NCBI RefSeq assembly: GCF_900166595.1
Contig: NZ_LT745763.1
Span: forward strand, 2,786,986-2,850,985
Direction: 5' to 3'
From: Virgibacillus dokdonensis
Lineage (GTDB): Bacteria; Bacillota; Bacilli; Bacillales; Amphibacillaceae
Length of the DNA stretch: 64,000 nucleotides
Part shown: positions 1 through 64,000 of the stretch, piece by piece
Numbering within the stretch: the stretch's first letter is position 1
Layout of the letters: the number at the start of each line of letters is the position of its first letter
Notes under the pieces: generated by a model
Databases searched by the model: none
Seen by the model: only the letters and a program-made list of their open reading frames with translations
What the model was told of the DNA's origin: nothing
Program-made: the position numbers and the translations under genes

Positions 1-835
1 TTGTTTGCGATTGTCGTTTCATGATATCTAAATAGCGAACGTGTAAAGTTTTACGACGATAAATAATGAACACAAGCGCAACCACTATAATCAAAACAGA
101 GATGACTTGCGCTTGACGCAATTCACCGAATACATATAGACTGTCCGTGCGCATATCTTCAATAAAGAAGCGTCCTACAGAATACATGATGGCATAACTT
201 AAAAACAACTCGCCACGAAGCGGGTTAAACCTTCTAAACAAAAGCAACAATGCAAAAACCAGCAAATTCCACACAGATTCATAGAGAAATGTTGGGTGAT
301 ACATAACGCCATCAATACACATTTGATTCATAATAAAATCAGGCAAATATTGATGGAAGCTTTCATATGTAGATGCTGAAATAGGTCCACCATGAGCTTC
401 TTGATTCATGAAATTACCCCAGCGTCCAATAGCTTGACCTAAAATAAGACTTGGCGCTGCAATATCAGCTAATTGCCAAAAAGATACACGCTTCACTCGT
501 GCATATATAATAGCAGTCAGAACAGAACCGATAAGTGCACCATGGATAGCAATGCCACCTTCCCAAATAGCAAAAACATCCGTCCAGCTTCCACCAGCAT
601 ATTGATCCCATTCAAAAATAACATAGTACATTCTCGCTGAAATAATGGCTATAGGGATCGCAAAAACCACTAAATCAACCATGATATCTTTTTTCATCCC
701 TAAACGGCTGGCTTCACGATTTGCTAATAAAAGCGCTAAAAAGGCTCCAGCAGCAATAATAACTCCGTACCAATAAATTGGAAAAGTACCGATTTGTAAA
801 AAAACTCTATCTAACGGTTCTGCTGAACAGCTCAT
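1..835 (-). CDS. lgt: Prolipoprotein diacylglyceryl transferase, 3' end cut by window
   Basis: Transfers diacylglycerol from phosphatidylglycerol to the lipobox cysteine of prolipoproteins in the cytoplasmic membrane. The frame is open from an ATG at 833-835 to the window edge (278 codons, close to the usual 270-280, so only a few C-terminal residues are missing). The family signature reads [14 protein letters not shown] near residue 138. A perfect AAGGAGG lies 8 bases before the ATG; the predicted N-terminus [16 protein letters not shown] fits the family. It follows hprK with 13 bases between, as in Bacillus hprK-lgt. Very likely co-transcribed with hprK. Confidence 0.95.
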
Positions 836-848
836 TCATTCATCCTCC

Positions 849-1784
849 TTACAAGTGATCCTCTGTCTCTTGATCAATCATACTCGTTAATCGCTCTGAA
901 AACTCTTCAGCAGCATTAACACCCATGCGTTTCAAACGAAAATTCATCGCAGCAACTTCGATAATAACTGCGAGGTTCCTTCCTGGGCGAACAGGTATCG
1001 TTGCTTTTGGTAATTCCACATCCATAATCTTCATCTTGTCTTCATCCAAACCAAGGCGATCATATTGCTTATGTTGATCCCAATTCTCCAAATTAATGAT
1101 TAAAGAGATCTTTTTAAAGTTTCGAACTGATCCAGCTCCAAATAATGTCATGACATTAATAATTCCTAATCCTCGTATTTCCAATAAATGTTCAATTAAA
1201 GGAGGGGAATTTCCAATTAAGGTATCATAATCTTCCTGTCTTATCTCCACACTATCATCTGCAACTAACCGATGTCCTCTTTTAACAAGTTCCAAAGCCG
1301 TTTCACTTTTCCCTACGCCACTTTGCCCCATAATTAATACACCTACTCCATAGACATCAACTAAAACGCCATGAATAGCTGTGAATGGAGCAAATTTGGC
1401 CTCTAAAAAGTTGGTTAGTCTACTAATAACTCGCGTTGTTTTTTGCTTTGAATGGAGAATTGGCACGCCTGATTCATTAGCAGCATCCATCAAGACTTGA
1501 GGGATTTCCATGTTTCTTGTGACAACTATCCCAGGAGTAATATCTGTACATAACTTGTCAACACGATGGGCTTTTTCTTCATCATTTAATTCCAAGAAAT
1601 ATGCCATTTCTGTTCTACCTATTAACTGAAGTCTTTCCTTAGGATAGTATTTGAAGTAACCTGTCATTTCTATCCCAGGTCTAGAAATATCTCCAGTTGT
1701 TATCTCTCTAAACAAACCATCTTTTCCTGCTTTTAATGTTAAATTAAAATTATCCAGTAAATCCTTCGTACGAACTGTTGACAT
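849..1784 (-). CDS. hprK: HPr kinase/phosphorylase
   Basis: Bifunctional enzyme that phosphorylates and dephosphorylates Ser46 of HPr (and Crh), the sensor step of CcpA carbon catabolite repression. The Walker A loop reads GQSGVGKSE near residue 152 and the HprK signature region [12 protein letters not shown] lies near residue 201. Length 311 aa against about 310 in B. subtilis. The frame extends 12 codons further upstream to 1820, but the ATG at 1784 is preferred: it has a GGAGG 11 bases upstream and gives the family N-terminus [13 protein letters not shown]. Works with the cre sites seen elsewhere in this window (26491 and 62906). Confidence 0.95.
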
Positions 1785-1859
1785 TGTTTCTATTTCCTCC
1801 TTGTAGTCAAACGGACACATGCTGTAAAATAACCATTTTTATACTTAAGTGCTTATTAG

Positions 1860-1943
1860 AGAAACTTGGCTATCGTCAAGTATTTATGGCGATAAAGCGC
1901 CGTCGTTTTGCTTATACTTTAACCTTCAAAAATTTATACTTTG
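1860..1943 (+). repeat. Dispersed intergenic repeat, family 1, best copy (A)
   Basis: In the 515-base gap upstream of hprK. The copy runs AAACTTGGCTATCGTCAAG, then TATTTATGGCGATAAAGCGC, then a T-rich CGTTTTGCTTATACTTT tail. It contains a short stem (CTTGGC/GTCAAG) and GGCGataaaGCGCC. At least six other intergenic regions of this window carry the same order of blocks on the same strand (see findings). No coding sequence was found in 1785-2299 apart from this copy and copy B. Confidence 0.7.
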
Positions 1944-2232
1944 GCATGCTGTTGCTTTTTTTAGATTAAATATGCTACGATCTCTTTTAACAAAATTATG
2001 TAAAAGCTATTCTTCCACTACATTTTTAGAAACACATCGCATCACTAGGCTTTTCTTGAGTTATAACTTGAATATTTAATTAGAAATCTATTTTCATTAT
2101 AAATGGTTGGTCATTCCATACCAAATGGCTGTCCATAGAAAGAAGCAAAAGTTTTCTTCATTGTAGCACATACCGTAAAAAAATCGTAGACAAATATGCC
2201 TACGATGTTTTATTCGAATTCGTTGTGCGTAT

Positions 2233-2295
2233 AGAAAAACTTTTCTAGTGCCAAGTCTTTACGGCGAAACAAAGCCTTATAGTGTAAATAAAAAC
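2233..2295 (+). repeat. Dispersed intergenic repeat, family 1, copy B
   Basis: Second copy in the hprK-yvlD gap: AAACTTTTCTAGTGCCAAGT, then CTTTACGGCGAAACAAAGCC, then TTATAGTGTAAATAAAAAC. Same block order as copy A with more divergence; it ends immediately before the yvlD stop codon. Confidence 0.6.
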
Positions 2296-2299
2296 TTCT

Positions 2300-2653
2300 T
2301 TAACCTAAGGAATCTTGCACTAGACGATTTAATAACACGCTGATAACTGAAATAATAATGGAAGCTAAAACAGCTGTACCAAACCCACTAATTGCAAAAG
2401 AACTCCCCATAACTGCTTGCGTAATCATAAGTGTAAATGCATTGATGATAAACAGAAATAAGCCTAATGTAAGCATCGTAATTGGCAACGTCAAAATAAC
2501 TAAAATTGGTTTTACAAGGATGTTTAATAGCGATAAAATAAAGCTTGCTAGCACTGCTGTACCAAATCCTTCTAAATGAAACGAATCAAATAGCTGAGCA
2601 ACGACAATCAATGCAACCGCATTAAGAATAATTGATAAAAGCCATCTCTTCAT
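2300..2653 (-). CDS. yvlD: YvlD-family membrane protein (phage holin 4_2-like fold)
   Basis: 117-residue, four-helix integral membrane protein of the YvlD/DUF360 type. Hydrophobic segments lie at about residues 5-22, 28-50, 54-77 and 88-110, separated by very short loops. Function is unknown; in B. subtilis yvlD belongs to the envelope-stress yvlABCD operon. It starts 2 bases after the yvlC stop, so the pair is translationally coupled. A GGGGAG inside the end of yvlC serves as ribosome binding site. B. subtilis yvlA and yvlB are absent here; bshB2-yojF sit in their place. Confidence 0.85.
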   Translation of the reverse strand: MKRWLLSIILNAVALIVVAQLFDSFHLEGFGTAVLASFILSLLNILVKPILVILTLPITMLTLGLFLFIINAFTLMITQAVMGSSFAISGFGTAVLASIIISVISVLLNRLVQDSLG

Positions 2654-2655
2654 GC

Positions 2656-2850
2656 TTAACGTATCTCCCCTTCAGCTGGAATAATCATTGCCGCAATAAG
2701 ATAAATAACAGCTACCGTGAAAAAGCTCATAAATAACAAAACAACAAATAGTAGCCGTAAAATGGTTGCATCAATATTGAAATATTCTTCTAAGCCGCCG
2801 AAAACACCTGCTAGCATCTGATTCGAATTTGAACGATACAACTTTTTCAT
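2656..2850 (-). CDS. yvlC: PspC-domain membrane protein YvlC
   Basis: 64-residue PspC-domain protein: N-terminal KKLYRSNSNQMLAGVFGGLE block followed by one long membrane segment (about residues 30-58). PspC proteins sense or respond to envelope stress. The reading frame extends five codons further, but GGAGG lies 8 bases before the ATG at 2850 and the upstream ATG overlaps that GGAGG, so the shorter start is chosen. Forms a two-gene unit with yvlD. Confidence 0.85.
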   Translation of the reverse strand: MKKLYRSNSNQMLAGVFGGLEEYFNIDATILRLLFVVLLFMSFFTVAVIYLIAAMIIPAEGEIR

Positions 2851-2930
2851 TATCATAGCCTCCATCCTTATTTAAGAAATAAGTGTCATTGACTTACGTT
2901 TAGAAGTTTCAAAAAACAATGGTACTGCGG

Positions 2931-2985
2931 TCCTTTTAGCACGTAGCAGTGAGGCATGGCAGTTTTCTTATAGTGTAAAAAACGC
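2931..2985 (+). repeat. Dispersed intergenic repeat, family 1, partial copy C
   Basis: Only the right part of the family is recognisable: GGCATGGCAGTTTTCTTATA followed by GTGTAAAAAA. It overlaps the 3' end of bshB2, so the last codons of that gene may be repeat-derived. Confidence 0.4.
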
Positions 2986-3633
2986 TTCTTTGCCAAATCG
3001 GTCTTTTGCTTCTTGTAAGACCTCTGCTCCTAAATCTTTATAGTTTTTTAATTGTCCAATCATCCCGCCTGCCTGTGATTTGTGACATAGAATAGCATTC
3101 ATTTTTGTTTCAAACTGTTCCTCTACATCATTAATTACATCAGGCTCTCCCAATTCTTTTTGAAATCCTCTAGCAAATGCTTGTGCCCAAATAACAGGAC
3201 GACGCGATTTTTCCATTTGCTCTACAGCTTGAATTGCAGCTGCACCTAAAGCGTTATGATCTGGATGCACCGCATAACCTGGATAATGCGTAATAACTAG
3301 ACTAGGATTTATTTCCTCCAAAATGCCTTGCAAATGGTTAGCGACCACATTCCGATCTTCAAATTCAATCGTTTTATCTCGATAGCCAAGCATCTTTACA
3401 TCTATATCAAGCACTTCACATGCATTTTTTAATTCTTGCTTGCGAATTTCTGGTAAAGTCTCACGGTTGGCAAATGGCGGGTTCCCCATATTTCTCCCCA
3501 TTTCACCAAGTGTACCGCATAAATAAGTTACTGGTATTCCCTGACTTCGAAATTGCGCAAGGGATCCAGCAGATCCAAATGACTCATCATCTGGATGTGG
3601 TAATATGATAACGACGTGTTTATCCAATTTCAT
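2968..3633 (-). CDS. bshB2: Bacillithiol biosynthesis N-deacetylase BshB2 (PIG-L/LmbE family)
   Basis: Zinc-dependent deacetylase that converts GlcNAc-malate to GlcN-malate in bacillithiol synthesis. The zinc motif HPDDESFG is at about residue 13, and the second conserved HPDHNALGAAA segment is near residue 122. 221 aa, the usual size for BshB2/YojG. The start is either the ATG at 3633 or the adjacent GTG at 3636; AAGAAAG lies about 8 bases before the ATG. yojF lies directly upstream, the same partner as in the B. subtilis yojF-bshB2 operon, here moved next to uvrAB/hprK. Confidence 0.88.
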   Translation of the reverse strand: MKLDKHVVIILPHPDDESFGSAGSLAQFRSQGIPVTYLCGTLGEMGRNMGNPPFANRETLPEIRKQELKNACEVLDIDVKMLGYRDKTIEFEDRNVVANHLQGILEEINPSLVITHYPGYAVHPDHNALGAAAIQAVEQMEKSRRPVIWAQAFARGFQKELGEPDVINDVEEQFETKMNAILCHKSQAGGMIGQLKNYKDLGAEVLQEAKDRFGKEAFFTL

Positions 3634-3742
3634 CACCTGTTCTTTCTTAGAATAACTTAACTTATTACCAGTCTATGTGGTAAAGCTTGTACTTAACCTT
3701 ATACGATAAACTAGCAAATTACATGTTTTCCTATAGTGTACA

Positions 3743-4096
3743 TTAATAATCAAAAGGGGTTTCACTTATTTGCAAAGCAACCATTAATCTTCCTTCACGA
3801 TCATGGCCAGCAAGTAGCACTTTTGTGTCCTCATGTATCGTCCAATCCGTTAACCCTTCTGCATAAATCCACCCATTCCTTGTCTTTAAACCAACACGAA
3901 AAGCATTCCCTTCGCCAACAATTTTTGCTTGCGTGTAAGTAATCTGTACATTCCTGACATAAGCACCTACATTATACGCTTTTTCATCAAAATGACTAGC
4001 ATAAGCACCATTTGTTGTTTCTACATGAATATAAACTGGCGTGTTTATGAATTTATCCAACCATCCTTGCACTTGGTTGATTTCAATTGGTTTCAT
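3743..4096 (-). CDS. yojF: YojF family protein (DUF1806), bacillithiol operon partner
   Basis: 117-residue protein matching the DUF1806/YojF family, found beside bshB2 in many Bacillaceae; molecular role unknown. Predicted soluble, beta-rich, no signal peptide or membrane segment. GGGGAGG lies 7 bases before the ATG. The 109 bases between this gene and bshB2 contain a degenerate family-1 repeat (about 3676-3750), so it is unclear whether they share one transcript. Confidence 0.8.
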   Translation of the reverse strand: MKPIEINQVQGWLDKFINTPVYIHVETTNGAYASHFDEKAYNVGAYVRNVQITYTQAKIVGEGNAFRVGLKTRNGWIYAEGLTDWTIHEDTKVLLAGHDREGRLMVALQISETPFDY

Positions 4097-4317
4097 TGTG
4101 GTTCCTCCCCATTTTCTGCTCCTTTTAGCTTAACGAAAGAAAGAGATATGGTCAAAACATAAACACAGGGGAGGTATTGTTTCTTTTAGCAACCAGGTGA
4201 CCTACTAAAAGAAGGTAACAATGGCTACATTACATGGTATAGGAAATGAAAGCTTTTGGCGTGGAAAAGAAAGAAGCGCGGGTATGATGAACTGTGCAAT
4301 TTTTCTAAGGGTACTCC

Positions 4318-4352
4318 CAATCAGTGAGGGGAGAAAAAACCCCACTGATTAA
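4318..4352. terminator. Inverted repeat downstream of uvrA
   Basis: Arms AATCAGTGAGGGG and CCCCACTGATT flank an A-rich loop, 60 bases past the uvrA stop. There is no clear U-run after the stem on the minus strand, so it may stabilise or only weakly terminate the uvrBA message. The arms resemble the AATCAGTGGGGG-type hairpin of the second dispersed repeat family. The rest of 4097-4411 holds the yojF promoter region and no convincing gene. Confidence 0.5.
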
Positions 4353-4411
4353 AGTATACCTTTAACATCCAATGCTTTTTAAGAATAATTCGAGAGTCTG
4401 TAAAAATCACT

Positions 4412-7288
4412 TTACTTTGTCGCTAACTTTTCTGTCGTTTTAATGAAAGCGTCCATCCGTTTCTGGTCACGCTCTAAAACATTTTTTAAATATTTTCCTG
4501 TATAAGAATTGTCTTTTTTAGCAATTTGTTCGGGTGTACCAGTAGCAATAATGGTTCCCCCTCCAGCACCACCCTCAGGACCTAAATCGATAATGTGATC
4601 AGCTGTTTTAATAACGTCTAAATTATGCTCAATGATAAGAACGGTATCACCATTTTCGACAAGTCGCTGTAACACATTTAGCAGCCGACTAATATCATCA
4701 GCATGTAAACCTGTCGTTGGTTCATCTAAAATATAAAAGGATTTACCATTTGATCGTCGATGCAGTTCACTTGCCAACTTGACGCGCTGTGCTTCCCCAC
4801 CAGATAGAGTTGTAGCCGGTTGACCAAGCTTTATATAACCGAGACCGACATCATAAATCGTTTGTAATTTCCGCTTTATTTTCGGGATATTCGCAAAGAA
4901 TTCCAATGCCTCCTCAATCGTTAAACCAAGCACATCAGAAATGTTTTTTCCTTTATACTTTACTTCTAATGTTTCCCTATTGTATCTGCTCCCATGACAG
5001 ACTTCACAAGGAACGTACACATCTGGGAGAAAGTGCATTTCTATTTTAATAATGCCATCGCCATGGCAAGCTTCACAACGGCCTCCTTTAACGTTAAAAC
5101 TGAATCGCCCCTTCTTGTATCCACGCACTTTTGCTTCATTTGTTTGTGCAAATACGTCACGAATATCATCAAATACACCCGTATATGTTGCAGGGTTAGA
5201 ACGAGGAGTCCTGCCAATTGGTGATTGATCAATATCAATGACCTTTTCAATATGCTCTATTCCTTTTACTGCTTTATGTTTTCCTGGCTTATGTTTCCCT
5301 GTATATAACTCTTTCGCTAAGGCTTTATATAAAATTTCATTTACTAATGTACTTTTCCCCGACCCAGATACACCAGTAACGACGGTCATTAAACCAATCG
5401 GAATCTTTGCAGAAACCTTTTGCAGATTATTCTCTTCTGCCCCCACGATCTCAATAACACGCTTATCCTTTTTCCTTCTTTTTGCAGGTAAAGGGATGAA
5501 TTTCTTACCAGCCAAATACTGCCCTGTTAGCGATTGTTCATGACGCATCACGTTTTCTGGTGTGTCGCTCGCTACAATTTCACCGCCATGCTCTCCCGCA
5601 CCAGGTCCGATGTCAATTAACCAATCAGCAGCAAGCATCGTATCCTCATCATGTTCTACGACAATGAGTGTGTTATCCAAATCACGCATGCGCTTTAGCG
5701 TTCCAATTAAACGATCATTATCACGTTGATGTAAACCAATGGAAGGCTCATCTAGCACATACAAAACCCCTGTTAATGCAGAGCCGATTTGTGTAGCTAA
5801 ACGTATTCGTTGGGCTTCTCCCCCAGAGAGTGTCCCTGCAGCTCGCGATAACGTTAAATAGTCTAATCCTACATTATTTAAAAACTCCAACCGATTCGAA
5901 ATCTCTTTTAAAATCATTTTCGCAATTTGTTTTTCTTTTTCGGACAACTGTAAGCCTTGGAAAAAGGTCTGTGCTTCTGTAATTGAAAAATCGGTCACCT
6001 CGCTAATATGCTTCCCATTCATTTGGACAGCTAGTGCTTCTTCTTTCAAACGATATCCGCTACAGGATGGACAGTTTTTCTGAGCCATGTATCTTTCTAA
6101 ATTTTCACGAATAAAATCCGAAGATGTCTCTCGGTAACGTCTAGAGACATTATTAACTACACCTTCAAACATAATATGATTATCTCGAACATTGCCGAAT
6201 TCATTCACATAGTGAAAATAGATTTTTTCTTTACCACTGCCGTAAAGGATTTTATCCATTTTCTCTTTTGGAATATTTTTTACAGGCATATCCATGTCAA
6301 TATCATAATGGTTACAAACACTTTTTAACAATTGTGGATAATATTGAGAACTAATCGGTTCCCAAGGCGCAAGAGCATGTTCATTTAACGATTTATCCCA
6401 ATCAGGAATAACCAGGTCTAAATCGACTTCCAAATTTGTGCCTAATCCATCACAAGTTGGACATGCTCCGTAAGGGCTGTTAAAAGAAAAGAGACGTGGC
6501 TCTAATTCTTCAATTGAAAATCCACAAATAGGACATGCATGATTTTCACTAAATGTAATTTCTTCTTGACCGATTACATCAACAATGATTTTTCCTTCGC
6601 CTAAAGCTAATGCTGTCTCTATCGAATCACTTAACCGACCTTCCATACCTTCTTTAACAACAATCCGATCAATAACCACTTCGATAGAATGCTTCTTATT
6701 TTTTTCAAGCTTTATTTCCTCGGTAACTTCTCGCATTTCTTTATCTACCCGAATGCGAACATAGCCTTCTTGCTTTAATTTTTCAAATACCTTTACATGC
6801 TCCCCTTTTCGGCCCGATACTATTGGTGCTAAAATTTGCATTTTAGTCCGTTCAGGATATTCCATAATTCGATCTACCATTTGTTCTACGGTTTGCGATG
6901 TAATCTCTACCCCATGTTTCGGACAAGTAGGGTGACCAACTCGAGCAAACAATAAACGCAAATAATCATATATCTCTGTCACTGTTCCTACTGTAGAACG
7001 AGGATTTTTACTTGTCGTCTTTTGGTCAATCGAGATTGCTGGAGATAAGCCTTCAATAGCATCTACATCCGGCTTATCCATTTGACCTAAAAACTGTCTT
7101 GCGTAGGCAGATAAAGATTCAACATAACGCCTTTGACCTTCTGCATAAATGGTATCAAAAGCCAATGAAGACTTTCCAGAACCAGACAGACCGGTGAGGA
7201 CGACCAGCTTATTTTTCGGTATATTGACATCAATGTTTTTTAAATTATGAGCTCTAGCACCTTGGATGGTTATATATTTACTAGGCAT
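4412..7288 (-). CDS. uvrA: Excinuclease ABC subunit A
   Basis: Damage-recognition ATPase of nucleotide excision repair; forms UvrA2-UvrB and loads UvrB. 958 aa, normal length. Two ABC ATPase modules are visible: Walker [10 protein letters not shown] near residue 32 and GVSGSGKST near 640, and LSGGEAQR signatures near residues 490 and 830. Zinc fingers CPIC/CPTC (about 253-283) and CEAC/CEVC (about 738-764) are intact. It starts 4 bases after the uvrB stop with AAGGTGATGAA upstream, so translation is coupled to uvrB. Confidence 0.98.
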
Positions 7289-7292
7289 TTCA

Positions 7293-9275
7293 TCACCTTC
7301 CTGCTTTCAGTTCAAGTATGACATCTCGAAGTTCAGCTGCTTTTTCAAAATCCAATGCTTTGGCAGCTTCCTTCATTTCTTTTTCCATATTCGCTATTAC
7401 TTTTTCTTTATCCTGCTTTGCTAGCTTCGTAACACTTTTCGTTTTACTTTCGTACGTTTCTTGGTCTTCAGCAGCAACAGTTGCTCGAATTACATCTCGT
7501 ACGTCTTTCTTAATCGTCGTAGGAGTAATACCATACTTTTCGTTATAAGCAATCTGCTTTGCACGCCGACGATACGTCTCATCAATGGCTATTTGCATCG
7601 ACTTCGTAATTTTATTTGCATACATAATAACCATGCCATTTTCATTACGCGCTGCCCGCCCCATCGTTTGGATAAGGGACCTTTCTGAACGTAAAAATCC
7701 CTCCTTATCCGCATCTAAAATTGTCACTAAAGATACTTCTGGAATATCAAGACCTTCACGTAATAAATTTATTCCAACGAGAACATCATATTTACCAACA
7801 CGTAAATCACGAATTAATTCAATCCGCTCCAATGTTTTAATCTCTGAATGCAAGTAAGCAACTTTTATACCAAGTTCTTTTAAATAATCGGTTAGATCTT
7901 CAGACATTTTTTTCGTTAACGTAGTGACTAGCACACGTTCGTTTTTCTCGGAACGTTTATGAATTTCCCCGATTAAGTCATCAATTTGTCCTTCAATTGG
8001 TCTTACTTCTACTTCTGGATCCAAGAGACCTGTTGGTCGAATGATTTGTTCTGTCATTGTTGGCGAATGTTCTTGTTCGTATGGTCCTGGTGTGGCAGAA
8101 ACATAAACGAGTTGGTTCGTAGCTTTTTCAAATTCTTCAAAACGCAACGGGCGGTTATCTAGCGCTGACGGCAATCTGAATCCATGATCTACAAGTACTT
8201 GTTTTCGCGCTTGGTCCCCGTTAAACATGCCACGAATTTGTGGGAGTGTGACATGTGATTCATCAATCATAACTAGAAAATCATCAGGAAAGAAATCAAG
8301 CAATGTATATGGTGTCGCACCTGCTTCACGCAAAGTAAGATGGCGTGAATAATTTTCAATGCCTGAACAGAAGCCCATTTCATGCATCATTTCCAGATCG
8401 TAATTCGTCCGTTGTTCTAAACGTTGTGCTTCTAGTAATTTCCCTTGATCGCGTAACTCTTTTAAACGCTCTGCTAATTCCTTTTCAATATTTTTAATAG
8501 CAAGCTTCAATTTTTCCTCTCGTGTTACGAAGTGAGAGGCTGGGAAAATAGCAATATGCTCTCGATCGCCAATAATCTCCCCGGTCAATGCATCTACTTC
8601 ACGAATGCGGTCGACTTCATCACCAAAGAATTCGACGCGTATACAGTGTTCCTCTCTAGAAGCTGGAATTATCTCCACAGAGTCACCACGTACTCGAAAC
8701 GTCCCGCGTTGGAAGTTAATATCATTGCGAGCATATTGAATGTCTACAAGTTCACGTAATAGTTGATCTCGATCCTTTTCCATTCCTGTCCGAATAGAGA
8801 GTACTTGACTTTTATATTCTTCTGGAGAACCTAATCCATAAATACAGGAAACACTCGCAACAATTAAAACATCTCGTCGCTCAAACAATGCTGATGTAGC
8901 AGAGTGCCTTAGTTTATCAATTTCATCATTTATACTCGCATCTTTTTCAATGAATGTATCCGTGGATGGTACGTAAGCTTCAGGTTGATAGTAATCGTAG
9001 TAGCTAACAAAATATTCCACAGCATTATTAGGAAAGAATTCTTTAAACTCACTATATAGTTGACCGGCTAAAGTTTTATTATGCGCAATCACTAAAGTTG
9101 GCCGATTGATCTCGTTAATTACATTCGACATAGTAAAAGTTTTACCAGTTCCTGTTGCGCCTAAAAGTGTTTGGTGCCTTTTTCCTGCCTTAATATGTTC
9201 AACAATTTCTTTAATTGCTTGTGGTTGGTCACCTTTTGGTTCATATTTGGCAACTAGCTCAAATTGATTTTCCAC
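7293..9275 (-). CDS. uvrB: Excinuclease ABC subunit B
   Basis: DNA helicase-like subunit that verifies damage and recruits UvrC. 660 aa with the GTG start chosen here. Walker [10 protein letters not shown], the beta-hairpin region [12 protein letters not shown], helicase motifs ([25 protein letters not shown]) and a C-terminal UVR motif ([13 protein letters not shown]) are all present. The frame also offers an ATG at 9299, but that has no ribosome binding site; GGAGGAG lies 6 bases before the GTG at 9275, and the resulting N-terminus ([16 protein letters not shown]) matches other UvrB proteins. First gene of the uvrBA operon, under a LexA-type box. Confidence 0.97.
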
Positions 9276-9346
9276 TAGCTTCTCCTCCGATCCGTCCATA
9301 ACTAGTATTCATTTTATCATAAACCTTACATATGTTAACAGAAAAA

Positions 9347-9360
9347 CGAACAAATATTCG
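9347..9360 (-). promoter_or_regulatory. LexA (SOS) box of uvrBA
   Basis: CGAACAAATATTCG fits the Bacillus SOS consensus CGAAC-N4-GTTCG with one mismatch. It lies about 72 bases upstream of the uvrB GTG, next to a minus-strand promoter-like pair TTAACA, 16 bases, TAAAAT. uvrBA is a classical SOS operon in B. subtilis, so the site and gene agree. Confidence 0.75.
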
Positions 9361-9821
9361 TTATTGTAATAATTCCCTTTCCTACAAAGGCTAACATATG
9401 CTTTATGAATTACTAATCAATAAGTATGTTTAAGCTTCATATCGTAATTAAACGCAGGCTCTGCGACTTGCAAACAAAACGCTTGTAAACGGACTTTTTG
9501 TCACCTATCGAAAAAATACGTGGCGGGAAACGCAGGCTCCTTTGATAATAAAATAAATGCATGATTTGTTCTTTTATAGCAACTTAAACCTTGGAAAATT
9601 ATCATTTATTACTTACTCCCGCGAAGTAGTAATTGTTTTATATAATCTTGATTGCCTTCGTTTTTCTTGTACGCTAAATCACGAAATTCGTATACTTTCC
9701 TCTAGTGAAAAAAACATGCAGATAATATCCTCTCTACATGCTTCAAACATCTTTACTTTTTTCCTAAAAAGCTTACCTATTATCACAGCTAATATCCCTT
9801 TACTTGACTCTCTATTATTTG
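9361..9821. other. Gene-free stretch between uvrB and the IS4 element
   Basis: No convincing gene on either strand. B. subtilis has csbA just upstream of uvrB; no csbA-like frame was found. The only notable structure is an 11-base direct repeat AACGCAGGCTC, near 9451 and 9530, bracketing a segment with GTTTACAAGC/GTTTGCAAG variants. Confidence 0.5.
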
Positions 9822-11370
9822 ACACTAGCGTTGCATAAACTTTTTATAAAGTAGTCAAGAAAAAACAACTCGTGTCAATACTAAGAATAATAGGAATTAT
9901 CAATACAAAAACGCATAAAAAAACCTTATAATAAGGGAATGGTAGTCCTGTCCAAATCCCAAATTATAAGGAGTCTTTCATGGACAATCATACCATAAAA
10001 ATGGTATTCAAGGAATACATTCATCCATTAGATACAAAAGTTATTCAAAAAATGATTGATATAGAAGGGGTAGACAAGTATGTGAAAAAGCTAGATACCA
10101 TTGCCTATATTCGCTTATTTATTTACGCACAACTTAAAAAATCAGAAAATCTTGCAGTAATCAGTCAGTCTGTTTCACGCAAAAAAACGGTGCAGCGATT
10201 AGTAGGTATAGACAGTATCAGTAAGTCACAACTCTCGCGTAAGAATAGACAAATCCCACATGAAATACCAGAAGCTATTCTTCGTCATCTCATTCAAAAG
10301 GTACAGTATACACTAGGACCTGTGAAAGCAGGAAAGGCATTGCTTCAGCTGCATTTGATTGATTCATCGACTATTTCCATGTGTCTTAGTGGCTATGAAT
10401 GGGCTGATTTTCGAGAAACAAAAGCCGGGATTAAAATGCACACTTCAATTAGGTTGTGCAATGATACGCTCTCGCTAGATAAGATGATTCTAACGCCAGC
10501 CCGACCAGCGGATGAGACACAGCTGGATGAATTAATTGTTTATCAGTTAGATGTGCTTCATGTATTCGATCGCGGGTACTTCAACTTTGCGAAGTTCGAT
10601 GCCTATTCGGAAAAAGGAATAAAATTTGCAACGCGTATCAAAGCCAATACAGTGGTACACGTCGTGGAAGAGTTACTCGTGGATCCATCTTCTCCCATCA
10701 CACGCCATGCCATGGTGACAATCGGAAACATGAAACATCCATTACAATTGATAGAGACAACAGATAGTAATGGCAAGCCTATTCGGATTGTGTGTAACGA
10801 CGCCAAGCGCAGTGCGCAAGAAATCAGCGATATCTACCGAAACCGCTGGAAAATAGAGTTGTTTTTCAAATGGATCAAGCAACACTTGGTCATTACAACA
10901 TTATATGGTAAGAGTGAAAATGCCGTTTATAATCAAGTCTATCTTGCAATGATTACCTTTTGCCTGATCATCCTAATGAAAAATAAAATAGGTTTCAAAG
11001 GAACCTTGCTGGAAATGTTGCGTTGGATAAAGGATGGTTACGATCAATCCATGGCAACCTTTATTTTGAAAGTACGTAAAGAACCAGAGCGAGAGTCCAG
11101 TGGACGACGAAAGTGGGACAATGAGCGAATTTTTGCAGAGACCCTAGCACAATAGGAGACAGGAGACGTGTTACACTTAGATGATTTAACATACGATCCA
11201 TTCGTTTAAAAGTATATACTATTCAAAAAATGGATGAAGGGCTACCTCTCATGCCTGTTGTCTTTTTTTCATTGTGTACAAATAACATATATCAGAAAAT
11301 TCTGTTACATATGTCTCAAATGGAAAATTAACGCTTGACTTGAAGCATTACTTTTTATGCAACGCTAGTG
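9822..11370 (+). mobile_element. Complete IS4-family insertion sequence (about 1.55 kb)
   Basis: The ends carry a 17-base perfect inverted repeat, CACTAGCGTTGCATAAA, starting at 9823 on the left and ending at 11370 (complement) on the right. The direct repeat ATTATTTG lies at 9814-9821 and again at 11371-11378, an 8-bp target duplication if the left tip includes the A at 9822. Between them is one intact DDE transposase. The element landed 43 bases beyond the stop codon of the YkoN-like gene and disrupts no recognisable gene. Intact ends and frame suggest recent insertion. Confidence 0.88.
9980..11155 (+). CDS. IS4-family DDE transposase
   Basis: 391 aa. Catalytic residues are visible in order: D in HLIDSSTIS (about residue 130), D in VFDRGYF (about 197), and E in the YRNRWKIELFFKWIKQH block (about 293), which matches the IS4-family Y-(2)R-(3)E-(6)K signature. 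AAGGAG lies 6 bases before the ATG. About 215 non-coding bases separate its stop from the right terminal repeat and include a small CAGAAAATTCTG palindrome. Full length, no frameshift, so probably active. Confidence 0.93.
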   Translation: MDNHTIKMVFKEYIHPLDTKVIQKMIDIEGVDKYVKKLDTIAYIRLFIYAQLKKSENLAVISQSVSRKKTVQRLVGIDSISKSQLSRKNRQIPHEIPEAILRHLIQKVQYTLGPVKAGKALLQLHLIDSSTISMCLSGYEWADFRETKAGIKMHTSIRLCNDTLSLDKMILTPARPADETQLDELIVYQLDVLHVFDRGYFNFAKFDAYSEKGIKFATRIKANTVVHVVEELLVDPSSPITRHAMVTIGNMKHPLQLIETTDSNGKPIRIVCNDAKRSAQEISDIYRNRWKIELFFKWIKQHLVITTLYGKSENAVYNQVYLAMITFCLIILMKNKIGFKGTLLEMLRWIKDGYDQSMATFILKVRKEPERESSGRRKWDNERIFAETLAQ

Positions 11371-11413
11371 ATTATTTGCTTGGCTTCATCTATGTGGATT
11401 ATTTTACGCCATC

Positions 11414-12577
11414 TTATATATAGGAGATACTATTTCCCCCTTTGTGGTTTGTTTGTTGTGTAATCCGTTTTATAATAGATGCTACAGAATCTTGCTCTCT
11501 ATTTTCCAAGTAGTTATGCAACTGTTGATACAGTTGTTGTTGCTTGTAATCATTTGAAAAAAAATCCATTATTTGCTTGCCAATTGTTTTATTTTTATCA
11601 ATTACTTGTACTAAACCTAAACGTGTTAATTCCTGTAAATTAATTCTTTCCTGGCCTGGTAAAGCGCTGTATATAAACAGTGGTTTCCGCTTCATAAGAC
11701 ATTCGCTAACGGTTACACCACCAGGCTTCGTTATAACAGCATCTACACGCTCATACAGTTGATTCATTGTTTGCTTAGAATGCAAATAGCGTAATGGCGT
11801 TATGTGACAACTTTTTTTAGAGTAAAGTTTTTGATATAGCTGCTCATTTTGTCCGCATAAAACATAAAGATGTGCTCGAGAAGATAAATTCAATTCATTT
11901 AGCAAACATTCCAAATCTCCCGTCCCTAAACTACCGCCAGCTATTAGTATTTGCAGTTCCTCTTTTTGATTTTGATTGCTATTCGTATAATAAAAATATG
12001 GGTGAACGGGGATGCCAGTAACAAATATACTACTTTCCTGTACACCACACTGTATTAAATATTGTTTCATGGAAAGTGTCGGAACGAAATGATAGTCAAT
12101 TCCCTTTGTCCCCCATAAAGCATTTATAAAAAAATCTGTATACACATTTACTGTAATAGCTTCTATCTTTCTTTGTTGCTTTAAAACACTTGCCATATTG
12201 GAAGGTAAAGCATGTGTAAAAAACAGTATATTTGCTCCAGCTTGCTGTACCACCTTTTGTAGTATTGGACGAAACAAAGTTTCATAATGCCATTGTCTGC
12301 TTCTTTTTTTAGTCCCTTGTTTATAAACTAAAAACGAGTATAAACGATCATATCCTTCCGGAAAATATTTTATCCAAGTTAAATACGTAGAAGAAACTAA
12401 CTTTTCTATACTTTTATACCCATAACTAAGTATGTCCACCTTTTCATACCGATGATTTGGATAAATGCTTTTGTACTCAGCAATTAGTGCATCTGCTACA
12501 TGGTGATGCCCGCTTGGAATTTGTAAAAACGGAAGAAATAATGCTTCTGATGGTTGCATCTGCCTCATTTGTTTCAT
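11414..12577 (-). CDS. MGDG-synthase/UgtP-type glycosyltransferase (YkoN-like)
   Basis: 387 aa, GT28-type fold. The N-terminal MGDG-synthase domain begins FLPFLQIPSGHHHVADAL (the SGHxxVA motif of UgtP proteins), and the C-terminal nucleotide-sugar site is AGGSLGTGD plus KPGGVTVSECLMKRKP. Family members transfer sugars to diacylglycerol to make glycolipid or lipoteichoic acid anchors at the inner membrane face. Next to a YkoP-like gene, as ykoN-ykoP in B. subtilis. The start is uncertain: the ATG at 12577 has a poor ribosome site, and ATGs at 12568 and 12559 are alternatives. Acceptor and sugar cannot be told from sequence. Confidence 0.8.
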   Translation of the reverse strand: MKQMRQMQPSEALFLPFLQIPSGHHHVADALIAEYKSIYPNHRYEKVDILSYGYKSIEKLVSSTYLTWIKYFPEGYDRLYSFLVYKQGTKKRSRQWHYETLFRPILQKVVQQAGANILFFTHALPSNMASVLKQQRKIEAITVNVYTDFFINALWGTKGIDYHFVPTLSMKQYLIQCGVQESSIFVTGIPVHPYFYYTNSNQNQKEELQILIAGGSLGTGDLECLLNELNLSSRAHLYVLCGQNEQLYQKLYSKKSCHITPLRYLHSKQTMNQLYERVDAVITKPGGVTVSECLMKRKPLFIYSALPGQERINLQELTRLGLVQVIDKNKTIGKQIMDFFSNDYKQQQLYQQLHNYLENREQDSVASIIKRITQQTNHKGGNSISYI

Positions 12578-12675
12578 CCTATCGTTTTAAAGTGAGTTAT
12601 TTTCATCTATCGCAAAGACTCTACTGTCTAGGCTTGAAAATGAATGCGGAAAGATTAAAAAGCAAAAATTTTTCA

Positions 12676-13224
12676 TTAACAGCGATTTCCGTATTTCATT
12701 AATAACTTCCCTTTTGACATAAATAAATAAACAGGTTTTATTGATTTTTTCCCAGCTAAAAAACTAATCGGGAATAATGTTATTTTCTTGAAAATACGAT
12801 AAAATTTATTTTGCAAGGCTTTCTCTTCAAACCCTAATTTCTTTCCACCTTTTGATAAATTAGTAATTCCAATAATCCCTTTTACTCTTTCCTGTTCCAC
12901 GTGGTTTTCAATATATGTTGCTAAACTTGGCATTGCTTGTTTTACACTATGATAGATGATAACGGCTCGTTTCATGTCATTCGACTGTTTTGAGAATTTT
13001 TTAAGTAATTTAACATTATGCAAATGTATCTTCACTAACAAATCACCCTTTTCTATTACGGTCCCATCAGAAAGAACCATTTTTGCGCCTTTATATTTCG
13101 TTAATCGAGCTCGTAATAGCGTCCTTTTTTGGTTTGGGCCAACAATATATGTTAACCTAGAGCAAGTAAAATAAATTGGGTCGATACTTCCCCAAAAATA
13201 CAGAAAGCAGGTGCGCATAAACAT
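12676..13224 (-). CDS. YkoP-domain protein
   Basis: 182 aa, similar to B. subtilis YkoP: FWGSIDPIYFTCSRLTY at the N-terminus, followed by a DGTVIEKGDLLVKIHLHN segment and a basic C-terminus. Function unknown; the family is found fused to or beside polysaccharide deacetylases and lipid glycosyltransferases, which suggests an envelope role. It lies 98 bases upstream of the YkoN-like glycosyltransferase on the same strand, so they are likely an operon. The pair is inserted between minJ and uvrB compared with B. subtilis. Confidence 0.7.
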   Translation of the reverse strand: MFMRTCFLYFWGSIDPIYFTCSRLTYIVGPNQKRTLLRARLTKYKGAKMVLSDGTVIEKGDLLVKIHLHNVKLLKKFSKQSNDMKRAVIIYHSVKQAMPSLATYIENHVEQERVKGIIGITNLSKGGKKLGFEEKALQNKFYRIFKKITLFPISFLAGKKSIKPVYLFMSKGKLLMKYGNRC

Positions 13225-13441
13225 GAGCCACTCAACTCCAACACTTTTTTATATTAGCTTGCAACATTTTTTCAATATTATTACCCATCGACAAAAAGGC
13301 TCTAAAATTAAGGGAACGCTAATCTTTAATAATGAGAGATATACACCTCATGAGTGCTGACACCCTCTCTAACACTTGTTCAGTTAACATCTTAAAATAG
13401 GCGTTTTACAGCACTTATTTGAAGTGAAAAGAAACCAGAAA

Positions 13442-13484
13442 AACCTGACTTATCCCAACATTAACAAAGGGAATAAGACAGGTT
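13442..13484 (-). terminator. Rho-independent terminator of minJ
   Basis: Arms AACCTGACTTATCCC and GGGAATAAGACAGGTT with a 12-base loop, 65 bases past the minJ stop; on the minus strand the stem is followed by TTTTTCTGG. Just beyond it, 13294-13430 resembles a copy of the second dispersed repeat family. Confidence 0.75.
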
Positions 13485-13549
13485 CATGCGTAGCTATTTG
13501 GTTCATTCATTTCGATTAAACGTTAAACAAAAGATTAAAATTTGATAAA

Positions 13550-14752
13550 TTATCCTTCTCCATTACTTACATTAAGATGCTCATGATCGTGTGGGGTAGA
13601 GACAAATAATAGTCCTAAACCATGATGGTCCCCCTCATACCATGCCCCTTGTAGTAATTCTATTTCTCCTTCTCGATTAATGATTTCCAATTTAAAAAAA
13701 GCTCCACTTGTTTGCAAGGCGTGATAAAAAGATTCAGGTTGACTCACTTTCTTCCCGTTTACTTTAGTGATCAACGTACCTACATGAATCCCTAACCGAT
13801 CAGCTGGAGAATTCGGAAGTACAGCAAGCACTTTTAACGCTAGATCCGTTGATTGAAAATACCCTGGTTTATTGTGTTCGTTAATACGAAAGCGATAGTT
13901 TATCCATTCTCTTCCCAAAATTGCACATAATACCGCTATAAATGAAAACAAAGAATAATATATACTACCTACTGCAAGCGCAGCCACTAGGAAACTTAAT
14001 AACAATGTAGATCGTGCTAGCTTTTTAGCAGCAAATGAAGGGTGTTGCGCACGTACAATATGATCAAAACCGAGAATAAAAGGAGTAAGTACAAGACCGT
14101 ATGTCTCCCCATTTAACGTAAAATAAGGCCAAAAATCCGCAAACGGAGTTAGTGAACCTGTTGGGACAAGTGAAAAAAACGGAATTACTGTCAGCTTTTT
14201 TAAATGATGCTGTCCGACCCATATCCCCCGTTTACTAAGTGTCAGTTCTGGATAGGTTACATCGTTTCTGGAGCTAAATAATAAGATACTCTCGGCAAGC
14301 AATAGCAGAGCTAATAAACTAACTAAACCCGAAAGATGAACATCTGTATGTATATGAAAAGGAAGTATTGTCTCTATATTTATCCATTCAGGTACAAACA
14401 TGAGGACTAAGTAGGTTATCCCTAAAATATAGCTTGCCGAAAGTAAGTTAATTCTTCCCGTTATACTAATGAGTATAGTTATCAAACCAAATAACAATAT
14501 AACAGGATATGTAAGTGTAACACCCACACCTAGTGTAAACGCAGAAAGTAACAATCCTACTATAATAGACAGCCAAAACGTATTTTTCCATTCTGAAGAC
14601 AAATTGTAAATTTTTATACCGAAGTCTTCTCTTTCCCGTTTTATCCGCTTCATTCCAGTAACAATAATTAGAATAAAAATCCAGTAAAATAACGGGTTTA
14701 AAAACATTTTCCCTATCCCTTTAACGATTTCTAATAAGCCTGATTCTAACAA
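13550..14752 (-). CDS. minJ: Cell-division topological determinant MinJ (membrane PDZ protein)
   Basis: Bridges DivIVA and MinCD at the septum and poles in Bacillus. 400 aa: about seven hydrophobic segments across residues 15-280, then a C-terminal PDZ domain (LKVLAVLPNSPADRLGIHVG, about residues 315-385). Following ctpB is the usual Bacillaceae context. The frame opens at a TTG at 14773, but GGGGTGAT lies 6 bases before a TTG at 14752, which is the better start and gives MLESGLLEIVKGIGKMFLNP. Identification rests on topology, PDZ position and synteny. Confidence 0.85.
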   Translation of the reverse strand: MLESGLLEIVKGIGKMFLNPLFYWIFILIIVTGMKRIKREREDFGIKIYNLSSEWKNTFWLSIIVGLLLSAFTLGVGVTLTYPVILLFGLITILISITGRINLLSASYILGITYLVLMFVPEWINIETILPFHIHTDVHLSGLVSLLALLLLAESILLFSSRNDVTYPELTLSKRGIWVGQHHLKKLTVIPFFSLVPTGSLTPFADFWPYFTLNGETYGLVLTPFILGFDHIVRAQHPSFAAKKLARSTLLLSFLVAALAVGSIYYSLFSFIAVLCAILGREWINYRFRINEHNKPGYFQSTDLALKVLAVLPNSPADRLGIHVGTLITKVNGKKVSQPESFYHALQTSGAFFKLEIINREGEIELLQGAWYEGDHHGLGLLFVSTPHDHEHLNVSNGEG

Positions 14753-15091
14753 GTTTATCACCCCAATAATCAAAGTCGCTTTCTTACAACTTATTATTAT
14801 CTACATCGAGCTAGGTGTCCTAATATATGTTTTGCGTTTATCCTGGATAGAAGCTGCCAGACTCTCCATTCAAGAATTTGGAATGCTTGAGGCTAAGTAA
14901 ACTCAGTAGCAAGTAACAGCACCTACACCAATTTTTTTAAGTGACCTTTAGGTCATAGCCTTTGATACGAACAATCCCGGGAGGGATGAATGTACCCAGC
15001 TTGACTTTATGTATGCTTCGTATATCAGGCAACAGCGCTTTATAACAATAGTTTTTTATTTCTACATCCATATGAGACTATTTTAGGAAAA
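14753..15091. other. Non-coding block between minJ and ctpB
   Basis: No open frame of note. It is richer in GC than the other gaps and contains TGACCTTTAGGTCA (near 14941), a 14-base perfect palindrome, and CCCGGGAGGG. It does not match either dispersed repeat family of this window. It could be the worn end of a mobile element or a regulatory leader for minJ; neither is shown. Confidence 0.4.
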
Positions 15092-15113
15092 TCCGCGAGC
15101 AAATACTCGCGGA
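15092..15113 (-). terminator. Rho-independent terminator of ctpB
   Basis: Perfect 8-bp stem TCCGCGAG/CTCGCGGA with a 6-base loop, followed on the minus strand by TTTTCC. It lies 24 bases beyond the ctpB stop. Confidence 0.8.
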
Positions 15114-15136
15114 CATGATTTCTCATTGCTTACAAA

Positions 15137-16588
15137 TTACTTATAAACTTCTTCTATTGCTTTATCTAATTGTTTATCATCTTTCCCATTACGAATACTT
15201 TTAATGATTTGGGTTTCAATCAGCTTAGCTGTCTGCGCATCAATTTCACCAGATGTAGGCAAATCATTATCTTGTTGAAAAGAAGTTACTGCTTGTTTTG
15301 TTGCTGCACTAAAGTAGCCATCTATACGCCCAGGATCGTAATCTAAACCTTGAAGCATAATTTGGATATTTTTAATTTTATCTCCAGTTTGGTCTTCCTT
15401 TAACGGCTCTTCAATTTTGACAGGGCTTGTATAGTAATATTCAGGTTGTTTTTGACTAATAGTAGGTTGGACACCTTTTTCATGTATCCATTTCCCATTT
15501 GGTGACAACCATTTAAAGAAAGTAAGTTTAATAGTACTTTCATCCCCTAAAGGAACGGCCTGCTGAATCGTTCCTTTACCAAAACTTGGTTGCCCAACCA
15601 CGTCATAGCCCATTTCTTTCATAGCTACAGCTAATATTTCCGATGCTGAAGCACTTCCTTCATCTATAATGACACTGATCGGGTACTTTTTCTTTTCCTT
15701 TAAATCAGAATGATATGGTGTTTTGTTACCTTTTTGGTCTTCCACTTGTAGGTAAGGCATATCTTCTGGAACAAATTGTTTTAAAATATCTTCAATAACA
15801 TTTAACAGTCCACCAGGATTCCCTCGAACGTCAATCACTAATCCTTCAATACCACTATCTTCCATTTTTGTCAGCTGTTCTTTGAACTCCTGAGCTGTGC
15901 GTTCCGAAAAATTCGTCACTTCTAAAATACCTGTTTTTTTGCCGTCTACATTCTTCGTTTTACTGTATACCGTTTCCTGAGGAATAGTATCTCTTACTAT
16001 TGTCACTTTAAAAGGTTCCTCAACTCCAGCCCGACGGATTGTTAGTTCCACTTTGGTTCCTTTTTCTCCTCGTATCTTAGCGACAGATTCATTTTGACTT
16101 AAGCCTTCGAGGCTTTTCCCGTCAACTTTGAGAACTTGATCATTTGGCCGTAATCCTGCTTTTTCAGCTGGAGAGTCCTTCACCGGAGCTACTATGCTTA
16201 ATACATCGTCTACTTTATTTACCTCTGCTCCTATCCCTTCAAATGAAGACTCAATTTGCTCATTAAATTTCTTCATTGTTTCTGCATCCATATAGGAACT
16301 GTATGGATCTTCCAAAGTAGAAAGCATGCCCTGAATCGCACCTTCTGTTAACTGCTTATCATCAACTTCTTCTAAGTAATTTTCTTTAATTAATCGAAAA
16401 GCTTGATCCACTTTTTCCATATCTTGGGTTGGTACTTCATTGGCAGCCGTTTCACCACCTAATTTCATTGACTGTTCTGTAGGTGGAGTTGTTTTCTGAG
16501 CTAGCTTCACTCCCGTGTAACCTCCAGCCAGACCAATAGCTAAAGCTAATATAAAAAGTAGTACAATATGTAGCTTTCTTAATTTCAT
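15137..16588 (-). CDS. ctpB: Carboxyl-terminal processing protease, S41 family
   Basis: 483 aa, exported serine protease. N-terminal signal-anchor (residues 5-25), PDZ domain (about 105-185), S41 core with Ser in DEGSASASEI and Lys in GQPSFGKGTIQ (the Ser-Lys dyad), and a C-terminal peptidoglycan-binding domain (about 405-465: MLQGLDYDPGRIDGYFSAAT). In B. subtilis CtpB cleaves SpoIVFA to activate pro-sigmaK processing during sporulation. Good ribosome site GAGGTGAAAGG before ATG. Same strand and order as the Bacillus ftsE-ftsX-ctpB-minJ block. Confidence 0.92.
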   Translation of the reverse strand: MKLRKLHIVLLFILALAIGLAGGYTGVKLAQKTTPPTEQSMKLGGETAANEVPTQDMEKVDQAFRLIKENYLEEVDDKQLTEGAIQGMLSTLEDPYSSYMDAETMKKFNEQIESSFEGIGAEVNKVDDVLSIVAPVKDSPAEKAGLRPNDQVLKVDGKSLEGLSQNESVAKIRGEKGTKVELTIRRAGVEEPFKVTIVRDTIPQETVYSKTKNVDGKKTGILEVTNFSERTAQEFKEQLTKMEDSGIEGLVIDVRGNPGGLLNVIEDILKQFVPEDMPYLQVEDQKGNKTPYHSDLKEKKKYPISVIIDEGSASASEILAVAMKEMGYDVVGQPSFGKGTIQQAVPLGDESTIKLTFFKWLSPNGKWIHEKGVQPTISQKQPEYYYTSPVKIEEPLKEDQTGDKIKNIQIMLQGLDYDPGRIDGYFSAATKQAVTSFQQDNDLPTSGEIDAQTAKLIETQIIKSIRNGKDDKQLDKAIEEVYK

Positions 16589-16875
16589 CCTTTCACCTCA
16601 ACTCATTAAACATAGGAATCTCACTTGTGCAAGCCTTCATACCAACTGTCATTTAGTAACAAACAAGAGTTGATATTCTCTTGTTATCATAACATATGCA
16701 ATTCAAAAAATAATTACCATCGTTCCTATTCCGTTTTGGAGAGATTTTTTAACTTTCTTCCCAATATATTTATAAACATGCCCCTCCATGGAATAGGTAA
16801 ATCATCAAAGGCTGAGTGAACCCATCCAATCATTGCAGCTTCTCTTTATGATGTCATTATACATGTTATCAGCAA

Positions 16876-16910
16876 AAAAGGCATCAATCGAATTAGGATT
16901 GATGCCTTTT
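16876..16910 (-). terminator. Rho-independent terminator of the M23 peptidase gene
   Basis: Perfect 14-bp arms AAAAGGCATCAATC/GATTGATGCCTTTT with a 7-base loop, then TTTTTTGC on the minus strand, 10 bases past the stop codon. The remaining bases up to the ctpB start (16911 is inside this gap's left edge; 16589-16875) hold no gene. Confidence 0.88.
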
Positions 16911-16919
16911 GGATTAAAA

Positions 16920-18329
16920 TTAATTTAAAACTGTCATTGGATCAATGGAATTACTTTTAGAACCATTCCAACCACCGCGATGAACTTCAAAATGCAAATG
17001 TGGCCCTGTAGACTGTCCAGTATTTCCACTAGCACCAATAACTTGGCCAGCACTTACAGTTTGTCCTTGACTCACGCCGATACTATTTAAATGAGCATAT
17101 AAGGTTGTATAAGATTGTCCATTTATATTATGTGACACTAAAATAACATTTCCATAACCTGACATCCCAGCTTGAGAAGCAGAATTCGTCATAATAATAA
17201 CTCCAGATGCCGCCGAACGAACTGGCGTACCTATTGACGCACCGAAATCTGTACCATGATGCATTGATCCCCAGCGAGTGCCATAATGAGAGGTTATTGG
17301 CGCAGAGATAGGATACATCATATCTCCCCCCATATTTTGTTCAGGTGCTGGCGCTGGTGCTGAACCACCACTTGAATTTGAACTTGAGCCAGAGCTATTA
17401 TTAGCAGAAGATGAATGATTGGACTTAGGTTGCGTCGTTTCTTGTTTTGCTTGTTGCTCTGCTTTTTCTTTAGCTAGCTGCTCTAATTCACTCTTCTGTG
17501 ATTGAGCAAGCTGTTTTGCTTTTTCCGCTGCTTCAGCCTGTTGTGCCAAAATTTCTTGTTCTTCCTCTACACTTACTTTGTATGCTTCCAATTCTTTGTG
17601 TTCTTCTTCCAAGCTTGCCATTAGTGTTTCTTTTTTCGACAATTGTTTATCTAACTGTCCTTTCAAGGCAACTAAATCCTGTTTTTGAGCTTGCAAGGAT
17701 TGTTTTCGCTCTTCCACTTCAGACTTTTTATTTTCTACGTCTACTTTATTTTTTTCCACAGCTATTTTATCCGCTTCATGCTGTTCCATAATCGTTTTAT
17801 CTTGATCCATAATCGTGTTTACAGCAGATGACCGGCTAATAAAATCACCAAAACTTTTCGAACCTAAAATTACTTCTATGTATTTCATAGAGCCACCATT
17901 TTGCTGAATGTTGCGCAGACGATCCTTTAATAATCCTTCTCGTTTAGCAATACGTTCTTTTAGAATAGTAATCTCTTTCTTGAGCTTTTGAATTTGTTTT
18001 CCTAATTCCTCTATTTGTTGATTGGTGTTACTTATCTCTGTTTCTTTCGTTGTTATTTGCTCTAACGTTTTTTGTAGATCTGTATCAATCGAATGAATTT
18101 CTTTTTCTACAGAACCTTGTTTATCTAGGTTTTTATTAATCTTTTTATCTGTTTTATCTGTGTCACGCTGTAACTTACCTTGTTTTTCTTCAAGTTGTTT
18201 TTGTTGTTGTTGTAATGCATCAATTTTTTCATTTAAATCTGCCGTTGATTCTGCGGATATGGAAGTCGTTGATAATGTGATGGTAGAAGCTGCAACAATG
18301 GTTGATAATAGGACTGGAAACTTTCTCAT
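16920..18329 (-). CDS. Coiled-coil M23 peptidase (EnvC/CwlO-like, FtsEX partner)
   Basis: 469 aa secreted murein hydrolase. Signal peptide (MRKFPVLLSTIVAAST, cleavage near SISA-ES), long coiled coil (about residues 25-275), low-complexity Ser/Ala linker (about 285-325), then a LytM domain with all zinc ligands: HHGTDFG and HLHFEV near the C-terminus. So it looks catalytically competent, unlike E. coli EnvC. Immediately downstream of ftsX, which argues that FtsEX controls it. Start chosen at ATG 18329, with AAAGGTGA upstream; GTG at 18341 is the alternative. Poly-Gln/Glu/Lys composition is typical of such coils. Confidence 0.88.
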   Translation of the reverse strand: MRKFPVLLSTIVAASTITLSTTSISAESTADLNEKIDALQQQQKQLEEKQGKLQRDTDKTDKKINKNLDKQGSVEKEIHSIDTDLQKTLEQITTKETEISNTNQQIEELGKQIQKLKKEITILKERIAKREGLLKDRLRNIQQNGGSMKYIEVILGSKSFGDFISRSSAVNTIMDQDKTIMEQHEADKIAVEKNKVDVENKKSEVEERKQSLQAQKQDLVALKGQLDKQLSKKETLMASLEEEHKELEAYKVSVEEEQEILAQQAEAAEKAKQLAQSQKSELEQLAKEKAEQQAKQETTQPKSNHSSSANNSSGSSSNSSGGSAPAPAPEQNMGGDMMYPISAPITSHYGTRWGSMHHGTDFGASIGTPVRSAASGVIIMTNSASQAGMSGYGNVILVSHNINGQSYTTLYAHLNSIGVSQGQTVSAGQVIGASGNTGQSTGPHLHFEVHRGGWNGSKSNSIDPMTVLN

Positions 18330-18368
18330 TAATCTGTTCACCTTTCCCTCTGTTTTTATTAAGTTCTG

Positions 18369-18403
18369 TCTACCAGAGGTATCAAAAAGATATCTCTGGT
18401 AGA
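18369..18403. promoter_or_regulatory. Hairpin between ftsX and the M23 peptidase gene
   Basis: Arms TCTACCAGAG and CTCTGGTAGA enclose a short A/T-rich loop with additional GATATC pairing. No U-run follows on the minus strand. It could be a partial terminator or a processing/stability element that lowers peptidase expression relative to ftsEX. Confidence 0.55.
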
Positions 18404-18435
18404 TGCCTGTTCATGTTGTTGTTAAAAATAATTGG

Positions 18436-19329
18436 TTAGACTTTTAGGAATTTCCTAACACTCATCAAACTTCCCCAAACACCTATAGCTGCACCAATTG
18501 CTACAATAATTCCCGATAGTTGAAAGGCGAAAGGAGTATAAGGTAAAAGTTCAATAAATTTGTACGTCGTTTGCTTACTTAGGATATCTTCCACGTAATA
18601 ATACCCTGTAAGCACAATAATAATTGGTATAATTGAACCCATTACACCCAATAATAATCCTTCCACGAAGAATGGCCACCTAATAAAACCATTGGTCGCA
18701 CCAACTAGTTTCATAATGCCAATTTCTTTACTTCTAGCCATAATCGTGATTTTAATCGTGTTTGAGATTAAAAATATAGCCGTAAATACTAACCCAATTA
18801 TTAACACTAAACCAATCGTTCTTGCATACTTGTTAAACTCAAATAATCTTTTCACAACGTCTTGTCCATAAACGACATCTTCTACAGCTGACATTTGTTT
18901 AATTTCTTCAGCTATATCTGATGTATCTTCAGGCTGTTTTGCCTTCACAATATAAACATGGTTCAATGGATTGTCCTGTTCAAACATTTCCCAAGCTTGT
19001 CCATCCTCTCCCATGCTTTCAATTAATTTATTTAATTCATCATCTTTAGAAGAAAAAACAGCAGAATCAATGTTTTCTAATTTATTGATAGATTTTCCTA
19101 AAGCTTGGATATCTTCCTGGGTTGCAGTTTGTTCAATCATGACATCGAGTTGGACATCTCTCTCTATGTTGTCTGCCATTTCATTTAAGTTCAGCATTAA
19201 AGCTAAAAAAGCAGCAACTAAAATTAATGTCGTTGTCACAGCTGCAATCGAGGCCATTGTCATCCAACCATTACGCCGGATGTTTTTAAATCCTTCACGT
19301 ATATGTCGCATAAGTATTCTAACCTTCAT
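18436..19329 (-). CDS. ftsX: Cell division permease FtsX
   Basis: 297 aa, four membrane segments (about residues 22-44, 170-192, 218-240, 265-287) with a large extracellular loop after the first, the FtsX layout. N-terminal RHIREGFKNIRRNGWMTMAS is typical. The open frame starts earlier (19362), but the ATG at 19329, with GAGGTGA 8 bases upstream, gives the usual length and overlaps ftsE by 11 bases, indicating coupled translation. Transmits ATP-driven signals from FtsE to the extracellular hydrolase. Confidence 0.93.
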   Translation of the reverse strand: MKVRILMRHIREGFKNIRRNGWMTMASIAAVTTTLILVAAFLALMLNLNEMADNIERDVQLDVMIEQTATQEDIQALGKSINKLENIDSAVFSSKDDELNKLIESMGEDGQAWEMFEQDNPLNHVYIVKAKQPEDTSDIAEEIKQMSAVEDVVYGQDVVKRLFEFNKYARTIGLVLIIGLVFTAIFLISNTIKITIMARSKEIGIMKLVGATNGFIRWPFFVEGLLLGVMGSIIPIIIVLTGYYYVEDILSKQTTYKFIELLPYTPFAFQLSGIIVAIGAAIGVWGSLMSVRKFLKV

Positions 19330-20005
19330 AGCCGTATTCACCTCGATGTTCATCTCTAACAATTAACCCGTCCTCAATTGCAACAACACGGTTTTTAAAA
19401 GTATTTACAATCTCTTTACTATGTGTAGCCATAATAACTGTTGTTCCACGGTCATTAATTTCCTGCAATACCTTCATAATTCCCCATGAAGTATCTGGGT
19501 CTAAGTTACCTGTTGGTTCATCAGCAATAACAATCTTAGGGTAGTTCACAATAGCTCGAGCAATCGATACACGTTGTTGCTCACCTCCTGATAATTCATG
19601 AGGGAGAAATCTAGCTTTGTGTTTCAAGCCGACTAAATCTAGTACTTCCATTACGCGTGTTCGAATAAGTGATGGATGGGACTCGATTACTTCCATCGCA
19701 AAAGCTACATTTTCATAGACTGTCAGTTTAGACAACAATTTAAAATCCTGATAAACGACCCCAACATTTCTCCGCAGCAAGGGCACTTGCTTTTCTTTTA
19801 ATTCATTAACATTCATTTCATTTACATAAACCGTTCCTTTTGTTGGCTTTACTTCTCGGAATATTAGCCGGATAAATGTGGACTTACCTGCACCACTTGG
19901 ACCAACTATGTATACAAATTCACCACGGTCAATATTTATATTTATTCCATTTAGTGCCGAAACACCATTATCATACGTTTTATATACATCTTTCATTTGT
20001 ATCAT
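19319..20005 (-). CDS. ftsE: Cell division ATP-binding protein FtsE
   Basis: 228 aa ABC ATPase that pairs with FtsX. Walker A GPSGAGKST near residue 35, signature LSGGEQQR near 139, Walker B IVIADEPTGNLDP near 158, H-loop ATHSKE near 193. AAAGGTGAT precedes the ATG. First gene of ftsE-ftsX-M23 peptidase; in Bacillus FtsEX activates the CwlO endopeptidase during cell elongation. Confidence 0.96.
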   Translation of the reverse strand: MIQMKDVYKTYDNGVSALNGININIDRGEFVYIVGPSGAGKSTFIRLIFREVKPTKGTVYVNEMNVNELKEKQVPLLRRNVGVVYQDFKLLSKLTVYENVAFAMEVIESHPSLIRTRVMEVLDLVGLKHKARFLPHELSGGEQQRVSIARAIVNYPKIVIADEPTGNLDPDTSWGIMKVLQEINDRGTTVIMATHSKEIVNTFKNRVVAIEDGLIVRDEHRGEYGYEG

Positions 20006-20548
20006 TCATTAATCACCTTTATTTTTTAATTGTAGCGTGCCACGTTACGCATCGTGTACATCTTCAAACAGTATAGGAACCTTTTATTATTATGAGACAA
20101 TAGTATCTTATAATTAGCATAACTGAAGGTTTCTGAACAATTCGGATATTTAGGCGTAGGTCTTTCTCACTCCCCCTTTTTACGCACTATTCAATTTTGA
20201 AGATAGTGACTAGCACGTTTAAAAATCGAGTTAAGATAACCACTCATAAATGTTGTGAGGAGTGTGTCTACATAATTATAACATCTTTCCGCACCATTTT
20301 TAGACACAAAATTATTACATTTGTATTTCAAAGTGAGGCTTATATGAAACAAATTGTCATATTATAGAAAATCAAGTGACTTTCGGACTATTTTTAGAAG
20401 TGGATATACTTACCAATCATGATGTAAATGAAAAGAAGCAATTGCCGAAGAAGGGCTCTTCGCATATTTGGAAGATTTAGAGACTTGTTTAAGTAACTTC
20501 ACTTATATATAAACGAAAAAAATAGTAATTCTTTATAACAAGCCCAAC

Positions 20549-20590
20549 AAAAAAACAGCAGCAATTGTAAAAGGTTACTGTTTTTTTCTT
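20549..20590. terminator. Bidirectional terminator-like hairpin in the ftsE-cccB gap
   Basis: AAAAAAACAG and CTGTTTTTTT arms around about 20 bases. No gene ends next to it on either strand; a short stretch at about 20437-20510 (reading KEAIAEEGLFAYLEDLETC) looks protein-like but lacks a start, so the hairpin may mark the end of a decayed gene. The rest of 20006-20862 has no gene. Confidence 0.5.
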
Positions 20591-20623
20591 GATTTAAGGT
20601 GTAGCAACTCATCGTGGATAATT

Positions 20624-20725
20624 GTGAACTTCAGCGACTTCTATGTGAACTTCGAGTAACTATTTTGTGAACTTCAGCGACTTTTTATAAAACTCAAGCG
20701 AAAATATAATGAACTTCAGCGACTT
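20624..20725 (+). repeat. Tandem repeat, period 21-22 bp, five units
   Basis: Unit GTGAACTTCAGCGACTT plus a variable 4-5 base spacer, starting at 20624, 20645, 20667, 20688 and 20709. Units 1, 3 and 5 are nearly identical; 2 (GTGAACTTCGAGTAACT) and 4 (AAAACTCAAGCGAAAA) are diverged. It is not coding on either strand. The 21-bp phase is two helical turns. Confidence 0.8.
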
Positions 20726-20816
20726 TTCAAATTTCTACATTCGACCTAAGCCTGCCTTCTATCTAATTTCTGCTCATCCGTTTAGGAGTTTTCGTCCATG
20801 CAGGGCGCACATATAA

Positions 20817-20849
20817 AAAGCTTACTTGTTATTTTGTCAAGTAAGCTTT
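20817..20849 (-). terminator. Rho-independent terminator of cccB
   Basis: Perfect 12-bp arms AAAGCTTACTTG/CAAGTAAGCTTT with a 9-base loop and TTTTTATA following on the minus strand, 14 bases past the cytochrome stop. Confidence 0.88.
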
Positions 20850-20862
20850 GTTTTAATTCTCA

Positions 20863-21222
20863 TTATTTCTTTTCTGCTAACCAATCAGCAAGCAATTGAA
20901 CATCATCGCCTTTAGCCATTCCTGCAGGCATACTTCCTTTTCCATTTTTAATAATGTCTGCAATTTCATCTGAGGAATACTTTGATCCTACATCTGTCAA
21001 AGCAGGGGCATTGCCGCCAGATAAGTCTGCACCGTGGCAGCTTAAACAATTATCCTGGTAGACTTCTTCAGCAGCAGTAGCATCTACACTACCGCTATTT
21101 TCCTCTGTTTTTGCATCGTCCTTATCAGCTGGTTCTTCGGAAGCATTTTCATCATCGCCGCCCCCACATGCGCCCAGCACTAATACAGTGCCAAACAGCA
21201 TTGCTAATAACCATTTTTTCAT
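20863..21222 (-). CDS. cccB: Membrane-anchored cytochrome c551 (CccB-like lipoprotein)
   Basis: 119 aa. Lipoprotein signal with lipobox LGAC (acylated by the Lgt encoded in this window), an acidic linker, and a small class I cytochrome c domain: heme motif CLSCH and a Met ligand in GSMPAGM. Shuttles electrons on the outer face of the membrane to a terminal oxidase. The frame opens further upstream, but the ATG at 21222 with GGGGG 9 bases before it gives a proper signal peptide. Same location as in B. subtilis (cccB between prfB and ftsE). Confidence 0.92.
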
Positions 21223-21394
21223 GATTCTAATCCCCCTAACTATGTTATTAATCATACATCAATTCTATTATAACCAATGACTACTGTTTTAAAACTCTTT
21301 CTGTTTCCAAATATTACTACAAAAAAGGCGCTAGAGGTTGATAGGTCAACTTACACAGCCAATTATGACGAATTTATGAAAAATTATTATTGGT

Positions 21395-22496
21395 TTAATT
21401 CACCTGTTGTCTTAGATAAGCATCAATAAACGAATCAATTTCTCCATCCATAACGGCTTGCGTATTACCAACTTCTACATTTGTGCGATGATCTTTCACC
21501 ATAGAATATGGATGAAAGACGTAAGAACGAATTTGACTTCCCCAACCAATTTCCATTTGGTCACCACGAATCTCAGCTAATTCCTGCTTTTGTTTTTCAA
21601 TTTCAAGTTGATATAATTTTGACTTTAACATTTTCATAGCTGCTTCCCGGTTTTTAATTTGCGACCGTTCATTTTGACAAGTCACAATAATGTTTGTAGG
21701 TACGTGGGTAATACGCACAGCAGAATCCGTTGTATTTACATGTTGGCCACCTGCACCGCTAGCACGGTACGTATCGATTTTTATATCCTCCGACTTTACC
21801 TCGATATCTACATCATCCGTCATTTCTGGTGTCACTTCACACGAAACAAACGACGTATGTCTTCTACCAGATGAGTCAAACGGTGATATGCGTACAAGGC
21901 GATGCACGCCTTTTTCTGCTTTTAAATAACCATAAGCATTATGTCCTTTAATGAGCAATGTAACACTTTTAATCCCTGCTTCATCACCTGGTAAATGATT
22001 TAACGTCTCGACTTGAAATTTCTTACTCTCTGCCCAGCGCTGATACATTCGTAACAGCATGCTTCCCCAGTCTTGAGATTCCGTGCCACCTGCACCAGGG
22101 TGTAATTCCAAGATAGCATTATTGGCATCATATGGTTCGCTCAAAAGAATTTGTAATTCAAAATCATTGAATTGTTGTCGTAAAGAAGTTAATTGCTGAA
22201 TTAATTCTTCTAATAACTCTTGATCATTCTCTTCTTTTACAAGTTCATAAGAAACTTCTAAATTATCAAGCTGTTGCTCAAGCTGAGAAAAACTATTGAC
22301 ATATGTTTTTAAATGGTTCATTTCATTGATGACGCCTTGAGCTTTTTCTTGTTCATCCCAAAATTCAGGAGCAGTCATTTGTAGCTCTAATTCTTGAATA
22401 CGTTCTGTCTTTGCCTCTAAGTCAAAGAGACCCCCTAAAATCGTTGATGCGGCCATTCATCTTATCTAAATCGTTTCTAATATCTACTAGTTCCAA
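21395..22496 (-). CDS. prfB: Peptide chain release factor 2 with programmed +1 frameshift
   Basis: 367 aa after frameshifting. Zero frame: TTG at 22494-22496 (GAGGTGATTGAA upstream), 24 codons ending RGSL, then in-frame TGA at 22422-22424. The slip site is AGGGGG-TCT-CTT-TGA-C, the classical autoregulatory signal, where low RF2 favours +1 shifting. The second part (22423 down to 21395) begins [10 protein letters not shown]. The GGQ loop region ([18 protein letters not shown]) is intact; tripeptide-type SPF is in [10 protein letters not shown]. The uninterrupted second frame alone could be misread as starting at an ATG near 22456. Confidence 0.96.
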
Positions 22497-22536
22497 TTCA
22501 ATCACCTCTATGTAATTATTGTTGCCAAAGCGTCAG

Positions 22537-22563
22537 GAAAGCACTCCGTTTTTGGAGTGCTTC
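22537..22563. terminator. Hairpin between secA and prfB
   Basis: GAAAGCACTCC and GGAGTGCTTC with a 6-base T-rich loop, directly after the secA stop. The U-run on the minus strand is poor (TTTCC), so partial read-through from secA into prfB is likely, as for the B. subtilis secA-prfB unit. Confidence 0.6.
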
Positions 22564-22570
22564 TTCCTTC

Positions 22571-25081
22571 TTATTTCCCATGGCAATTTTTATATTTTTT
22601 CCCACTACCACATGGGCATGGATCATTTCGACCTACATTGTTCTGTTTGACAAATGGTTTACGTGTTTTTTTCTTTTCTTCTTGACCGCCAGAAACAGCT
22701 TGCGTATTTTTCACAACTTCCTGGCGTTGAAGGTTATCACGAATTTGAGCTTTCATGATATACTTCGCTACTTCCTCTTCAATACTTTGAATCATTGACT
22801 CAAACATAGCGAAGCCCTCTAGTTGATATTCCCGAAGTGGATCGTTTTGGCCATATGCACGTAAATGAATTCCCTGGCGTAACTGGTCCATTTGATCAAT
22901 ATGGTCCATCCATTTTGTATCGACAGTACGAAGGAGAATCACTTTTTCAAACTCTCGCATTTGTTCTTCTGTTAATTCTTGTTCTTTTTCGTCATAACGT
23001 GCTTTTACTTTTTCCATGATCCATTCGGTTATTTCTTCTTGATCTTTTCCTTTAAGATCATCTTCAGAGATGTCATGAGGTTCAAGCAAGTTACCTGTTA
23101 CATAATCTACAATTGCTTTATAATCCCACTTATCTTCATCATCGTCTTGGGTATGTGTTGTAACAACACGTTCCAATGCAGACAAAATCATATTTTCAAT
23201 AATTTCGCGTAAATTGCCCTCTGCATCAATCACTTCAAAACGCTGTTTATAAATAATTTCACGTTGTTCACGTAAAACATCGTCATAGGAAAGAACCGTC
23301 TTACGCGCATCAAAGTTATTTCCTTCCACTCGTTTTTGTGCTGATTCTACTGCACGGGAAACCATTTTACTTTCAATTGGTTGCGAATCTTCCATTCCTA
23401 AACGCTCCATCATGGCACGGAGATTATCAGACCCAAATCGACGCATCAATTCATCTTCCATGGAAAGGTAAAATTGCGATACACCTGGATCTCCTTGACG
23501 TCCAGAACGTCCACGTAGCTGATTATCAATACGCCTAGATTCATGACGTTCCGTTCCTATAACAGCAAGTCCACCTAATCCCACAACACCTTCGCCTAAT
23601 TTAATATCTGTTCCTCGACCAGCCATGTTAGTTGCAATTGTAACGGCACCACGCTGCCCAGCATTTTCGATGATTTCCGCTTCACGAAAGTGATTCTTTG
23701 CATTCAACACTTCATGCTTAATGCCTGCTTTTTTTAGCATCTTTGAAATGAGTTCAGAAGTTTCGACGGCAACCGTACCGACGAGAACGGGTTGGCCTTT
23801 TTGGTGGCGTTCTTTAATATCTTCAACGACAGCACGAAATTTTCCTTCCATTGTCTTATAAATTAAATCAGGCTTATCATCTCGAATAATGGGCTTGTTT
23901 GTCGGGATGGCAATAACATCCATATTGTATATATTTCTAAACTCTTCTTCTTCCGTCTTAGCTGTACCTGTCATTCCAGCAAGTTTATTGTACATACGGA
24001 AAAAGTTTTGAAACGTAATCGATGCCAATGTCATACTTTCATTTTGGATTTGTAAACCTTCTTTTGCTTCTATTGCTTGATGTAACCCATCACTATAGCG
24101 ACGACCTTTCATGAGACGACCAGTAAATTGGTCGACAATAACGACTTCCCCATCTTCTACAACGTAATCATCGTCACGGTGCATGGAGATATGTGCTTTT
24201 AAAGCTTGGTTAATATGATGTGTTAACGAAACATGATTCAAGTCGAATAAATTATCAATAGAGAAATAACGTTCTGCTTTATTAATCCCTTCTTCTGTCA
24301 ACTGAACACCTTTCGTTTTTTCATCGTAAGAATAGTCATCTTTTGCCAATGTTGAAACAAATGCATTTGCCTGTTGATATAAACTTGCGGATTTTTTAGC
24401 AGAGCCTGATATAATTAATGGCGTTCTTGCTTCATCAATTAAAATAGAGTCCACCTCGTCAATAATTGCATAATTCAACGGACGTTGTACCATCTGCTCT
24501 TTATACAAAACCATGTTATCACGTAAGTAATCGAATCCATATTCGTTGTTCGTACCGTACGTAATATCTTGGTTATAAGCCTCTCGTTTTTGCTCTTTTG
24601 TAAGTCCATTTCCGTTAAGTCCAACTGTTAAACCGAGGAATTCATAAAGTTCACCCATCTCTTTTGCGTCACGACTTGCTAAATAATCGTTTACTGTAAT
24701 TATATGGACACCTTTTCCAGCTATGGCATTTAAATATGCAGGCATCGTGGAAGCTAATGTTTTACCTTCCCCTGTTTTCATTTCTGCAATATTTCCTTCA
24801 TGTAAGGCGATTGCTCCCATTAACTGGGTTTGAAACGGACGCATACCTAAAACGCGTTTTGCAGCCTCTCGCACAACTGCATATGCTTCTACTAGCAATT
24901 CGTCTAGCGTTTCTCCGTTTTGATATCTTGTTTTAAATTCTTCTGTTTTTTGTTGCAATTGCTCATCAGATAATTTTTCCATTTCCGGTTCTAACGCTTC
25001 AATTTGATCGACAGTCTTTTGAAGTTTTTTCAATTGTCGTTGCGTTCCATCACCAAAAATTTTCTGTAAAATACTTGCCAT
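22571..25081 (-). CDS. secA: Preprotein translocase ATPase SecA
   Basis: 836 aa motor of the Sec translocon. Walker A KTGEGKTL near residue 102, [14 protein letters not shown] near 208, [12 protein letters not shown] near 485, and C-terminal zinc-binding tail [17 protein letters not shown] (binds SecB/phospholipid or ribosome). Normal length for Bacillus-type SecA. Directly upstream of prfB on the same strand as in B. subtilis. Its substrates include several exported proteins encoded nearby. Confidence 0.98.
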
Positions 25082-25486
25082 TTACGCAGCACCTCAATAT
25101 TTATCAAAAATAACAAATTTCTTGAATCCCCTATATCTTAACATGTAGCATACTTATTGGATAATTGGAGATGTGTATTGTTAATACTAGTTTTAATATT
25201 TTAATCCATTATTTATCATAACACTTTCTAAAGATAGATGACAACTTGTAGCATGAAATCACACCTAGCAATGTCTTTCTAAACAAAGTGATTACATCCT
25301 AAAACTTGTACACACATAAATGAAAAAAGAACAGGTTAGACGGACATATGCTTTTTAATTTCTCAACCAATGGAAGATATACATCCATGTCAGAGGCCGT
25401 AAATATGTATTTTCATTATTTTAGCACTTCAATTTTTACCAGTTTCATTTATGCTTAAACGTTCAGAACTGTTTCGCCCCTCTCTT

Positions 25487-25553
25487 AGAAAAATTTAGCT
25501 TGTCGCCAAGTCTTATAGCGGAAGTCGTAGTTTTTCCTATAGTGTTAAAAAAG
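25487..25553 (+). repeat. Dispersed intergenic repeat, family 1, copy E
   Basis: AAATTTAGCTTGTCGCCAAG, then TCTTATAGCGGAAGTCGTAG, then TTTTTCCTATAGTGTTAAAA. Same block order as copy A. The 533-base gap 25082-25614 otherwise holds only the secA upstream region and no gene. Confidence 0.65.
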
Positions 25554-25614
25554 CCAATCTAAAAATGGCACTTGGTGTTTCTCTGTTATGAAGTATTGAA
25601 ACAATTGGTATTAA

Positions 25615-26373
25615 CTACACTTTATTTTGTTCTTCACGATACATTTTAGGGGTCATACCAGTTTCTCGTTTAAACATACTGCAAAATTGGGAGTCATTAG
25701 AGAATCCTGCCTCCAAAGCTATATCGGAAATTAACTTCGATGGATCATGAATAAGGCATGCTTTTGCAAATTCCATTCTTTTTAAATACAAATATCGCTG
25801 TGGCGTCATGCTAAATTTTTCTTTAAATAAATGTCGAAAATGATCATAACTATATCCAGCAATATTGGCTAAAATTTCATTGGTCAGCTTTTGCTGAAAA
25901 TATTCTTCCATATAATTACGAACATACTGCATTCTATCATCTGTATGATCCATATACTTTTTAGTTTTACCAATTAACCTCTGTAAATGGATAACGAGCT
26001 TTCCTACTAATAAATGAAGCATTTTTGAAAATCCACTTTGTTCTTGTACAAACTCCTCTCTCATCTTAACTAAACACTCTCTAATAACCCAATCCCTGCT
26101 GTCTTGAAATACACCATTCTTTTCTAGTATTATCTCGTTTTCGGTATAAAAACCAATATACAGTACGTCAGCATCAACAAAATGTATTTCATCATGATTG
26201 GTATTAGGAGAAATAAGGGCAAAATTATTCTCATAAAAAGTATACTCCGTTGAATCGATTTCTGTTTTACCACTTGCAAAATAATAGACTAACTCACAAC
26301 AATTATGGTTATGACTAGGTATATATTGTCCCTTTTTACGTTTAGAAAAAAACAAAAAATCCAATGTATCCAA
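25615..26373 (-). CDS. AraC-family transcriptional regulator
   Basis: 252 aa: N-terminal cupin-like sensor (SHNHNCCELVYYFASGKTEI, residues 20-40) and C-terminal double HTH (about 155-250: LANIAGYSYDHFRHLFKEKF, and DIALEAGFSNDSQFCSMFKR). TTG start with GAGGAG 7 bases upstream. Divergent from nupC and the nucleoside hydrolase, so probably their regulator, with a nucleoside or derived sugar as likely effector (inference). Two ACCGAATWAT direct repeats 21 bp apart lie just upstream of its own start, suitable for AraC half-sites. Confidence 0.85.
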   Translation of the reverse strand: MDTLDFLFFSKRKKGQYIPSHNHNCCELVYYFASGKTEIDSTEYTFYENNFALISPNTNHDEIHFVDADVLYIGFYTENEIILEKNGVFQDSRDWVIRECLVKMREEFVQEQSGFSKMLHLLVGKLVIHLQRLIGKTKKYMDHTDDRMQYVRNYMEEYFQQKLTNEILANIAGYSYDHFRHLFKEKFSMTPQRYLYLKRMEFAKACLIHDPSKLISDIALEAGFSNDSQFCSMFKRETGMTPKMYREEQNKV

Positions 26374-26398
26374 TCGACCACTCCTCGTATAGTATACT

Positions 26399-26436
26399 TA
26401 ACCGAATTATATAATAATGCAACCGAATAATTATAA
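26399..26436. promoter_or_regulatory. Direct-repeat operator candidate for the AraC regulator
   Basis: ACCGAATTAT at 26401 and ACCGAATAAT at 26422, exactly 21 bp apart (two helical turns), with AT-rich 3' extensions. AraC-type dimers bind such same-face direct repeats. The pair lies 27 bases upstream of the regulator start, and about 180 upstream of nupC. Confidence 0.5.
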
Positions 26437-26485
26437 ATATTTATCATTTTATTTGCTAGCATTATAACATGCTATAGCCAAATAA

Positions 26486-26504
26486 TATAATGAAAGCGTT
26501 ACTA
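26486..26504 (+). promoter_or_regulatory. Candidate -10 and overlapping cre-like site of nupC
   Basis: TATAAT at 26486-26491 runs into TGAAAGCGTTACTA (26491-26504), which matches 12 of 14 positions of the CcpA consensus TGWAANCGNTNWCA. Placement at the -10 would allow catabolite repression of the nucleoside operon. Confidence 0.5.
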
Positions 26505-26609
26505 TAGTAACCAACTATTTAGCTTCTATCAAGAGCTTTTTGAAAAGCAATGTTTTTGTCGAGATTTGGTGACATTATGGAAAAAATAAACTAGGAAAGG
26601 AGTGTCACT

Positions 26610-27818
26610 ATGAATGTTTTATGGGGACTTGCTGGAATTGCAGTACTCGGTTTACTTGCATGGTCAATATCTATGGATAAAAAAGCAATTAATTATCGCA
26701 CTGTAATAAGCGCCTTCGCTCTTCAAATTCTTTTCGGCTTCGTCGTTTTAAAATGGGATTGGGGACAAAAAATTCTAACAAAGATGGCTGATTTTGTTGA
26801 AAAGATTATAGGATCTTCCCAATCAGGAATAGACTTTTTATTTGGAGACCTTCTACCAGATAATGGATTTGTCTTTGCCATTCAAGTACTTCCAGTAATT
26901 ATTTTCTTTTCTTCTTTGGTATCTGTCTTATACCACTTAAAAGTGATGCAAGGATTTATTAAATTAATTGGTGGTGCATTAATGAAGATACTGAAAACTA
27001 GTAAACTTGAATCAACAGCCTCTGCATCAAATATATTTTTAGGTCCGTATGAATCAGCTCTTGTAATTAAACCTTATGTTAAGAGCTTAACAAAGTCGGA
27101 ACTATTTGCCGTTATGGTTTGTGGAATGGCTACTGTAGCTGGATCTGTATTTGCTGGATATGCGGCACTAGGAATACCAGTGGACTATTTGCTCACAGCT
27201 GCACTTATGGCAGCACCTTCCGGATTACTATTTGCCAAAATCATCGTTCCTGAAACTAAAAATAAAGCAGACAAAAAGGCTAATGTTACAACTGAAATTA
27301 CCACTAAAAATGTTTTTGATGCCGCTGCTACTGGAGCAAGTGACGGTATGAAGCTCGCCTTAACTATTGCAGCCATGCTAATAGCTTTTACATCTTTAAT
27401 AGCTTTAGTAAATATTTTAATTGACCCTATTGGTAACTTATTAGGCATCCAAGATTTATCTTTAGAATTTCTATTTGGATATTTGTTTTCGCCAATAGCT
27501 TTCATCATAGGTATACCATTTGATGAAATTATTGGTGGTGGTTATTTTATTGCTATTAAGTTTACTGTGAATGAATTTGTTGCTTTCACAGAATTTTCAA
27601 CGGAAATGAGTAGTTTTTCAGATAAATCCGTTGCTATCATTAGCTTTGCACTATGCGGATTTGCAAATATAGCTGGTATTGCGGGCGCTATCGGTGGTTT
27701 AGGTGGAATAGCTCCAAACCGAAGAACTGAAATTTCACAACTTGGAGTCCGTGCATTAGCTGCCGCAACATTAGCTAATTTATCAAATGCAGCCATTGCT
27801 GGGATGTTTATTGTATAA
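26610..27818 (+). CDS. nupC: Concentrative nucleoside transporter (NupC/CNT family)
   Basis: 402 aa, cation-coupled nucleoside symporter with about ten hydrophobic segments. CNT family core segments are visible: NIFLGPYESALVIKPY (about residue 141), GSVFAGYAALGIPVDYL (about 178) and the C-terminal GFANIAGIAGAIGGLGGIAP. AGGAAAGGAG precedes the ATG by 6 bases or so. Followed after 33 bases by a nucleoside hydrolase, so import and cleavage are coupled. The module is an insertion between secA and hpf relative to B. subtilis. Confidence 0.93.
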   Translation: MNVLWGLAGIAVLGLLAWSISMDKKAINYRTVISAFALQILFGFVVLKWDWGQKILTKMADFVEKIIGSSQSGIDFLFGDLLPDNGFVFAIQVLPVIIFFSSLVSVLYHLKVMQGFIKLIGGALMKILKTSKLESTASASNIFLGPYESALVIKPYVKSLTKSELFAVMVCGMATVAGSVFAGYAALGIPVDYLLTAALMAAPSGLLFAKIIVPETKNKADKKANVTTEITTKNVFDAAATGASDGMKLALTIAAMLIAFTSLIALVNILIDPIGNLLGIQDLSLEFLFGYLFSPIAFIIGIPFDEIIGGGYFIAIKFTVNEFVAFTEFSTEMSSFSDKSVAIISFALCGFANIAGIAGAIGGLGGIAPNRRTEISQLGVRALAAATLANLSNAAIAGMFIV

Positions 27819-27851
27819 AATTTAATTCTATTAACAAAAAAGGAGAAAATG

Positions 27852-28757
27852 ATGCAAAACAGATTAATTATTGATACAGATATTGGGAGTGACATTGATG
27901 ATGCAATGGCTTTAGCACTTGCTATGAAGTCAAAAGAAATAATAATCGAAGGAATTACAACAGTGTATGGCAATGCGGAGCTTAGAGCTAGAATTACAAA
28001 AAAATTATTGCAACTAGGAAACCAAAAGAATATTAAAGTATTTGCAGGTGTTAGCCAATCATTACTGTTTAATCGTGATATTTGGATGGCTGGTCACGAA
28101 GGAGAGGGTATTCTGACTGAAGATGAGCACATTGAATACGACAGTGGCCATGCAGTCGATTTTATTATTCAAACAATAATGAAAAACCCTGGAGAAATAA
28201 CACTTATAGCAATTGGTCCGTTAACAAATATTGCCACTGCTATTATTCGTGAACCAAGCATCGTAAAAAACGTAAAAGAAATAATTATAATGGGAGGTGT
28301 TACTAGGCTTGGCGACAATTCTCTAACTCTCCCAATAAATGAGCACAATATTAGGTGCGATCCAGAAGCTGCATCCATTGTATTCAGTAGTAAAGCGCCT
28401 ATTTGTATGGTCGGATTAGATGTAACATATAAAGTGACTTTCACAAAGTTTCATAGAGACCAACTAGAAAATTCGAAAACACCTCTTAATTTAGCACTTG
28501 TTAATCAACTGGATCGTTGGTTTGCTTTTATTAAGGAAGATATAACTAAAATGCACGACCCGTTAACCGTTTCTATTGCCATTAATAGAGATATTGTCAA
28601 AACAGAAAAAGCGAAAGTTCATGTTGAGTACGATCATCGCCAAATGACTGGAACAACAATTGCCATACCAGACAAAAGTGGTAATGTAGAAATTTGTCTA
28701 GATGTGGATAGCCGACGATTTAATAATATTTTATTACGTCGACTATTAGATGAATAA
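27852..28757 (+). CDS. Inosine/uridine-preferring nucleoside hydrolase
   Basis: 301 aa, cleaves the N-glycosidic bond of nucleosides to base and ribose. The calcium-binding N-terminal motif DTDIGSDIDDAMAL is intact, as are TNIATAI and the NIRCDPEAA active-site segment (about residue 164). There are two consecutive ATGs; the second (27852) is 6 bases from AGGAG and is preferred. Substrate preference (purine or pyrimidine) cannot be judged. Forms an operon with nupC and ends before a strong terminator. Confidence 0.92.
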   Translation: MQNRLIIDTDIGSDIDDAMALALAMKSKEIIIEGITTVYGNAELRARITKKLLQLGNQKNIKVFAGVSQSLLFNRDIWMAGHEGEGILTEDEHIEYDSGHAVDFIIQTIMKNPGEITLIAIGPLTNIATAIIREPSIVKNVKEIIIMGGVTRLGDNSLTLPINEHNIRCDPEAASIVFSSKAPICMVGLDVTYKVTFTKFHRDQLENSKTPLNLALVNQLDRWFAFIKEDITKMHDPLTVSIAINRDIVKTEKAKVHVEYDHRQMTGTTIAIPDKSGNVEICLDVDSRRFNNILLRRLLDE

Positions 28758-28922
28758 ATATATAGCCAAAATAAATGAAAACATGAAGTAACTAGAACGT
28801 CACTGTCTTGAAAAAGAGTAAGGAAATATGCAAGTATACGCTACTACTTTGCTTTAGAGTAAGCTTCATTTTTTAAATAAGAGCTTATTCTAAATGCTAT
28901 TAATATGCAGCTCAAGCCATAC

Positions 28923-28954
28923 AAAAGAGTGGTTCGAGGATGAACCACTCTTTT
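28923..28954. terminator. Bidirectional terminator after the nucleoside operon
   Basis: 13-bp perfect arms AAAAGAGTGGTTC/GAACCACTCTTTT with a 6-base loop; A-run upstream and T-run downstream serve both strands (the nucleoside operon on plus, the small gene at 29017 on minus). Confidence 0.85.
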
Positions 28955-29016
28955 CAGAGAGGATAATTGGGGGTTTTGGGAGATCACTTATTGCGAGGAA
29001 ATTTTCACGGAGAAAT

Positions 29017-29166
29017 TTATCGCTTTCGTTCCATCACTCCCTCCTTGTATATAGCTAATTGTCGATTTAAAACTGCTACAATTTCCACAAGTTGGCTAAT
29101 CGTTCTCTCATGTTGCTCTATTTTTTGAGTAATATGCTTTAGATAAAGGCTTTTGTCACAATCCAA
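29017..29166 (-). CDS. Small coiled-coil protein, unknown function
   Basis: 49 aa, start TTG at 29164-29166 with a perfect AGGAGGTGA seven bases upstream (the longer frame to 29229 lacks a ribosome site). The sequence MDCDKSLYLKHITQKIEQ continues into a heptad-like helix (HERTISQLVEIVAVLNRQL) and ends in basic residues. Predicted short soluble helix. The excellent ribosome site argues it is real. Located between the nucleoside operon and hpf. Function not recognised. Confidence 0.65.
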   Translation of the reverse strand: MDCDKSLYLKHITQKIEQHERTISQLVEIVAVLNRQLAIYKEGVMERKR

Positions 29167-29494
29167 TGGCTCACCTCCTACCCTTACATATTTTATATCA
29201 CAAAAAGCCTTCATGAAGCGAACAGCCAAAATTAGTTTTTAGGCTTACAAACGACATAATTCTGCAATTTTAGGATAAAATACCTAGTTAATGAGTGGAT
29301 TTATACCACATTTCATAACATTTTTACAGACATTATTTAAATTTAGCATAATGGACATCAATTTTCGACAATATTTTTAGTCTGTTCGTAACACCTTTCT
29401 TATTAACTACGGCAGAAAAACATACCAACTAGAATCATAGAATTGTGATAGCCAAACCAGCTGCATGTACAATGTGGTACTACATTATTTTAAC

Positions 29495-29542
29495 TAAAAA
29501 AGTAAAAGCCAGCTGTCATAAAACAACTGGCTTTTACTTTTT
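29495..29542. terminator. Strong terminator downstream of hpf
   Basis: Long stem: AAAAAGTAAAAGCCAGCTGT pairs with ACAACTGGCTTTTACTTTTT (one mismatch), 6-base loop, T-rich on the minus strand. Ends the hpf transcript. The rest of 29167-29494 shows no gene. Confidence 0.88.
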
Positions 29543-29552
29543 ATAAAATTTT

Positions 29553-30110
29553 TTATGCGTTTGGTTCAATTAACCCGTACTTTCCATCTTTTCTTCGGTA
29601 AACAACATTTGTTTCACCATTTACAGCGTTTTCAAAAACGTAGAAAGAATGACCGAGCATATCCATTTGTAGTACCGCTTCTTCAGAATCCATTGGTTTA
29701 AGGTCGAATCGTTTTGTTCGCACAATTTCTATATCAGAAGACTCTTCTTCTTGCTCTCCATTTAAAGCGTCTTTTTCTAATTCTGCAAAAACATGCTTAG
29801 GAGATCCTTTTTGTCTAAACTTTCTATTTACTTTTGTTTTATGTTTTCTAATTTGCCTCTCAAGTTTATCGACAACTAAGTCAATAGCAGCGTAAAGATC
29901 AACATGTTGTACCTCACCGCGCAATAATAAATTAGTCATCGGGATCGTCACTTCAATCCTTTGTTCATCATTATAGACACTTAAATTCACATGTACATCA
30001 GAAGCTAGTGGAGCATCAAAATACCTTTCTAACTTACCTATCTTCTTCTCCACGTAATCACGTATAGCTCCTGTTACCTCAAGATTTTCACCACGTATGT
30101 TAAAATTCAT
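29553..30110 (-). CDS. hpf: Ribosome hibernation promoting factor, long form
   Basis: 185 aa. The N-terminal HPF/RaiA domain (FNIRGENLEVTGAIRDYVEKK...; about residues 1-100) sits at the decoding centre; the C-terminal domain (about 125-185, IVRTKRFDLKPMDSEEAVLQ) drives 100S dimers. Start at ATG 30110 with GGAGG 8 bases upstream; the frame extends 13 codons further without a ribosome site. A sigmaB-like promoter lies just upstream, consistent with stationary-phase/stress induction known for B. subtilis yvyD. Confidence 0.95.
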   Translation of the reverse strand: MNFNIRGENLEVTGAIRDYVEKKIGKLERYFDAPLASDVHVNLSVYNDEQRIEVTIPMTNLLLRGEVQHVDLYAAIDLVVDKLERQIRKHKTKVNRKFRQKGSPKHVFAELEKDALNGEQEEESSDIEIVRTKRFDLKPMDSEEAVLQMDMLGHSFYVFENAVNGETNVVYRRKDGKYGLIEPNA

Positions 30111-30151
30111 ATCAGTGTCCTCCTTTCTCCTGCTACTTTCATTATACAACG

Positions 30152-30177
30152 TTTCCCTTTAAATTTCCTGTAAAAAC
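30152..30177 (-). promoter_or_regulatory. Candidate sigmaB promoter of hpf
   Basis: GTTTTT, 14 bases, GGGAAA on the minus strand (consensus GTTTAA-N12-15-GGGWAW), about 42 bases upstream of the hpf ATG. A TATAAT follows 7 bases later. hpf is known as a sigmaB/sigmaH target in B. subtilis. Confidence 0.45.
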
Positions 30178-30432
30178 TATTAAAATGTAAAGGAATTGTT
30201 ACATTAAATCGTTTAAACCTTGATACAACTAGGTTTAGATAATTTACAATAAAAAACAAGTTAACATAGAACGCGAGTTCGTAAAATGTTTGGTAAATTT
30301 TTTTCTTAACATCGGGGTAAATAAAAGGGAGGAAGAAGCACCTTTTTTACCCCGACCTATTTAATAACTTTGTAATCCTTAATCAAGTAGTAGAAAATGA
30401 AAAAAATCCCATTGCATAAAGTTACACTGCAT

Positions 30433-30786
30433 TTATTTTTTCCGATCTAAATAGATTCCATCCCGTGATTGTATCGTTTCATATGGATGAATATACTTTC
30501 GGTTGGATTGTTTTTGTTTTTTCATTTGGCGCAATTCTACTTTCAAATTATCAAACAGTAACAGCATTTCTTGTTCAATTAACTTATTTAATTGCATAAT
30601 TTTTTTTGCTGTAGCTTTTTCTTCCTCTGAAAAAGGCGGTTTTAGTGATTTCATTTGTTCACCACGTTCTTCAATCAAGTCATTTACTTTTGAGATGATC
30701 GATTCGCGTTCCTTTGGGTCTATTTCCTGTTGAAGAAGATCATGTAAATGTTGGGTAGTATCATAGAAGGAAGTTAACCGATTCAT
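30433..30786 (-). CDS. fliT: Flagellar chaperone FliT
   Basis: 117 aa helical export chaperone, thought to hold the FliD cap protein. Starts at the ATG of a TGATG junction with fliS (1-base overlap), so translation is coupled; the adjacent GTG (30789) is an alternative. Charged, helix-rich, no signal peptide. Recognised by position after fliD-fliS, size and composition; the sequence itself is weakly conserved. Confidence 0.8.
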   Translation of the reverse strand: MNRLTSFYDTTQHLHDLLQQEIDPKERESIISKVNDLIEERGEQMKSLKPPFSEEEKATAKKIMQLNKLIEQEMLLLFDNLKVELRQMKKQKQSNRKYIHPYETIQSRDGIYLDRKK

Positions 30787-31187
30787 CACACTTGAGCACC
30801 TTTAGAATATTGTTTTTTTCTAGTTTGTAAAATTACTTGCTTCCATGTATCACGAAACTCGATAACAAAGCTAAGAACTTCTTCCAATGCCGCTCTATCA
30901 TTTTGTGTGTTCGCCTCTGTTAAGCGGTGATGCATATATTCATAAAGTGACATAAACTGACTGGAAATATCAACTTCCATATCTAACGTAACCATCAACT
31001 CAAGAATGATATTTTGCGCCTTTTGGATATTTTTATTTTTAGCTTCAAACTGATCTCCATCTATATCCTTCATCGCTTGTTTAATAAATTTTATACAACC
31101 GTTATACAGCATTAACGTTAACTCTGAAGGTGACGCTGTATTTACTGCGTTATTTTGGTAAACCTGATGTTGCTTATAAAAAGACAT
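30786..31187 (-). CDS. fliS: Flagellin export chaperone FliS
   Basis: 133 aa, same size as B. subtilis FliS. Conserved core VYQNNAVNTASPSELTLMLY near the N-terminus and AQNIILELMVTLD in the middle. Binds flagellin C-terminus and, in Bacillus, titrates FliW to couple flagellin homeostasis. ATG at 31187 preferred over the GTG at 31196 on family length. Its presence implies that flagellin is made even though hag is not in this cluster. Confidence 0.92.
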   Translation of the reverse strand: MSFYKQHQVYQNNAVNTASPSELTLMLYNGCIKFIKQAMKDIDGDQFEAKNKNIQKAQNIILELMVTLDMEVDISSQFMSLYEYMHHRLTEANTQNDRAALEEVLSFVIEFRDTWKQVILQTRKKQYSKGAQV

Positions 31188-31208
31188 ATTGCTCACTCAC
31201 TCCCATCC

Positions 31209-32672
31209 TTACATGCCACCACCGAATTGGGACATTAATTGCGCTGACTGTTGATTCATTCTTGAAATTGCTTTTTCCATTGCTGTGAATTGGTTCCAGT
31301 AACGAGCTTCAGCCTGAGCAATTCGATCTTCAAGAGATTCCATCCGATCATCCACATCTTTCATTCGTTTCCCCAATGTATAACTTTCTAATGAAGGTGT
31401 TAAAATACTACCAGCTTTTTCACTGATTTGCTCTTTTGTTGTTTCCAGAGAATCTTCTAAACGTTGGATTAGTCCACGTGAATTTCCTTCGTCACTGTTA
31501 GTAAATAAATTTTGTACATCAGCAGGATTTTCCCGAAGTGCTGTTTTCAGTTCTTTTTCGTTAACTATGAGCTTTCCGCCATCTAAATAGTCTTTGGATG
31601 TTTCAATTCCAACCTGTGTCAAAGTTGTATATTCTCCGCCAGTATCTACCTTTTCGTACCAGCTAGAGCGCAGATTAAATAAGCCATTAGAAATTGTCGT
31701 GTCTCCTCGTAAAAGCCCACTTTTAGCTCTTTTTTCCCAAAGTTCAATTTCGTTCTCCGACATATCCTTTTTTTGTTCAGCGGTTAATGGTGGGTAATCA
31801 CGATGACGCTCCTCTAGCTGTGATTTATTTAGCGCTTCTACGACTTCATTATACTTATCAACAAATTCCATTATTCTCTCGTAGGAAGCGTCCACATCAT
31901 TTGTTACAGTAAGGCTGACATTTTTACCCTCTGTCTCTTGCTTAAATTCCAATGTCATTCCATTTATCTTATAGGAATTTGTTTTCGATTCCATGATTAA
32001 CCCGCTATTATTGTATTCAAACTTCGCATTAGTACCGCCTGATTCCTTATCCATATCCATGTGAAGCACGTTAGCTAAAAATGAATTATTATCAAATTGA
32101 ATTTCTGCACCATCACGGTAATTTCCTGTCCTTGTCGTTTCCATAATTACTTTTTCCGTTTGTTCATCATAAAACATACGTACATTATTATCATCTCGAG
32201 ATATTTTTTTTAATACGTCCGTTAATGTATCGCCTTTTTGAATAGTATACGTATATGGTACTTCTTCACCTTTTTCATTTATCGTATTAAATGCTATTTC
32301 ATCACCTTCAACTAGCTGTACATCTGATTTTACAGTATTTGTGCTTACATTAATCGCTGTACTGGCTAATTGATTCACTCTAATTTGATATGTACCATTG
32401 GCAACATCCGCATTTGCAGTTGCTGTTACTGCACCTTCTTTGGTTGAACTAACGTTTTTTGCGTTATAAGCCACACTCTTCCTCATTTCAAACATTAAAT
32501 CATCTAGCTCTGTTAGCTTGCTGTTGATTTCTCGAAAAGCATCTCGTTTCCATTCTAATTTCGTACGATCTTGCTCTAATTTATTTAATGGTATACGTTC
32601 AGCCTTCATCAACTTATCTACCATTGCTTCAATATCCATACCACTTGCTAAGCCACCAACGCGCATGACCAT
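31209..32672 (-). CDS. fliD: Flagellar filament cap protein FliD
   Basis: 487 aa hook-associated protein 2. N-terminal FliD domain with RVGGLASGMDIEAMVDKLM, and a C-terminal coiled region (MKDVDDRMESLEDRIAQAEA) ending near the usual QSAQLMSQFGGG. AGGGG lies 8 bases before the ATG at 32672. Heads fliD-fliS-fliT; probably read with flaG from the sigmaD promoter at 33262, though 199 bases with a family-1 repeat lie in between. Confidence 0.94.
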   Translation of the reverse strand: MVMRVGGLASGMDIEAMVDKLMKAERIPLNKLEQDRTKLEWKRDAFREINSKLTELDDLMFEMRKSVAYNAKNVSSTKEGAVTATANADVANGTYQIRVNQLASTAINVSTNTVKSDVQLVEGDEIAFNTINEKGEEVPYTYTIQKGDTLTDVLKKISRDDNNVRMFYDEQTEKVIMETTRTGNYRDGAEIQFDNNSFLANVLHMDMDKESGGTNAKFEYNNSGLIMESKTNSYKINGMTLEFKQETEGKNVSLTVTNDVDASYERIMEFVDKYNEVVEALNKSQLEERHRDYPPLTAEQKKDMSENEIELWEKRAKSGLLRGDTTISNGLFNLRSSWYEKVDTGGEYTTLTQVGIETSKDYLDGGKLIVNEKELKTALRENPADVQNLFTNSDEGNSRGLIQRLEDSLETTKEQISEKAGSILTPSLESYTLGKRMKDVDDRMESLEDRIAQAEARYWNQFTAMEKAISRMNQQSAQLMSQFGGGM

Positions 32673-32709
32673 TTGTCTCGCCCCTTTACATCGTATTATT
32701 CAAATGTTT

Positions 32710-32800
32710 TAGAAAAACTTTGCTTTCCGCAAATCTTTTATGGCGGAAAAACGCCATCATTTTACTTATATTCTAAAATTTTATACTCTCTAAAACTTAA
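32710..32800 (+). repeat. Dispersed intergenic repeat, family 1, copy F
   Basis: Between fliD and flaG: AAAAACTTTGCTTTCCGCAA, ATCTTTTATGGCGGAAAAAC, GCCATCATTTTACTTATATT, ends TTTTATACTCT. A good copy, closest to copy A in block order and spacing. Confidence 0.68.
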
Positions 32801-32871
32801 GAGAGCAAATTACCGTTTTTCTTCGACTATAAAATCTCCCCTCTCGATATACAAAAGCCACTTTAAACGTT

Positions 32872-33231
32872 TTATATTTTCTCATCGATTAATATACCCA
32901 TATATTCCGCCATATCTGCATACATATCTAGCATTTTTTTCGGAGGTATTTCTTTTATAACTTCATCTGTTAATGGATTGACTACTGTCACATAGTATTC
33001 ATTCAGCTTTTCATGAAACTTAAAACGTAGATCTGTTCGGAACGGCTCAATAAATTCGTTCCATTTTTCTACAGCTGTTTTCAGCTTATCTTTTGTCACG
33101 ACCATGGACGGACGAATAGCATCGGCTCGACTTTGATCGTTGTTAGTTGTCTCCTTCTTAACCGCTTGCCGATCGTTACTCTGTTCTTGTAACTTAGGAT
33201 GTGACCCGGTCCCAATGCGCTCTAATCGCAT
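32872..33231 (-). CDS. flaG: Flagellar protein FlaG
   Basis: 119 aa (up to 124 with an upstream GTG at 33246). FlaG domain in the C-terminal half: LRFKFHEKLNEYYVTVVNP and EVIKEIPPKKMLDMYADMAE. Influences filament length. The start is chosen at ATG 33231, with GGAG 9 bases upstream; 33237 is also possible. A near-perfect sigmaD promoter lies 31 bases upstream. In B. subtilis hag sits between csrA and this gene; here only 140 bases separate flaG from csrA and hag is missing. Confidence 0.88.
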   Translation of the reverse strand: MRLERIGTGSHPKLQEQSNDRQAVKKETTNNDQSRADAIRPSMVVTKDKLKTAVEKWNEFIEPFRTDLRFKFHEKLNEYYVTVVNPLTDEVIKEIPPKKMLDMYADMAEYMGILIDEKI

Positions 33232-33261
33232 ATTCATTTGCTCCACAACCTTTTTATTTTT

Positions 33262-33288
33262 ATATCGGATTAACTGTACAATTATTTA
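33262..33288 (-). promoter_or_regulatory. SigmaD promoter upstream of flaG
   Basis: TAAA, 15 bases, TCCGATAT on the minus strand, against the consensus TAAA-N15-GCCGATAT: 11 of 12 positions. It would drive flaG-fliD-fliS-fliT as late flagellar genes. Confidence 0.8.
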
Positions 33289-33371
33289 ATCTGTTTAATA
33301 AAAATGCTATTAATGAAGAACTTATAACAATACGACAAAATATTTTAGCGTCTGGTTTGTTATGAAACTAT

Positions 33372-33593
33372 CTATGTATTATCTTTTAAAAGATTCACTA
33401 TTTCATTTGGAATATTTGCCGCTTTATTGTTTTCATGAGTGATATCTAAATAGAGTTCTTTACGATAGATATCTACAGATGAAGGAGCACTAATGCCGAT
33501 TTTCACTTGATCGCCTTCCATACCAAGCACTTTTATTTCAATATCTTCACCGATTTGGATGGCCTCATTACGTTTACGAGTTAATACAAGCAT
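33372..33593 (-). CDS. csrA: Translational regulator CsrA
   Basis: 73 aa RNA-binding repressor; [20 protein letters not shown] and the KIGISAP block are canonical. In Bacillus CsrA blocks hag translation and is antagonised by FliW. It starts 2 bases after the fliW stop with GGAG upstream (coupled). Since hag is absent next to it, its main target lies elsewhere in the genome. Confidence 0.96.
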
Positions 33594-33595
33594 AT

Positions 33596-34045
33596 TTATT
33601 CTCCCTTCGCCATTAAAGGATCGTTTACAGTAATCGGCTCTCTCGTGTTGTATTGGTTCGTCTTAATTACAAACTGCTTTCCACACCAGTTGTTTGCATT
33701 AATAATTATCGGAGCTTGCAAATTAATCGTGCTATCCTTAAAAGGCTTCTTTAGAGTGACAATCGATAATACAACGATATCCGTTTCGTCTCCCAGTTTT
33801 AATGCTTGTACAATACTGTCGTCCAATTCAAATGTATAATCTGTATACATATGGTAGGGATTAATGACAATAAATGCTATCTCTTTTTCTTTCATGGATT
33901 GTAATAATTGGAATACAGATGGCTTAGGAAAATCAATTAAAACAAATTCTGTTTCTTGAGGAAATCCTAATACACCAGTTGGAAAATGAATAACCCTAGC
34001 AAAATCAATATCCATCTCTCCAAAATATTTTGTCATTATAAGCAT
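33596..34045 (-). CDS. fliW: Flagellar assembly factor FliW
   Basis: 149 aa CsrA antagonist that binds free flagellin. Conserved segments: [19 protein letters not shown] and [16 protein letters not shown] near the C-terminus. AAGGAG 7 bases before the ATG. Upstream neighbour of csrA, forming the FliW-CsrA-flagellin switch. Confidence 0.93.
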
Positions 34046-34195
34046 AATTGTACTCCTTCCATTTCTTTAACTGATCTAATAGATTGCAAAACATGATGTT
34101 TTAATTAAGTTAGATGACCGTACTGTTACGCTTGTTGTAGTATGGATATTACTCTTGCAACAGCAAATTTACAATATCCTGTATGCAAAGACAAA

Positions 34196-34350
34196 CCTCA
34201 TTATTAAGTGAATCTCAATTCGTCGGGGTTTCTTCCCCCCAATGACCTAAAGCCTTTTTACAAAAAAGGGCTTTAGGTGAAGTTATTTCCTAATTAGACT
34301 TCAGCTTCTATCTTCCCATTCTTGAAGTGCGAATCTTATAACACCTTATC
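34196..34350. repeat. Dispersed repeat, family 2, with internal terminator hairpin
   Basis: Between yviE and fliW. Order: AGTGAATCTCAATTCGTCGG, a GGGGTTTCTTCCCCCC hairpin, then a strong stem (34245-34279) ACCTAAAGCC/GGCTTTAGGT, and a tail CTTCCCATTCTTGAAGTGCG-AATCTTA. Pieces of the same order occur elsewhere (4318, 13294, 38309, 52765, 63605). The hairpin can terminate yviE transcription. The last five codons of yviE lie inside the repeat. Confidence 0.6.
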
Positions 34351-34908
34351 TTCAGGATAAACGACTTCAATCTGCAAATCTTGGTATTGCTTCATTCTTG
34401 TCAATACATCTCCAGGTACATAGTGATGCTCAGCTGAATTTGTTTGGACCTCAATATTTGGCTTTTTTGCTTGTACATCTATATGAAGTTCTGCTGGTTT
34501 ATAGTCTATTTTCACTGAAAACGGAGAAGGGATAAAAGCTATTCCTAACCGTTTCATTGGTGTATATGCATTCATTTTTGCTTGAGATATTAGCGGATTT
34601 CCTTTTTGCTCAATCTTCATTAGTTCTGTTCCTTGCTGCGCGCGTCTCTCTATTCCCTCTAAAACGGCTTGTTTCCCTTCTCTTGCAAATTGATCATTTC
34701 TTTGGAAAATAGACATTAAATTCGCATCGGCAAATGCCTTTGTTTGATCAATAGTTAACTTACTAGGAGTTGTCCGCATACTCACTTCTGCCTTAGGCTG
34801 TTGAATTGATATGTCTGCTTTTGGTTGCCGGATTGTTTGTTTTGGTTTCGTTTGTTGCAGTTCAATTTGAGCCATTTGGGATGTCATTTTCAATTGAGGA
34901 ATATTCAT
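34336..34908 (-). CDS. yviE: YviE family flagellar-cluster protein
   Basis: 190 aa, Gln/Lys-rich, of the YviE/DUF6470 type: repeated PKQTIRQPKADISIQQPKAE near the N-terminus, then IQTNSAEHHYVPGDVLTRMK-like segment near the C-terminus (EVQTNSAEHHYVPGDV). Function unknown; always between flgL and fliW in Bacillus. AAAGGA precedes the ATG. The 3' end overlaps a dispersed repeat, which may have replaced the original terminus. Confidence 0.83.
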   Translation of the reverse strand: MNIPQLKMTSQMAQIELQQTKPKQTIRQPKADISIQQPKAEVSMRTTPSKLTIDQTKAFADANLMSIFQRNDQFAREGKQAVLEGIERRAQQGTELMKIEQKGNPLISQAKMNAYTPMKRLGIAFIPSPFSVKIDYKPAELHIDVQAKKPNIEVQTNSAEHHYVPGDVLTRMKQYQDLQIEVVYPEDKVL

Positions 34909-34975
34909 GCGTCATCGTTCCTTTCGTATTCATAACGGAAACCCTGCCACCTAACAAAGGGACAGGGTTATGTTA

Positions 34976-35857
34976 TTATCTCAAGAAATCAACAAGGGTC
35001 GGCTGGATAATTCTAGAACCCGTTGATAATGCGGCGCGATGTAAAAATTCCTGCGTAATTAAATTAGTAATGGCTTCACTATAATTAATATCCTCATTAT
35101 CGGACATCATTTTTGTAGCCATTATTTTCTGATCACCCAGTCTATTTTCCACGAGTTCCAAACGATTCATGCGAGCACCCAAGCCTGCTCTTGTATCAAT
35201 AATTTGATTAATTCCTGTATCAAGTTCCTCAATACTTTCGCCAATGACCTCTTCAATACCATCCATGTCATGATTATCAAGCTTTTGAATAAATGAATCG
35301 ACTGTATCAAATAGACCATTACCGAATACAGCTCCTCCGTCCACGTTAGCTTGTAATTCTAAACCAGCAGCAATAGGAATATTAACAGGATCCGTATTAG
35401 GTGAAAAAACGCCATTTTGATCAAATGGTGAATTGGTCGTATCCGTCCCATTGAATATGTATTTACCATTCACTTTTGTATCTGCTATACTAATTAAATG
35501 CTCTTTCAATTGTTTAGCTTCTTCTTTTATACTCTTGTATTCTTCATCATCATTCGTTCCATTACTTGCCTTAACTGCTAATTCCCGTAACTTTTGCATT
35601 GCCTTTGTGGCCTGATCAAGCGCTGCATCTGAGTTATCCATCCAATTATGTGCCTCGCCTGTATTCCGTAAATACTGCTCCGCTTCATTTTCCTGTCTAC
35701 GATAATTAATCCCCTTCATTGCTACAACTGGATTATCGGAAGGACGATTTATTTTTTTCCCTGTTCTTACTTGTTCCATATACGTATCCAACTTCGTATA
35801 GCTATTGGACAAATTCCGTAACATGTTATTTGAAAGCATACTCTGCGTAATTCTCAT
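34976..35857 (-). CDS. flgL: Hook-filament junction protein FlgL
   Basis: 293 aa, hook-associated protein 3. Flagellin-like N-terminus MRITQSMLSNNMLRNLSNSY and C-terminal coil (ITNLITQEFLHRAALSTGSR). Starts 8 bases after the flgK stop with GGGAGG upstream. Forms the junction with FlgK between hook and filament. Confidence 0.95.
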   Translation of the reverse strand: MRITQSMLSNNMLRNLSNSYTKLDTYMEQVRTGKKINRPSDNPVVAMKGINYRRQENEAEQYLRNTGEAHNWMDNSDAALDQATKAMQKLRELAVKASNGTNDDEEYKSIKEEAKQLKEHLISIADTKVNGKYIFNGTDTTNSPFDQNGVFSPNTDPVNIPIAAGLELQANVDGGAVFGNGLFDTVDSFIQKLDNHDMDGIEEVIGESIEELDTGINQIIDTRAGLGARMNRLELVENRLGDQKIMATKMMSDNEDINYSEAITNLITQEFLHRAALSTGSRIIQPTLVDFLR

Positions 35858-35865
35858 ACTACCAT

Positions 35866-37392
35866 CTACCTCCCAACAAGACCCATATTATTAATGACAC
35901 GGTCTAGCATTTCATCAATGGTTGTCATACTTCGTGCAGCAGCGTTATAAGCATGCTGAAATTTAATCATGTTAGACATTTCTTCATCTAAGGAGACACT
36001 GCTCACTGACATCCGTTGTTCTTCTACTTGCGATTTTAAGATCCCTGTATTTTCTGTCATCCGTTTAGCTTCTTCGGCTTCTACACCCATTTCTCCAATT
36101 AACGAATCATAAAAACTATTAATCGATGTATTCTCGCCTAACGGATTTCCAGCTAATGATTTATCCGTAAATACTTCAGAAAGCGCTAAGGCATTTGCTC
36201 CTTCTCCATCCGTTTCATTTGTACTTGCAGCAATGTTATCTGGCTCATCCATAATAAGTTGGTTTACCGTAATTCCAGCAGCACCGCTCTTACCGTTTTT
36301 AAAGACGAAGAAATCAATACCGTCCGTTCCATCCAAAGCTTTTCCACTTCTATGTACACGATTAAATTCCTTAGCCATTTCGGTTGCCATTTTATCTAAA
36401 TTTGTTAACATATCCGTGTAAGTGCCTTGAATTGCCCCATCACCGTCTAAATCATGACCATAAGAATCAATGAGACCTCCTAAGGTTCCATTTGATTCAA
36501 GAATATTGACTGTTTCTCCATTTACACTTATTCCGGTTACTGATGCATAAGGATCAGAGCCATACTCCACAGTAAACTCATTAATCTGCTGTTGCTCAGA
36601 TGTTCCGTTTATTAAAACGACATTAGGTTGAAAAGAATTACCAGTGTTATCTACAACTTCAATGGAGGCTATTCCATCGGCTATCTTTGGCGAGCTTTCA
36701 GAGCTTTTAGAGTAGGTGACTTTTATATTCATTTTACTGGATAATTTATCAATGAGGTTATCTCTACGATCGTATAGATCATTAGGTAAATAACCATGTG
36801 GCTCAAGCTCACTAATTTGTTCGTTCAAACTGCCAATTTGTCGTAATAATGAATTCGTTTCTTTCACAGTTGTATCGATTTGATTTTTTAAGTCTGATCG
36901 ATGGGAAGATAACGATTTAGATAAATGCTGAAAAGTTTCTGCTACTGCCATGCCACGGTTTGCAACAACGGACCTAGCTCCTGAATTATCAGGATTAACC
37001 GCCAATTCTTGCAGTGAATTCCAGAATTTCTCCATTGTACTTGCTAATCCGTTGTCAGATGGCTCATTTAATACTGTTTCCATTCTACTAAGAGCTTCTG
37101 ATTTTGAAGTCCAAAAACCTGATCTACTATTTTCAGACCGAAATTGATAATCTAAAAATTTATCGCGTACGCGTTGAACAGAACCAGCTTCAACACCTGT
37201 GCCTATTTGTCCAGGTATTTCAGGACGGTTTCTTGAAGCAGCAGGGTAAGCAGTCGTCGTTTCAAAATTAACCCGTTGCCTCGTATAGCCTTTTGTATTC
37301 GCATTGGAAATATTATGTCCCGTTGTATATAATGCTGATTGTTGCGCAAACAGCGCCCGTTTTGCCATTTCTAATCCATGAAAACTACTCAT
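35866..37392 (-). CDS. flgK: Hook-associated protein FlgK
   Basis: 508 aa. N-terminal rod/hook motif ALYTTGHNISNANTKGYTRQ and C-terminal QHAYNAAARSMTTIDEMLDR are canonical. Part of flgM-flgN-flgK-flgL-yviE-fliW-csrA; 14 bases downstream of flgN. Exported by the flagellar type III apparatus, no signal peptide. Confidence 0.96.
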   Translation of the reverse strand: MSSFHGLEMAKRALFAQQSALYTTGHNISNANTKGYTRQRVNFETTTAYPAASRNRPEIPGQIGTGVEAGSVQRVRDKFLDYQFRSENSRSGFWTSKSEALSRMETVLNEPSDNGLASTMEKFWNSLQELAVNPDNSGARSVVANRGMAVAETFQHLSKSLSSHRSDLKNQIDTTVKETNSLLRQIGSLNEQISELEPHGYLPNDLYDRRDNLIDKLSSKMNIKVTYSKSSESSPKIADGIASIEVVDNTGNSFQPNVVLINGTSEQQQINEFTVEYGSDPYASVTGISVNGETVNILESNGTLGGLIDSYGHDLDGDGAIQGTYTDMLTNLDKMATEMAKEFNRVHRSGKALDGTDGIDFFVFKNGKSGAAGITVNQLIMDEPDNIAASTNETDGEGANALALSEVFTDKSLAGNPLGENTSINSFYDSLIGEMGVEAEEAKRMTENTGILKSQVEEQRMSVSSVSLDEEMSNMIKFQHAYNAAARSMTTIDEMLDRVINNMGLVGR

Positions 37393-37406
37393 CTTACGGC
37401 CTCCTA

Positions 37407-37898
37407 TTAAACCTTTGAGTCAAATAAAGACTGTTTAGATCTTACTTGTTTTTCCTTATCCGTTCCATAATTCATTGATTCAATTGTTGGATTCATTAGA
37501 TCAAGAGAAAAGTGAACAAATTGTAAAGACTGTTGAATTAACATACGGTTCAATTGCTCTTGTTGTTTCAACTGCGCCATTGTCCTCATTAGCTCCGTTG
37601 TTAGTTCGATTAACTGCTCTTTGTCTTTTTCAGATTCCACTTGAGATAAAAGCGTCGTAACAGTTTGCTCTTGCTCCTGAGGCTGATTAACCTCAAACCA
37701 AGTAGCCATATATTGTTGTCGTTCTTTCTCTACTTTCTCCATTTTTCTAGACAGTTTACGCTCTCTAGCTATAATAGATGATAATGTATCCACATCGCCG
37801 TTCTTTACAACGTTTGTTTTCGTCTTTGAGAGATCGACGAATTCTACATGCAAATGTAATAATTTTTCTAATATGTCTATAAGAGTTTTTAAGCTCAA
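37407..37898 (-). CDS. flgN: Flagellar chaperone FlgN
   Basis: 163 aa helical chaperone for FlgK and FlgL. TTG start with AGGAGG 6 bases upstream. Two helical blocks (LEKLLHLHVEFVDLSKTKTN and LTTELMRTMAQLKQQEQLNR). Between flgM and flgK as in B. subtilis (yvyG). Confidence 0.9.
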   Translation of the reverse strand: MSLKTLIDILEKLLHLHVEFVDLSKTKTNVVKNGDVDTLSSIIARERKLSRKMEKVEKERQQYMATWFEVNQPQEQEQTVTTLLSQVESEKDKEQLIELTTELMRTMAQLKQQEQLNRMLIQQSLQFVHFSLDLMNPTIESMNYGTDKEKQVRSKQSLFDSKV

Positions 37899-37923
37899 GC
37901 AAACCCTCCTTTCCTTCCCTTCA

Positions 37924-38193
37924 TTACTTTCCAGTAAAGAAATCGATTAATTTCTGTGCTGTTTGATCATAGTTCATTTTGTATTCACCAGATTCTATCA
38001 TTTCTTTTAATCGATCTATTTTGGCAGTTCTTGTTTTATTTTCCCTATTGTCCTCATGCAACTGTTTTGCTTCATTTGATATTTCTAATTGGTCTTTTTT
38101 CATTGTTTGTTTAACTTCCATTTGTTTAGGCAGTTGTTGTTTATGGTATGGGTTAAAGTCAGATTGATTAGGCCCATTTATTTTCATTTCCAC
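37924..38193 (-). CDS. flgM: Anti-sigmaD factor FlgM
   Basis: 89 aa inhibitor of SigD, exported when the hook is complete. The C-terminal sigma-binding region KIDRLKEMIESGEYKMNYDQ and ADLIDFF-like end (AQKLIDFFTGK) are typical. ATG at 38193 has GAGGTGG 7 bases upstream; 38187 is an alternative. A sigmaD promoter lies 51 bases upstream, forming the usual feedback loop. Confidence 0.93.
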   Translation of the reverse strand: MEMKINGPNQSDFNPYHKQQLPKQMEVKQTMKKDQLEISNEAKQLHEDNRENKTRTAKIDRLKEMIESGEYKMNYDQTAQKLIDFFTGK

Positions 38194-38243
38194 TCCACCT
38201 CTTTAAGAGCAAATTCCAATGATTATATGTTAACTTACTTCTA

Positions 38244-38270
38244 TTATCGGATTACATCATCAATTATTAA
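38244..38270 (-). promoter_or_regulatory. Candidate sigmaD promoter of flgM
   Basis: TTAA, 15 bases, TCCGATAA on the minus strand: 10 of 12 positions of TAAA-N15-GCCGATAA. Matches the known sigmaD control of flgM in B. subtilis. Confidence 0.7.
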
Positions 38271-38451
38271 AGCTATTATTTACAAGTGATTGATCTATGT
38301 TATTAAAACGTGAATCTTCAATCTTGGGCGTTTTCTTTCATTGCTCCAGTTAGACTAGGACAGCTTGACGGTTATATTTCTTGATTAGGAATTTGTCCAC
38401 ACCCTTTTTCCGACATAGATATAGGATACTTACTACCACATTCCAATTTTA

Positions 38452-38859
38452 TTAATCATCAAACGAGTAATACGTTTTTTGTCTCTCTTTGTCTTCTTCT
38501 ATTCGTCTTTCTTTTTGCGCTTCATACTGTTGTAAGTCTTTTTTTAATTTCTCTCTACAAGAGATACATAAATTGCCTGCAGTGATGTAGTTACCACAAT
38601 GACTACATGGATAACCAATGTTCGGGAACTCAGATGGCAATAAACGTTTTTCTTTAATAAATTTAATAATTAATTCCTCATCTACACCTGTGTTTTCAAC
38701 AATTTCAGACATTGTCGCTTCTCTATTTTTTCGTTTGGACATAAATTGATAAACGGTTCGAAACGCTTCCTCCTCTTGTTGGTAGCAATTTTGACAAATT
38801 GTACGTGCTCCTTTTAAGAATAAACGATCACAACGAGAACAGTTTGCTAATTCTGCCAT
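38452..38859 (-). CDS. yvyF: YvyF flagellar operon zinc-ribbon protein
   Basis: 135 aa. Two CxxC pairs at the N-terminus (CSRC, CQNC) and two in the second half (CSHC, CISC), with a helical region between resembling a winged helix (MSEIVENTGVDEELIIKFIK). Proposed regulator of flagellar genes; not proven. ATG at 38859 with GTGGGG 7 bases upstream is preferred over the longer frame to 38898. Lies between comFC and flgM as in B. subtilis. Confidence 0.87.
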   Translation of the reverse strand: MAELANCSRCDRLFLKGARTICQNCYQQEEEAFRTVYQFMSKRKNREATMSEIVENTGVDEELIIKFIKEKRLLPSEFPNIGYPCSHCGNYITAGNLCISCREKLKKDLQQYEAQKERRIEEDKERQKTYYSFDD

Positions 38860-38925
38860 AATAGATCCCCACTTTCCATTGATATCCGCTTCAAGCATTT
38901 TCTCATATTATAACACGGTCATACA

Positions 38926-39606
38926 TTAGCTTCGAATAAGTGTAAAGGATAATACATTGGGGCAGCCTTGCTCTAACAATACTTTAGCAGCGTGCCTCAA
39001 TGTCACTCCTGTCGTATATATATCATCGACTAAAATAACCGGTTTGTTAAGCGGTTTTTTTAATCTAAAAGGATTTACAGAATTCAACCTTTCTTCTTTT
39101 GATTTTTTTGCTTGTTTTTCACTCCCGATCCGTTCTAAATAATTCGCTTTTGGGATAGGGAGAAACTCAGCTAACATGGCTGCTTGATTAAATCCACGCT
39201 CCTCTTGTCTTTCTTCACTTAAAGGAATCGGCACTGCTACATATGCCTTTGAAGTAGTCTTTATCATGCGTTTAAAGTGGATACGAAATGTTTTTTTAAA
39301 CACATTACCAAGTTCATAATCTCCTTGATACTTCCATTTCGTGATGATTTCTTGCATAAAATTACTATACGGGTAAACCGAATAGTTACTAGCTAAACTA
39401 TCCTTTGAAGGAGCTTTTTCCCAATGGATACAGTCCAAACATTTCCCTTCCGTACTCGAACGACTGCATCTTGTGCAACGTGGGCCATCTATTGCCACTA
39501 ATAACTGATTGCAAGCATCACAAATAACTTTTGCTTCTGGATAAAGCATGGTTCTCCACGTTACTTCAGGGAGAATATTCTTTTCACAAAGTAGACATGT
39601 CATCAT
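38926..39606 (-). CDS. comFC: Competence protein ComFC (phosphoribosyltransferase-like)
   Basis: 226 aa. Two zinc pairs (CLLC...CDAC, CTRC...CLDC) then a PRTase domain with the PRPP loop VILVDDIYTTGVTLRH. Needed for DNA uptake during transformation; acts with ComFA on the cytoplasmic side. Starts inside the comFA stop (4-base ATGA-type overlap) with AGGAGG 6 bases upstream. comFB, present between them in B. subtilis, is missing. Confidence 0.93.
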   Translation of the reverse strand: MMTCLLCEKNILPEVTWRTMLYPEAKVICDACNQLLVAIDGPRCTRCSRSSTEGKCLDCIHWEKAPSKDSLASNYSVYPYSNFMQEIITKWKYQGDYELGNVFKKTFRIHFKRMIKTTSKAYVAVPIPLSEERQEERGFNQAAMLAEFLPIPKANYLERIGSEKQAKKSKEERLNSVNPFRLKKPLNKPVILVDDIYTTGVTLRHAAKVLLEQGCPNVLSFTLIRS

Positions 39607-41015
39607 GTAAATCCTCCTAGTTGATTCATTCTTTTAATTAAGCGAATGGCTCGCACCATGGCATTTGTTTTTCCATCATGAAAGAAAACGACTTCCCCGT
39701 CAGGATCTTCTGCGCTTCTTCCTGCCCGTCCTGCAATCTGAACGAGCGCTGCTTCATCAAATACAGAATGACCAGCGTCTATGATAGCCACATCAACAGA
39801 AGGAAAAGTTACGCCTCTTTCTAAAATGGTCGTGGTGACTAATACTAGGAGCCTTTTATTTCGAAATTGAGAAATTTTTCGTTCCCTTTCAGGATCAGAT
39901 GCATGTACAGAAGTTATTTCCGATGCATCTTTAATTATTTTCTGGTTAAAAAGAATAGTATATATATGACTAACTACTTTTTCTGTAAGAGAGATAGTTG
40001 GAAGGAAAATCAAGAGTTGACGTTGCTTGTTTTCTCGCTGACAAAGCCATCGGATAAATGCTCGAGGAGCGGTTCCCTTTTGTAATTGCTTGTGTAGAGA
40101 AAAGCACATGCACATCTGAGGAACAGGGAGCGGATAACCGTGATAACGGGTTGGCACAAAAACATGTTTCAACTGATTCCACTGTAGTTTACGTCGTTCT
40201 TTACGTCTAGGAGTAGCAGTTAAATAAATCATTGTACCTGAAGGCTTTAAAGCTCTTTCTGTCGCAAAGGCCAAAGAAGTATCTGCATGATATGGAAAAG
40301 CATCTAGCTCATCAATAATGACCACATCAAATGCATGTTCAAAGCGTAAAAGTTGATGGGTGGAAGCAATAATGATTTGCGAGGTGCCTCTCTTTTCCTT
40401 GCTACCTCCGTATAACGCTTGAATCAGTATGGTTGAAAAAGCTTCTTGTATTCTCGGAAGTAGCTCCCTTACTACATCGACTCTCGGAGTAGCAAGACAA
40501 ATGCGCATCCCTTGCCGTAAAGCTGCTTCAATACCAGCAAATAGCATCTCTGTTTTTCCAGATCCGCAAACAGCCCATACTAAAAGCGAGGATTCTTGCT
40601 GCAAAATAGCATCACGGATTGTTTCAGAAGCCTTGGATTGCGCACCAGTAAGTTGACCTTCCCATGTACAAGCCCACTCATGCTTTTGCCAACAAGCTGG
40701 CTCACCATTCCACCGATACAGTGGTTCTGTCTCCATTACTCGTCCCATTTGGATGCAATTACGACAGTATGCAATAAGGCGTTTCTGATTAAGATCATGC
40801 ATGTTGGAGAATTGAGATTTTTTTCGATTTCCGCAACGTCGACATATTTTGATAAACGGGGTTTTCATGATAGATGGGATAGGGGTCAATATGTTTTGCT
40901 CGAGAGAGGCGTGGAATAGTTCTTCATCAAGAGGAATTTCTTTTCGGAGCAGTAATTTTCCATCACAATGTTTGACAAGTTCTAGATATAGCGAAGTAGT
41001 AAGTTTTTCTATCAT
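39603..41015 (-). CDS. comFA: Competence DNA-uptake helicase ComFA
   Basis: 470 aa DEAD-type ATPase that pulls transforming single strands through ComEC. Four-cysteine zinc finger (CRRC ... CRNC, about residues 58-86), Walker A VCGSGKTEM near 149, IIDELDAFP near 235, YLTATPRR, and C-terminal QIAGRAGRS. GGAG 5 bases or so before the ATG. A degenerate ComK-like AAAA/TTTT pair exists upstream (41093-41108). Intact competence genes suggest that transformability could be retained. Confidence 0.95.
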   Translation of the reverse strand: MIEKLTTSLYLELVKHCDGKLLLRKEIPLDEELFHASLEQNILTPIPSIMKTPFIKICRRCGNRKKSQFSNMHDLNQKRLIAYCRNCIQMGRVMETEPLYRWNGEPACWQKHEWACTWEGQLTGAQSKASETIRDAILQQESSLLVWAVCGSGKTEMLFAGIEAALRQGMRICLATPRVDVVRELLPRIQEAFSTILIQALYGGSKEKRGTSQIIIASTHQLLRFEHAFDVVIIDELDAFPYHADTSLAFATERALKPSGTMIYLTATPRRKERRKLQWNQLKHVFVPTRYHGYPLPVPQMCMCFSLHKQLQKGTAPRAFIRWLCQRENKQRQLLIFLPTISLTEKVVSHIYTILFNQKIIKDASEITSVHASDPERERKISQFRNKRLLVLVTTTILERGVTFPSVDVAIIDAGHSVFDEAALVQIAGRAGRSAEDPDGEVVFFHDGKTNAMVRAIRLIKRMNQLGGFT

Positions 41016-41081
41016 CTTTATCTCCTTTGATTGTATTAATTATAGAAAGTAGGATAGATAGCAATAGGGGTACATTTTTTT

Positions 41082-41162
41082 GAAAAACCTGGATTTTTAC
41101 CAAATCTTTATCGCAGAACAACGGCAGTGTTTTTCTTATAATCTAAACCTTAAAACTTTTTG
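41082..41162 (+). repeat. Dispersed intergenic repeat, family 1, copy G
   Basis: GAAAAACCTGGATTTTTACC, AAATCTTTATCGCAGAACAA, CGGCAGTGTTTTTCTTATAA, then CTTAAAACTTTTTG. Lies upstream of comFA. The remaining gap to 41427 carries the promoter of the SCP2 gene. Confidence 0.65.
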
Positions 41163-41282
41163 CTCACCTATACTTACCTATAGGAAAACAAAAATTTATA
41201 ATTACTTATCTGCTGACATATGGTGTTTAGAGAGGGTATATAGTCAATCATAGCAAATGAAATAGGGTTTATAAAGTGACAA

Positions 41283-41332
41283 TTGCAAGTTTTCTTTCGC
41301 GCAACTATAAGAGGAGATTTTCTCTAGAAAAT
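41283..41332 (+). promoter_or_regulatory. SigmaA-type promoter and inverted repeat of the SCP2 gene
   Basis: TTGCAA (41283), 17 bases, TATAAG (41306). Immediately after, ATTTTC-TCTA-GAAAAT (41317-41332) is a perfect inverted repeat around the likely start of transcription, a plausible operator. About 100 bases of leader precede the ATG at 41428. Confidence 0.55.
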
Positions 41333-41427
41333 TTCGTTAAAAACCCTACTTTATTCGTGCTAGTACAAAATGATACGAACTTTTATAATTTAAACGAATT
41401 GAGCTCTTATAAGGAGGATATAATTAT

Positions 41428-41775
41428 ATGTCACAAACCGCTAACCTGCTTAAGAAAATGACGAAAGCTCTAAAAGAAGATACTTCCTTAATAGATGATA
41501 TGGATGTCGTCTATCAGTTTAATTTTAAAAGCGATTATCCAACCACTTATCAACTACTATTACGCGGAAAAGACAGTTATGTTGTAGAGGGAAAAACAAA
41601 AAAAGCAGATTGTATTTTATTTATGAAAGAAGAGCATTTTCTTCAGCTAGCGACAGGTGAATTAACCGGGACTAAGGCGCTCTTTACTGGTAAGTTAAAA
41701 ATGGAAGGCAATGTGAAATTGGCCTTAAAATTAGAGCATATTCTATCTGCTTATAATCAACATAAGACCGTTTAA
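41428..41775 (+). CDS. SCP2 sterol-carrier-domain protein
   Basis: 115 aa stand-alone SCP2 domain: VVYQFNFKSDYPTTYQLLLR, DCILFMKEEHFLQLATGELT, ALFTGKLKMEGNVKLALKLE are the family core. SCP2 domains bind acyl-CoA, fatty acids or other lipids in the cytoplasm. AAGGAGG lies 8 bases before the ATG. Convergent with, and 3 bases from, the LuxR-type gene whose upstream region carries a FadR-like operator; this points to a fatty-acid-linked locus (inference). Confidence 0.85.
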   Translation: MSQTANLLKKMTKALKEDTSLIDDMDVVYQFNFKSDYPTTYQLLLRGKDSYVVEGKTKKADCILFMKEEHFLQLATGELTGTKALFTGKLKMEGNVKLALKLEHILSAYNQHKTV

Positions 41776-42801
41776 ATTTTAAATGATCCCTTTTCTAATT
41801 GCATACGCAACCGCTTCTGTCCTGTTTTTCACCTCCATTTTTCGCATAATTGCCGTCATATAATCACGAACTGTATACTCGCTTAGATGTAATTTATCAG
41901 CCGCACTACTCGTTGACTCTCCTTCTGCCATCAGTGCTAAAACTTCAACTTCTCTCACAGTTAAGCAGAATGAGCGTTTATCTATATGCGGCTTTTTTTC
42001 GAACTTTCCAATCACTTCTCCTGCACTTTGTCCAAATTTAAGCAAAGCTGTGTATGCGTCTTGTGAGATAGAAAATTGGCTATAAGGCCCTTGATCAAGA
42101 ATAGCTGCACCTATAAGTCGGTTATTTGAAGGCTGATACAGCGGAGCAACAACTATAGACTTCAATTGAAATTTATTAATGTATTCAATAGGAAAGCTTT
42201 CCTTTGCATCCGTAATGAAAAGAGGTTGCAGATATTTCATCCCCTCTCCAAACAATTGCAATAGCTTCATTCCTTTGTCAATCAAAGGAAGATTACGCAC
42301 ATCCTCCATTATTTCTTGAATTGCTTTATTATCAAATTGATGACCTAACAAGCCACTTCCCACTCTATCATCTGATGAATAGGAAAAAATACCACATCTT
42401 TCAAAAGGTAAATAATTAATGAAGCCTTGCGTAACTAATTTCACAGATTCATCAAATGTCTTTGCTTGAATAATGGATTCATAAAACATAATAACAGAGT
42501 CTTTCCATTGCTGTTCTTGACGAGGTGCCTTTAATCTCCTTGAACTGTTTTCAAATAATTGCAATATATAGTTTATAAAAGGAATTGTATAGCCAGCTCC
42601 TTTTCTATCTATACATATTAAAAGTGTACTATACTTATAGGGTATCGTAATCGTATTTTTATTATTGGAATATGGCATACTTGAGAGTGTAAAATATTTT
42701 GTGTAAATAGAAATACCAATTAAACAAGTTCATAGAAAAAGGAAGACCCTTTTTGTAGAATAAAGTTAGCACACAAAATTCACAGAAAAGAGGTCTTCCC
42801 T

Positions 42802-43995
42802 ATGAACCATCTTACTACAGATTTAATTGAAGCACTAGCAAAAAAACAAGATATTGAAGAAGTTTTTCGCCGTCATCTAGAAGAAGCTATTAACCAATTA
42901 CTAAAGCATGAATTAACTGTATTTCTGGATTACGAACCGTATGAACGCAAGGGAGTTCATTCAGGTAACTCTCGTAATGGGTTTTATGACCGTACTTTTA
43001 AGACGGAGTACGGTGAGCTACAACTTCGTATACCAAGGGATAGGAACGGAGAATTTCAACAACAAACAGTGGCTCCATATAAGCGTTCTAATGACACGCT
43101 GGAACAGTTTGTTATTCACCTTTATGAAAAGGGAATCACAACAGATGAAATCGCACATCTAATCGAACGAATGTACGGACATCATTACACCAAACAGACC
43201 GTATCTAACTTAACAAAATTGGTAGCAGAAGATGTACAAGCATTTCATGAACGTAAATTAGAAAACCGTTACGCATGCATTTACTTAGATGCTACTCAAA
43301 TCCCTATCCGTCGTAACACGGTAGAGAAAGAGTCTGTATATATTGCAATTGGGATCACGGAAGACGGCATAAAAGAAGTATTAGACTTTACTATTGCACC
43401 AACAGAATCCGCACACGTATGGGAAGAATTGATGCAGGAACTATATCAGCGTGGTGTTGCAGACGTTCTGCTCTTCATCTCAGACGGTCTAACTGGCATG
43501 ACAGATGCTATTCACCGTGTCTATCCTAAAGCAAAGCATCAGGTGTGCTGTGTCCATGTTGCCCGCAATATTGCTAAGAAGGTTCGTGTCAAAGACCGTG
43601 CAGAGATACTTAGTGACTTTAAAACGGTTTATCATGCCATAGACAAAAAAGAAGCCCTACAAGCGTTAGAACAGTTTCAAAGCAAATGGGAAAAGACATA
43701 TCCACGTGTCATTGACGCAGTTGTAAAAAATGAACAATTATTAACATTTTATGAGTTCCCTGCCTCTATTCGACGGAGTATCTATTCGACAAATTTAATT
43801 GAAGCCTTCAATAAAGAAATAAAGAGATACGTCAAACGAAAAGAGCAGTTTCCAAACAAGGAGGCTTTAGAACGTTTTCTTGTCACGCGATTTCTAGAGT
43901 ATAATCATAAATTCAGCATGCGCTGCCATCGAGGCTTTGATCAGGCAAAATCTGAATTAGTTGCCTTGTTCGAATCTCTGGAAAATGGGACTTAG
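42802..43995 (+). CDS. IS256-family (Mutator-like) transposase
   Basis: 397 aa DDE transposase. N-terminal zinc/HTH region (LIEALAKKQDIEEVFRRHLE, then NGFYDRTFKTEYGELQLRIP), first Asp in YACIYLDATQIPIRR, second in LLFISDGLTGMTDAI, conserved CxxH as CCVHVARNI, and Glu in STNLIEAFNKEIKR. Full length and uninterrupted. AAAGAGG precedes the ATG. The short distance from the left end (about 120 bases) leaves room for a promoter. Confidence 0.95.
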   Translation: MNHLTTDLIEALAKKQDIEEVFRRHLEEAINQLLKHELTVFLDYEPYERKGVHSGNSRNGFYDRTFKTEYGELQLRIPRDRNGEFQQQTVAPYKRSNDTLEQFVIHLYEKGITTDEIAHLIERMYGHHYTKQTVSNLTKLVAEDVQAFHERKLENRYACIYLDATQIPIRRNTVEKESVYIAIGITEDGIKEVLDFTIAPTESAHVWEELMQELYQRGVADVLLFISDGLTGMTDAIHRVYPKAKHQVCCVHVARNIAKKVRVKDRAEILSDFKTVYHAIDKKEALQALEQFQSKWEKTYPRVIDAVVKNEQLLTFYEFPASIRRSIYSTNLIEAFNKEIKRYVKRKEQFPNKEALERFLVTRFLEYNHKFSMRCHRGFDQAKSELVALFESLENGT

Positions 43996-44005
43996 AACCC
44001 GCCAT

Positions 44006-44199
44006 CCTTGACCTTGTTTACGGTCGTGGTGTATATCTACTGGCGGGTGCAGAAAATATAGCCACATAAGGCTCCACCCGCTTTTTTATGGTACCACGAC
44101 CGTACTCTTCTATACTCTCGCTGGCAGGGTCCCCTATGCCCAACACAGCGAATCACAAAGAAGAGGCACAAGGTCAAGGACAAGCAGCTAACGCTGTGG
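44006..44199 (+). other. Nested inverted-repeat structure in the 3' tail of the IS256-family element
   Basis: Four stems: CCTTGACCTTGT (44006-44017) with ACAAGGTCAAGG (44168-44179); TACGGTCGTGGT (44019-44030) with ACCACGACCGTA (44093-44104); GCGGGTG (44043-44049) with CACCCGC (44075-44081) followed by TTTTTT, a terminator for the transposase; and CACAGCG (44144-44150) with CGCTGTG (44193-44199), which crosses the outer stem. More structure than a terminator needs; it may be a non-coding RNA or a DNA fold used in transposition. Confidence 0.65.
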
Positions 44200-44931
44200 C
44201 TATAGAGATTTCCTGATTATTTATTCAGAGTTAACATCTACAAAAGGGGATTTACACAAAATTATTGACACACCCGCATACTTTTTAATAGTTCTTCTGT
44301 TAAATTAAAAAAGGTGCTAGCTTTAAAATCATGAGATGGACGATTCCATTGTTTATTGCTCTGAAACCATTTGCTGATGTAAAATACTTGCTCATTTTTT
44401 TCCACGACTGCTAACCAATCAATTGGAAATTGTTCCGAATTTACAAGTTGATCTAGAAAATCATCTATAGTAAATAGAAAATCTTGTTTATCCGTAAGTA
44501 TATGGTCCCGCATCTTCATAAACACATATTGAATGGCTTGCAGGTCACTATAATCATAGTTTGACTTCCGTTTAACTACCCTATGGACAGCAATTTCCAT
44601 TAAAGTAATAACAAATTGGTTCATGGGCTGACTTACAGATTTCCTCTTCCCTACTTCGTTTATTTTAATTAATAGAGCTTCTTTATCATATTGAGAATCA
44701 AAGATTAAATCTGAAAGCACTTGTAATGAAATAGGGATTTTTGCTAACTTCGTTTCACCACTTTCAAAATAACCTGAAACTTGTTTCCAATGATACTCAA
44801 TTTGTTTTTGGTTTTCTCTTATTAAACATAAACCATACTGAAAAAAAGTATCCATATATTGGTCTAACCGCATTACTTTCGCCTCTTTTCTTTTTTTAGA
44901 TAAAAGTTAATAACCACCACCTCACGAACGA

Positions 44932-44949
44932 TGAATGATTATTCATTCA
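44932..44949. promoter_or_regulatory. FadR-type operator upstream of the LuxR-type gene
   Basis: TGAATGATTATTCATTCA is a perfect 7-4-7 inverted repeat (8-4-8 counting outer A/T) and matches the published B. subtilis FadR (YsiA) consensus TGAATGAMTANTCATTCA at all but one position. It lies 59 bases upstream of the regulator ATG, within its probable promoter. FadR represses fatty-acid beta-oxidation genes and is released by long-chain acyl-CoA. The rest of 44874-45221 contains no gene. Confidence 0.7.
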
Positions 44950-45221
44950 TAAATAGACGACATCCTATAATTTTAGGGGGATTATTGCCGCATTTTTTGA
45001 AATGCTACAATTTTCGGAATTGAATAGATAACAAAAAGAATCTACAGTTAGATTAACATCTTCAGTATAACAGATATGATTTTTCATTTCTGTACTATAA
45101 CTGAATTTATATTAACAAAAATTAAAAAGGTTTACAACACGATGGAAACATTGTTCAAAGGAGCGTGATATCAAAAAATGCAATTTAGAAAGCATTGTAA
45201 ATAAAAAAGGAGGAGATTCTC

Positions 45222-46406
45222 ATTCATAAATTCTCAAAAAAATTGATCATGGTAGTGTTGAGCTTTTTTATTGTGTTTTTCTATAGTGGTGGAATGAAGA
45301 CGGCACATGCCCAAGAAACAACAAAATCATTTAATTATGTATGTACAGCCAATACTTCTTTTGGTGAGATAGCTATTAATATGAACGTTACACCAACTGC
45401 CACAGTACCAAATAAAGTACAAGCCAATCAGGAGTTTTCTGTTTCTAATATACAGACTACTATTGGTGTAGACTTAACCGGACAAATCGAACCATTAAAG
45501 GGATTTATTAACCCATTTAACGGTCATGTAAATCAATTGAATTTAACATCGCCAAGTGAAACAGTGAATGTGTTTGGTTCGGAAGGAGTGGCTATTCCCG
45601 AGACGCCATTTGATCCCAACGATACCCTGATTTCCTTTCAAATTAGTGGCAATGATACGAATTTCAATGCAGGAGAGGATGATGTAAACATTCATGTAGG
45701 TGAAATAGAAGCAGAAATTTATGCAAAATTAGGCACGACACCAATTGATCTACCTGTCACTTGTACCCCTCCAGAAGATACACTGTTTACAACAGTAAAA
45801 GTGGAAGAAAAGCTGGATAATCAAGCACCTGTTATTACGTTAAAGGGTGATAACCCAATGACTATAAAAGTTGGAGAAACATACAACGATCCAGGAGTCA
45901 TGGCTAAAGATGAGATAGACGGGGATCTAACTAAGCAAGTAATAGTTTCTGGTGATCTGAATACTGAAAAACTAGGCGAATACAGCATTACATATACAGT
46001 AGAAGATAAAGCCGGAAATCAAGCGACAGCTACTCGAATTGTATATGTAGAAGCTGCAGAACCAGATGACGATGAAAAGCCGGGGGATGGTGAAAAACCT
46101 AGTGACGATGAAAAGCCAGAGGATGATGAAAAACCTAGTGACAGTGAAAAGCCGAGCGACGATGAAAAACCGGGTGACGGTGAAAAGCCAGGGGATGATG
46201 AAAAACAGGATGATGGCGAAAAACCGGGGGATGATGAAAAACCAGAAGAAAATAATTTAGGTGCAGGAAATGATGACAATAAACCTGGTAACGGCGTAGT
46301 GCTTCCAAATACTGCAACGAATATACCGTTCATATTATTAATCGGTGCAATACTTCTAACAGCAGGCGCGTCCATACCTTTGTTTAGAAAATATATTTTT
46401 AATTAA
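45222..46406 (+). CDS. Sortase-anchored (LPNTA) surface protein with Ig-like domain
   Basis: 394 aa if started at ATT 45222 (AAGGAGGAG 8 bases upstream gives the signal peptide MHKFSKKLIMVVLSFF, cut after TAHA); the first conventional codon in frame, TTG 45243, is 29 bases from that site and lacks the basic n-region. Then a unique N-terminal domain (about 30-195), one Ig-like DUF5011 domain (NQAPVITLKGDNPMTIKVGE to TRIVYV, about 200-280), about ten 6-residue (D/G)D(D/G)EKP repeats, LPNTA, a membrane segment and FRKYIF. LPNTA suits a class D sortase; none is in the window. Ligand unknown. Confidence 0.85.
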   Translation: MHKFSKKLIMVVLSFFIVFFYSGGMKTAHAQETTKSFNYVCTANTSFGEIAINMNVTPTATVPNKVQANQEFSVSNIQTTIGVDLTGQIEPLKGFINPFNGHVNQLNLTSPSETVNVFGSEGVAIPETPFDPNDTLISFQISGNDTNFNAGEDDVNIHVGEIEAEIYAKLGTTPIDLPVTCTPPEDTLFTTVKVEEKLDNQAPVITLKGDNPMTIKVGETYNDPGVMAKDEIDGDLTKQVIVSGDLNTEKLGEYSITYTVEDKAGNQATATRIVYVEAAEPDDDEKPGDGEKPSDDEKPEDDEKPSDSEKPSDDEKPGDGEKPGDDEKQDDGEKPGDDEKPEENNLGAGNDDNKPGNGVVLPNTATNIPFILLIGAILLTAGASIPLFRKYIFN

Positions 46407-46417
46407 ACAAGGAAATT

Positions 46418-46454
46418 GGCAGTGAAAATCTGTATTGATTTTCATTGCCTTTTT
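46418..46454 (+). terminator. Rho-independent terminator of the LPNTA protein gene
   Basis: GGCAGTGAAAATC/GATTTTCATTGCC (one mismatch), 6-base loop, then TTTTT. Twelve bases past the stop codon. A weak family-1 repeat copy may follow at about 46500-46575, before the YhgE gene. Confidence 0.88.
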
Positions 46455-46653
46455 AGAAAAAGTGCTAATAAAATCCTTTTCCTAATTTATAATCTTCAAG
46501 AAAATAGATAAATTCGACCTGTAGCCAATCCTTATAGGGGAAAGTTTCTACAAACCTTAAAATTCTAAACTGCCCACTGTACAAATGAAGTGCCTGCTTA
46601 CAAGCATTTGAACAACCCTGAAGCCAACAAGATAACTTAAAGGAGGATATGAT

Positions 46654-49152
46654 ATGGGAAAAGCGGGTTATATTTCCGCAGAAATAAAACGTATTTTCCA
46701 AAATAAACATGTAATTCTCACCGTCTCTTTAGCTATATTCGTCCCACTTCTATATGCCATGATTATGTTGTCACCAAAATGGGGTCCTTATGACAATACG
46801 AATAATTTACCAGTAGCAGTAGTAAACAATGACCAAGGTGCCATGTCAGATGGTGAGCGTCTAAACATCGGCGATAGTTTAATGACTAGCTTGAAGGAAA
46901 ACAAATTGCTAGGCTGGGAGTTTGTATCGTCCAAAGAAGCGAAAAAAGGCATGGATAATATGAAATATTATATGACGATTGAAGTTCCAGAAGACTTCTC
47001 AACAAAAGCCTTGACCGTTCTCGATGATGAGCCAATAAGACCTACATTACATTACATGCAGAATGAAGGGCTACACTTCATGGCAGCACAAGTTACTAAT
47101 AAAGCTGCTGAATCAATAAAAACGCAGTTATCTACACAAATAACCACAACATATGTAGAAAATGTAGTCGCTCAATTAAAAGAAGTATCAAGTGGATTTA
47201 CAGAAGCCTCAGATGGTGCGAAACAGATCAATCTTGGGTCTAATAAACTAAAAAATGGGTCTGAGCAAATTCTAGATTCTTTAAATGAAAAATCCTCCGA
47301 TATCAAACGATTAGCAAATGGAGCTCAACAATTAGAAGATGGGTCCCAAACGATGAAAGAATCGCTGGTTTCTAAACAGGAAAATATAACGAGTCTTGCT
47401 AAGGGTGCGCGAGAATTAAATATAGGAACAGGCACACTTTTAAACAACTTACAAAATAAAACAAATGATGTCACAAAATTAGCTAATGGCTCTTCACAGG
47501 TACATGAAGGAACGATACAGTTAATGAACGCTTTAAATGAAAAATCAGCTGATATTGCTCGTCTATCCAATGGGGCTTCCGAATTAGCAGATGGAGCGAA
47601 CGAACTACGTACTGGTTCCACAAATTTATTGACAGGCGCAAAACAAGCAAAAGATGGAACAACACAACTGAAAAATGGGCTTAGTGAAAGGATTATCCCC
47701 GGAAGCGAACAATTAGCTACAGGAGTTCAACAAGCCCAAGCAGGTGTTCACGATACCATTCAATCCATGCAAAGCTTACAAGCAGCGCTTCAAGAATTAC
47801 CCAACAGTGTTGACGGACTAGAAGATAATGCTTTATACAACATCATTATGGCTCAACTAAATGAAACTTTAAAAACAAGCCCACAAAAACAAAAAGATTT
47901 TCAAAAGCTTGTTAACGGAGCAAATCAATTACGAGACGGCCTAAAAAATGAGCTAAGTGTAGGTGTGACCGATTTGAACAGTGGTCTTAAGCAACTTGTA
48001 GAAGGTCAACAACAATTTCAAAACGGTGTAATTGAACTAGAAAAAGGAGCGACTGAAGTAGCAGCTGGTAATAAAACCGTAGAAGCAGGATGGAAAGAGT
48101 TACAGACAAACGTAGCTACATTACAGGAAGGAACCAAGCAAATAAAAGACGGGAATCTAACTGTAAAAAGTGGGTGGAGTGAGCTTACAGCTGGTACGAA
48201 ACAATTGCTTAATGGCTCCAGACAAGTACGTGATGGAAACAAGACAGTAGAGATTGGGTGGCAAAAATTGACCGCTGGTGCAATAGAACTGGAAGATGGT
48301 TCTAGTCAAGTAAGCGCTGGAAATCAAACTGTAAAACAAGGCTGGGAAACGTTAACAGATGGGGTTTCACAAGTAGACGGTGGCCTAGCAAATTTATCTG
48401 ATGGAAGTGAAGAATTACAAGCAGGTTTAGAGGGAGGTGCTGCGAAAACGAACAATTTAAACACTACCCAAGAAAATATTTCCATGTTTGCGGAACCTGT
48501 TGTTTTAGATGGCGAAGTAATGAACAGCTTTCCTTTTTACCGTGATTCAAACGCACCATACATTTTAACATTAGCGCTTTATGTTGGCATTTTAATTATG
48601 TCCTTTGCAGTTAAATATCGCACTCCTGTTATTATTCCTCCATCAGCAACAGCTTGGTTTACTGGCAAAGCTATAAAGCTAATAATGCTTGCTATTCTAC
48701 AAGCATTAATCCTATCTTTATACACACTCGTTTTCCTAAATTTAGATGTGCAAAGCGGTGTTTCTTTCGTCTTGTTTTCTATTATGGTAAGCTTAACTTT
48801 CTTAATGATTATTTTATTCTTAGTAAGTGCAGCTGGAAATGTTGGGAGATTTATAGCATTGGCATTCGTTATCCTGCAATTGTCCACAACCGGATCACCC
48901 TTACCAGTTGATATGCTCCCAGAAGGATTACGTCAGATGAGTACTTTCTTACCATTTACGTATTCGCTTGAAAGTTACAGAAGTATTATATCTTTAGGCA
49001 TAACCTCCAATACATGGGAGAGTGTTGGCGGTCTATTCTTATATTTTAGTATTTTCGCATCACTCGCTATGAGTGTGTTCTATATTCGATTCAAATTTAT
49101 GAGAAAACAAATGCATTATCAAAATAGTGATGCTAAGGAATCCGTTAGCTAA
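46654..49152 (+). CDS. YhgE/Pip-family membrane protein
   Basis: 832 aa. N-terminal membrane segment (about 20-40), a long extracellular helical region rich in G-A/S-xx-L-xx-G repeats (about 185-600), and about five C-terminal membrane segments (about 630-815), the YhgE/Pip layout (phage-receptor YueB and Esx-associated EsaA relatives). Residues 471-570 hold a 28-residue repeat (GN-TV--GW) four times; the DNA period is exactly 84 bp at 48067, 48151, 48235 and 48319. AAAGGAGG 7 bases before the ATG. The TetR gene that often accompanies yhgE is absent. Function unproven; could be transport or phage adsorption. Confidence 0.85.
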   Translation: MGKAGYISAEIKRIFQNKHVILTVSLAIFVPLLYAMIMLSPKWGPYDNTNNLPVAVVNNDQGAMSDGERLNIGDSLMTSLKENKLLGWEFVSSKEAKKGMDNMKYYMTIEVPEDFSTKALTVLDDEPIRPTLHYMQNEGLHFMAAQVTNKAAESIKTQLSTQITTTYVENVVAQLKEVSSGFTEASDGAKQINLGSNKLKNGSEQILDSLNEKSSDIKRLANGAQQLEDGSQTMKESLVSKQENITSLAKGARELNIGTGTLLNNLQNKTNDVTKLANGSSQVHEGTIQLMNALNEKSADIARLSNGASELADGANELRTGSTNLLTGAKQAKDGTTQLKNGLSERIIPGSEQLATGVQQAQAGVHDTIQSMQSLQAALQELPNSVDGLEDNALYNIIMAQLNETLKTSPQKQKDFQKLVNGANQLRDGLKNELSVGVTDLNSGLKQLVEGQQQFQNGVIELEKGATEVAAGNKTVEAGWKELQTNVATLQEGTKQIKDGNLTVKSGWSELTAGTKQLLNGSRQVRDGNKTVEIGWQKLTAGAIELEDGSSQVSAGNQTVKQGWETLTDGVSQVDGGLANLSDGSEELQAGLEGGAAKTNNLNTTQENISMFAEPVVLDGEVMNSFPFYRDSNAPYILTLALYVGILIMSFAVKYRTPVIIPPSATAWFTGKAIKLIMLAILQALILSLYTLVFLNLDVQSGVSFVLFSIMVSLTFLMIILFLVSAAGNVGRFIALAFVILQLSTTGSPLPVDMLPEGLRQMSTFLPFTYSLESYRSIISLGITSNTWESVGGLFLYFSIFASLAMSVFYIRFKFMRKQMHYQNSDAKESVS

Positions 49153-49160
49153 CAAAACTG

Positions 49161-49193
49161 AAAAGAGCCTCCTTTATAAAGAGGCTTTTTTTT
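49161..49193. terminator. Bidirectional terminator between the YhgE and DegV genes
   Basis: AAAAGAGCCTC/GAGGCTTTTTTTT arms with a 9-base loop; T-run on plus, A-run on plus 5' side serves the minus-strand degV gene. Confidence 0.88.
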
Positions 49194-49231
49194 ACTTAAA
49201 AATTTTATACTATCATAGCGTGTAACAAATG

Positions 49232-50077
49232 CTATTTCTGCTTATACCATGTCACACCCAATGCACCTTCTCCAAGATGTGTGCCAATAACAGGTCCAAA
49301 ATAACTGATAGTCGTTTCAGCGTCAGGGTATTTTTTTAAAAATCGTTGTTCCAAATCAAGAGCGTCAACTTCATTATTTGCATGAACAAAGGCTACCTTG
49401 ATTGCCCCACCTTCAGAAGCATCTTTTTCCAGCATATCAAGTATCCGCTGTAGCGCTTTTTTCTTGGTACGAATTTTTTCGTATGGCACAATTATTTTAT
49501 CTACAAAATGAAGAATTGGCTTTACTTGTAGGACACTACCTAAAATGGCCTGTGCCCCATTAAGACGTCCTCCACGATGTAGATTACTTAAATCGTCTAC
49601 CATAAAATATCCACGCATCGTTTGCTTCATCTCATCGAATCGACGGATAATTTGCTTAGGCTGTTTTCCTTTTTGCACCATATCTACTGCTTCTAATACA
49701 TAAAAACCTTGCGCCATACAACTAATTTCCGAATCATATGCATAAACTTCAATTCCGTCTACCATTTCACCAGCACTTACTACCGCCTGATATGTACCAC
49801 TAATGCCACTAGAAAGATGGACGGAAACAACCGCATCATATTCTTTAGCCAAATCCTCTAAAACATTTGTAATATAACCAATCGAAGGCTGTGAAGTTTT
49901 TGGCAGTTCGTTCGTTTCCTTTAATTTTTGATAAAACTCTTCCGTTGTAATGTCAATTTCTTCCTGATAAGAAGTGTCCGTAAACTGGACACTTAATGGC
50001 ACCATATGTATATTAAATTTATTTCGTATTTCTTTGGGTATATAGGCCGTGCTGTCTGTCATTACAGCAACTTTCAT
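49232..50077 (-). CDS. DegV-family fatty-acid-binding protein
   Basis: 281 aa, DegV/FakB fold: TDSTAYIPKEI at the N-terminus, SVHLSSGISGTYQAV near residue 92, GGRLNGAQAILGSVLQVKPI near 168. Family members present a bound fatty acid to FakA kinase. GAGGAG 9 bases before the ATG. It corresponds in position to B. subtilis yviA, between comFA and degU. Its lipid-binding nature parallels the SCP2/FadR-box locus 8 kb away, though no direct link is shown. Confidence 0.9.
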   Translation of the reverse strand: MKVAVMTDSTAYIPKEIRNKFNIHMVPLSVQFTDTSYQEEIDITTEEFYQKLKETNELPKTSQPSIGYITNVLEDLAKEYDAVVSVHLSSGISGTYQAVVSAGEMVDGIEVYAYDSEISCMAQGFYVLEAVDMVQKGKQPKQIIRRFDEMKQTMRGYFMVDDLSNLHRGGRLNGAQAILGSVLQVKPILHFVDKIIVPYEKIRTKKKALQRILDMLEKDASEGGAIKVAFVHANNEVDALDLEQRFLKKYPDAETTISYFGPVIGTHLGEGALGVTWYKQK

Positions 50078-50479
50078 GCAAACCTTCTCCTCTTTATATA
50101 GTCTTTGCTTTTATATACTAGTACAACAATCCTATTATATTCTACATGAAATTAATAAAAAATGCATGTTTTAGATAAAGGAAGTATGTGTCAAGTTTTT
50201 CTCAACATAGTTACAACCTCTACATTTCCAGCACTCTATTTATGCACACTTTTAGTGATTTATAATACAATAATTTTTTTAAATACATGTAAGCGAAATG
50301 TAGCTAGTGACCGCTCTCGCTATATACACTGCAGACTCCCTCCATGGATATGGAAAATCTCTTTAGATTAGGAGTTGTATTTTGATGGTAGTTTTCATTC
50401 ATTATCCCCGTTTCCTATACTATTAAAAAACTACCTTATGACAGCCACCGTTTTTCTGATCTTATACCTCCGATAGTGC

Positions 50480-50510
50480 AAAAAAAAAGACACTTCTGAA
50501 TAGAAGTGAC
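50480..50510 (-). terminator. Rho-independent terminator of degS-degU
   Basis: AGAAGTG/CACTTCT stem with a 4-base loop; on the minus strand a run of eight or nine T follows. It lies 85 bases past the degU stop. The rest of 50078-50595 has no gene; 50430-50475 may carry a decayed family-1 repeat. Confidence 0.8.
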
Positions 50511-50595
50511 GTTTTCTTATGGTTTGATTGGCTACACTTCGCCTTGTTTAAATGGTAGCTTCATATACGAATAAGTAGAAGAAGTAGAGTGCTTA

Positions 50596-51288
50596 CTAGA
50601 TTACTTCTACCCACCCTTTGCGGATAGCAGCAACAACAGCCTGTGTTCTATCATTAACATTCATTTTTTGTAGAATATTACTCACATGGTTTTTTACTGT
50701 CTTTTCGCTAATATAAAGTGTTTCAGCTACAGCGCGATTGCTTTTTCCATCTGCCAATAATTGTAATACCTGGCACTCTCTTTTTGTTAGTAAATGGAGT
50801 GGTTGCCTATATTCTATACCATTTTCCGCTAATGACGATAGATTGTCTTTTGCTAGTCTGCGATACTCCATCACTAAGTTATGTGTCACTTTTGGATGCA
50901 GATAAGAACCGCCATCACTGACAACCTTAATCGCTTCGATCAATGCCTCTGAATCCATTTCTTTTAATAAATAACCTTGTGCCCCAGTTTTTAGAGCGTG
51001 GGTAACATAGCTCTCATCATCATGGATCGATAAAATAATGACGCTTGTATTTGGAAAATAACGGACAAGATCCTTGGTTGCCTGAACTCCATTCATATTT
51101 GGCATATTAATATCCATTAACACGACATCTGGGTTATTTTCCTTTACAAGTTTGGCAGCCATTGAACCGTCATCGCCTTCTGCCACTACTTCAAATGCCG
51201 GTTCAAAATCCAATATTCTTTTTACGCCTTCACGAAATAATTTATGGTCGTCTATTAAAACAATACGTATTTTTCTTTCCTCAGTCAT
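50596..51288 (-). CDS. degU: Response regulator DegU
   Basis: 230 aa NarL-type regulator. Receiver domain with phosphoacceptor Asp in [14 protein letters not shown] (about residue 56) and Lys in [11 protein letters not shown]-terminal [23 protein letters not shown]. Governs exoenzymes, competence (with comK) and motility in Bacillus, matching the neighbouring fla and comF genes. Follows degS after 196 bases. Confidence 0.96.
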
Positions 51289-51484
51289 TATAATAGTTCC
51301 TCCTGCATCAAAAATAAATTTCTTTCCCCTGGAATTCCTTATGATAGAATCAAATATTATCTATATCTAGACTTACCTACGATGAATAAGCTTCTTCCGA
51401 AGTTAGGGTTTGTTAATATCTTCCTTAGAGCAAAAAACTTCTGTTTCATATCGGAATTTTAGAGTGTTCTATTTTATTATACCG

Positions 51485-52627
51485 TTATACAGACGTATAA
51501 GGAACCTTTATGTAAATAGTTGTTCCTTTTCCTATGCTTGATGAGATATTCATTTCACCTTCAAGCATCTCCACTCTTTCTCTCATACCAATTAATCCAA
51601 ATGATTTATCTTTTTTTAACGAAGGGTCGAACCCTACCCCATTATCTTTAATTACCATCGTTAAATCACTTTTTCCTATATCCAATTTCACTTGAATTAA
51701 AGAAGCTTCTGCGTGTTTTACAGCATTTTGTAAAGCTTCTTGTACTAATCGAAAAACAGCAATTTCATATTTTTGATGCAATCGCTTTTTCTCTCCAAAT
51801 GCATGAAATTCAATTTTCAAATTATTATAGTCTGCGGTGGTAGAGATATATTTTTTCATGGTAGGAATTAAACCTAAATCATCCAAAGCCATCGGACGGA
51901 GGTCATAAATAATTCTTCTTACTTCGTATAAGGAGGAGCGTATCATCTCACGAACACTTTTGATTTCTACCAGTGCTTGATCTACGTCTTGATTAAGAAA
52001 AGTACGTTCTACCAGTTCAGATCGCAATAGTATATTCGCGAGCATTTGTGCTGGTCCATCATGAATTTCCCTGGAAATTTTCCGTCGTTCTTCTTCCTGG
52101 GCTTCAATAATTTTTAAGCCAAATTCCTGTTTTTCTTTTGCTTCTTCAAGCATTTCATTTACTTGTTTAAAGTCATCATGTAAATAGTTAAGAACCACAG
52201 ATATTTTACCAGCTAACCCTTCAGCCCGTTCAATGGTTTGTGCAAGAGAAATTAATCTTCTCTCTAAATCATCTCTTTTTTCACGCAGTACACTTTCTTC
52301 CTGACGCAACATGGCTAGTTTAGTCTGCATAGAATGTGTCTTTTCATATACTTCTCTTATCTCGGCTTCAGAGTATCTATCGAAATGCTTACTCACTTCA
52401 GCTAGTCTCCTACGAGAAAAGCGAACTTTTTGTTCCAAATCGTCACCATCATTAATATGTTGTGCTACCCTTATTTTTGTATCTTGCAACTCTTTCACAA
52501 GATGTTCATGCTCTTTTCTTGCTTCTTCACTAATACTAAAAATTTCATCTTTACTATTTTGCACTACTTCAATCATCTCATGAATAATATAATCTAAAAC
52601 TCGATCGCTAATTCTTTGCGCCATCAT
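51485..52627 (-). CDS. degS: Sensor histidine kinase DegS
   Basis: 380 aa cytoplasmic kinase without membrane segments. Long N-terminal coiled coil (about 10-185), HisKA_3 box SREIHDGPAQMLANILLRSE with the phosphorylated His near residue 188, and HATPase segment IKDNGVGFDPSLKKDKSFGL. Phosphorylates DegU. Start at ATG 52627 (GGTGGG upstream); the next codon is also ATG. Confidence 0.95.
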   Translation of the reverse strand: MMAQRISDRVLDYIIHEMIEVVQNSKDEIFSISEEARKEHEHLVKELQDTKIRVAQHINDGDDLEQKVRFSRRRLAEVSKHFDRYSEAEIREVYEKTHSMQTKLAMLRQEESVLREKRDDLERRLISLAQTIERAEGLAGKISVVLNYLHDDFKQVNEMLEEAKEKQEFGLKIIEAQEEERRKISREIHDGPAQMLANILLRSELVERTFLNQDVDQALVEIKSVREMIRSSLYEVRRIIYDLRPMALDDLGLIPTMKKYISTTADYNNLKIEFHAFGEKKRLHQKYEIAVFRLVQEALQNAVKHAEASLIQVKLDIGKSDLTMVIKDNGVGFDPSLKKDKSFGLIGMRERVEMLEGEMNISSSIGKGTTIYIKVPYTSV

Positions 52628-52764
52628 TTCCCACCAACCTATGTTATAATTATACGCAAACTGTCCAACTTTTTATAGGGTCTTTTAGCATACATAAGAA
52701 AGACGTAAAATGCATCTTTGTACTCAATTTATAAATACAACCGGACCTCTATTCCTACTTTTTA

Positions 52765-52920
52765 CTATAAAGTGAATCTTCAATACGTGTGGTTTTCTTT
52801 AACCCCCACTGATTCTTTAAATGAACAAAGGTGCTGTTATCACCCAATTAGGCTTGTTCAGCTCACATCTTTTAATGCTTGAAATGAGAGCTTTACAGCA
52901 CTTTATACCCGGGATAAAAG
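52765..52920. repeat. Dispersed repeat, family 2, diverged copy
   Basis: In the 582-base degS-yvyE gap: AAAGTGAATCTTCAATACGT, then CCCCCACTGATTCTT, then GCTTGTTCAGCTCACATCTT and GAGCTTTACAGCACTT. The second half resembles 13364-13425 (CTTGTTCAGTTAACATCTTA, GCGTTTTACAGCACTT); the first half resembles 38309-38335 and 34205-34215. No gene in this gap. Confidence 0.5.
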
Positions 52921-53209
52921 GACATGTTTATACATTTTTGTAAAGCCGTTTTTTCCATAGCTTATAAAAGAAAATCTTGTGAATGAAAGATTCACTTTAT
53001 GATGTATATCCCTTTTTCTACTCTATAAAACCTTTGTTGTAGGTTATATAATTTTAATTTTTTATCGCTAATGTGTTTGAAAATACTTTATTTGTAGGAT
53101 TTATGTAGAAAATTCGAGAATATACACTGTTTGTTAGCACTATAATCCGACGGTTTACAAAACGAATATATCTTATTTTATCACGCAAATACCAAGGAGG
53201 AAATGGAAA

Positions 53210-53842
53210 TTGCTCGATCGTTATTATACTGTAAAACGAGAAGGTCAAGACGAAATTATAATACAAAAATCTAGGTTTATTGGCTATGTTAAAAGAGTTG
53301 AAACGGAAGAAGATGCACAAAAATTCATTCAAGAAATAAAGAAAAAACATCATGATGCAACACACAACTGCTCTGCTTATATAATAGGAGAACACGACCA
53401 AATTCAAAAAGCGAATGATGACGGAGAACCTAGCGGAACAGCAGGAGTGCCTATTCTAGAAGTACTGAAGAAACAAAAATTGAAAGATACTGCAGTTGTT
53501 GTCACACGTTATTTTGGAGGTATTAAGCTTGGAGCAGGTGGTCTCATTCGAGCATATGGGAGCACAACTTCACAAGCAATTAAAACAACTGGAGTGGTTA
53601 AGCGTCAGCGCATGCAAGGATATACGGTGACTGCGGATTATGGGTTATCTGGTAAATTAGAGCATGCTCTACGACAGTCGGAATACATCTTACACAAAAC
53701 AGATTATACAGATCAAGTCACGTACCATGTTTATGTCGAAGTGGGAGCAGAAGCAGATTTGGAAGCTTTTATAGTTGAATTAACCAATGATCAAGCAAGA
53801 ATAAACAAAACAGATACGACTTACCTTGAAATTGATGTATAA
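53210..53842 (+). CDS. yvyE: YvyE, IMPACT/YigZ family protein
   Basis: 210 aa UPF0029/IMPACT family. N-terminal domain with the signature GEPSGTAGVPILEVLKKQ and VVVTRYFGGIKLGAGGLIRA, plus a C-terminal DUF1949 ferredoxin-like domain. Thought to act in translation stress; role in Bacillus unproven. TTG start with AGGAGG 9 bases upstream; the ATG eight bases earlier is out of frame. Next to degS as in B. subtilis, but with LCP/tagU moved away by an inserted nag block. Confidence 0.92.
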   Translation: MLDRYYTVKREGQDEIIIQKSRFIGYVKRVETEEDAQKFIQEIKKKHHDATHNCSAYIIGEHDQIQKANDDGEPSGTAGVPILEVLKKQKLKDTAVVVTRYFGGIKLGAGGLIRAYGSTTSQAIKTTGVVKRQRMQGYTVTADYGLSGKLEHALRQSEYILHKTDYTDQVTYHVYVEVGAEADLEAFIVELTNDQARINKTDTTYLEIDV

Positions 53843-53871
53843 AAGCTGATTTTTATCCTTCCTATCATATA

Positions 53872-53902
53872 AAGGGAGCTCTTCTTTCAAAAGAGCTCCC
53901 TT
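53872..53902. terminator. Terminator between convergent yvyE and nagB
   Basis: Perfect 12-bp arms AAGGGAGCTCTT/AAGAGCTCCCTT, 7-base loop. Located 30 bases past the yvyE stop. Confidence 0.8.
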
Positions 53903-54070
53903 GAAAATTGTTCTATTTTGTTGAAATATAGATGTAGACAAACTCACGTTTTGGCAAGTACAAAGAAATATGAACAGCACTTTGACTCCTCATTTATTCC
54001 TATCCCAACCTCAAACATTTGCTTACTGCTTCCCAAATTAAGAAACTCTTGCTAATAGAGAAGCCTTTTA

Positions 54071-54796
54071 TTAAAGTAACTTACACGCTGCTTCGTCCGC
54101 TATAATAATAACATTATTATGGTTTTGCAATATGGAAGCTGGAAATTCTTCGCTTACTTTACCATTTACTACTCGTTTCAACGCTTCCGCTTTTCCTTCT
54201 CCAGAGACAAGCAATACAATTTGCTCACTCTCCATAATGGTTTCAATTCCCATTGTTATTGCTTGCGTAGGTACTTCATCAAGCGATATAAAAAAACGTG
54301 CATTAGCTTGACGCGTAGACTCATCCAGTTGAACAATATGCGTTCTGCTTGTGAACGGGGTTCCTGGTTCATTAAAACCAATATGCCCATTTAAACCTAG
54401 ACCAAGAATTTGCAAATCTATATTACCTGCCTGTTTAATACGTTTTTCATAATTTATAGCTTCTTGATTAAGATCAAGTGCATTACCATTTGGCAAGTAT
54501 GTTTGATGAGCTGGTATACCAAGATGATTAAATAGTTTTTCATTCATATAGTAGTTATAGCTATTAATATCTTCTTTTTCCAAACCTACATATTCATCAA
54601 GATTGAAAGTAACAACATGTTCAAATGATACTTTTTCCGCTTTATATTGGTTAATTAAATACTCATATAATCCTTCCGGAGTAGATCCTGTTGCCAAACC
54701 TAGTACTGGTTTTTCAAGCGCATTTACTTTTTCGATGACCATTTCTCCGGCACGTTCACTTAACTCTTCATAATTACGAACCTTCATTAATTCCAT
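54071..54796 (-). CDS. nagB: Glucosamine-6-phosphate deaminase
   Basis: 241 aa, converts GlcN-6-P to fructose-6-P and ammonia. Motifs: GLATGSTPEGLYEYL near residue 34, FNLDEYVGL, and LGLGLNGHIGFNEPG near 130. AAAGGAG 8 bases before the ATG. It overlaps the end of nagA by 23 bases, so the two are translated together. Short (monomer-type) NagB as in Bacillus. Confidence 0.95.
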   Translation of the reverse strand: MELMKVRNYEELSERAGEMVIEKVNALEKPVLGLATGSTPEGLYEYLINQYKAEKVSFEHVVTFNLDEYVGLEKEDINSYNYYMNEKLFNHLGIPAHQTYLPNGNALDLNQEAINYEKRIKQAGNIDLQILGLGLNGHIGFNEPGTPFTSRTHIVQLDESTRQANARFFISLDEVPTQAITMGIETIMESEQIVLLVSGEGKAEALKRVVNGKVSEEFPASILQNHNNVIIIADEAACKLL

Positions 54797-55979
54797 TTTC
54801 TCTATCTCCTTTAAATGCTATTTTCCCTCTGCAAAATGTATACTTAATATCCAAATGTTCATTCACAATGAGAACATCGGCATCTTTTCCTGGTGTGATA
54901 CTACCTTTTCTATCATATATGTTTATTTGTTTGGCAGGATTTACAGCAGTCATTTCAATAATGTTATGCATAGAAGCTTCTGTTAATCGCAACATGTTTT
55001 GCGCACCTTCCTGCATTTTTAAAATGCTTCCTGCTAAAGTACCATTATCTAATACTGCTCTATCTGCAGAAACATGTACGGGCTGCCCACCTAACTCATA
55101 CTCACCAGCAGGTAAACATTTTGCCCGCATCGCATCTGTAATTAAAAGTAGTCGTTTACTACCAATGTTTTGATAAATAAGTTGCAACATTTCTGGTACA
55201 ACATGAATACCATCTGCAATGAGTTCTGCACGTAATTCTTTGAGTTGCATAGCTGCACCAACTGTGCCGATATCACGGTGATGAATACCGTTCATAGCAT
55301 TACAAAGATGTGTAACTTGCTTAACCCCATGCTTTACAGCTTGTTGCATCATAGAAAAGTTAGCATTCGTATGACCTGCAGACACATTGACCCCATCAGC
55401 AGCTAATTTTTTTATAAACGCTCCATTCGAGTCAAGCTCTGGAGCCATTGTAATCGTTTTTATTTTGTTTCCAGATAGTTCCTGCCAGTGGTTGAATACG
55501 TCTATATCGGGATCTTTAATGTATTGTAATGGCTGAGCACCCGCTTTCTTCTTTTCAATGAATGGTCCCTCCAAATGCACCCCAACCACTTCTGCTTGAC
55601 CAATTTTATTGACGTAATCACGTACATTTCTTAAAGCTGCTTCCGTTTGCTCAGGAGACTGTGTAATCGTTGTCGCTAAATAGCTAGTCGTCCCTTCTTT
55701 GGGAAGCGTTTTACTCATCGTATCTAAAGCTGCTTCGGTAGCATCCATCACATCCGAACCATTCGCACCATGAATATGTCCATCAATAAAGCCAGGGATT
55801 ACAGATAAACCATTTGCATCTATCACTTGCGTTGCTTCAGGTAAACAAGCCGGAAAATCCCCATGTTGGTGAACAGAACTAATTTTCCCTCCATCTAAAA
55901 GCAAACTGCCATTTTTGATGATCGTCGTTTCTGTGAATATATTAGCGTTTTTAATGAACATAGGCAAAGTTTTATCCAT
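54774..55979 (-). CDS. nagA: N-acetylglucosamine-6-phosphate deacetylase
   Basis: 401 aa amidohydrolase. Metal/active-site motifs: GFIDGHIHGANG (about residue 65), VHLEGPFIEKKKAG, SAGHTNANFSM, VTHLCNAMNGIHHR and LITDAMRAK. Feeds amino-sugar and recycled cell-wall GlcNAc into glycolysis with nagB. ATG at 55979 with AAGGAAG upstream. The usual GntR repressor gene (nagR/yvoA) is not adjacent; a 19-bp palindrome lies about 100 bases upstream. Confidence 0.95.
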   Translation of the reverse strand: MDKTLPMFIKNANIFTETTIIKNGSLLLDGGKISSVHQHGDFPACLPEATQVIDANGLSVIPGFIDGHIHGANGSDVMDATEAALDTMSKTLPKEGTTSYLATTITQSPEQTEAALRNVRDYVNKIGQAEVVGVHLEGPFIEKKKAGAQPLQYIKDPDIDVFNHWQELSGNKIKTITMAPELDSNGAFIKKLAADGVNVSAGHTNANFSMMQQAVKHGVKQVTHLCNAMNGIHHRDIGTVGAAMQLKELRAELIADGIHVVPEMLQLIYQNIGSKRLLLITDAMRAKCLPAGEYELGGQPVHVSADRAVLDNGTLAGSILKMQEGAQNMLRLTEASMHNIIEMTAVNPAKQINIYDRKGSITPGKDADVLIVNEHLDIKYTFCRGKIAFKGDRENGINEGS

Positions 55980-56082
55980 TTCAGGTCGCTTCCTTCCTTT
56001 GATGTAAAATATGTATTCTGCTATATTGAAGCAAAATCACCATTATCTATTAAAAACATCATTTCCTTCATTAAGCACCATA

Positions 56083-56101
56083 ATAACACAACTTGTGTTA
56101 T
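56083..56101. promoter_or_regulatory. 19-bp perfect palindrome upstream of nagAB
   Basis: ATAACACAA-C-TTGTGTTAT, 9-1-9, about 104 bases before the nagA start. Symmetry and place suit a repressor operator. It does not look like the AT-TGGTATAGACAA-type NagR site, so the regulator is unknown. Confidence 0.55.
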
Positions 56102-56253
56102 ACTTCACATTTTTTTATAATCATTTATCACTTTATGATTTGCTGAAAAATTTTTGCTATCAACATTATTTATACATTGATTTTCCCAAAAATATAAAAC
56201 TTATAACATATGAAGAAGTAGCATCCCAGATATTGAAATACTACTTCTTAGTT

Positions 56254-56406
56254 TTAAGATTTAGGTGCTACTGAACTTGTTAACGTAATACTCCTTAATT
56301 CTTTAACAAGCATATTCACCATTTCTTGTGAAGAGTTTATATTTTGATTTTCTGTTTCTTGAATAACTTTCTTTAATAAATTTTTATACTTTTCCTGCTC
56401 ACCCAT
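56254..56406 (-). CDS. Small protein, 50 residues, unknown function
   Basis: ATG at 56406 with AGAGGTGGG about 7 bases upstream; begins MGEQEKYKNLLKKVIQETEN and ends SVAPKS. Charged, helical N-terminal two thirds (LVKELRSI) and a Ser/Thr-rich tail; no membrane segment or signal. Good ribosome site and plausible codon use argue for a real gene. It lies between nagA and the SinR-like gene on the same strand. Not recognisably SinI (no EW-LM motif). Confidence 0.55.
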   Translation of the reverse strand: MGEQEKYKNLLKKVIQETENQNINSSQEMVNMLVKELRSITLTSSVAPKS

Positions 56407-56665
56407 TCATTTCCCACCTCTAAACTTCCATTTTGTGTAAATGAACCATTGACATGAAGCTTCAATAATTTTATAATTTTTTACCAAATCACTATAAATT
56501 CTACTAAACTTTACACAGTTATACAATGGTTTCACTATTTTTTTCAAGATTAAGAATATACATAATATTAACCCCTTATTACTTCATTGCTTTTCAAGTT
56601 GGTTGAAGTAGCTCATTTTGTGTTAAAAACACAATCCTTCGTTCCCGCTTTTATTTTATGATTAG

Positions 56666-56710
56666 TGAAATTTGGCTTATCGCCAAAACCGCATCCTTTA
56701 GAAGATAACC
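56666..56710 (+). repeat. Dispersed intergenic repeat, family 1, partial copy K
   Basis: GAAATTTGGCTTATCGCCAA begins like copy A (AAACTTGGCTATCGTCAAG) but the right half is lost. Within the 490-base gap 56407-56896, which otherwise holds the terminator below and no gene. Confidence 0.5.
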
Positions 56711-56830
56711 GGGAAATTTTTACGCTTTCGTTTGCCAAATATTTTCAGGCTATAATATTATATGTCACTAAAATAAAATTGGGAGTCACTCTAATAAAAC
56801 ACCGAATACTTTCCTAACGTGTAAACAAAA

Positions 56831-56873
56831 AAAGAATAATCCAGAACTTTTTACCGCTCTTTGGTTATTCTTT
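56831..56873 (-). terminator. Rho-independent terminator of the SinR-like gene
   Basis: AAAGAATAATCCA/TGGTTATTCTTT arms (one mismatch) with TTTTTTT following on the minus strand, 24 bases past the stop. Confidence 0.78.
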
Positions 56874-56896
56874 ATTCATTCGCCATTTATTAAATT

Positions 56897-57190
56897 CTAA
56901 GTATTCTTTAAATGTTCTTTTATCATTCCCGATTCCATTGTTTCTTTAACAATTTCCAGCCACTCCTCATCATATTGTTCTGCTGCTAAACTTGTTTCCT
57001 CTTGTAACAACTCATTTATGGACACACCTAGTACATAAATTAATTTTTCAATGAACCGAATAGAAGGATTTTTCTGTAAACCGTGTTCAATGGAACTTAA
57101 ATAGGATTTTTCTACACCAGTCTTTTCCGCTAATGCTGAAATTGACATTTTTTGCCTTTTCGTAATTCTTTTTATTTTTTCTCCAATCAA
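56897..57190 (-). CDS. SinR-like XRE-family repressor
   Basis: 97 aa. N-terminal HTH (GEKIKRITKRQKMSISALAE, then GVEKSYLSSIEHGLQKNPSI) is close to SinR; the C-terminal EEWLEIVKETMESGMIKEHL resembles the SinR/SinI dimerisation helix. SinR represses biofilm matrix genes in Bacillus. TTG start with AGGGGGG 9 bases upstream. A perfect 15-bp palindrome 26 bases upstream suggests autoregulation. No sinI gene is adjacent. Could also be another small XRE regulator. Confidence 0.8.
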   Translation of the reverse strand: MIGEKIKRITKRQKMSISALAEKTGVEKSYLSSIEHGLQKNPSIRFIEKLIYVLGVSINELLQEETSLAAEQYDEEWLEIVKETMESGMIKEHLKNT

Positions 57191-57215
57191 TTCTTAATTC
57201 CCCCCCTTCTTTCAA

Positions 57216-57230
57216 ATGGCATTATGCCAT
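57216..57230. promoter_or_regulatory. 15-bp palindrome upstream of the SinR-like gene
   Basis: ATGGCAT-T-ATGCCAT, perfect 7-1-7, 26-40 bases before the start codon. Placement on or next to the promoter suggests an operator for the SinR-like protein itself. It differs from the B. subtilis SinR site GTTCTYT. Confidence 0.5.
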
Positions 57231-57579
57231 AACTTTTGACAATAGTTGTTTTTTTCCGAAAAATCATTTTATACTTTAATCCCTTCTCGGACATTACTTA
57301 AAAACAAACGAATACTTTATCTACATGTATATGCGGTTGCTTACAAAATTGAAAGGAGAGGAAAAATAGACGAATACGACTAATTTCGATATAATCAAAC
57401 CGTAAATTAATTTTATAATTTGCCTCTTTAAATGATCATTTATACAGACAAATGCAATAAGGTGTAAAATATTAGCAAATAACACTAACAGACTTCTATC
57501 ATCTTAAAAATGCTTTCAACTAAGCACATGTTCAACCTAGCAGCCCAAGTTGGGTTAAGGTAGCTCTATCATTTTCTTT

Positions 57580-57660
57580 AGAATTACTTTACTTATCACT
57601 AAATCATTATGGCGAAAAAGCGCCTTGGTTTTACTTTTAGAAATTTTATATACTTTATAC
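57580..57660 (+). repeat. Dispersed intergenic repeat, family 1, copy I
   Basis: TTTAGAATTACTTTACTTATCACT-AAATC, then ATTATGGCGAAAAAGCGCCT, TGGTTTTACTTTTAGAAATT, ends TTATATACTTTATAC. The GGCGAAAAAGCGCC core is the cleanest of all copies. Rest of the 542-base gap holds no gene. Confidence 0.68.
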
Positions 57661-57732
57661 AGTGTTAAAAATTCGTCTTCACACAAGGAATATAGCTAAG
57701 TTAACAAGAATAATGATATAGGAGTGAATTTA

Positions 57733-58671
57733 TTGAGTACGAGAATGGAGAAAAGCAAAAAAAAGCGGAAATGGCCGTTATGGCTAGGTAGTATCTTTAT
57801 AGCCATTCTTTTAATTGTAGGAGCAACTATTTTTTACATTTGGAATCAAATTAATAGCACAGTTGACACGATGCATAACCCACTTTCACGTGACAATGAT
57901 CCAGAACGACAAAAAGAACTCGAAGCTATCTTTAAAGATACAAAAGCTGTGAACGTTTTACTGCTCGGAGTCGATGAACGAAGCGGTGATAAAGGAAGAT
58001 CGGATACGATGATCCTTTTATCGCTTAATCCAAAAACGAATGCAATGAAAATGATAAGTATCCCCCGTGATACATATGTCAACATTCCTGGTAGAGGAAA
58101 AGATAAAATTAATCACGCATATGCGTTCGGAGATGTAGAACTATCCGTCCAAACCGTGGAGGAAAACTTTGATATTCCAGTACATTACTATGCCAGTGTC
58201 AACATGGAAGGTTTTAAACAAGGGATTGATGCATTAGGTGGAGTGACCGTCACGAATAAGACCGCTTTTTCTCAAGGGGGTTCTGAATTTCCAAAAGGTG
58301 ACGTGCAATTAAACGGAGAACAAGCATTAGACTACATACGGATGCGAAAAAATGATCCCAGAGGTGACTTAGGTCGTAATGAACGACAGCGCGCAGTAAT
58401 CATGGCTGCTATTAATAAAGGAGCTAGCTTTTCAAGCATTACTAAATTTGGAGATATACTTACCATACTCGGGGATAATGTCAAGACGAATTTGGACATG
58501 GATGATATGCAGACGTTATTCAGCAACTATCGAAACACGAGAAATAACATATCCACTATAGAAATTAAAGGGAACGGTCAAATGATCGGCGGGATTTGGT
58601 TTTATGTTGTCCCTGAGTCGGAGTTTAGTCGTGTACAGTCTGAGATTAAAACGCATATGGATGGGAAATAG
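57733..58671 (+). CDS. tagU: LCP (LytR-CpsA-Psr) family wall-polymer ligase, TagU-like
   Basis: 312 aa. Basic N-terminus, one membrane anchor (about 16-38), extracellular LCP domain with VLLLGVDERSGDKGRSDTMI, ISIPRDTYVNIPG and ALDYIRMRKNDPRGDLGRNE (conserved Arg/Asp residues for polyprenyl phosphate). Attaches wall teichoic acid to peptidoglycan. TTG at 57733 with AGGAG 8 bases upstream is preferred to the GTG at 57724. B. subtilis has tagU(lytR) next to yvyE too. Confidence 0.88.
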   Translation: MSTRMEKSKKKRKWPLWLGSIFIAILLIVGATIFYIWNQINSTVDTMHNPLSRDNDPERQKELEAIFKDTKAVNVLLLGVDERSGDKGRSDTMILLSLNPKTNAMKMISIPRDTYVNIPGRGKDKINHAYAFGDVELSVQTVEENFDIPVHYYASVNMEGFKQGIDALGGVTVTNKTAFSQGGSEFPKGDVQLNGEQALDYIRMRKNDPRGDLGRNERQRAVIMAAINKGASFSSITKFGDILTILGDNVKTNLDMDDMQTLFSNYRNTRNNISTIEIKGNGQMIGGIWFYVVPESEFSRVQSEIKTHMDGK

Positions 58672-58743
58672 TGTGGAATAAAGTAACATGAAAGGACTGT
58701 ACGTCCATGTTACTTTGCTAAATTGAAATAAAGGGAGGTTACT

Positions 58744-60756
58744 ATGAGAAAATTAATTGTTATCGCAATCATATTGTTAGTAGGAGTCATAACTGCCTGT
58801 TCTGATGATAACGCAACACCAAGCGATCGCTTTTCCAATTATATCAATCATTGGAACAAGAAAGAATTCGATAAAATGTATGCCATGTTAAGCAAATCAG
58901 CTAAAGAAAATTATCCAACAGAACAATTCGTCGATCGTTATAAAAAAATTTATCAGGATTTAAATGTTTCTGATTTAAAAATTGAAGCAGAAACATTGAG
59001 TGATAAAGAAAGTGAAAAAGCGATGGAAGATGGAAAAGTATCCATTCCTTTTTCCGTAAGCATGAAAACAACAGCAGGTCCTATATCTTTTGATTACGAA
59101 GCAAATCTAATCAAGCAAGAGGATGAGGATAAAGAAAACTGGTATGTAGATTGGGACACTGGTTTTATTTTCCCAGAAATGAAAGATAGCGGTGAGCTCC
59201 GGATTGATTCTACAACACCTGCTCGAGGCGAGATTCGTGATCGCAATGATATGCCTCTTGCGATGAATGATACCATTTATGAAATAGGAATTGTACCTGA
59301 GAACCTTGGGGAAAACGCAAAACAAAACAAGAAAAAAATCGCCCAACTACTTGGACTATCTATTGAATCAATTGACGAAAAACTGAATGCCAGTTGGGTA
59401 GAGCCAAATTTATTTGTTCCAATAGCAAAAATTACGAAAGAGGATGAAGCGCTCTGGAATGAGCTTGTTGCTATCAATGGTATTACTAGGCAAGAAACGA
59501 CAGGACGAATCTATCCAGGGGGAGCAGCTACCGGAGCACTCGTCGGTTATATCGGACAAGTAACTGCAGAAGAGTTAAAAAAACAGAAGGAAAATAATTA
59601 CTCTGCACAAGATACTATTGGTAAAAGAGGATTAGAGAAATTATACGAAAAACAGCTACGCGGCATAAAAGGTAGTACCGTTAAAGTTATAAATGATGGA
59701 GAAGAGACGATTCTCGCAGAAAAAGAGGCCAAAGATGGCGAGAATGTACAGCTAACCATCGACATAAATGTGCAGGAGAAAATCTATAACACACTAGATG
59801 GCGATAAGTCTACAACCTCTGTAATAGATGCAAAAACAGGGGAAACACTTGGCTTAGTATCCAGCCCTTCTTTTAATCCAAATGAGATATTATATGGAAC
59901 AACAGCAAATATTTGGAAAAAACTAGAAGAGGACAAAGAAAATCCACTCTTAAATCGTTTTTCTTCCACCTATGCTCCTGGATCGGTAATTAAACCAATT
60001 ACTGGGGCAATTGGAATGAAAAATGGAACGATCGATCCAAAAGAGGGGTTAAAAATAAGTGGTCTTACTTGGAGTAACGGGGAAGGCTGGGGAGATTATG
60101 AGGTAACACGTGTATCCCAATCAAACGGCCCTGTTGACCTACATGATGCTATCGTTCGATCTGATAATATCTATTTCGCCATGCAAGCTGTCGATATGGG
60201 TGCAAAAGCTTACGTTGAAGGACTGAAAGCATTCGGCTTAGGTACGGATTTCCCATTTGAATACCCGATTACAGCATCTTCTATATCCACTTCAGAAAAG
60301 CTAGATGATGAAGTGCTACTAGCAAATACAAGCTATGGTCAAGGCGAAGTAGAAATGAGCTCGTTACACCTAGCTACAGCTTATACAGCATTTTTAAATG
60401 ACGGGAACATGCTAAAACCAACTTTGTTAACAAGTGAAGAGAAGGCACAAGTGTGGAAAGATAAATTAATTACACCAGAGCAAGCGGACATAATCAAAGA
60501 AGCACTGCGAGATGTTGTTGTAGATGGAACAGCAAAGCGTTCTGCAAAAAATGCTAAATTCCCTGTTTCGGGTAAAACGGGGACGGCTGAGTTAAAATTA
60601 ACTAATGATAGTGACGGTCAGGAAAACGGTTGGTTTGTTGGTTATCCTACAGACGATGAAGACATTATTGTTTCCATTATGATTGAAGAAACAAAAGGCA
60701 ATAGTGGTCTTTCTACAGAAAAGGCGGTAGAAATACTCCATAAAATGAAAGAATAA
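58744..60756 (+). CDS. pbpC: MecA-like class B penicillin-binding protein (PBP3-type lipoprotein)
   Basis: 670 aa DD-transpeptidase. Lipobox VITAC at residue 19 (a lipoprotein signal, as in B. subtilis PbpC), NTF2-like MecA N-terminal domain (about 27-150), dimerisation domain (about 155-320), transpeptidase with SVIK (Ser near 413), SDN (near 472) and KTGT (near 609). Relatives have low beta-lactam affinity; whether this one does cannot be told from sequence. GGGAGG lies 6 bases before ATG. Same strand as tagU, 72 bases after it. Confidence 0.9.
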   Translation: MRKLIVIAIILLVGVITACSDDNATPSDRFSNYINHWNKKEFDKMYAMLSKSAKENYPTEQFVDRYKKIYQDLNVSDLKIEAETLSDKESEKAMEDGKVSIPFSVSMKTTAGPISFDYEANLIKQEDEDKENWYVDWDTGFIFPEMKDSGELRIDSTTPARGEIRDRNDMPLAMNDTIYEIGIVPENLGENAKQNKKKIAQLLGLSIESIDEKLNASWVEPNLFVPIAKITKEDEALWNELVAINGITRQETTGRIYPGGAATGALVGYIGQVTAEELKKQKENNYSAQDTIGKRGLEKLYEKQLRGIKGSTVKVINDGEETILAEKEAKDGENVQLTIDINVQEKIYNTLDGDKSTTSVIDAKTGETLGLVSSPSFNPNEILYGTTANIWKKLEEDKENPLLNRFSSTYAPGSVIKPITGAIGMKNGTIDPKEGLKISGLTWSNGEGWGDYEVTRVSQSNGPVDLHDAIVRSDNIYFAMQAVDMGAKAYVEGLKAFGLGTDFPFEYPITASSISTSEKLDDEVLLANTSYGQGEVEMSSLHLATAYTAFLNDGNMLKPTLLTSEEKAQVWKDKLITPEQADIIKEALRDVVVDGTAKRSAKNAKFPVSGKTGTAELKLTNDSDGQENGWFVGYPTDDEDIIVSIMIEETKGNSGLSTEKAVEILHKMKE

Positions 60757-60810
60757 CTGTTAACGCACTCTGACTTTTACCATTCATGGGAAATAGCTCT
60801 TGGTATGAAG

Positions 60811-60842
60811 AAGGATACGCACATGGGAATATGCGTATCCTT
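60811..60842. terminator. Terminator between convergent pbpC and the DUF779 gene
   Basis: Perfect 11-bp arms AAGGATACGCA/TGCGTATCCTT with a 10-base loop, then TTTTC on plus and CTTCTT on minus. Serves both genes. Confidence 0.85.
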
Positions 60843-60845
60843 TTC

Positions 60846-61202
60846 TTATTGTTCTAAAGTTAATTGTTCTTGTTCCGTAAAAACTCTAGATCTCGTTAAA
60901 AAACGCTTCCCTTCAGGCCCTTCTAGGGAGAACATGCCTCCCCTTCCATTAACTGCATCTATAATGAGCTGTGTATGCTTCCAATATTCATATTGATCCT
61001 TTGATATATAAAATGGCACTCCAGCAATACTACCCAATAACACATCCGCATCACCGACACGAAACTCATGGAGAGGGTAGCACATTGGTGAGCTTCCATC
61101 ACAGCATCCTCCAGACTGATGAAACATTACTTCTCCATGTTCACGTTTCAACTTTTCTAACAATTGAAGTGCTGCTTTCGTCGCTGTTACCCGTTCTACC
61201 AT
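60846..61202 (-). CDS. DUF779 protein, aldehyde dehydrogenase partner
   Basis: 118 aa. Conserved cluster HQSGGCCDGSSPMCYP near residue 28 (Cys-rich, possibly metal-binding) and QYEYWKHTQLIIDAVNGRGG. DUF779 genes regularly lie beside AldA/ExaC-type aldehyde dehydrogenases, as here. GGGGG 5 bases before the ATG. Biochemical role unknown. Separated from the dehydrogenase by 158 bases, same strand. Confidence 0.85.
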   Translation of the reverse strand: MVERVTATKAALQLLEKLKREHGEVMFHQSGGCCDGSSPMCYPLHEFRVGDADVLLGSIAGVPFYISKDQYEYWKHTQLIIDAVNGRGGMFSLEGPEGKRFLTRSRVFTEQEQLTLEQ

Positions 61203-61360
61203 ATGATCCCCCTTTTAACAAAAAGTCTATACAGCTCTAAAAGCCCACTCTCCATTTCTCCGCCTCCTATTAAAACAATATAGTTTATTGTCGATTTCTT
61301 ATCGTAAAACTGGACTTTTTGGCGCATTTGAAGTACAGAACATTTCCACTTTCTATTGCA

Positions 61361-62884
61361 TTAAAATAATCCTGCCGGCCTTTCGCTATAGCTTACTAGC
61401 AAGTTTTTCGTTTGCTGATAATGGCTAAGCATCATTAAATGATTCTCCCTACCAATACCAGACTTTTTGTATCCGCCAAATGCTGCATGTGCAGGGTATT
61501 GATGATAGCAATTTGTCCATACGCGACCAGCCTCTATATTTCGACCAAAACGGTAAGCGGTATTAATATTTCTCGTCCATACCCCTGCACCTAGTCCATA
61601 CAGTGTATCATTTGCAACCGTAAGTGCTTCTTCTTTATCTCTAAAAGTTGTTAATGACAGAACTGGTCCAAATATCTCTTCTTGAAAAATGCGCATTTTA
61701 TTATTCCCTTTAAAAATAGTTGGCTCTACATAATAGCCATTTTTCAAATCAGGGTCATCGACTTCTTGTACATTTCCACCAATTAAAACCTCTGCTCCCT
61801 CTTGCTTACCTATATCTAAATAAGATTGGATTTTCTCCAATTGTTCTCGAGACGCTTGTGCTCCCATCATCGTAGTAGTATCCAATGGGTGCCCTAACTT
61901 AATTTGTTTGACCCTATCTATAGCGCGCTCCATAAATTTATCATATATCGTTTCTTCAATTAATGCTCTAGATGGACATGTGCATACTTCCCCTTGATTT
62001 AACGCAAACATCGTAAACCCTTCGACCGCTTTTTCTAAAAAACCATCATCCTCTTCCATTACATCTGCAAAGAATATGTTCGGAGATTTACCACCAAGTT
62101 CCAATGTGACAGGAATAATATTTTCCGACGCATATTGCATAATTAATCGTCCGGTAGTTGTTTCCCCTGTAAAGGCTACTTTTGAAATTCTACTATTTGA
62201 AGCTAGTGGTTTACCTGCTTCAACGCCAAATCCATTAATCACATTCACAACACCTGCAGGAATTAAGTCTTTCACTAGATCAAGCCATACATGAATAGAA
62301 GCTGGCGTTTGTTCAGCTGGTTTTAAAACAACACAGTTTCCAGCAGCTAGTGCAGGAGCTAATTTCCATGTAGCCATTAATATTGGAAAATTCCAAGGAA
62401 TAATTTGTCCTACTACTCCTAAAGGTTCATGGAAATAATAAGCGACCGTATCTTTATCAATTTGACTAACTCCGCCTTCCTGTGCTCGAATCACACCTGC
62501 AAAATAACGAAAATGATCAATAGCAAGTGGTATATCTGCAGCTAACGGTTCACGGACTGCCTTTCCATTATCCCAAGTTTCTGCAACAGCTAACTTTTCC
62601 ATGTTCTCTTCCATTCGATCAGCGATTTTATGAAGCAACAATGATCTTTCCGTTACCGATGTTTGGCTCCATATCATTTTCGCCTCATGAGCGGCATCTA
62701 ACGCAGCTTCTACATCTTCCTTTGTCGATCTTGCTATCTGACAAAATACTTCTCCAGTTACCGGACTTGCATTTTCAAAATAATTTCCATTGGCTGGTGG
62801 AAGATATTCTCCTCCTATAAAATTATCATATTTTTCCCTAAAATGAACTACAGCATTTTCCGTATTTGGATTAGCATACCTCAT
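61361..62884 (-). CDS. NAD-dependent aldehyde dehydrogenase (AldA/ExaC-like)
   Basis: 507 aa. Catalytic Cys in [12 protein letters not shown] (about residue 302), Glu in [11 protein letters not shown] (about 266), NAD-binding [11 protein letters not shown], and [14 protein letters not shown] at the C-terminus. The short-chain acetaldehyde-type subgroup usually has this EVCTCPSR sequence. GGGAGGAG 8 bases before the ATG. A near-perfect cre site just upstream of the ribosome site implies CcpA repression in glucose. Confidence 0.92.
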
Positions 62885-62905
62885 CTAACTTTCTCCTCCC
62901 TTTTA

Positions 62906-62919
62906 AGAAAGCGCTTTCA
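62906..62919 (-). promoter_or_regulatory. cre (CcpA) site of the aldehyde dehydrogenase gene
   Basis: TGAAAGCGCTTTCT on the minus strand: 13 of 14 positions of TGWAANCGNTNWCA, nearly fully symmetric. It is 22 bases upstream of the ATG, so it would act as a roadblock. Confidence 0.8.
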
Positions 62920-63101
62920 AGTAATTGTGATTTTAGTATAACAAATCATTTCGAATAATTGCAAGATTATAGCTACTTGTATAGTATGTCTAAGATTTAT
63001 CATATCTTAAGGAAACGATTCTTATAATATATGAGCGAAGGCGCCGGCGCCAGTTTAGCAACGTAGCGAATCGAACGAATCAACAGAGATAAATATAGTG
63101 C

Positions 63102-63127
63102 AAAAAACCCTTGATATCTATCAAGGG
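63102..63127 (-). terminator. Rho-independent terminator of the YdjO-like gene
   Basis: CCCTTGATA/TATCAAGGG perfect 9-bp stem, 2-base loop (palindromic), then TTTTTTG on the minus strand. Further left, 63040-63052 holds GGCGCCGGCGCC, a GC-rich palindrome uncommon in this AT-rich DNA. Confidence 0.78.
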
Positions 63128-63175
63128 CTAGTAGCAGGGGTTTATATCTTATAAAGAGATACTTATTGGTTCATG

Positions 63176-63358
63176 CTACTTAAGTTCAGGAAGAGTCCTT
63201 ACTTCCTTTTGCATAGTGGACTTACATAACGGACATGTTGGTTCCTCCTCAAAACTATACGACTCCCGCATCCAACCTTGACAGTCGTCACTGGTGCATG
63301 ACCAAATGTTCGTTTCCACTTCTGGAACCGGTTCTTTTGGTCCACGTGAAAAAGACAT
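63176..63358 (-). CDS. ydjO: YdjO-like cold-inducible zinc-ribbon protein
   Basis: 60 aa. Two cysteine pairs (CTSDDC, CPLC) around GWMRESYSFEEEPTCPLC, the YdjO pattern. Small cold-induced protein of unknown role. AAAGGAG 8 bases before the ATG, own terminator downstream, so a single-gene unit. Confidence 0.85.
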   Translation of the reverse strand: MSFSRGPKEPVPEVETNIWSCTSDDCQGWMRESYSFEEEPTCPLCKSTMQKEVRTLPELK

Positions 63359-63644
63359 GTGAGCATCTCCTTTCTTATACTAACTTCTATTATACGCCTA
63401 TTGTTGCCAGAAGGAAAGCTACTAAGCGTACAACTATCGTTCGATGCATCCTGTTTCTAGGGTTTAAAAAGGTTATTCTACTTATATTATATGTTATTGA
63501 GAAAAGATTTATGTAATGAATTAAATATAACAACCGTGCTAAAGGCGCCCTATTGTCACTTGTGTAGTCTTGGTGAAAATTGAAACTTCCCATCAATGGA
63601 CTACTAATTCTTGAAGCGAGAATCTTAGAGCCCCCTTCTATTTG

Positions 63645-63696
63645 CTATTAGAAAAACGCTGTCATTTTATTATACTATAAAACTTTCCTAAAGTAT
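63645..63696 (+). repeat. Dispersed intergenic repeat, family 1, right-half copy J
   Basis: ATTAGAAAAACGCTGTCATT, TTATTATACTATAAAACTTT. Only the right half is clear. Upstream, 63605-63635 (TTCTTGAAGCGAGAATCTTA) matches the tail of repeat family 2, so the two families adjoin here. 63359-63744 has no gene. Confidence 0.5.
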
Positions 63697-63725
63697 AAAA
63701 AGGAGAGAAAGATATCTCCCCTTTT
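63697..63725 (-). terminator. Terminator of the HAD phosphatase gene
   Basis: AAAAAGGAGA and TCTCCCCTTTT arms with an 8-base loop (one bulge), TTTTTATA after the stem on the minus strand; 19 bases past the stop codon. Confidence 0.68.
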
Positions 63726-63744
63726 GTTAAACCGTTCTATACAT

Positions 63745-64000
63745 CTACAGCGCATGCCGTCTAATTGCTTTGCCAACTCCATCTGCGTTGTTCACATCTG
63801 TAATGTAATCCGAAGCTTTTTTTACCGCTTCTTGCGCGTTACCCATAGCAACACCTACTCCAGCTTGTTGAATCATTTTTATGTCATTCAAACTATCTCC
63901 AACCGCCATCACTTCATCCATTGTTATTCCAACCAAGTTACAAACTTTTTCTAAACCTTTGGCTTTATTTACTCCTTCAGGGTTTACCTCTAGGTTCGTT
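63745..64000 (-). CDS. Cof-type HAD phosphatase, C-terminal part (window edge)
   Basis: Open to the window end with no stop: 84 residues, beginning TNLEVNPEGVNKAKGLEKVC and containing the HAD motif VGDSLNDIKMI and GVAMGNAQEAVKKAS, ending AIRRHAL. Cof-like phosphatases act on sugar phosphates or FMN/PLP; substrate unknown. The N-terminal catalytic DxD motif is outside the window. Confidence 0.88.
   Translation of the reverse strand, partial: TNLEVNPEGVNKAKGLEKVCNLVGITMDEVMAVGDSLNDIKMIQQAGVGVAMGNAQEAVKKASDYITDVNNADGVGKAIRRHAL

Follow-up and report, generated by a model that had tools for sequence, protein, structure and literature searches.

Gene disruption by an insertion sequence is, as such, an ordinary event. 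The locus described here raises a further question: what did the disrupted gene control, and what controlled it? The window, by which we mean the whole 64-kb stretch of Virgibacillus dokdonensis DNA that was analysed, carries two minus-strand reading frames separated by a mobile element. The original prediction took them for the halves of a single LuxR-type regulator gene in a fatty-acid-responsive locus.

The intervening element spans positions 42683–44275 (1593 bp). Its plus-strand transposase gene (42802–43995) encodes a 397-aa protein that matches NF033543 (E 1.6e-117; 392.3 bits against a cut-off of 150, hence IS256-type, or Mutator) and PF00872 (E 8.2e-119). The terminal inverted repeats are 22-nt arms, at 42687–42708 and 44250–44271, with 86% complementarity. 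The sequence GCATACTT stands on both flanks (42675–42682 and 44276–44283), so that the IS256-family element and duplicated 8-bp repeat claimed earlier are both present. Mutator-type transposase, imperfect terminal inverted repeats and 8-bp duplications are features shared with the IS256 family; IS256 itself is about 1.3 kb long, and the window element is longer. Seven of the eight full-length copies compared within this genome, including the window copy, are identical, and the eighth differs by two mismatches. Perfect 8-bp repeats flank seven of the eight, those at locus L168 being imperfect. Diverged or partial matches included, the genome holds 14 matches to the transposase. The element has been active recently as a jumping gene.

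The gene that it entered can be reconstructed from the nearest relative, Virgibacillus chiguensis, in which one uninterrupted 497-aa ORF is matched by both halves searched separately. The C-terminal half (41779–42678, minus strand) is 97% identical to residues 199–497, and the N-terminal half (44276–44873, minus strand) is 95% identical to residues 1–199; the frame of the latter continues into the element to a stop at 44262 (open frame 44262–44873). Both window flanks align to one unbroken V. chiguensis stretch in which GCATACTT occurs once, at L038:6934–6941: this is the empty site. The ORF there reads LLKSM-PYSNN, exactly the join that had been foreseen, at the foreseen length. Uninterrupted homologues occur elsewhere too, several with a convergent SCP2 gene. 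The family extends over about 20 named Bacillales genera, and in 42 of 49 loci (L069–L117) there is an ORF of 480 aa or more whose match runs from residue 60 or earlier to residue 490 or later. The gene is broken without an insertion sequence in two of the 49, by a stop (L080) and by a frameshift (L092). Both interruptions lie near residues 114–134, away from the insertion point, and suggest decay or sequence error rather than two genes.

With its sensor half cut off from its DNA-binding half by the element, the regulator has most likely lost its activity in the window strain. A different outcome would be that the C-terminal fragment is still made, perhaps by way of a promoter located at the element's end, and acts constitutively or in a deregulated manner; the insertion would then rewire the circuit instead of killing it. 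The fragment is a 299-aa open frame that starts with ATG and retains an intact helix-turn-helix, a loose pair of outward-facing, promoter-like hexamers (TTGGTA, 17 bp, TATTTT) can be made out by eye at the element's end, and regulator ORFs near 390 aa, about 100 residues shorter than usual, occur in Neobacillus and Geobacillus. However, the ATG is supplied by the target duplication, and no Shine–Dalgarno sequence is seen by eye before it. A promoter scan does not list the pair at the element's end, and promoter-like hexamers are as common in the region as in shuffled sequence (15 against 14.9). Residual activity of this kind is unlikely, and loss of function is the reading that we carry forward.

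The intact regulator is a conserved Bacillales protein that combines a putative globin-like fold, a GAF domain and a LuxR helix-turn-helix. The last is the GerE domain at the C-terminus (PF00196, E 2.2e-17; 62.8 bits against a cut-off of 23.5), found in all 37 homologues scanned, a set (A2/A3) hand-picked from the 49 loci. A GAF domain is present as well. Both domains had been named beforehand; the N-terminal domain, then called unknown, now looks globin-like, a fold call made on the V. chiguensis part (set A3), and is followed by an alpha/beta segment. RsbRD_N was considered as its label and dropped in favour of the more cautious term: it matches six of the 37 homologues at E 10 or better, below the cut-off and at inconsistent places. 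Globin-coupled sensors and the non-haem globins of RsbR N-termini are its nearest known counterparts; in sequence, the RsbRD_N match stays below the Pfam cut-off and is inconsistent in position. Residue H97 is nearly invariant among the homologues. Foldseek matches include RhlR, SdiA and QscR alongside GAF/PAS proteins, and Autoind_bind is not among the best 25 of the 56 families listed for the homologues. GerE and GAF domains are common to LuxR/NarL-type one-component regulators with GAF sensors. This protein differs from them in its additional, putatively globin-like domain, its locus-specific candidate operator and its setting among acyl-CoA and envelope genes.

Gene order in relatives indicates what the regulator may control. 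It often lies between divergent envelope genes, either DUF6230/DUF6114/secreted protein or LPXTG/YhgE, and a convergent operon of SCP2, acyl-CoA dehydrogenase, hydratase, thiolase and ligase, of which SCP2 is the first gene in many genomes. SCP2 follows the regulator downstream on the opposite strand in 22 of 49 loci and was not found in 26, some of which are truncated by contig ends; a ligase is placed likewise in 23 and a thiolase in 20. DUF6230 is antisense to the regulator in 34 of the 49 and in 17 of 19 relatives from L118–L137, a count that covers 19 of those 20 loci because no regulator ORF was called at L137. Corresponding figures for relatives of the LPXTG and YhgE/Pip proteins are 9/49 and 7/49. 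In the window, the SCP2-domain lipid carrier gene (41428–41775, plus strand; PF02036, E 1.9e-16, 60.7 bits against a cut-off of 21.3) converges on the C-terminal half across a gap of 3 bp, as originally described. On the other side, diverging from the regulator, are two putative targets: an LPXTG-type surface protein (45243–46406, plus strand; PF16403, NF058670) and a YhgE/Pip-type membrane protein (46654–49152, plus strand; TIGR03061/TIGR03062). The regulator and LPXTG genes share an intergenic region of about 370 bp. Profile comparison relates DUF6230 to the secreted protein (probability 97.5) and finds no match between DUF6230 and the LPXTG protein. DUF6114 was not found in the window strain's genome.

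A candidate operator, TCCCTACA-NN-TGTAGGGA, occurs at both the divergent and the SCP2 promoters. Enumeration of palindromes in SCP2 promoters gave top patterns that were mostly AT-rich and no better than shuffles. CCTACA-NN-TGTAGG was followed up because its GC content stood out; it is present in 7 of 21 SCP2 promoters, which is not significant there (shuffled maximum for that gap, 8). Upstream of the regulator, the operator is matched with at most two mismatches in 39 of 69 regions against 0.3 expected in shuffles, many of the positive regions coming from close relatives; the reversed pattern matches one of 69. A first matrix was circular, since it was trained on the best sites of the same promoters, and a held-out version was made for the test. 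The latter was trained on 14 distinct divergent-promoter sites from 24 loci whose SCP2 promoters lie outside the test set; the L110 locus, one of the 24, does contain an SCP2 and a ligase gene at another place. The test set comprised 21 SCP2 promoters (L092 was dropped because its SCP2 gene is internal), and the controls were 300-bp regions preceding other ORFs of 100 aa or more, whether or not they contained coding DNA. At 4.5 bits, sites were found in 20/21 SCP2 promoters and 52/273 controls; the counts were 20/21 and 73/273 at 3 bits, and 19/21 and 27/273 at 6 bits. Pairs 38–44 bp apart distinguish the two sets further (12/21 versus 5/273). At SCP2 promoters the sites are usually paired, 40–43 bp apart. 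Pairing at divergent promoters is irregular: 9 of 34 pairs are spaced by 40–43 bp and 6 by 31–32 bp, and at many Neobacillus loci the site stands alone.

The window retains an operator pair at the divergent promoter. Site A (44962–44979) scores 18.1 bits with the first matrix and 15.7 bits with the held-out matrix, the best of the whole window. Site B (45002–45019), 40 bp from A, scores 8.8 and 10.5 bits, and held-out scores close to the latter occur elsewhere in the window (11.2 at 57806, 10.7 at 2015). Upstream of SCP2, a weak possible remnant (41343–41360; 4.4 and 2.6 bits) was found; the second site of a pair was not.

The palindrome might instead belong to another factor, with the regulator acting elsewhere, and 30 of the 69 upstream regions have no match within two mismatches. 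Against this, the same motif marks the SCP2 operons adjoining the regulator. Moreover, 14 genomes, eight of them chosen because the exact palindrome was already known at the regulator promoter, contain only three further exact copies, all within coding sequence; a global factor would have more. In the window strain's own genome, counts within two mismatches are uninformative (147 forward sites, 108 control). Assignment to another factor is unlikely, and the regulator itself is the preferred candidate for binding these sites.

Next to the operator pair lies a palindrome, TGAATGATTATTCATTCA (44932–44949), 58 bp ahead of the start codon of the regulator. It has no mismatch to TGAATGANTANTCATTCA, which we take to be the FadR consensus; the box that had been predicted is thus present, but not with the single mismatch first counted. 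A whole-genome scan that allows two mismatches gives 12 sites (reversed control, 2); with one mismatch allowed, only four are left: the window box and one each at the genes for a 3-hydroxyacyl-CoA dehydrogenase, a long-chain acyl-CoA ligase and FadR. As these three adjoin fad-type genes, the window box is very probably a FadR site too. This genome's FadR orthologue gives a full-length alignment to B. subtilis FadR (3whb; E 1.2e-75). Five operons are listed for the B. subtilis FadR (YsiA) regulon in PMC4525379. The window genome resembles that system in its orthologous FadR and in the same type of palindrome at fad-type genes, and differs in that none of the five operons listed there contains a LuxR-type regulator next to an SCP2 gene.

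The box was expected at orthologous loci and its distribution is patchy: it occurs upstream of the regulator, within three mismatches, in 7 of 49 loci (0.19 in shuffles, none with the reversed pattern), in several genera, and is missing from 42. One of five other same-genus genomes with the regulator gene has it. Across 75 loci, 11 matches within two mismatches were obtained against none for the reversed control; five were set aside as coding sequence of Geobacillus paralogues, four being flagged inside an ORF and the fifth (L137) lying at the same position in a locus without a called regulator ORF. A FadR box at the promoter of the SCP2 operon was sought and rejected, the best match in 22 promoters having five mismatches. 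An Ornithinibacillus locus (L087) has a two-mismatch box upstream of the ligase. Absence at most orthologous loci could mean that the window box is a chance or non-functional palindrome, or, as it lies within the shared intergenic region, that it serves only the LPXTG gene. Such readings are improbable given its perfect match, the fad-type company of its nearest counterparts in the genome and its recurrence across genera; it also lies far closer to the regulator start (58 bp) than to the LPXTG ORF (293 bp). Control of the regulator by FadR is retained as a putative link in this strain and as a variable one in the family.

Of the acyl-CoA operon, only SCP2 is present at the window locus, so that the insertion seems to have struck a locus already reduced, presumably by loss. 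V. chiguensis has the same small locus. The best genome matches are weak both for the operon ligase (40% over residues 346–496) and for the second acyl-CoA dehydrogenase (26% over residues 19–352), and close relatives of the two are therefore lacking in the genome. These absences would suit ordinary decay, in which this clade could already do without the locus when the element arrived, and the insertion has no phenotype. In one further genome of the genus, what seems to be a deletion has removed the regulator N-terminus, the LPXTG gene and most of YhgE. Yet four other same-genus genomes keep full-length regulators, and the window retains both its operator pair and its FadR box intact. We give decay an even chance; it is compatible with the main explanation, in which an operator-binding LuxR regulator of envelope and acyl-CoA genes, under FadR, was split here. 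We consider that explanation likely.

The proposed mechanism is as follows. In strains with an intact gene, a one-component LuxR-type regulator with globin-like N-terminus, short alpha/beta segment, GAF sensor and GerE helix-turn-helix would most likely bind the palindromes, whose 40–43 bp spacing at SCP2 promoters corresponds to about four helical turns. It would activate the divergent envelope genes, probably with autoregulation, and the convergent acyl-CoA breakdown operon. FadR would sit over the regulator promoter in the window strain, in V. chiguensis and in some other genera; long-chain acyl-CoA would therefore raise regulator synthesis by releasing FadR. The window strain's recently active IS256-family element has parted the sensor from the DNA-binding half.

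Among the literature matches listed, judged by titles and abstract openings, no paper describes the regulator or its operator, and the locus appears undescribed. The original view of an undescribed, inactivated locus is upheld as regards the split gene, but not as regards a constant FadR box; responsiveness to fatty acids is suggested by the neighbouring genes and FadR. On balance we favour, with some reserve, an undescribed form of Bacillales signalling: a globin-like/GAF/LuxR regulator would couple envelope proteins to an SCP2-headed acyl-CoA operon, perhaps so that one hydrophobic substrate can be taken up and degraded, and FadR would gate the regulator in several genera as a two-step fatty-acid cascade. 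The regulator probably switches both cell-surface and fat-breakdown genes via the candidate DNA site. The analysis provides a testable candidate operator and regulon for a regulator family present in about 20 named Bacillales genera, and a natural insertion mutant whose sister, V. chiguensis, is intact. By co-location and a shared motif, it connects DUF6230 and DUF6114, both uncharacterised families, with acyl-CoA metabolism, and it suggests a second regulatory layer under FadR.

The IS256-family element (42683–44275; 1593 bp) encodes a 397-aa transposase, is bracketed by two copies of GCATACTT and is flanked by two minus-strand ORFs. Separate searches of the two ORFs lead to a single uninterrupted 497-aa ORF in Virgibacillus chiguensis, the closest relative. 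The halves are thus one gene, as the original prediction held, and its coordinates for the locus were accurate. The sequences flanking the element are contiguous in V. chiguensis, around a single GCATACTT, and the protein contains the predicted junction LLKSMPYSNN. The element is recent, since seven of the eight full-length copies compared are identical and the remaining one has two mismatches; additional transposase copies in the genome are diverged or partial. The insertion itself is ordinary.

The intact regulator locus is a widespread regulatory unit, which the original prediction had glimpsed through the SCP2 gene and the FadR box. Among the open-licence literature matches listed, no description of the intact unit was found, which does not prove absence. 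A single ORF of at least 480 aa covers both halves in 42 of 49 homologous loci from other genomes (L069–L117), and none of these loci clearly carries the halves as two genes in the absence of the element. Regulator ORFs of four loci (L112–L115) span 501–512 aa with a diverged N-terminus; that of L111 has 459 aa. The gene is broken near residues 114–134 by a stop (L080) or a frameshift (L092), with no element. In another same-genus genome (L039:6741–8224), the N-terminal part of the regulator, the LPXTG gene and most of YhgE are missing, as if by deletion; a C-terminal remnant of YhgE directly adjoins the middle of the regulator gene. Geobacillus relatives of about 393–404 aa (L133–L136) precede a gene for an HpaB-like flavin monooxygenase and hint at another branch of the family. 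Records titled Roseburia (L072), Chryseobacterium (L117) and Paenibacillus (L125) may be mislabelled; their loci resemble Virgibacillus, Cytobacillus and Neobacillus, respectively.

Two gene sets flank the regulator; all neighbour counts below are minima because contig ends truncate some loci. Downstream and antisense lies an acyl-CoA operon, its family assignments checked on one locus. Across L069–L117 it comprises SCP2 (22/49), an AMP-forming acyl-CoA ligase (23/49), thiolase (20/49), SDR (18/49), enoyl-CoA hydratase (16/49) and two acyl-CoA dehydrogenases (18/49 and 16/49). One further locus has ligase and SCP2 on the opposite side. Within the group L079–L091 and L107, many operons have a second SCP2 gene, so that one copy lies near each end. 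The divergent set, with assignments checked on examples, includes DUF6230 (antisense in 34/49, upstream in 28), DUF6114 (31/49), a secreted protein (34/49), LPXTG (9/49) and YhgE (7/49). Profile comparison relates DUF6230 to the secreted protein. The trio of DUF6230, DUF6114 and secreted protein is conserved antisense to the regulator in many Bacillales (L118–L137 and many of L077–L117). DUF6230 is found in 17 of 19 loci of L118–L137, and SCP2 or ligase in none of the 19.

The window and V. chiguensis retain SCP2; the remaining operon genes are absent at the regulator locus in both. In the rest of the window's genome, the ligase has a best match of 40%, covering only part of its length, and the second acyl-CoA dehydrogenase one of 26%. 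This reduction can be read as probable loss, because other Virgibacillus-like loci (L070, L072) keep ligase and SCP2. Tight convergence of SCP2 and regulator is not conserved, the gap being 3 bp in the window (41776–41778) versus 259 bp in V. chiguensis (L038:5779–6037). Within 45195–45260, the LPXTG gene has ATA in the window at the position of the called-ORF ATG in V. chiguensis; it may start at a non-ATG codon after AGGAGG.

A candidate operator, CCTACA-NN-TGTAGG, was first picked from SCP2 promoters, where by itself it is not significant. It is much stronger between regulator and divergent gene, with at most two mismatches in 39 of 69 loci (0.3 expected in shuffles, 1 with the reversed pattern). 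A held-out matrix, built on 14 distinct sites in the divergent promoters of 24 loci, was tested on 21 SCP2 promoters from a different set of loci. With a threshold of 4.5 bits, sites occur in 20/21 of these promoters versus 52/273 upstream regions taken as controls from the tested loci; pairs 38–44 bp apart occur in 12/21 versus 5/273. With a non-held-out matrix, 15 of 18 SCP2-promoter pairs are spaced 40–43 bp (none in shuffles). Divergent regions show this spacing in 9/34 pairs and 31–32 bp in 6/34, and many loci have a single strong site. Fourteen genomes, eight chosen for an exact palindrome at the regulator promoter, hold 11 exact palindromes: eight regulator-promoter sites and three within unrelated coding sequence. 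In the window, the pair at 44962 and 45002 (operators A, 44962–44979, and B, 45002–45019) is spaced exactly 40 bp, and 44962 is the top-scoring site of the whole 64 kb. The SCP2 promoters of the window and V. chiguensis have one weak site only.

The genome's FadR orthologue aligns over the full length with the B. subtilis protein of solved structure. Four FadR boxes have at most one mismatch. Besides the one at the split regulator (44932–44949), these are a box preceding a 3-hydroxyacyl-CoA dehydrogenase gene by 23 bp, one at a long-chain acyl-CoA ligase gene, and one located between fadR and a further such ligase gene. Eight sites have two mismatches, and several of these fall within ORFs. 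A 703-aa protein carrying a cysteine-rich CCG domain, which we take to be FadF, is encoded 115 bp downstream of one of the eight. Upstream of the regulator, a box with at most three mismatches occurs at 7/49 loci versus 0.19 in shuffles (V. chiguensis, two Pseudogracilibacillus, a Bacilli MAG, Lentibacillus and two Paucisalibacillus records). It was not found at the other 42, nor in four other same-genus genomes with the gene (one truncated). Given this distribution, FadR control is probable in the window strain yet lineage-specific.

Where the locus is intact, the regulator probably recognises the palindromes and switches on the gene sets to either side. An activating role, and not a repressing one, is suggested by the position of the candidate sites, about 60–120 bp upstream of SCP2 start codons. 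The FadR box stands between operator A and the start of the regulator gene; acyl-CoA would therefore lift FadR's repression of the regulator. With the sensor cut off from the DNA-binding half by the insertion in the window strain, both gene sets should lose regulator input. As the operon is small in this strain, perhaps only SCP2 and the surface/YhgE genes would be visibly affected.
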